Positions 1 through 20,416 of a stretch of 20,416 bases of DNA are shown in pieces (the stretch's first letter is position 1; each line of letters opens with the position of its first letter). The DNA comes from a virus. The translations under genes and the position numbers were made by a program. The notes beneath the pieces are model-generated. The model was not told the origin of the DNA. It did no database searches and saw only the letters and a program-made list of their open reading frames with translations. The stretch is from IMG/VR virus record IMGVR_UViG_3300022592_000039, positions 1 to 20,416 of that record; one strand, written 5' to 3'.

Positions 1-317
1 CTGGAACTAACGGAACAGGCGGCGGCGGGGCTGGCGGCAGAGCTACATCAGGCGGTGGTGGAGTCGGATTATATGGTTTAGGGACTTCTGGAACGTTTAA
101 CATTAATACAGGTGGCCAAGGTGGATCTCCATATCTAACTACTGGAACAAATGGTGTATATAGTTATTTAACCGGAGGCAATGGCGGATATCCAGGAGGT
201 GGTGGTGGTGCCGGGTTAACAAATGGATTCATTGGAGGGTCTGGTGGTAATGGTGCAATACGAATCATCTGGTCTGGTTCAAGAACTTTCCCTTCTACTC
301 AAGCAGGAACTCCATAA
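1..317 (+). CDS. Glycine-rich tail fibre/tail protein, C-terminal part
   Basis: An open frame enters from the left edge (first full codon at base 3) and ends with TAA at 315-317, giving about 104 C-terminal residues. It is dominated by Gly, Ser, Thr and Asn with runs such as GGGGGAG, and closes with GGNGAIRIIWSG followed by SRTFPSTQAG. That Gly-rich tract plus IRIIW-type ending is a pattern I know from C-termini of phage tail fibre and tail-associated proteins, where the glycine stretches can form polyglycine-helix adhesin tips. The next gene starts on the last base of the stop codon, so the two are translationally coupled. The N-terminal part lies outside the window, so the full domain architecture cannot be judged. 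Confidence 0.75.
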   Translation, partial: GTNGTGGGGAGGRATSGGGGVGLYGLGTSGTFNINTGGQGGSPYLTTGTNGVYSYLTGGNGGYPGGGGGAGLTNGFIGGSGGNGAIRIIWSGSRTFPSTQAGTP

Positions 318-832
318 TGAAATTATATATTAAATTAGAAAATAATCAACCAATTAATCATCCTATGTTTGAAGAAAATATATTAGAATGCTATCCAGGA
401 ATTGATTTAAATAACACTGATCTATTTGCACCGTTTATAAGATTATCTCCACCAGATATTCAATTAGGCATTTATGATGTGTTAGATGTAAAATATGTTC
501 TTTCAGAAGATAAATTATCTTATACTGATTCCTTTTTTGTAAGAACAATGAGCAGTGAAGAAATAATTGAAATGAAATTTGAAGTAACCGAAAAAGTTAA
601 AAACAAAAAACAATATCTAATTGGGTTAGTTGATGAATATATTAATAACGAAGCAGCCGCAATTGATATACATATTTTTAACGAATATAAAAATTCCCTA
701 TTATTGATATCACAGGATGCGATTGAAACTGATCCATTCTCAATTAAATTTCCACAACCACCGATACAAGATAAATCTGGTAATTGGCTATCAACAAATA
801 ACCCAGGGAGTACACCAAATGTTATTGGCTAA
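317..832 (+). CDS. Tail-fibre-assembly-like protein
   Basis: 171 residues beginning MKLYIKLENNQPINHPM and ending in a Pro/Gly/Asn-rich tail. The opening (a short beta strand, then N-x-P-x-x-HP), the position directly after a tail fibre gene, and the size all suit the small fibre assembly chaperones found behind fibre genes in many myoviruses; those act in the cytoplasm to fold or trimerise the fibre and are usually not in the virion. The start ATG overlaps the previous stop and is preceded by AGGA with good spacing. Its last 14 bases overlap the start of the cupin gene. No catalytic motif is visible. The chaperone role rests on context and a weak N-terminal resemblance; a structural baseplate or fibre protein is the alternative. 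Confidence 0.5.
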   Translation: MKLYIKLENNQPINHPMFEENILECYPGIDLNNTDLFAPFIRLSPPDIQLGIYDVLDVKYVLSEDKLSYTDSFFVRTMSSEEIIEMKFEVTEKVKNKKQYLIGLVDEYINNEAAAIDIHIFNEYKNSLLLISQDAIETDPFSIKFPQPPIQDKSGNWLSTNNPGSTPNVIG

Positions 833-1118
833 TCAGTTAGAAAACTTAGGTGATATTAAAGGCACAATGTATGACTTTGAAAAAGCAGGTGACATTTTAC
901 CAAAACATGTTCATACTGAGGATGATGTTCATATTACTATAGTAGCTACTGGAACATTAAAGGCCTATTCTCATGATTGGGAAGTAGTTGTTACTGCAGG
1001 TAAAATGATAGACTTTCGTGTAGGTGAACCTCATGAGCTTATGGCTCTTGAAGATAATACACGAATATATAATATACTTAAAAAGTATAATGGTATACCA
1101 AATGATTATAATAATTAA
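819..1118 (+). CDS. Small single-domain cupin protein
   Basis: 99 residues from ATG at 819, chosen because GGGAG lies eight bases upstream; the frame is open further upstream (to 717) but lacks a ribosome site there and would overlap the previous gene heavily. The sequence carries a cupin signature: KHVHTEDDVHITIVATG (first motif, His-x-His then an acidic residue and Gly) and GKMIDFRVGEPHELMAL (second motif with a His). Cupins fold as small beta barrels that often bind a metal through these histidines. With only a minimal barrel and no other domain, a sugar- or metal-binding or virion role is as possible as an enzyme. It sits in the plus-strand chain between the fibre-assembly-like gene and a small unknown. 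Confidence 0.6.
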   Translation: MLLANQLENLGDIKGTMYDFEKAGDILPKHVHTEDDVHITIVATGTLKAYSHDWEVVVTAGKMIDFRVGEPHELMALEDNTRIYNILKKYNGIPNDYNN

Positions 1119-1129
1119 AGGATAAAGAA

Positions 1130-1411
1130 ATGGAAAATATAATAACAAGCAAAGAAGAAATAGATCATTGGTATAGGTCTGGATTATTATCAGTTGATTA
1201 TATTAATAAAGTAGTTAATAGACCCGCTGTTTCTCAAGAAGATATAGATCAAGTTGGTAGAGAAATTGGCCATCTAGAATTTTTATTAAGTAGAACTTTT
1301 TGGACTACTGAAGACTTATCAATCTTTTCTAAAGCAATGATTACTGGCTCGGTTCCCCCATTACAAGTTAAAGTTATTCCAGTTGAAGCACCAGCTTTTA
1401 AAAAAATATAA
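1130..1411 (+). CDS. Small protein of unknown function
   Basis: 93 residues with AAGGA upstream of the ATG. It is probably mostly helical in the first two thirds (EEIDHWYRSGLLSVDYINKVV, with VSQEDIDQVGREIGHLEFLL following) and ends in a Pro/Val-rich tail. I do not recognise a family. It lies 11 bases after the cupin gene and abuts the sulfotransferase gene directly (stop at 1409-1411, next ATG at 1412), so it is part of the same transcription unit. It could be a small virion or tail-associated protein by position only. Confidence 0.6.
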   Translation: MENIITSKEEIDHWYRSGLLSVDYINKVVNRPAVSQEDIDQVGREIGHLEFLLSRTFWTTEDLSIFSKAMITGSVPPLQVKVIPVEAPAFKKI

Positions 1412-2038
1412 ATGTTTATTAATTATACTAAAAAATTTATTTTCTTACGTGTAACAAAAACTGGTTCCACCTCAGTTCAACATTGTTTAATTGACAACTA
1501 TGATAAAAATGATGTTATTTCACATGCATTTTTAGATGATGGTGGGGAAAGTTTTGTTATTAAAAAATTTAATTGCGATAACATTCATACGTTACATCTT
1601 AATGTGAATGAAATAATAGATAATAAATTATTAACACATGAAGAAATATTAAATTATAAAATTTATGGTGTTATAAGAGATCCAGTTGATAGATTTTTAA
1701 GTGGAGCTTATCAATTATTTCCAATTTATACAAGAGAATCCAATGACGCTTTTATAAGAAGATGTTTGAATAATTTTAGTAGAGTAGAATGGGTGTTTTT
1801 ACCACAATATTACTGGTTAACTTATCAAGATAAACTAATTAATAATATTTATTTATACGAAGATATCCCGTTAATGGTTAATGATATTCTTAATAAAAAA
1901 GTAGATTTAACATATAAACATCGATCAAGTTGTAGACTAAACAGAGAATGTAATATTAGCGATTCACTTAAAAAAGAGATATATGATTTATATCCAAGAG
2001 ATTATGAAATATATTTACAACATAGGAGAAATATATGA
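1412..2038 (+). CDS. Sulfotransferase-family protein
   Basis: 208 residues. Near the N-terminus FIFLRVTKTGSTSVQ (residues ~10-23) matches the 5'-phosphosulfate-binding loop of PAPS-dependent sulfotransferases (Lys16, Gly-Ser-Thr), and YGVIRDPVDRFLSGAY (~85-100) matches the 3'-phosphate-binding element with the usual Arg89 and Ser97. Together these are the two diagnostic motifs of the carbohydrate sulfotransferase (Sulfotransfer_2-like) group, which move sulfate from PAPS to a sugar or other acceptor hydroxyl. Cytoplasmic: no signal peptide or membrane segment. The start has no clear ribosome site and directly follows the previous stop, so it probably depends on translational coupling. Position beside fibre genes suggests action on a glycan or a virion part, but the acceptor is unknown. 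Confidence 0.8.
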   Translation: MFINYTKKFIFLRVTKTGSTSVQHCLIDNYDKNDVISHAFLDDGGESFVIKKFNCDNIHTLHLNVNEIIDNKLLTHEEILNYKIYGVIRDPVDRFLSGAYQLFPIYTRESNDAFIRRCLNNFSRVEWVFLPQYYWLTYQDKLINNIYLYEDIPLMVNDILNKKVDLTYKHRSSCRLNRECNISDSLKKEIYDLYPRDYEIYLQHRRNI

Positions 2039-2418
2039 AAAAAATAGCATTATTAACAATGGCAATCATTTTATCTGGCTGTACTCCATCTTTAAGTTGG
2101 ATACCAAGTAAATGGGATCCTAATGAGGCAGCAGTTATTACCGATGTTCAATTCTCAGCCGTAAATCTTGATTGTAAAGAAAACTATAAACAATCAATTG
2201 ATCATCTTTATTCAAAAGTTAAATGGATAGAAACTTATTCTAAATTTAAAGGTACTAGAGATATATCTGAAATTATTATAGAATTAGTTAATACTACAAC
2301 TGAATTTAAATCAAGAAGTGATAACGGTGGTATGAGTAAAATTTATTGTGAAATGAAAAGAAAAGTAATAATCCAAGAGTCTGAAATGACAGCAAAAACT
2401 ATACAAGGGAGATTTTAA
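2035..2418 (+). CDS. Predicted lipoprotein
   Basis: 127 residues starting MKKIALLTMAIILSGC: a charged N-terminus, hydrophobic stretch and lipobox ILSGC with the lipidated Cys at residue 16, so it should be exported and anchored in a membrane of the infected cell. The mature part is polar and carries two further cysteines (about residues 49 and 108) that could form a disulfide. The ATG overlaps the sulfotransferase stop (ATGA) and follows AGGAGA. Roles known for phage lipoproteins include outer-membrane spanin subunits and superinfection exclusion; it is longer than a typical Rz1 and no inner-membrane spanin partner is seen nearby, so neither can be assigned. Confidence 0.75.
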   Translation: MKKIALLTMAIILSGCTPSLSWIPSKWDPNEAAVITDVQFSAVNLDCKENYKQSIDHLYSKVKWIETYSKFKGTRDISEIIIELVNTTTEFKSRSDNGGMSKIYCEMKRKVIIQESEMTAKTIQGRF

Positions 2419-2661
2419 ATGAGTGTATTAAATGATTTAGTAAATGGTTCAGAAATATGGGCGGCAGAACGTGCCCAAATGGCATTGGACATTGATCAAG
2501 CTGTAAAAAATGGTGAAATGAAACCAGATGAGGCTAAAGAACTTTTAGAAGATTTAATCAGTGCTGAAAAATTACAAGAAGATTCAACTGATGCTCGTGT
2601 AAGAGCAATTACAGTTGAAGCAATTTCTACACTTGCAGCGTTAATGGCGTCTGCAATCTAA
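2419..2661 (+). CDS. Small helical protein of unknown function
   Basis: 80 residues, immediately after the lipoprotein stop, with GGGAGA as ribosome site. The sequence is predicted by eye to be almost entirely alpha-helical, rich in Ala, Glu and Leu (MKPDEAKELLEDLISAEKL), and ends in a mildly hydrophobic Ala-rich helix (ISTLAALMASAI). It is the last gene of the plus-strand unit; a strong hairpin terminator starts seven bases downstream. The family is not recognised. A small virion or lysis-associated protein is possible but not supported by any motif. Confidence 0.6.
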   Translation: MSVLNDLVNGSEIWAAERAQMALDIDQAVKNGEMKPDEAKELLEDLISAEKLQEDSTDARVRAITVEAISTLAALMASAI

Positions 2662-2667
2662 AAAATA

Positions 2668-2701
2668 TAGCTACTATATCAATCATAGTAGCTAGTATTT
2701 T
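2668..2701. terminator. Bidirectional intrinsic terminator
   Basis: A perfect 10-bp stem, TAGCTACTAT (2668-2677) with ATAGTAGCTA (2685-2694), and a 7-base loop. On the plus strand it is followed by GTATTTTATT; on the minus strand the exit side is the A-run at 2661-2667, which reads as a U-run. It lies exactly between the convergent ends of the plus-strand unit (stop at 2661) and the minus-strand operon (stop at 2700-2702), so it can end transcription from both sides. Confidence 0.85.
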
Positions 2702-3299
2702 ATTCAATATTAATAAATGGTGGGATATCTCTATCACGCCATTTTAATAAATCTGGTCTAACTGTATTATAATATTTTTTATATGTACCAATGGTATCAC
2801 CTGGTATTATTTCAAAATTTTCGGTAAAACTCATAGGAGGTTCAGAAAATGGATTATTACCAATATTTGATGGTAACGCACATAACGCAGTTAAAATTCC
2901 ACTTTCTTCAGTTTTATGAATTTTGTTGTTATACCTAAAACTATATTCCTTGCATAGTGCAACCAATAATGAATATACCCAGTGATAATTTCGATTTGAT
3001 CCAAATATCCAATTAGATAACGGCTGATCAAGTCCTGATACTTTATACAAAATATTTTCAAGAGTTGGATCATCTAATTTCCATCGTTTTATCTTAGCAT
3101 AAGCAGCTGTGTATCCTATATACACAGTGCCATCTAGGTATCGATGTGCTGTAGATAATAAATGTGTACAAACCATTATTTGAGATACAACATGTGCATC
3201 AAAATGATATTGTGCACATGTTTCTGGATCGTCATCTAAATAATAAATGTTAGTATTAATTTTACTATAATTTTTAGTTACAGTTTTTATACGAACCAT
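2700..3299 (-). CDS. Conserved phage protein of unknown function
   Basis: 199 residues from ATG at 3299; a TTG nine bases further upstream would also be in frame but overlaps the preceding gene and has no better ribosome site. Recognisable blocks are YLDDDPETCAQYHFDAHVV then LLSTAHRYLDG, NYHWVYSLLVALCKEYSFRY, NNKIHKTEESG, and a C-terminal YKKYYNTVRPDLLKWRDRD. I recall this block order from a family widespread in marine T4-like and other phages, with conserved Cys, His and Trp residues, but no established activity. The many conserved His/Asp/Cys suggest a metal site. It is the last gene of the minus-strand block and ends at the shared terminator. Confidence 0.65.
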   Translation of the reverse strand: MVRIKTVTKNYSKINTNIYYLDDDPETCAQYHFDAHVVSQIMVCTHLLSTAHRYLDGTVYIGYTAAYAKIKRWKLDDPTLENILYKVSGLDQPLSNWIFGSNRNYHWVYSLLVALCKEYSFRYNNKIHKTEESGILTALCALPSNIGNNPFSEPPMSFTENFEIIPGDTIGTYKKYYNTVRPDLLKWRDRDIPPFINIE

Positions 3300-3301
3300 T
3301 T

Positions 3302-3505
3302 TTACCAACTATCAACAACAACGATTGGTATTGTAAATTTACCAAGTATATCATTAACATTACTAGGCAAAGTCATATCTAAGCAATATCCAATACCACC
3401 ACCGTCTTCTTTACGTAACTCAAACGAGGTTACTTCTGGAAATTTTTTAAGTACTTCTTGAATTTTTAATATATCACTTCTATTTAATTCTATATGTGTT
3501 TTCAT
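3302..3505 (-). CDS. Small protein of unknown function
   Basis: 67 residues (MKTHIELNRSDILKIQEVL and onward). The start at 3505 was chosen because it forms ATGA with the stop of the upstream gene and has GGGAA six bases before it; a TTG at 3517 is the alternative. The protein looks like a small alpha/beta domain: a strand, a helix (DILKIQEVLKKFPEV), then strands ending in the hydrophobic TIPIVVVDSW. A Gly-Gly-Gly-Ile-Gly loop sits in the middle. No family recognised. It is within the overlapping minus-strand chain. Confidence 0.6.
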   Translation of the reverse strand: MKTHIELNRSDILKIQEVLKKFPEVTSFELRKEDGGGIGYCLDMTLPSNVNDILGKFTIPIVVVDSW

Positions 3506-3720
3506 ATTGTTTCCCAATCATTAATTAGTTGATTAAGTACTTCTTCTACCACTTCAAGATATTCATAATGACTTAAATTCATTAACTGATCCCGAATGCT
3601 ATCATCAGAAATACCGTACATAACATCATCTTCCGTTGCATCAGTATAAGAGTATAAATCAATATAATCAAGCCATTCTCTCGTACTCTCTACTAATTTA
3701 TTAACTAATTCCATGTTCAT
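3502..3720 (-). CDS. Small acidic protein of unknown function
   Basis: 72 residues, strongly acidic and mostly helical by eye (for example YEYLEVVEEVLNQLINDWE), with an Asp/Thr-rich loop (YSYTDATEDDVMYG). It starts one base after the stop of the SPFH lipoprotein gene and overlaps the next gene by ATGA. Small acidic proteins like this are common in phage early regions, where some bind host enzymes, but nothing here shows a target. Confidence 0.6.
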   Translation of the reverse strand: MNMELVNKLVESTREWLDYIDLYSYTDATEDDVMYGISDDSIRDQLMNLSHYEYLEVVEEVLNQLINDWETI

Positions 3721-3721
3721 A

Positions 3722-4567
3722 TTATTGTTTAATAAATGGCAATGTTGAATTAGGGATCATAGTAGTCGGTAACTTACCATCCCATTTTTCAATCTTAGAC
3801 AATTCTAATACTTGTGGGTTATTAGATATAGCTTTACCTTTTATTTCAATGGCTTGCGCTTCTGCATTTGCTCTCAGTAACGTAGATTCAGAATCACCTC
3901 TTGCCTCTGCTATTTTCTTATCAGCCTCTGCTTTTGATTGTTGAATCTCTTGCTCACGTTGTGCGGTCATTTGTGATGCTTTAGCTTTGTTATTAATTGA
4001 TTCTTCGATTGATTCTGGTAAACGTAAGCCACCTATCCAGTATACATGCTCAATATTTATACCAATAATAGAACATTGTTTTCTAACATCTTCTTCAACT
4101 TGCTTGATTAATTCAGCCTTTCCAGATCCGTATACTGATTCAATTGGTTTTGTAGATGCGGAATTAATCAAAGCATCCCGTACCATTGATCTTAATACCG
4201 TATTAGTTATTTCTTCTACACCTTTGCGATACTTCTGAAATATAATAGATACTTTAGACGGATCTAATGAATATGTAATACCAATATCAGTATTTACATT
4301 TAACCCCTCGACTGTCTGAAAAGTCATACTATCATCATTTGGACTGCCTTCCGTGAGATCTTTTGTCCACACTTGTGTTTGAGCAAATGTTGGGAATGTA
4401 TATAAAGATTCATTCCAACTTAACCAATATCTTCCAACTGGCAGTACTTCATTCTGAACACCTTTGTCCGAACCTAACTTGTTGATTTTAATACCAACAT
4501 ATCCAGATGGAACATCACTACATGCTACTAACAATAATACTGATAATGCTACTAATATTTTTTTCAT
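3722..4567 (-). CDS. SPFH/band-7 (prohibitin-like) lipoprotein
   Basis: 281 residues. The first 16 residues form a lipoprotein signal with lipobox LLVAC (Cys16), so the mature protein should be exported and membrane-anchored. Next comes a band-7/SPFH domain (about residues 20-190: SGYVGIKINKLGS, LPVGRYWLSW, the long helix EITNTVLRSMVRDALI and IGINIEHVYWIGGLRLP), then an Ala/Glu/Lys-rich helix (about 190-245, AKASQMTAQREQEIQQSKAE onward) typical of the prohibitin/flotillin coiled-coil, and a short tail. SPFH proteins assemble into large membrane rings that modulate proteases and membrane domains. Start at 4567 has AGGAAG upstream and ATGA overlap with the gene before. A phage version that is a lipoprotein may work on the periplasmic face of the host membrane; the task is unknown. 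Confidence 0.85.
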   Translation of the reverse strand: MKKILVALSVLLLVACSDVPSGYVGIKINKLGSDKGVQNEVLPVGRYWLSWNESLYTFPTFAQTQVWTKDLTEGSPNDDSMTFQTVEGLNVNTDIGITYSLDPSKVSIIFQKYRKGVEEITNTVLRSMVRDALINSASTKPIESVYGSGKAELIKQVEEDVRKQCSIIGINIEHVYWIGGLRLPESIEESINNKAKASQMTAQREQEIQQSKAEADKKIAEARGDSESTLLRANAEAQAIEIKGKAISNNPQVLELSKIEKWDGKLPTTMIPNSTLPFIKQ

Positions 4568-4968
4568 TTTGCTTCCTTTATTAGGTTATAAACTGTTGTT
4601 AAAAATTCACATTCATCATCATAGCTAAATGTGAATTTTGCTGGGTTGTCAAAGTCTTCGGGAAGAAGTGATAACTGCAATTCCTCTCGTTCTTTATCCA
4701 CTAAATCTTTGAAATATTTGAATTCTGGATGACACCAATTATGCTCATGGTCCTTGCCATCTGTGCTATCGAAAAATGTGCATTCGTACACTACCTGTGT
4801 TTTAGTATCAAATACTACATTACATTCTTGAATATATGCCAAAACACCATGTTTTGCCCAAGAATATGAGTATGCATTCTCTCCATAGTATTTCCATACG
4901 AATTTGGAACCTTCTTGTACTTCATAATTGATCAATTCTAAATAGTCATTTATTGTAAAATCTTTCAT
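4564..4968 (-). CDS. Protein of unknown function
   Basis: 134 residues starting MKDFTINDYLELINYEV. The start at 4968 makes an ATGA overlap with the preceding gene and has a purine-rich AGGGATGG just upstream; an ATG six bases earlier is possible. The protein is acidic and rich in aromatic residues (KYYGENAYSYSWAKHGVLAY), with a Cys/His cluster in the middle (YECTFFDSTDG, then EHNWCHPEF). The His and Cys could bind metal, but the spacing does not match a zinc finger I know. It lies between the small membrane protein and the SPFH lipoprotein, so the three may be coexpressed at the membrane. Confidence 0.6.
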   Translation of the reverse strand: MKDFTINDYLELINYEVQEGSKFVWKYYGENAYSYSWAKHGVLAYIQECNVVFDTKTQVVYECTFFDSTDGKDHEHNWCHPEFKYFKDLVDKEREELQLSLLPEDFDNPAKFTFSYDDECEFLTTVYNLIKEAK

Positions 4969-5171
4969 TTCCATCCCTGATCTTGATCGCTGTCTGTTTC
5001 ACTTGTTATCCAGACAAATGCTAGGTATAGGGATGGTATCAGTAATGCTCCCATGAATATAGCTATAAGCATGGTCACATCAGATGCCTGAGAAACTAGG
5101 TATGGCATAAGAAAGCCGTATAGCCCTAGAAATATAAAAACTGATACTACGATTTTAAAATATACTTTCAT
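4965..5171 (-). CDS. Small two-helix membrane protein
   Basis: 68 residues with two clear hydrophobic segments: VYFKIVVSVFIFLGLYGFLM (residues ~3-22) and VTMLIAIFMGALLIPSLYLA (~32-51), followed by a short acidic cytoplasmic or periplasmic tail (ETDSDQDQGWK). No family recognised. ATGA overlaps on both sides place it firmly inside the minus-strand chain, next to the SPFH lipoprotein region. Small phage membrane proteins of this kind include holins and host-inhibitory or exclusion proteins; expression with the early-looking block argues against a holin, but this is inference. Confidence 0.65.
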   Translation of the reverse strand: MKVYFKIVVSVFIFLGLYGFLMPYLVSQASDVTMLIAIFMGALLIPSLYLAFVWITSETDSDQDQGWK

Positions 5172-5653
5172 TTGTTTTTTTCTTCCTCTTCTATTGATAA
5201 TTTACATACTAATAAAAAGTTTTCATAGCTTTTTCTAACTGTTGGGTTTGATAATAACTTATCTGCTTGTTTTACCATTTCTTCAACACCAGCCTTAATT
5301 ATATCATGTGTGCTGATTCCGCGCAATGAATTTAAATCGTCACCATATACTTTAACTAATTTATTCCAGGCAGCAATTTGTTCCATTGTTGCTGGTGGTT
5401 TTTTTGGTACTAAATCAGCTTGTTTTAGAATAAACTCTGCCATTGCATCTTCTGCATATATTCCAATTGCAATCATTGGCGCAAAATCAGTATCAATTTT
5501 ATATCTTTTACTTACACTACCAGGTTTTACAGTAACTAAATGTGACCCTTCAGGTAATGCGTCTAATAATTCAGGATCATATTCAGAAACTGGTTCATAC
5601 CTAAGAAATTTATTAAATACTTTAGTAGTAGTTTTCTTATAAAATGTAGTCAT
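5168..5653 (-). CDS. Protein of unknown function
   Basis: 161 residues. The N-terminal third looks beta-rich (FLRYEPVSEYDPELLDALP, then HLVTVKPGSVSKRYKIDTDF), the middle contains IAIGIYAEDAMAEFILKQAD, and the C-terminal half is helical, ending in an acidic-basic tail EEEEKNK. I do not recognise a family. It overlaps the next gene through ATGA and the preceding one through TAATG, so translation is coupled throughout. No signal peptide or membrane segment. Confidence 0.6.
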   Translation of the reverse strand: MTTFYKKTTTKVFNKFLRYEPVSEYDPELLDALPEGSHLVTVKPGSVSKRYKIDTDFAPMIAIGIYAEDAMAEFILKQADLVPKKPPATMEQIAAWNKLVKVYGDDLNSLRGISTHDIIKAGVEEMVKQADKLLSNPTVRKSYENFLLVCKLSIEEEEKNK

Positions 5654-5868
5654 TATTCTTTTTCCATCATGAGTAATTTATCAGACCAACGCAGAATAAA
5701 CCAATCTCGTTGTGATTCAGTTTTAAAACTCCACAAGTTATCAGTCATATGCATACCACACTTATTTTCAATTACCCACTCTTTCATTTCATTAATTACA
5801 TTTTCTTCCAAATCTTCAGGTAATTGTAATCCTGGTAAATTGAAAAGCCCCACTGATACTTTATTCAT
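5653..5868 (-). CDS. Small protein of unknown function
   Basis: 71 residues, starting MNKVSVGLFNLPGLQLPEDL. AGGGAA precedes the start with six-base spacing. The pattern VINEMKEWVIENKCGMHMTD followed by LWSFKTESQRDWFILRWSDK suggests a short alpha/beta fold with exposed Trp and Phe; the block TESQRDWFILRW resembles small T4-like proteins that have a residue-coordinates-like 'F.s..d...FkLrW' ending, but I cannot name a function. Coupled to both neighbours by one-base overlaps. Confidence 0.55.
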   Translation of the reverse strand: MNKVSVGLFNLPGLQLPEDLEENVINEMKEWVIENKCGMHMTDNLWSFKTESQRDWFILRWSDKLLMMEKE

Positions 5869-6128
5869 TATAATTCCCTACTAATTTCTTCACTAAATCT
5901 CATTTCAAATAATACTCGTTTACGTTCATCAAACCAATCTAAATATATGTATTTTTTAACATACTCAATGCTATCCCAATCAGCAGACCAATTTTTTTGT
6001 TCTCGTGTTGTGAACCCTAATTTTTCTTTCATACAGCGTCTAAAAAATATAGTTGATGGGTTATTCTCTTTCTTTAATATGCATAAAATATTGTTCCACT
6101 GTTTAATAGTTAGCTTTGTAGGTAACAT
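5868..6128 (-). CDS. Small protein of unknown function
   Basis: 86 residues, MLPTKLTIKQWNNILCIL and onward. It is basic in the first two thirds (TIFFRRCMKEKLGFTTREQK), then has aromatic-rich WSADWDSIEYVKKYIYLDWF and an acidic C-terminus. The tail (Y-x-x-x-x-W, E-x-x-F, MRF) resembles that of the preceding small proteins only in composition. TAATG overlaps with both flanking genes. Family not recognised. Confidence 0.55.
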   Translation of the reverse strand: MLPTKLTIKQWNNILCILKKENNPSTIFFRRCMKEKLGFTTREQKNWSADWDSIEYVKKYIYLDWFDERKRVLFEMRFSEEISREL

Positions 6129-6346
6129 TATAGTTCTTCTCTCATTAATTGTAAAGTCAAATACTTACTATCAAGTACTATGACTTCATCTGGTTCTTTA
6201 ATAAATCTAGAACCTTGTCTATTATGGGTTATAATAAAATCCAGTGCCATGGCGGTTACTTTGCAAACTTGTAATTTATTACTATTTGCTACCACGACAT
6301 AATCATTAATTTTTATTTCTCTTCCTAAATTATCTCTATGGACCAT
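6128..6346 (-). CDS. Small protein of unknown function, first gene of minus-strand operon
   Basis: 72 residues from ATG at 6346: MVHRDNLGREIKINDYVVVA. The frame is open up to an ATG at 6379, but the sigma70-like -10 box TACAAT lies inside that extension, and the G-R-E-I-x-x-x-D-Y-V opening is a common N-terminus among small phage proteins (a short SH3-like beta barrel is likely: strands DYVVVANS, LQVCKVTAMALDFIITH, DEVIVLDSK). GGTGA is a modest ribosome site before 6346. This start choice gives a leader of about 17 bases from the predicted transcription start. Function unknown. Confidence 0.6.
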   Translation of the reverse strand: MVHRDNLGREIKINDYVVVANSNKLQVCKVTAMALDFIITHNRQGSRFIKEPDEVIVLDSKYLTLQLMREEL

Positions 6347-6369
6347 AAATTCACCGTTATTGATGAGTA

Positions 6370-6399
6370 ATTGTAACATATTATTTAAACAAAAGTCAA
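6370..6399 (-). promoter_or_regulatory. Sigma70-like promoter of the minus-strand block
   Basis: On the minus strand TTGACT (6394-6399) and TACAAT (6370-6375) are separated by 18 bases, each one mismatch from the consensus hexamers. It faces the nine-gene minus-strand chain and would start transcripts near 6363, just before the ATG at 6346. This suggests early or middle transcription by unmodified host polymerase, unlike the plus-strand genes with T4-type late boxes. Confidence 0.55.
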
Positions 6400-6418
6400 T
6401 TACAAATATATAATCTTA

Positions 6419-6426
6419 TATAAATA
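6419..6426 (+). promoter_or_regulatory. T4-type late promoter TATAAATA
   Basis: An exact TATAAATA, the T4 late promoter element, lies 30 bases before the ATG of the gene at 6457 in the divergent intergenic region (6347-6456). Predicted start of transcription is about 6433. It faces away from the sigma70-like promoter, so the intergenic region separates an early-type from a late-type unit. Confidence 0.75.
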
Positions 6427-6456
6427 AAGCTATCACTATAATAAAACGGTACTTTT

Positions 6457-7071
6457 ATGTTTAAACCAACTAATAAATCTTCAAGAGAAATTGGCAGAGC
6501 AAAAAGAAAAAATGACAATTTGCCTATCTTACAAATGATGTACAACGGTGATGAAACTATTCCGTTAAGCTGTCTATTAACTGGTAGTCCTGGATGGGTT
6601 GAAATTCCGTGTTTGGTAACTGAAGGTTACAAAACTCGTTTTTGTATTGATTTCAATCATATACGTCAACATTGTAAACGTACTGGTTGGGCTGGTGATA
6701 GTGTAGATAAGAGTACAACCCCAAGTGAACTTCTAAGATCAAAAAATCTTTCTGAAGATTTACCATCATTATTTGAATTTATGACAATGATGCCTGTAAG
6801 TCGTCAATATCACAAATATATATCCCAAGATAGTGCAATAGGAAATATTACACTAGCTAATTATCCATTAAAACATTGGCCATGGATTTTACGTGAACAA
6901 GATAATTATAAACATTTTATTAAAAAATATAATATCAAAACAGAAATAACATATGATTGGTTAATAGATCATTTATCAACAATAACACACCCTTCAATTC
7001 ATGATCGGTTACCATCTCAATTATTGATAAATACTGAAATAACTGAGGATATTCAACATGAGAGCAAATGA
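6457..7071 (+). CDS. Protein of unknown function (first gene of a late unit)
   Basis: 204 residues. The N-terminus is basic (KPTNKSSREIGRAKRKND), the middle holds a strand-rich part (IPLSCLLTGSPGWVEIPCLV, KTRFCIDFNHIRQHCKRTGW) and the C-terminal half is helical and rich in His, Tyr and Ile. Four cysteines and many His are present but not in a spacing I recognise. No signal peptide or membrane helix. It stands alone behind a perfect late promoter, so it is likely made late in infection, perhaps as a virion or assembly protein. Its 3' end contains another late-type promoter and overlaps the next gene by 14 bases. The ribosome site is weak. Confidence 0.65.
   Translation: MFKPTNKSSREIGRAKRKNDNLPILQMMYNGDETIPLSCLLTGSPGWVEIPCLVTEGYKTRFCIDFNHIRQHCKRTGWAGDSVDKSTTPSELLRSKNLSEDLPSLFEFMTMMPVSRQYHKYISQDSAIGNITLANYPLKHWPWILREQDNYKHFIKKYNIKTEITYDWLIDHLSTITHPSIHDRLPSQLLINTEITEDIQHESK
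7026..7033 (+). promoter_or_regulatory. T4-type late promoter GATAAATA
   Basis: GATAAATA matches the NATAAATA late consensus and ends 24 bases before the ATG at 7058; the predicted start is about 7040. It lies inside the 3' end of the upstream gene, in the same arrangement seen at 15213-15220, which supports it over chance. Confidence 0.5.
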
Positions 7072-7417
7072 ATTTACATTGGGTACTTACCCAGAAAGAC
7101 CTGGAAGATCGAGTGATCGCCCTAAACGTGGTCATCAACTTGAACCGCAATTTAAAATTGACGTTGATGATGATGAATTAGATGAACGTGGTAAAGCATC
7201 TCATGCTTTATGCACTGGTGGGTTACCTGATGCTGATTTAAGTAAAAGTGATTTAGATAGCTGCAAGTCTCAAGGATTAAGAGCTAGAGATACTAATTCT
7301 AAATTCACATTAACGCCTGGTGGTAAACCAGTATCTATTAAAGGTAAAAAAGTCAAAGGTAAGAAATACGGCGGCCCATTACCAGATTATACACCTAAAA
7401 AGAAAAAGAATAAATGA
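7058..7417 (+). CDS. Small MRAxEF protein with lysine-rich tail
   Basis: 119 residues, starting MRANEFTLGTYPERPGRSSD, with GAGGAT upstream. The first six residues match the start of two other small proteins in this window (12490 and 15243). A central part, SHALCTGGLPDADLSKSDLD with the following SCKSQGLRARD, contains two cysteines in a block I associate with phage-encoded small proteins, and the C-terminus is very basic (KGKKVKGKKYGG, TPKKKKNK), consistent with DNA binding or packaging inside the capsid. The MRAxEF start plus basic tail recalls T4 internal head proteins, whose N-terminal targeting peptide is removed by the prohead protease; that link is inference. It overlaps the membrane protein gene by ATGA. 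Confidence 0.65.
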   Translation: MRANEFTLGTYPERPGRSSDRPKRGHQLEPQFKIDVDDDELDERGKASHALCTGGLPDADLSKSDLDSCKSQGLRARDTNSKFTLTPGGKPVSIKGKKVKGKKYGGPLPDYTPKKKKNK

Positions 7418-7824
7418 AAAATATATTATGGAAAATTAGCGGTTTTGTCTGTCTAGGGATGGCATACGTGGGAGTAATAACTCCAGGTATACCATTCAGC
7501 ATTTTTATCGTAGGCGCAGCTTATTGTTTTTCAAAGAGCAGCAAAAAAATGCACGATTGGATTTACAACCATGAATTATTTGGTCCATTTATTACGAATT
7601 GGACTAATCATAGTGTTTTCCCACAAAAAGCAAAGTTCATGATGGTAGCAATGATGTCTAGTAGTTTAGTAATTATGTGGTTTGCTACACATAATTTAAA
7701 AGCAATTATGTATACTGGAATAACAATGTTATTAGTTGTTATTTGGGGATGGAGATTTCCAGGTAGTTTAGAAGAATACGAAATGCGGAAATTAAAAGAT
7801 AAAAAAATAGGATGGATTAAATGA
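7414..7824 (+). CDS. DUF454/YbaN-type inner membrane protein
   Basis: 136 residues with a hydrophobic N-terminal hairpin (GFVCLGMAYVGVITPGIPF, then SIFIVGAAYCF), the signature AAYCFSKSSKKMHDWIYNHE and LFGPFITNWTNH, and two more membrane helices (FMMVAMMSSSLVIMWFA; AIMYTGITMLLVVIWGW). The order G-x-x-TPG-x-P, AYCF-x-x-SS, W-x-x-x-H-x-x-FGP is that of the DUF454 (YbaN) family, a host inner membrane protein family of unknown function. It is full length for that family. ATGA overlaps on both sides tie it to the MRAxEF gene and the secreted nuclease, so the phage makes a membrane and a periplasmic protein together. It was probably captured from a bacterial host. Confidence 0.75.
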   Translation: MKNILWKISGFVCLGMAYVGVITPGIPFSIFIVGAAYCFSKSSKKMHDWIYNHELFGPFITNWTNHSVFPQKAKFMMVAMMSSSLVIMWFATHNLKAIMYTGITMLLVVIWGWRFPGSLEEYEMRKLKDKKIGWIK

Positions 7825-8534
7825 ACAAAATATTAATAGTAATATGTTTACTTGTAAGCTTTAATGTTAATGCACAAATTAATAAAGATTGTCCCCAGCT
7901 TACAGTAAATGGCACTCCTGTATACCAGCCTCATGCAAAAGATCAAGAAATTTGTCATGAAAATTATGCTGTAATTTATAGATGTGATGTTAAATCTCCA
8001 ATCGCAGTTTTTGAACATTTGACAAAAGAAGATATGACAGGTCCAGCAATACGTAAAAATAACTTTCATCCAGATGCATTAGTTACAACAGAATGTTCTG
8101 CTACATTGGCTGATTTTGCTTCTATTAGTAAAACTCATGATCGTGGACATATGTCACCTGCAGGCAATAATACACAAAATGATACTATCATGACTGAAAG
8201 TTTTGATTTAAGTAATATGCTAGCACAAAATTCAAATAATAATCGTGGAATTTGGAAGCAATTAGAAATACTTGAGCGTCAAGAAGCTATGACAAAAGGT
8301 TCTGATTATTTTATTATTTCTGGTGGTATTTTTGACCCAGGATATAAAGTAACTGGAAATGGTTTAGGTATCCCAACTCGTTTATATAAAATTATTATTG
8401 AAAAACATAGTAAAACCGTGCAAGCATATTTATTGCCAAATACCGTGTTGCCAGTGACTGATTTACCAAAATATAAAGTTTCAATCACTGCAGTTGAAAA
8501 AGCAACACACATGAAATTTAATTTAGGCAAATAA
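7821..8534 (+). CDS. Secreted DNA/RNA non-specific endonuclease (DRGH family)
   Basis: 237 residues with a signal peptide (MNKILIVICLLVSFNVNA, likely cut before Gln19). The catalytic block KTHDRGHMSPAGNNTQ (DRGH at 107-110, general base His110) and FDLSNMLAQNSNNNRGIW (metal-binding Asn about 132) match the Serratia/NucA beta-beta-alpha-metal nucleases, which cut DNA and RNA without sequence preference using Mg. Cysteines in the N-terminal part (24, 45, 55, 92) may form disulfides, fitting a periplasmic or secreted location. It overlaps the DUF454 gene by ATGA. Possible jobs are destruction of incoming DNA of competing phages in the periplasm or nucleotide scavenging; no immunity protein is evident. 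Confidence 0.88.
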   Translation: MNKILIVICLLVSFNVNAQINKDCPQLTVNGTPVYQPHAKDQEICHENYAVIYRCDVKSPIAVFEHLTKEDMTGPAIRKNNFHPDALVTTECSATLADFASISKTHDRGHMSPAGNNTQNDTIMTESFDLSNMLAQNSNNNRGIWKQLEILERQEAMTKGSDYFIISGGIFDPGYKVTGNGLGIPTRLYKIIIEKHSKTVQAYLLPNTVLPVTDLPKYKVSITAVEKATHMKFNLGK

Positions 8535-8535
8535 T

Positions 8536-8811
8536 ATGAAAATTTCAGAATTAATAAGATTGGATGAACGTGCACCACTATTAGATAAATTATCCAAGTA
8601 TGCACAATCACATTATAGAACAAAAGATGAGAATGAAGCATTGCTGTTACTATTAGCTAGAGGAATGGTTCATTCTAAAGAAGATGACGATAATTTAAAA
8701 TTAGATGTTTCTGAAATTAATAATAAACTTGAAAAATTAGATAAAGAAATTAAAGCAACTAATTCCAATCTTAATAAAATAAAAGTTTCTAATTCAGATT
8801 TAAATATTTAA
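8536..8811 (+). CDS. Small acidic coiled-coil protein
   Basis: 91 residues: an N-terminal part MKISELIRLDERAPLLDKLS, a helical middle (DENEALLLLLARGMVH) and a C-terminal coiled coil (EINNKLEKLDKEIKATNSNL). The opening M-K-I-S-E-L is a looser version of the MRAxEF start of three other small proteins here. It begins one base after the nuclease stop; the ribosome site is weak. Its last codons overlap the displaced ALAS 3' end on the other strand, so it is the last plus-strand gene before the ALAS/endonuclease insertion. No function recognised. Confidence 0.6.
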   Translation: MKISELIRLDERAPLLDKLSKYAQSHYRTKDENEALLLLLARGMVHSKEDDDNLKLDVSEINNKLEKLDKEIKATNSNLNKIKVSNSDLNI

Positions 8812-8868
8812 TATAGTAGATAACGCAGTAATTAAATCTTCAATCATACCATCAGTATGTAACGGGTA
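8800..8868 (-). pseudogene. Displaced remnant of an ALAS C-terminus
   Basis: Read on the minus strand from 8859, the sequence encodes HTDGMIEDLITALSTILNI and stops at 8800-8802. The intact ALAS ends HTDGMISDLVEALTIVMK, so 10 of the first 13 residues are identical. An ungapped DNA alignment of 8821-8859 with 9776-9814 gives 27 identities in 39 by my count. Just upstream a Pro codon also aligns (ccg), then stop codons appear in this frame (TAA and TGA at about 8869-8877, the TGA being the endonuclease stop), so it is not a gene. It sits 7-15 bases past the end of the homing endonuclease gene, on the same strand as ALAS. Confidence 0.8.
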
Positions 8869-8874
8869 TTATTC

Positions 8875-9681
8875 TCAATGATCTTTCAATTTACAATTAT
8901 TGAAGTGGTGCCTAGTCATATTTCCTCCCTTTCCAGCTTTTCCACAATATGGACAGGTACGCACAGGCAAATTTTTCTTTGCTTCTGAAATTTTTTGTTT
9001 ATGTTCATCGGAAAATATTCTATTAGATAATTTTAATCGTGTTTCGTCAGTAACAACTCTTTTACGATTAGCTTCACTTATTTTAGCACGAGTTTCAACT
9101 GAATGTTTTCGACGTTTACTTGCTTCGCTAATTTTTTTTCTAGTTTCAAGTGATGTAACTCTTTTCCTACTTGCTATCCCTATTTTTAGTTTTGTTTCAG
9201 CTGAACGTTTCTTTCCCAAGTTAGCAGCAGAGCATTTTGATCTTGCTTCTACACTATGCGTTCTTCCCTTACTTGCAATAGCTCTTTTCGCATTTGATTC
9301 ATCGGTTTGTTTTTTTCCGATATTGGCTATTGATAATTTTTTTCGGGTTTCTTCTGATGGGGGTATTCCTTTATTACCACCACCTTGTAATCCATTTTCG
9401 GGTATTAAATTAGCCCAATCTTTTGATTTTACAATGTTGTTTTCTTCTGAAAATTTTAATGCAAATTCAATCAGTAATTCTTTATCAGTGAACGGATCAG
9501 ATACCCATATAGTTTCTATAAATTCTTTGCCATGTTTTTTATAGTGTTTCTTCCAATATGTACCGGACCCTAGATACTTATAAGGATCAGATTCTGTAGT
9601 TTTACCAAAATATTTAAGACCTGTTATTGAATGTTTTTTAATATAAAGATATGTTGGTGGTATTTCTGTATAAATACACAT
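8875..9681 (-). CDS. GIY-YIG homing endonuclease with NUMOD3-like repeats
   Basis: 268 residues from ATG at 9681, chosen because ATGGAGG lies eight bases before it; the open frame extends further with an ATG at 9696 and a TTG at 9723. Residues 10-51 form a GIY-YIG-type nuclease core of the phage variety (TYLYIKKHSITGLKYFGKT, YLGSGTYWKKHYKKHG). Residues ~104-237 hold eight short basic repeats of the S-x-E-T-R-x-K-I-S-E-A type, i.e. NUMOD3 DNA-binding modules. The C-terminus has a zinc-ribbon-like CPYC ... HHFNNC (Cys243, 246, 263 with His258/259). This is the layout of free-standing phage homing endonucleases, which cut a related genome lacking the gene and spread by repair. It follows ALAS on the same strand with its own late promoter and appears to have displaced the native ALAS 3' end. 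Confidence 0.88.
   Translation of the reverse strand: MCIYTEIPPTYLYIKKHSITGLKYFGKTTESDPYKYLGSGTYWKKHYKKHGKEFIETIWVSDPFTDKELLIEFALKFSEENNIVKSKDWANLIPENGLQGGGNKGIPPSEETRKKLSIANIGKKQTDESNAKRAIASKGRTHSVEARSKCSAANLGKKRSAETKLKIGIASRKRVTSLETRKKISEASKRRKHSVETRAKISEANRKRVVTDETRLKLSNRIFSDEHKQKISEAKKNLPVRTCPYCGKAGKGGNMTRHHFNNCKLKDH
8980..9370 (-). repeat. Tandem NUMOD3-like coding repeats
   Basis: Within the endonuclease gene about eight imperfect units of 48-54 bases encode SEETRKKLSIANIGKK, THSVEARSKCSAANLGKK, VTSLETRKKISEASKRR, KHSVETRAKISEANRKR and related units. Each is expected to place a short helix on DNA, so the number of units sets target length. The units are diverged rather than identical. 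Confidence 0.7.
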
Positions 9682-9706
9682 GCTGATGTCCTCCATAGAC
9701 GTTAGA

Positions 9707-9736
9707 GTAGTTGGGAACGTCAATTCCGTGAACTAC
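9707..9736 (-). promoter_or_regulatory. Hairpin at the 5' end of the endonuclease transcript
   Basis: GTAGTT (9707-9712) pairs with AACTAC (9731-9736), and GGAA with TTCC inside, separated by a small internal loop; loop of six bases. It would lie right at the 5' end of an RNA started from the late promoter at 9742-9749, and about 25 bases before the endonuclease ATG. Possible roles are RNA stabilisation or limiting translation from read-through ALAS transcripts; the pairing is modest. Confidence 0.35.
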
Positions 9737-9741
9737 ATCTT

Positions 9742-9749
9742 TATTTATC
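9742..9749 (-). promoter_or_regulatory. T4-type late promoter for the endonuclease
   Basis: On the minus strand the bases read GATAAATA, a match to NATAAATA, in the 76-base spacer between the ALAS stop and the endonuclease start. Predicted transcription start is about 9735, giving a leader near 54 bases. Phage homing endonucleases often carry their own late promoter, which fits. Confidence 0.6.
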
Positions 9750-9757
9750 TCGAATAC

Positions 9758-10948
9758 CTATTTCATTACGATAGTCAACGCTTCAACAAGATCGGAAATC
9801 ATACCATCGGTGTGGTTCGGAGTAGGGGCGAACCTCAATCGTTCAGTACCGACATCAACAGTAGGACTATTAATGCTTTGTGCGTATATATTATATTCAT
9901 TTAGCAATAAATCACTAATCTCTTTAGATTTTTTAGCATCACCTATCATTACTGGAACAATATGTGTCGTGCTTTCCATAACTGGTATACCAGCTTTCTT
10001 CATTCTATATTTCAATTTTTTAGCACGTTCATGTATCTGTAATCTTAGTTCATTGTGGTCTTTTAAATACTTTACTGCTGCCAACGCGCCAGCACATATT
10101 ACTGGACTAAGGGACGTGCTAAAAATAAAACCAGCAGCGATACTTCTAATTGCATCTATAACCATTGCATCTGCGGCAATATATCCACCTTGAACACCAT
10201 ACGCTTTTCCAAGTGTACCGTTAACAATATCAACTCTATTTTGTAGACCCATTTCTTCTAGTTTTCCAGCACCAGTATCTCCATATAATCCTACAGCGTG
10301 TACTTCATCCAGGTATGTAATTGCATTATATTTGTCTGCTAAATCAACAATCTCTTTTATATTGCTAACATCACCATCCATAGAATACACTGACTCAAAT
10401 ACAATACATGGTGTATTACCATTTTCTATTGCTTTCTTAAGACATCTTTCTAAGTGTGTTAAATTATTATGTTCGAATATTTGTTTAGGTGCACGACTAT
10501 GGCTCATTCCAACAATCATGCTATTATGGTTTTTACTATCACTAATAAATTCAATATTTGTTATAATCTTAGATAACGCAATTAAACTCCATTCGTTTGC
10601 TACATATGCTGAGGAAAATAACAATGCTCGTTCTTTTTTATGCAGTGTTGCCAATTCATGCTCTAGCGCAACATGATAATGACTCGTGCCGGATATATTT
10701 CTTGTACCACCTGAACCAGCACCAGTCATATCTAATGCTGTTCTCATCGCATCAAGTACTACTTTATGCTGGCCCATTCCCAAGTAGTCATTACTACACC
10801 AATTTACTATATTTTTTATAGCATAAGGGCCATACCAAATTGCATTAGGGAACTTACCCTGTTCCCTGAGTATGTCATTGAATACCCGATATTTTCCATT
10901 ATCTTTTAATGTTTGGATTAAATTTTTAAAGTTATCTTTGTTTATCAT
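9758..10948 (-). CDS. hemA: 5-aminolevulinate synthase (ALAS)
   Basis: 396 residues, full length for bacterial ALAS (about 400). The enzyme condenses glycine with succinyl-CoA to 5-aminolevulinate, the first step of Shemin-pathway tetrapyrrole synthesis (heme, chlorophyll, cobalamin), using PLP. Visible features: Arg21 in GKYRVFND; WCSNDYLGMG (50-59); GAGSGGTRNISGTSHYH (76-92); the Asn-His-Asn segment near 140-142; YLDEVHAVGLYGDTGAG with Asp214 and His217; NGTLGKAYGVQGGY with the PLP-binding Lys248; and ERLRFAPTP near the end. Lys248, Asp214, His217 and Arg21 coincide with the numbering I recall for Rhodobacter ALAS, and the Gly-Thr-Arg-Asn-Ile-Ser-Gly stretch favours ALAS over the related ligases KBL and BioF. 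All key residues are present, so it is probably active. No strong ribosome site precedes the ATG. The last ~25 codons look compositionally different and were probably replaced together with the endonuclease. Confidence 0.93.
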   Translation of the reverse strand: MINKDNFKNLIQTLKDNGKYRVFNDILREQGKFPNAIWYGPYAIKNIVNWCSNDYLGMGQHKVVLDAMRTALDMTGAGSGGTRNISGTSHYHVALEHELATLHKKERALLFSSAYVANEWSLIALSKIITNIEFISDSKNHNSMIVGMSHSRAPKQIFEHNNLTHLERCLKKAIENGNTPCIVFESVYSMDGDVSNIKEIVDLADKYNAITYLDEVHAVGLYGDTGAGKLEEMGLQNRVDIVNGTLGKAYGVQGGYIAADAMVIDAIRSIAAGFIFSTSLSPVICAGALAAVKYLKDHNELRLQIHERAKKLKYRMKKAGIPVMESTTHIVPVMIGDAKKSKEISDLLLNEYNIYAQSINSPTVDVGTERLRFAPTPNHTDGMISDLVEALTIVMK

Positions 10949-10960
10949 GTCGTTATTTAA

Positions 10961-10967
10961 CTAAATA
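10961..10967 (+). promoter_or_regulatory. Weak late-type promoter CTAAATA
   Basis: ACTAAATA (10960-10967) differs at two positions from TATAAATA and lies about 20 bases before the ATG at 10987. The position suits a late promoter for the fibre-gene block; the sequence match is imperfect. Confidence 0.3.
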
Positions 10968-10981
10968 CACGAAGAGGAAAA

Positions 10982-10989
10982 TATTTATG
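10982..10989 (-). promoter_or_regulatory. T4-type late promoter for ALAS
   Basis: The minus strand reads CATAAATA, matching NATAAATA, 33 bases before the ALAS ATG; transcription should start near 10975. It overlaps the start codon of the plus-strand gene at 10987, so the two units share a very short boundary. If used, ALAS is made late, together with virion proteins. Confidence 0.5.
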
Positions 10990-11319
10990 GCAAGAATACC
11001 TATACCAAACGGATACACTAATTGGAATGATTATAGTAATACGATAGCAGATGCAAATCCTGACCAAAGTATTGAAGCTCGAAGATTAATCAAACGCGAT
11101 ATTAAATTAGGCTTGATTGCATCTGATGAGCGATATGCAAATGGTAATACTTCTAGCTCTAGTTATAGACAATATCATATTTACGAAACACCAGGAACAG
11201 TGAGTCCAGCAGTTGGACATCCTTGGTTATTAAATACCACATTTACCGGCAGTATTTTATTAACTGAATCCGGAAATAGTTTAACAGATGAATCAGGCAA
11301 TATCCTGATAATGGAATAA
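10987..11319 (+). CDS. Small virion-type protein of the fibre region
   Basis: 110 residues starting MARIPIPNGYTNWNDYSNTI, with GAGGA nine bases upstream. The N-terminal half is helical and charged (IEARRLIKRDIKLGLIASDE); the C-terminal third is repetitive and beta-like, SILLTESGNSLTDESGNILI. Such E-S-G-N repeats occur in phage structural and fibre-linked proteins. It opens the long plus-strand fibre block and is separated by three bases from the beta-helix fibre gene. It may be a connector or adaptor of the fibre, by position only. Confidence 0.55.
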   Translation: MARIPIPNGYTNWNDYSNTIADANPDQSIEARRLIKRDIKLGLIASDERYANGNTSSSSYRQYHIYETPGTVSPAVGHPWLLNTTFTGSILLTESGNSLTDESGNILIME

Positions 11320-11322
11320 TTT

Positions 11323-12480
11323 ATGGCAAATATTAAAATCACAGCATTAACAGAATTAACAATTGCAGCAGATACTGCAATTGTCCCAGTTGTAGATATA
11401 GCTGGCGGTACAGTTACTAAAAAAATAACTGCAGCTAATTTAAAAAGTTATATGGTAGATTATCCACCTACTAATCAGTTTTACATTGATCCAAAAAGAA
11501 CTGACACATATACAGCGACAGGAAACCCTAATAAACCATTCAAAACAATTAGCTCCTGTTACACCTATATAAAATCATTAATCACAGCAGGAACAATTTC
11601 ATCAGCTGAAACTAACCCAGTATTCATGATTTTATGTGGAAGTATTACAGAAAATATAACATTGGACACTGGTCATATATATCTTATTGGAAATAACAGT
11701 GGAATTCATGCACCAATTTATATAAACGGTAATATTACGATAAACGGTACAGCATCTGGTGCTGGTGCGATAGATGCAAATCATTTTAGCTTATCTGGAT
11801 TGGCTATTAGTGGCACTGCCCAATCAGCGGCAATACGAAGCACTGGTTCTAATCCACAACGAGTGTTTATGAAAGATTTATGGTTATTTGCGTCTGGTAT
11901 TCAAACCGGAACGACACCATTTACAAATGCTGGCGGATATGGGTTCTATCAAGATAACACAGGTTCAGGAACTATAACTTCAGGTGACCAAATTAAAATA
12001 AGTCATACTGGCACTGGTGATGTATATTGCATTGATATTATTAATGGTTCTGCAAGTTTTTCAGAAGTAGAAACCTCTGGTGCTACACAAGTTGGTGCAG
12101 TTCAAAATGGTGCAACATTGACTTTTACAACTTCTGAACTAGATGCAAATGGAGAGGTTTGTTTAGAATCATATGGCACTGGTAGATTAGTAGTAAGCGA
12201 TTCTATCATATCAAATGCTAGAACTGGTGTCGATTCTCATGGGATATGGTTACATGCTGCTGGCGGAGCTGCATTAATAACAAATACGATAATTGATGTT
12301 GCTTCAAGTACTTCTGGCAGCAGAATGATTAAAGGGGTTGCTGGAACTGGAGTTTTTTATAAGAATATTATGATAGGAAAAGCTACTACTTTCCCATTTG
12401 CAGATCATAATAAGACAATAGATGCTGCTGTCGCAGTCGCAGCCGCTTTAATAACTACAGACACATTTACTACAGTATAA
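11323..12480 (+). CDS. Tail fibre/spike protein with predicted beta-helix
   Basis: 385 residues. The N-terminus (ITALTELTIAADTAIVPVVD followed by IAGGTVTKKITAANLKSYM) is a small attachment module common at the start of phage fibre proteins. From about residue 55, FYIDPKRTDTYTATGNPNKP and FKTISSC match the opening of right-handed parallel beta-helix (pectate-lyase-like) domains; the rest is a succession of short strands with Gly/Asn/Ser/Thr turns (ITLDTGHIYLIGNNSGI; GSASFSEVETSGATQVGAV). Such spikes bind or cut surface glycans; catalytic residues cannot be assigned by eye. It ends in an Ala/Thr-rich helix (AAVAVAAALITTDTFTTV). Confidence 0.75.
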   Translation: MANIKITALTELTIAADTAIVPVVDIAGGTVTKKITAANLKSYMVDYPPTNQFYIDPKRTDTYTATGNPNKPFKTISSCYTYIKSLITAGTISSAETNPVFMILCGSITENITLDTGHIYLIGNNSGIHAPIYINGNITINGTASGAGAIDANHFSLSGLAISGTAQSAAIRSTGSNPQRVFMKDLWLFASGIQTGTTPFTNAGGYGFYQDNTGSGTITSGDQIKISHTGTGDVYCIDIINGSASFSEVETSGATQVGAVQNGATLTFTTSELDANGEVCLESYGTGRLVVSDSIISNARTGVDSHGIWLHAAGGAALITNTIIDVASSTSGSRMIKGVAGTGVFYKNIMIGKATTFPFADHNKTIDAAVAVAAALITTDTFTTV

Positions 12481-12489
12481 GGAATAATG

Positions 12490-12687
12490 ATGCGAGCAGC
12501 AGAATTTATGAGAGCATTAGCTGATTTAATTGATAAGTTAGATGGCAATGATACAGATGAACAGTCTGAAACAGAAACTACAACGTTTGTGCCACCATTA
12601 CAACAAAAAATAGAATTGTTAAAAAAATCATCAGGGGTACAATCTGTATTTGATCAAGCAGACGATGATGGTCCATTTGAGGATTAA
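12490..12687 (+). CDS. Small acidic MRAxEF protein with FVxPLQQ motif
   Basis: 65 residues from the second of two adjacent ATGs (12490), which has AAGGA at six-base spacing and lines up the MRAAEF start with MRANEF (7058) and MRAREF (15243). It reads MRAAEFMRALADLIDKLDGN, a short helix, then an acidic Asp/Glu/Thr linker, FVPPLQQKIELLKKSSGVQS and an acidic tail DQADDDGPFED. The FVxPLQQ-x-x-E-L-x-KK segment recurs in the 15243 protein. I recall small proteins with this PLQQ block from other T4-like phages of unknown role. Located between two fibre genes and coupled to both, it may be a scaffold-type, assembly or chaperone factor. Confidence 0.65.
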   Translation: MRAAEFMRALADLIDKLDGNDTDEQSETETTTFVPPLQQKIELLKKSSGVQSVFDQADDDGPFED

Positions 12688-12689
12688 TA

Positions 12690-14609
12690 GTGGCGTTTAC
12701 TCAAGATTTATTTAGTAGCTATCGAGGATATTCAGACGGCAATACTAGAATAGGTGAAACTAATAGAATTTGGTACGATAGCAATACCAATTCTATGCGT
12801 ATAGGTGATGGTTCTACACCAGGTGGTGTAATCATAGCAGGCGGGGGCGGACTAGTTCTGCAAGCATTGAGTGTATCTACCAATACTGCAGCAAATGGCG
12901 GATCTTTAACTTATAATAATGGTGTTTTTAGTTATTCTCCAGCAGATCTTTCTAGCTTTGCTACAACATCATATGTAAACAGTATTAAAGATAGAATTAC
13001 TAGCCCAAATGGTCTTTATTCAGATATTATAGATAATACCGGAACTACTACTATTGCCGGTAATCTAATTCCAAATGTCATAACTAATAGTCTAGGTTCA
13101 ATAGAAAAACCATGGCAACACGTTTATGTTTCAACAGGTTCTATAGTTATCGCGGATACAAATCCTTTAGTAGATGGCGTAACTATTAGTAATACTTCAC
13201 AATACATTGTTTTTAGTAAAGGTGGAATAAAAGTACAATCGCCAGACGAAACACACGAAATATTCCAATTAGATAATACTGGTAGACTAATTTTAAAATC
13301 TACACTACCAGGAAACACTACACATGCAGCATTAGATTTGATCGGAAATGTAACCGGTATGACATTGGAAACTGGAAATACTGGTGTCATGCTTCACGCT
13401 ACTGGTATTCAAGATCAGCCATCAAGAATTTATTTAGATGGAATTGGAGTGCAAACCAATCTTCAAAATGCTTACCCAGCATTCGTTGGACATAGTGCAA
13501 GAGGAACAGTTGAATTACCAACACAAACATTATCCGGTGATATCATTGCTAGGTTTGGCGGAAATGCGTATGCCACAACATTAGGGTTTCAATCTATTAC
13601 TAATACAAGAATAGACATGGTAGCAACAGATGATCAAACTAGTACTACTAGAGGATCGGAAATACAACTATGGACTACACCGATTGGCACGGCCGTTCCA
13701 GAACAAAGCGTAGCCATAGATTATGCCGGACTTTCATTAATTCATGCAACCAATCCAGCCGCTGGCATCACATTTAAAGATTTGTCCAGGCTAACATATT
13801 TTCCACCACAAACAAACATGAATGGTAAGTTTTTAAAAGTTACCAGAGATGGTAGTGGCAACGATGTTATGAGTTGGGAAAATGTCCCAGTTATATCTGG
13901 AACAGTGCTATTCAAAGGAGTATGGGACGCTAGCGTAAATCCTCCCACTATTACAGATGCATCCGGCTCGGTTGGATGGGAATGGATTGTGTCAGTTGGA
14001 GGTACACAAAATTTAGGTAATGGCGTTATAACATTTGCTGAAGGTGATTTAGTAATTCATGATGGCACACACTATATAAAAATACCAGGACCTAAAAGTC
14101 AAGTTAATTCCGATTGGACTGCTATCAGTGGTGTTTCAGTCATTTTAAATAAACCAAACTTAAAATCAATTGCTACTTCTGGATCATGGAACGATTTATT
14201 AGATAAACCATACATTCCACCAGCACAAATAAGAAGTGATTGGAACGCAGTTACCGGTGTTAGTGTAATAGAAAATAAACCCACATTAGCAACGGTTGCA
14301 ACAAGCGGAAACTACAACGATTTGACCAATAAACCAATTTTAGTTAAATCAACATATCTCGTAAATACAGCTACCTATGCAGCAACTACATTAGATTATT
14401 ATATAGGGGTGAATTACACAGGGGTGGTTACAATCACACTCCCAGCAGCAACAGACGGACGAGAAATAATAATCAAAGATGAAAGCGGATTGTGCTCCAT
14501 AAATAATATCCAAATAATCGGAACAATTGACAACACTACAAACGCAACGTTAGCAATCAATAACGGCGCATTACATTTTATATACAGAGCAGGTTGGAGA
14601 ATAATTTAA
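12690..14609 (+). CDS. Large tail fibre protein
   Basis: 639 residues from a GTG start with GAGGA upstream. An N-terminal segment FTQDLFSSYRGYSDGNTR then RIWYDSNTNSMRIGDGSTPG is the IGDG-type shaft module seen in several genes here. The middle is a long beta-rich region. Residues ~468-550 carry two copies of an S-D-W-x-A-x-x-G-V-S-V-I-x-N-K-P unit alternating with T-S-G-x-x-N-D-L-x-x-K-P, a motif frequent in fibres of marine myoviruses. The C-terminal domain (TYAATTLDYYIGVNYTGVVT and onward to HFIYRAGWRII) is a common fibre tip ending. Likely the receptor-binding long fibre or a segment of it. The last base overlaps the next gene's ATG. Confidence 0.8.
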   Translation: MAFTQDLFSSYRGYSDGNTRIGETNRIWYDSNTNSMRIGDGSTPGGVIIAGGGGLVLQALSVSTNTAANGGSLTYNNGVFSYSPADLSSFATTSYVNSIKDRITSPNGLYSDIIDNTGTTTIAGNLIPNVITNSLGSIEKPWQHVYVSTGSIVIADTNPLVDGVTISNTSQYIVFSKGGIKVQSPDETHEIFQLDNTGRLILKSTLPGNTTHAALDLIGNVTGMTLETGNTGVMLHATGIQDQPSRIYLDGIGVQTNLQNAYPAFVGHSARGTVELPTQTLSGDIIARFGGNAYATTLGFQSITNTRIDMVATDDQTSTTRGSEIQLWTTPIGTAVPEQSVAIDYAGLSLIHATNPAAGITFKDLSRLTYFPPQTNMNGKFLKVTRDGSGNDVMSWENVPVISGTVLFKGVWDASVNPPTITDASGSVGWEWIVSVGGTQNLGNGVITFAEGDLVIHDGTHYIKIPGPKSQVNSDWTAISGVSVILNKPNLKSIATSGSWNDLLDKPYIPPAQIRSDWNAVTGVSVIENKPTLATVATSGNYNDLTNKPILVKSTYLVNTATYAATTLDYYIGVNYTGVVTITLPAATDGREIIIKDESGLCSINNIQIIGTIDNTTNATLAINNGALHFIYRAGWRII

Positions 14610-15217
14610 TGTCATACCTTTTTAATAATGAACAAGAAATAAAAAATGATAGTGGCAATCCTATTCCAGTATCTGGATTGGTTGCTATATCAGGATCAGT
14701 TATAACCAATGATCCACCGGGAACATTGTATTCATTCAATAATCATGCTACTGCATTCCATCGAGGTTTTACTTTAGAGCAAGATGTTATGACACCAATT
14801 GTAAGTTTTAGAGTTAATTCTTCCGGAACGTCAATTTCTGATTTAATATTAATTGACGAATATGAAATGGGAAACAATAATGCAACTCAAAGCACTATCA
14901 TGTATGAGTGGTATGAAGGTGCAGTATCAATTACAGGAACACCTGGCATTCCAGCGTGGAATAATTTAGGTACTAGAACACAATATAGATGGTATACCGA
15001 TGCATACGGTGCGCAAGTACCAAACACATTTGGAATAGGCACAGGTATTTTACGACATAGCGGAATAATTATTGGTAAAAATACATCAGGTGATTCAATC
15101 CCAGTAACATTACACGGTGGCACAACACCAAATATGCTCACATTATGTGCTAAACGGCTTGATAGTGGCACCAAGTTGGATCTATGGTTGGCATTTACAA
15201 TCAAAGAATTAGGATAA
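14609..15217 (+). CDS. Virion structural protein of the fibre region
   Basis: 202 residues from ATG at 14609 (GGAGA nine bases upstream; the TAATG overlap with the previous stop). An in-frame TTG at 14594 is less likely. It starts MSYLFNNEQEIKNDSGNPIP and is beta-rich with a Trp/Tyr-rich middle (STIMYEWYEGAVSITGTPG; TRTQYRWYTDAYG). The repeat-free, globular look and the C-terminus TKLDLWLAFTIKELG suggest a compact domain rather than a shaft. Likely a fibre-tip, hinge or adaptor protein; the family is not recognised. Its stop lies within the late promoter for the next gene. Confidence 0.6.
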   Translation: MSYLFNNEQEIKNDSGNPIPVSGLVAISGSVITNDPPGTLYSFNNHATAFHRGFTLEQDVMTPIVSFRVNSSGTSISDLILIDEYEMGNNNATQSTIMYEWYEGAVSITGTPGIPAWNNLGTRTQYRWYTDAYGAQVPNTFGIGTGILRHSGIIIGKNTSGDSIPVTLHGGTTPNMLTLCAKRLDSGTKLDLWLAFTIKELG

Positions 15218-15220
15218 ATA
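15213..15220 (+). promoter_or_regulatory. T4-type late promoter GATAAATA
   Basis: GATAAATA matches NATAAATA and lies 22 bases before the ATG at 15243, overlapping the stop codon of the preceding gene. The predicted start is about 15227. It would give the second half of the fibre block its own late transcript. Confidence 0.6.
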
Positions 15221-15242
15221 AGAAATAAGCAAAGGAATTATA

Positions 15243-15518
15243 ATGCGTGCAAGAGAATTTACCATCAATGTACCAATCACAATTAAAATAAATGGTGATA
15301 ATGAGCCAGAAATAGATGTTCCGACTGATGACGATTCAGATGAAAGTCCAGTATTTGTTTCACCATTACAACAAGAACTTGAACTTAAAAAAGCTGAAGT
15401 TGGAAAGGAAAGTGAAGTTATTGATGATTTGACTGATGATGACGAAGAAAAATTTAATGAATCAAAAAATGAATTATCACGTATACTACAACTAACAAAG
15501 GATAGAAATAATGGCTAA
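15243..15518 (+). CDS. Small acidic MRAxEF protein with FVxPLQQ motif
   Basis: 91 residues, MRAREFTINVPITIKINGDN and onward, with AAGGA six bases before the ATG. After the MRAxEF start come a short beta strand, an acidic linker (DVPTDDDSDES), then PVFVSPLQQELELKKAEVGK, which parallels the PLQQ block of the 12490 protein, and an acidic helical tail ending in QLTKDRNNG. It stands behind a late promoter and overlaps the next fibre gene by eight bases. It looks like a paralogue of the 12490 protein with a longer linker. Confidence 0.65.
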   Translation: MRAREFTINVPITIKINGDNEPEIDVPTDDDSDESPVFVSPLQQELELKKAEVGKESEVIDDLTDDDEEKFNESKNELSRILQLTKDRNNG

Positions 15519-16086
15519 ATTAGTAGTTAACATAGGGACTTCAGTTAATGATAAAGCCGGTGATCCATTGCGTACAGCTTTTAACAAAATAAATCTAAAT
15601 TTTACAGATTTATATACTAAATTTGATTCAATAGATCACTCTACACTTTCATCATCATCTGCGGCATCCATTGTTTCAAATAATTTAAGTACACCAAATA
15701 CTTGGACATTTAATACAAATGGTACTATAACTTTTCCAGATAGTTCAGTTCAATCAACTGCAGCATCGCAGTATGTTAATACATTTAATTTTACAGCTGG
15801 AATAAATTCAACAAACTATAATGCTCTTTTGACTGACTCAGTAATTTTAGTTAACAATAATGGACAAGATCCAGTTTCAGTTACATTACCATCAGCTGCT
15901 CCAACAGGCAAAGTTTATACTATTAAAAAAACGATTTCATTTCCACAAATAATAAACATTACTACTGATAATATTGCATCATGCCTGATTGATGAACTTA
16001 CTACACAAAGCACATCAACTGCATACGGGTTTTTTACAGTAATTAAGGCATCAGATGGAAATTATTGGATTACAGGTAAATATTAA
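15511..16086 (+). CDS. Tail fibre protein
   Basis: 191 residues. The N-terminus AKLVVNIGTSVNDKAGDPLR and TAFNKINLNFTDLYTKFDS is a frequent first module of marine phage fibre proteins (V-N-I-G-T-x-x-N-D-x-x-G-D-P-L-R-T-A-F). It is followed by a short Ser/Thr-rich shaft and a C-terminal beta domain (VNNNGQDPVSVTLPSAAPTG, KVYTIKKTISFPQIINITT, then NYWITGKY) resembling the fibre ending of the 12690 gene (VTITLPAATDGREIIIKD). AAGGA lies upstream and the next gene begins on its stop (TAATG). Confidence 0.75.
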   Translation: MAKLVVNIGTSVNDKAGDPLRTAFNKINLNFTDLYTKFDSIDHSTLSSSSAASIVSNNLSTPNTWTFNTNGTITFPDSSVQSTAASQYVNTFNFTAGINSTNYNALLTDSVILVNNNGQDPVSVTLPSAAPTGKVYTIKKTISFPQIINITTDNIASCLIDELTTQSTSTAYGFFTVIKASDGNYWITGKY

Positions 16087-16412
16087 TGCCAGTTCAAAAG
16101 ATAAAATCCGGTCGAGTAACTGATAGAACAGCAGATGAATTTGTTGGTTCACATGGTCAAATATTTTATAATGAAGAATTAGGTGACTTACGGTTAAGCG
16201 ATGGTGTTACTTTAGGTGGATTACCTATTGGTGGTACTGGGGGTGGTGCACATATAACGGTTACTCAAAACAATACTACAATAACTCCGACAAGTATAAA
16301 TTTTACTGGCACTGGTTTAACTACAACAGTAACAGGAAATAGTGTAACTATAAATGTAACTGGAATTACAAAAATTTTAGATGGTGGAAATCCGTTCACT
16401 GTTTATACATAA
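16086..16412 (+). CDS. Small tail fibre protein with C-terminal DGG motif
   Basis: 108 residues. MPVQKIKSGRVTDRTADEFV, GSHGQIFYNEELGDLRLSDG and VTLGGLPIGG form the G-x-I/L-x-x-x-E/D shaft-type module also seen in its neighbours, followed by a Thr/Asn/Ile beta stretch and the ending ILDGGNPFTVYT. The DGG tag recurs on the next three genes. It overlaps the previous stop by one base. Likely a short fibre component or fibre-associated subunit. Confidence 0.65.
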   Translation: MPVQKIKSGRVTDRTADEFVGSHGQIFYNEELGDLRLSDGVTLGGLPIGGTGGGAHITVTQNNTTITPTSINFTGTGLTTTVTGNSVTINVTGITKILDGGNPFTVYT

Positions 16413-16425
16413 TTAGGAATCTTAT

Positions 16426-16731
16426 ATGAATTTTCAGTTTCAAATTCGTAGAGGAACAGCAATACAATGGGCTACTGCTAATCCAATTCTCGCAGAAGGA
16501 GAAATGGGTTTAGATATAGACACTAATAGAATTAAAATTGGCAACGGTGTTGGACATTGGTTAGAATTATCATACGCTACATTACATACTATTGCAAAAT
16601 TAACAGATATAGGAGATGTAGACACTTCTAATGTAACTAGCGGTTCTACATTGGTATTTGATGGACCATCAGAAACATGGAAAACAACCACTACGTTAAA
16701 TGCACAGCAACTTGACGGTGGGACATTTTAA
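16426..16731 (+). CDS. Small tail fibre protein (IRRG module)
   Basis: 101 residues. FQIRRGTAIQWATANPILAE, GEMGLDIDTNRIKIGNGVGH and WLELSY is a phage fibre repeat module (R-R-G-x-x-x-x-W ... L-A-x-G-E-x-G ... T-x-x-x-K-I-G-D/N-G) shared with the gene starting at 18816. The C-terminal part is short (STLVFDGPSETWKTTTTLNA) and ends QQLDGGTF. AGGA lies upstream of ATG at 16426. Confidence 0.7.
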   Translation: MNFQFQIRRGTAIQWATANPILAEGEMGLDIDTNRIKIGNGVGHWLELSYATLHTIAKLTDIGDVDTSNVTSGSTLVFDGPSETWKTTTTLNAQQLDGGTF

Positions 16732-16744
16732 TAAGGAAATTTAA

Positions 16745-18502
16745 ATGGCAAGTATAATAAAAATTAAACGTTCAGAAACAACTGGTCAACCAACTAATGG
16801 TGCGTTAAGTACTGGAGAACTAGCGTATTCATCAAAAGTAGGTGACTTAACGAACGGTGGCGACAGGCTTTATATAGGAACAACTAATGGTTATAACGTA
16901 GTTATTGGTGGTAAATATTTTACTGATAAATTAGACCATGCGCCAGGAACATTAACTGCAAGTTCAGCATTAATCGTTGATTCTAATAGCAAACTAGATA
17001 ACTTACAAGTTGATAATATAGATTTAAATGGCAACACTATTAGCACAACCAATACTGATGGAAATCTTGTTCTTTCAGCAAATGGTGCTGGCAATGTAGT
17101 AATTAGTAGTCAAACATTCCCAAGATCAATTGGGTTAGATGGGCAATTCTTGAAAACAGACGCATCAGGTGTTTTGACCTGGGCAAGTATACCATCTGGA
17201 AGTTTTACTATCGCAGGAAATACCAATCAAATCACTTTTACTACTGGAAATACATTAGATATTAAAGGTTCTGGTGCAATTTCTACTACAGCAACCGCAA
17301 ACACAATTACTATATCAGCAGCCGATGCAACAACTACGTCTAAAGGAGTAGCATCGTTTAATTCTTCTTCATTTGATGTTACATCAGGTGGGGTAAGTAT
17401 TAAAGCTAGTGGGGTTAGTAATACTCAACTAGCAAATTCATCAGTAACTATCGGTAACACTAGTGTATCTTTAGGAAGTACCGTAACTGCTTTTGCAGGA
17501 TTAACTGAATTAACAGTAGATAATTTAAACTTTAATTTAAACACTATAACAGCATCAAATACTGGTGGTGGTATTTCTCTTGTACCAAATGGTTCTGGAA
17601 CAGTTGATGTTAGCAATTCAAGAATTACATCAGTAGCAGAACCCACTGATGCACAAGATGCTGCAACTAAGACATACGTAGATAGTAAGATAACTGGTTT
17701 AACATGGAAAATTGCAGTTAATTTATTAGCTGAAGTCAATGTTCCATTAACTGGTACAGTGGCCAGTATGACTTCACTAAACATAGACAGTTATGGCGCA
17801 TTAACAAATGGTTTTAGACTTTTATTAACGAATCAATCAACACCAAGCGAAAAAGGTATTTATGTTTATAATGTTTCTGGTTTAAACTATACATTAACTC
17901 GTTCTACAGATACTGATACAGTAGGAGAATTAATTGGAGCTGCTGTATTCGTTTCAAGCGGTATGTTACATGCAAGCAGCGGTTGGGTTCAATCAGTGGG
18001 CTCTATAACAAATTTTAGTGACCAGGTATGGGTTCAATTTTCTGGTGCTGGGGCGTATCTTGGTGGTGCTGGTTTAACATTGTCTGGAACAACATTTAAC
18101 ATTAATGTATCTTCTAATAGCGGTTTGTTAATTACTAATGACTTCTTAGAACTTGATTCAGCAGTTGCTGGTGGTGGTTTAACATATACCAACGGTGTTA
18201 TTGACGTAGTTGGCACTGCTAACAGAATTGCAGTAAATAATAATTCTATTGATATTGCATCATCTTATGTTGGCCAAACGTCAATTACAACATTAGGTTC
18301 AGTAACTGTTGGTACTTGGAATGCAACAACTATAGCTACTACAAAAGGTGGTACTGGATTAACTAGCTATTCAACTGGGGATTTAGTATACGCATCTGCA
18401 TCAAATACCTTATCAAACTTAACTTCTGGCTCAGCTGGTCAAGTTCTTCAAATGGTTGGTGGTTTACCAGCTTGGGGAAATATTGACGGTGGCACTTACT
18501 AA
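16745..18502 (+). CDS. Large tail fibre protein
   Basis: 585 residues, AAGGA seven bases upstream. It opens with the fibre module IIKIKRSETTGQPTNGALST, GELAYSSKVGDLTNGGDRLY, IG. The middle contains long beta-repeat stretches and the landmark TDAQDAATKTYVDSKITGLT with WKIAVNLLAE, a joint found in many phage fibres (A-T-K-x-Y-V-D-x ... G-L). Toward the C-terminus come GTWNATTIATTKGGTGLTSY and GSAGQVLQMVGGLPAWGNID ending IDGGTY. The G-T-W-x-A-T-x-I motif and G-G-T-G-x-T-x-Y are likewise typical. It is probably a main receptor-binding fibre. A late promoter and hairpin follow the stop. Confidence 0.82.
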   Translation: MASIIKIKRSETTGQPTNGALSTGELAYSSKVGDLTNGGDRLYIGTTNGYNVVIGGKYFTDKLDHAPGTLTASSALIVDSNSKLDNLQVDNIDLNGNTISTTNTDGNLVLSANGAGNVVISSQTFPRSIGLDGQFLKTDASGVLTWASIPSGSFTIAGNTNQITFTTGNTLDIKGSGAISTTATANTITISAADATTTSKGVASFNSSSFDVTSGGVSIKASGVSNTQLANSSVTIGNTSVSLGSTVTAFAGLTELTVDNLNFNLNTITASNTGGGISLVPNGSGTVDVSNSRITSVAEPTDAQDAATKTYVDSKITGLTWKIAVNLLAEVNVPLTGTVASMTSLNIDSYGALTNGFRLLLTNQSTPSEKGIYVYNVSGLNYTLTRSTDTDTVGELIGAAVFVSSGMLHASSGWVQSVGSITNFSDQVWVQFSGAGAYLGGAGLTLSGTTFNINVSSNSGLLITNDFLELDSAVAGGGLTYTNGVIDVVGTANRIAVNNNSIDIASSYVGQTSITTLGSVTVGTWNATTIATTKGGTGLTSYSTGDLVYASASNTLSNLTSGSAGQVLQMVGGLPAWGNIDGGTY

Positions 18503-18506
18503 AAAT

Positions 18507-18514
18507 CATAAATA
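18507..18514 (+). promoter_or_regulatory. T4-type late promoter CATAAATA
   Basis: CATAAATA matches NATAAATA, four bases past the stop of the large fibre gene and 59 bases before the ATG at 18574; the predicted start is about 18520. It lies just upstream of the hairpin at 18526-18547. Confidence 0.6.
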
Positions 18515-18525
18515 AGTAATACATA

Positions 18526-18557
18526 CAGGAGAGTTTTTACTCTCCTGATTTTTACCT
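18526..18557 (+). terminator. Intrinsic terminator/5' hairpin
   Basis: A perfect 9-bp stem CAGGAGAGT/ACTCTCCTG with a TTTT loop (18526-18547), followed by ATTTTTACCTTTTT. It is the expected terminator of the large fibre gene unit. Because the late promoter at 18507-18514 is upstream, new transcripts would start at about 18520 and carry this hairpin near their 5' end. Confidence 0.75.
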
Positions 18558-18573
18558 TTTTAGGATGACATCA

Positions 18574-18816
18574 ATGAGTAATAAAATCATACTCAAAAAA
18601 TCGGCAGTTACTGCTAAAATACCTACGTCTAATGATTTAGATTATGGTGAATTAGCATTAAATTACGCTGATGGTATTTTATATTATAAAAATTCTTCAA
18701 ATATAATTTCAGCTATAGGAAATGGAGCAATTGTTCCAATTACTGGTCAGATTGATGGCGGATCGCCATTTAGCATTTACGCTGGAGTAACACCAATCGA
18801 CGGGGGTGGTATCTAA
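18574..18816 (+). CDS. Small tail fibre protein with DGG motifs
   Basis: 80 residues from ATG at 18574; AGGA is eight bases upstream, whereas an in-frame ATG at 18565 overlaps that ribosome site. SNKIILKKSAVTAKIPTSND, LDYGELALNYADGILYYKN is a compact version of the fibre module (K-x-S ... G-E-L-A-x-N-Y-x-D-G-x-L-Y-Y-K). The end carries two DGG elements, IDGGSPFSIYAG and TPIDGGGI. The stop overlaps the next ATG (TAATG). Likely a small fibre or fibre-linked subunit. Confidence 0.65.
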   Translation: MSNKIILKKSAVTAKIPTSNDLDYGELALNYADGILYYKNSSNIISAIGNGAIVPITGQIDGGSPFSIYAGVTPIDGGGI

Positions 18817-20416
18817 TGGCAGTACAAGTTTTAATACGTAGAGGTAGTTCAGCCGACTGGACGTCAGCTAATCCATTATTGGCTCAAGGTGAACTAGCAG
18901 TTGAACTAGATACATTAAAATTCAAAATTGGTGATGGAACAACTTATTGGAGAGATTTAACATATTCATCTGGACCACGCGGTCTTGGGTATAATAGCCT
19001 AACATCTTCAAGCTTAGTAACGATTGGGGTTGGTTCTAACGTTTTTACAACTAACTTATATTCTTCACTTTCGGCATATACAGCTGGGACTAGAATTAGG
19101 ATTGCATCAAGATCAAATTTTAGTAATTACATGGAAGGTGTTATAACAGATTTCACCAACACATCATTAACCGTTAATGTTGATAGAATTAATGGAACTG
19201 GTAATTATAATGATTGGAATATTACAGTTACTGGAGATATCGCAACAGCTTCTTATGTTAGAACAGAGAATACTGCATCTGCAGGTCAAACTATATTTCT
19301 TGCAAATTATACAGTTGGATATGTTGAGGTATATTTAAATGGTAAACTTTTAAATTATTCTGAGTATACTGCTACTAGCGGAACAGAAATAATATTATCA
19401 TCCGGCGCATCAGTTGGAAGTATAGTAGAAGTAATTGCATTTAATGTAACTGCTATTTATGGTGCCATATCTGCAATTAATGCGACTGCTCCAATTACCT
19501 CAACTGGTGGCAATATACCGACCTTATCAATACCGGCATCAAATACTTCTTCAAACGGGTATCTTTCTTCGTCTGATTGGAATACTTTTAATAATAAAGC
19601 ACCTACTGATTCTCCTTTTTTTACTAACACAGTAACAACAGATGCGTTAACAGCATCAGGTGCTATTACGTTTAATACTACTTCAAATAATCAAGTATTT
19701 TCAACATCTGGTGCTGGTTCAATAACGTTAAGCTCTGGGAGCACTGGGTTAATTGATAATATTACTATAGGTAGTAATACTTCAAGTGCTGGAACATTCA
19801 GCACATTAACTACTAAATCACTTTCTGTGTCTGGTGGTTCTATTAATGGGGTTACTATTGGTGATTCTACATCTGCAGCTGGTTCTTTTAGTACATTAAC
19901 TACATCTAATTTCACAGCATCAAGCGGGTCAATTAATGGAGTTTCTATCGGTAGTTCCACATCAAGTTCTGGAACTTTCAGTTTACTCTCTACATTAAGT
20001 GCTTCAATTTCTCGATTAATAGTTTCTGGTTCAATAACTGGAACTGGTATTCGCAATTATTTTTCTACACCACCAGTTATTGGTGCGACAACATCAAATG
20101 CTGGCACATTTACCACGTTAACATCAGATGCACTCACAGCAAATGGTGGAGAAATTAATAATATTTCAATAGGTACTACTACTCCAAGCTCTGGTGCATT
20201 TACTACTTTATCTGCTTCTAGCACAGTAAGTGGTACTGGATTTAGTTCTTACTTAGCAAGCCCTCCAGCTATTGGTAGTACTACTCCAGCTGGTATTATT
20301 GGAACAACAATTACTGCTACTTCAAGTTTTGTTGGTAATATAAAAGGTTCAATAGGTGCTACAACTGCAAATACTGGTGCATTTACTACTTTATCTGCTT
20401 CTAGAACATTAAGTGG
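18816..20416 (+). CDS. Large tail fibre protein, N-terminal part (runs off the window)
   Basis: About 533 codons are present without a stop. The start AVQVLIRRGSSADWTSANPL, LAQGELAVELDTLKFKIGDG, TTYWRDLTYS is a close relative of the 16426 protein's module. A middle domain with YVEVYLNGKLLNYSEYTATS and GTEIILSSG is a frequent fibre insert. From about 19730 the sequence becomes a regular beta repeat of ~45 residues built on G-x-I-N-x-x-x-I-G-x-x-T-x-x-x-G-x-F-x-T-L (for example GSINGVTIGDSTSAAGSFST, GEINNISIGTTTPSSGAFTT). Such repeats form long trimeric shafts. Start ATG overlaps the previous stop. The C-terminal tip is outside the window. Confidence 0.82.
   Translation, partial: MAVQVLIRRGSSADWTSANPLLAQGELAVELDTLKFKIGDGTTYWRDLTYSSGPRGLGYNSLTSSSLVTIGVGSNVFTTNLYSSLSAYTAGTRIRIASRSNFSNYMEGVITDFTNTSLTVNVDRINGTGNYNDWNITVTGDIATASYVRTENTASAGQTIFLANYTVGYVEVYLNGKLLNYSEYTATSGTEIILSSGASVGSIVEVIAFNVTAIYGAISAINATAPITSTGGNIPTLSIPASNTSSNGYLSSSDWNTFNNKAPTDSPFFTNTVTTDALTASGAITFNTTSNNQVFSTSGAGSITLSSGSTGLIDNITIGSNTSSAGTFSTLTTKSLSVSGGSINGVTIGDSTSAAGSFSTLTTSNFTASSGSINGVSIGSSTSSSGTFSLLSTLSASISRLIVSGSITGTGIRNYFSTPPVIGATTSNAGTFTTLTSDALTANGGEINNISIGTTTPSSGAFTTLSASSTVSGTGFSSYLASPPAIGSTTPAGIIGTTITATSSFVGNIKGSIGATTANTGAFTTLSASRTLS
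20191..20416 (+). repeat. Exact 31-base direct repeat in the fibre shaft
   Basis: CTGGTGCATTTACTACTTTA plus 11 further bases (to CTTCTAG) occurs identically at 20191-20221 and 20374-20404, 183 bases apart (a multiple of three, so in frame). It encodes SGAFTTLSAS and TGAFTTLSAS. A repeat of this kind allows in-frame loss or gain of shaft units. Confidence 0.7.

What the first reader, a model, noticed from the sequence alone, without database searches (positions are those of the whole stretch)
8800..9850. Homing endonuclease appears to have replaced the ALAS 3' end and displaced the native C-terminus
Seen: an intact ALAS gene (stop at 9758-9760), then a GIY-YIG homing endonuclease on the same strand, then beyond it a second ALAS-like C-terminus on the same strand (8859 to 8800: HTDGMIEDLITALS... 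against HTDGMISDLVEALT... in the intact gene), already out of any gene and preceded by stop codons. Known: in some fungal mitochondrial genes, free-standing endonuclease ORFs insert in a gene's 3' part bringing a substitute C-terminus, leaving the old end as a remnant. Inference: the same type of composite element here uses a metabolic gene as its docking site, keeping the host gene functional by supplying a new tail. I am not aware of this being described for a phage ALAS.
Basis: partly seen in the sequence, partly recalled or inferred. Interest (0 to 1): 0.85.

Follow-up and report, generated by a model that had tools for sequence, protein, structure and literature searches.

The report
Homing endonuclease that swaps gene tail
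In some aquatic phages a selfish DNA-cutting gene sits just after the heme-pathway gene ALAS, has replaced the last 20 codons of ALAS with a tail of its own, and has left the old tail stranded behind it; this is known from fungal mitochondria, and I found no report of it in phages.

Summary
ALAS (9758-10948, minus strand) is followed by a GIY-YIG/NUMOD3 homing endonuclease (8875-9681) and then by a second, silent copy of the ALAS end (8865-8800), far above chance (score 68 against at most 30 in 5,000 shuffles). Relatives settle the history. L014, L074 and L075 lack the endonuclease, keep a remnant-type tail, and are followed directly by the convergent small gene. Of 156 ALAS loci tested, only endonuclease carriers (window, L007, L001-L005) have a second tail. 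Window and L001 ALAS are 79% identical before the tail but 98% in it. In L007 the first 540 nt match sister phage L006 (97%), the next part matches L017 (92%), and the tail switches at the same codon to the window type, while its remnant is L006/L017-like. So the live tail travels with the endonuclease and the remnant is native, as in fungal mitochondrial 'mORF' composites. An unexpected extra: the endonuclease has a conserved leader (late-promoter box, hairpin 1, covarying hairpin 2 at the ribosome site) found before more than 80 GIY-YIG and HNH homing endonucleases and absent from Rfam. Cleavage and homing were not tested.

The parts
9758..10948 (-). ALAS (5-aminolevulinate synthase) gene, hybrid: native body plus inserted tail
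   Evidence: ORF; Pfam Aminotran_1_2 1e-67; 80 viral relatives at 75-86% identity
9818..9850 (-). 33 nt of ALAS (GGTACTGAACG...CCTACTCCG) identical between window and L001 although ALAS upstream is about 79% identical: shared tract left of the tail
   Evidence: alignment and mismatch map
9758..9817 (-). inserted ALAS tail, NHTDGMISDLVEALTIVMK-stop (20 codons)
   Evidence: 98% to L001, 73% to L007 (both carriers), 51-61% to non-carriers L006, L014, L017
9742..9749 (-). T4-late-like promoter box GATAAATA
   Evidence: TAAATA within 22 nt upstream in 86 of 89 leaders, exactly 5 nt before hairpin 1 in 75; 1.1% in random 22-nt windows
9707..9736 (-). leader hairpin P1 GTAGTTCACGGAATTGACGTTCCCAACTAC
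   Evidence: outer stem paired in 55/55 sequences, one pair covaries U-A/A-U/G-C; more distant copies matched by the covariance model
9686..9702 (-). leader hairpin P2 around the Shine-Dalgarno sequence (GGAGG 9694-9690)
   Evidence: all five P2 pairs have changes on both sides
8875..9681 (-). [quoted passage not shown]
   Evidence: NUMOD3 5e-15, phrog_314/655 homing endonuclease, fold of the I-TevI catalytic domain
8800..8865 (-). displaced native ALAS tail, (P)LHTDGMIEDLITALSTILNI-stop
   Evidence: equivalents in L007 (6017-6140) and L001 (5482-5541)
8536..8811 (+). convergent small gene that in non-carriers directly follows ALAS
   Evidence: L014, L074, L075

Best explanation
This is a composite mobile element: a substitute ALAS C-terminus, a late-expressed leader and a GIY-YIG homing endonuclease. 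Inferred steps: the endonuclease cuts endonuclease-free ALAS genes near the conserved GTERLRFAPTP-(L/F)HDDG codons; phage recombination repairs the break with a carrier genome as template, entering through homologous upstream ALAS sequence, so recoded tail, leader and endonuclease are copied in; the far side of the break, the recipient's own old tail, is rejoined behind the endonuclease and remains as a remnant. Shown by comparison: the live tail is foreign and co-inherited with the endonuclease, the remnant is native, upstream ALAS is dragged along to a variable extent, and the hybrid ALAS frame stays open. Inferred: cutting, resistance of the recoded tail, ALAS activity.
For: Second tail copy only in carriers among 156 loci tested. 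Window/L001: 79% before the tail, 98% in the tail, and about 74% in the flank beyond the element. L007 mosaic: 5' part with L006 (97%, SH-aLRT 97), middle with L017 (92%, SH-aLRT 99.9; grouping with L006 rejected, p-AU 5e-5), tail closest to window/L001. The L007 live tail is 53% to L017 although its body is 88%, where other pairs of that closeness have 80-98%; its remnant is 88% to L017. Tail and endonuclease diverge alike between window and L007 (73% and 72% nt). In L001 the endonuclease is truncated at aa 86 and runs into L001's own native-type tail at a shared TGATTGAA. L007 and L268 come from separate metagenomes, as do L001-L005, so the join is not a one-off assembly error.
Against: Only three distinct carriers are known. 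The 51-column tail tree puts the carriers' tails together (82/89) but does not reject the alternatives (p-AU 0.18-0.35). The remnant starts at different points (at the junction in the window, about 48 nt upstream in L007), so one fixed cut position is not shown. At other leader-plus-endonuclease loci with a same-strand upstream gene, none showed a clear second tail, so tail capture is not a general trait of this class. No cleavage or activity data exist.
Confidence: 0.8

Rival explanations
1. The tail is only a co-converted stretch of a donor ALAS next to a passenger endonuclease; it is not a dedicated part of the element and has no protective role.
For: Homing is known to co-convert flanks (PMC2988022), and L007 also gained about 550 nt of L017-like ALAS.
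Against: In L007 the tail does not match the L017-like sequence that precedes it (65/65 nt identical, then a sudden drop at the PTP/N codons), so tail and endonuclease form a unit separate from the rest of ALAS.
Confidence: 0.14
2. The interval is a group I intron (or relic) with an alternative 3' exon; splicing would restore the native tail.
For: In the window, removal of the interval from CCG to CCG would give an in-frame native tail.
Against: No Rfam intron match at E up to 5 nor in L007 at E up to 0.1; in L007 the remnant repeats about 48 nt upstream of the junction, so no precise excision restores a single native tail; no U at the 5' site together with a terminal G at the 3' site.
Confidence: 0.03
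3. Simple tandem duplication of the ALAS end followed by divergence, with a later endonuclease insertion between the copies.
For: Two related tails on one strand.
Against: The L007 live tail is nearer to the window's live tail (73%) than to its own remnant (55%); the window's live tail is 98% to L001 in a 79% gene.
Confidence: 0.02
4. Chimeric metagenome assembly.
For: All carriers are uncultivated contigs.
Against: Same architecture in separate assemblies (L007 and L268; L001-L005) and in three diverged forms.
Confidence: 0.01

Closest known systems
Mobile ORF endonucleases (mORFs) with carried C-termini in fungal mitochondria: Glomus sp. atp6, atp9, cox2, nad3 and Allomyces atp6 (PMC3630166), Phlebia atp6/cox2 (PMC4019555)
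   Same: Endonuclease after the gene, foreign C-terminus in phase with the host gene, native C-terminus left downstream as a remnant closer to uninvaded relatives; the Glomus atp9 case also uses GIY-YIG.
   Different: Here in phages, in a metabolic gene, with a phage late leader; transcription and mobility not tested.
T4 I-TevI and other GIY-YIG homing endonucleases with late promoters and structured leaders (PMC2988022)
   Same: GIY-YIG fold, late-type promoter, RNA structure at the ribosome site.
   Different: Free-standing, not in an intron; the leader here is one conserved sequence shared by GIY-YIG and HNH enzymes.
T4 homing endonuclease split of topoisomerase gene 39/60 with the 50-nt bypass (PMC5009743)
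   Same: Endonuclease inserted in a host gene, with an accompanying sequence that may protect from cutting while the gene product stays usable.
   Different: There the gene is split and a non-coding insert is bypassed by the ribosome; here a substitute tail is supplied.
Phage ALAS genes (valaS; PMC11480375)
   Same: ALAS as an auxiliary metabolic gene of aquatic phages.
   Different: That paper's text does not mention homing endonucleases.

Membership tests
mORF composite (fungal type) | endonuclease ORF directly downstream of a host gene with a foreign, in-phase C-terminus | tested here: met
mORF composite (fungal type) | native C-terminus left downstream, closer to uninvaded relatives than the inserted one | tested here: met
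   L007 remnant 88% to L017 and about 95% over its first 62 nt to L006; live tail 53-59%. Window remnant 76% to L006 against 57% for its live tail
mORF composite (fungal type) | hybrid gene transcribed and functional | not testable with these tools
   reading frame open and conserved only
mORF composite (fungal type) | endonuclease cuts the ORF-less allele | not testable with these tools
   needs a cleavage assay
GIY-YIG homing endonuclease | GIY-YIG catalytic fold | tested here: met
   best structural matches I-TevI 1ln0/1mk0, Z 7.0/6.7, then mainly other GIY-YIG nucleases; Pfam PF01541 itself not hit
GIY-YIG homing endonuclease | modular DNA-binding repeats | tested here: met
   NUMOD3 5e-15
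group I intron | catalytic core detectable by Rfam | tested here: not met
   no match in the window region at E up to 5, none in L007 at E up to 0.1
T4-type RNA-regulated homing endonuclease | late promoter placed just before the structured leader | tested here: met
   box 5 nt before P1 in 75 of 86; by consensus only, start sites not mapped
T4-type RNA-regulated homing endonuclease | ribosome site hidden in read-through RNA and freed in late RNA | tested here: inconclusive
   Shine-Dalgarno unpaired 0.53 late vs 0.47 read-through; start region 0.55 vs 0.45, late higher in 58 of 77

The most novel reading that the evidence does not exclude
The element is assembled from portable modules: a substitute host-gene tail and a conserved late-expression RNA leader that unrelated homing endonucleases (GIY-YIG and HNH) share. 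The leader would be a dedicated, exchangeable expression and regulation device of phage homing endonucleases, recognised by a phage or host factor, so that nuclease and target tail can be swapped while the device stays.
Probability: 0.45. Interest if true: 0.78.

Novelty: new variant of a known kind. Interest (0 to 1): 0.66.

Why it matters
It shows that selfish nucleases can rewrite the end of a useful phage gene and move it between phage species, as in fungal mitochondria, which suggests that this solution arose more than once. Sister phages L006 and L007 give a near before-and-after comparison, so target choice, resistance by recoding and the cost to the host gene can be tested directly. 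The shared leader suggests that very different homing endonucleases in T4-like phages use one control device.

Tried and rejected
The idea that an N codon after PTP marks endonuclease carriers was dropped: a separate ALAS clade (L286-L304) has PNHT natively without an endonuclease. The donor lineage of the tail could not be named: no tail outside the carriers exceeds 69% nt identity. L281 has an HNH endonuclease after ALAS and an outlying tail (53% mean to its clade, other pairs 75%) but no remnant: suggestive only. A search for second tails at other leader-plus-endonuclease loci found none clearly above chance except ALAS in L007. The tail tree is too short to reject alternatives. Searches of cultured phages gave only distant ALAS-family hits and no DNA match to the region. 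A leader pattern scan of 84,980 bacterial and archaeal genomes gave one match, about what chance gives by my estimate. The plain Foldseek search of PDB gave no match below E 0.001 and a profile search of PDB sequences none. The first remnant script timed out. Literature searches found the fungal cases but no phage case and no description of the leader; only open-licence papers were searchable.

Full report
What is there. On the minus strand the window holds ALAS (10948-9758), a short leader, a homing endonuclease gene (9681-8875), a 9-12 nt gap, and a second ALAS-like end (8865-8800), which runs 12 nt into the convergent gene 8536-8811. The second end reads PLHTDGMIEDLITALSTILNI-stop, out of any gene. 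Its match to ALAS tails scores 68; 5,000 shuffles of the same 75 nt reach at most 30.

The endonuclease. It matches homing endonuclease families phrog_314 and phrog_655 and carries NUMOD3 repeats. A model built on 18 related sequences (mean pLDDT 78; residues 11-90 above 85) has as its best structural matches the catalytic domain of I-TevI (1ln0, Z 7.0, 2.9 A over 83 residues; 1mk0, Z 6.7), followed mainly by other GIY-YIG nucleases. Z values below 8 are weak alone, but the ranking is consistent. Foldseek alone gave no confident hit.

Empty sites. Eighty viral ALAS relatives were fetched and 80 of a neighbouring clade. Most non-carriers near the window end in (L/F/Y/M)H(D/T)DGMIEDL(I/V)xAL, like the remnant. 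Among 156 loci with enough sequence, a second ALAS end within 2.6 kb downstream occurs only in the window, L007 and L001-L005, which are the carriers of this GIY-YIG gene.

Which tail is foreign. Window and L001 ALAS are 79% identical up to the tail and 98% in the tail; other pairs with bodies 75-80% identical have tails 63-78% (5-95% range). The block of near-identity starts at 9850 and runs through the leader to about codon 86 of the endonuclease reading frame, where L001 has lost the rest of the gene by a deletion at a shared TGATTGAA that fuses it to L001's own native-type tail. L007 is a sister of L006 (93-97% over the flanks). Its ALAS is L006-like for about 560 nt (mostly 97-99%), then L017-like (87-97%, the last 65 nt identical), and switches at the PTP/N codons to a tail nearest to the window's (73%, against 53% for L017 and 59% for L006). 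Trees of the first 540 nt and of nt 600-1125 place L007 with L006 and with L017 respectively; grouping with L006 in the second is rejected, p-AU 5e-5. The L007 remnant is native: about 95% to L006 over its first 62 nt and 88% to L017 over the last 17 codons. A tree of the 51-nt tails agrees but is too short to reject alternatives.

Reading. Tail, leader and endonuclease behave as one unit that moves between phages at one place in ALAS; the upstream part of ALAS is dragged along to a variable extent and the old tail stays behind. Window and L007 differ equally in tail (73% nt) and endonuclease (72% nt), as expected for joint descent. The cut, the repair route and the protection by recoding are inferred from homing endonuclease biology (PMC2988022). 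In L007 the remnant starts about 48 nt upstream of the junction and in the window right at it, so the far end was probably joined without homology, or trimmed.

The leader. Between ALAS and the endonuclease lies GATAAATA, 5 nt, a hairpin (GTAGTTC-CGGAAT..TTCC-CAACTAC), TCTA, a second hairpin around the Shine-Dalgarno sequence, CAGC and ATG. After removal of chance and duplicate matches 89 leaders remain, 86 with TAAATA upstream and 75 of these at exactly 5 nt (random windows 1.1%), the spacing expected if a T4-type late transcript starts at the first base of hairpin 1 (inference). On 55 sequences 95% of pair cells are standard pairs, 90 cells have compensatory changes against 25 in shuffles, and sliding the partners destroys this. 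By rough motif count 58 of the following genes are GIY-YIG-like, 21 HNH-like and 4 other, one of these with an HNH-type motif; Pfam and PHROGs scans also give both enzyme types. A covariance model finds more distant copies before nuclease-like genes in cultured Variovorax phage V45v66 (E 1e-11) and Rhizobium phage RHph_I1_18 (E 4e-10). Rfam has no match. Predicted folding gives only a slight advantage for late over read-through RNA, so I-TevI-like timing control is possible, not shown.

Known or new. The architecture is that of fungal mitochondrial mORFs: Glomus atp6, atp9, cox2 and nad3 and Allomyces atp6 (PMC3630166), Phlebia atp6 and cox2 (PMC4019555). Defining features that sequence can show are met; transcription and cutting are untested. 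I found no phage example in the papers searched. The T4 gene 39/60 case (PMC5009743) is a relative in spirit. The 2024 report of phage ALAS (PMC11480375) does not mention homing endonucleases. I rate it a new variant of a known kind, with the shared leader as the more novel part.

Noticed in passing
window 9749-9676 (-) and more than 80 viral loci, e.g. L160, L172, L229; also L365, L366: Conserved late-promoter-plus-two-hairpin leader shared by GIY-YIG and HNH homing endonucleases, absent from Rfam; 75 of 86 with the TAAATA box exactly 5 nt before hairpin 1.
   Followed up: partly
L007 6427-7418: A second leader and a different GIY-YIG-type endonuclease downstream of the convergent small gene; L017 has the same leader and endonuclease without the ALAS element.
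   Followed up: partly
L001 5225-5541 (also L002-L005): Endonuclease cut short at codon 86 by a deletion at TGATTGAA that fuses it in frame to the native-type ALAS tail remnant.
   Followed up: yes
L281 8798-10001 (-) and the ORF downstream; same contig as L285: A divergent ALAS followed at once by an HNH endonuclease without the leader; its tail is an outlier in its clade and no remnant is present: a possible second, independent tail swap.
   Followed up: partly
window 7414-7824; L286-L304 just downstream of ALAS: A DUF454 membrane protein gene lies near ALAS in the window; DUF454-like sequence (such as GIAYIGVIVPGIPW) seems to follow ALAS directly in many relatives, so the two may be functionally linked.
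   Followed up: no
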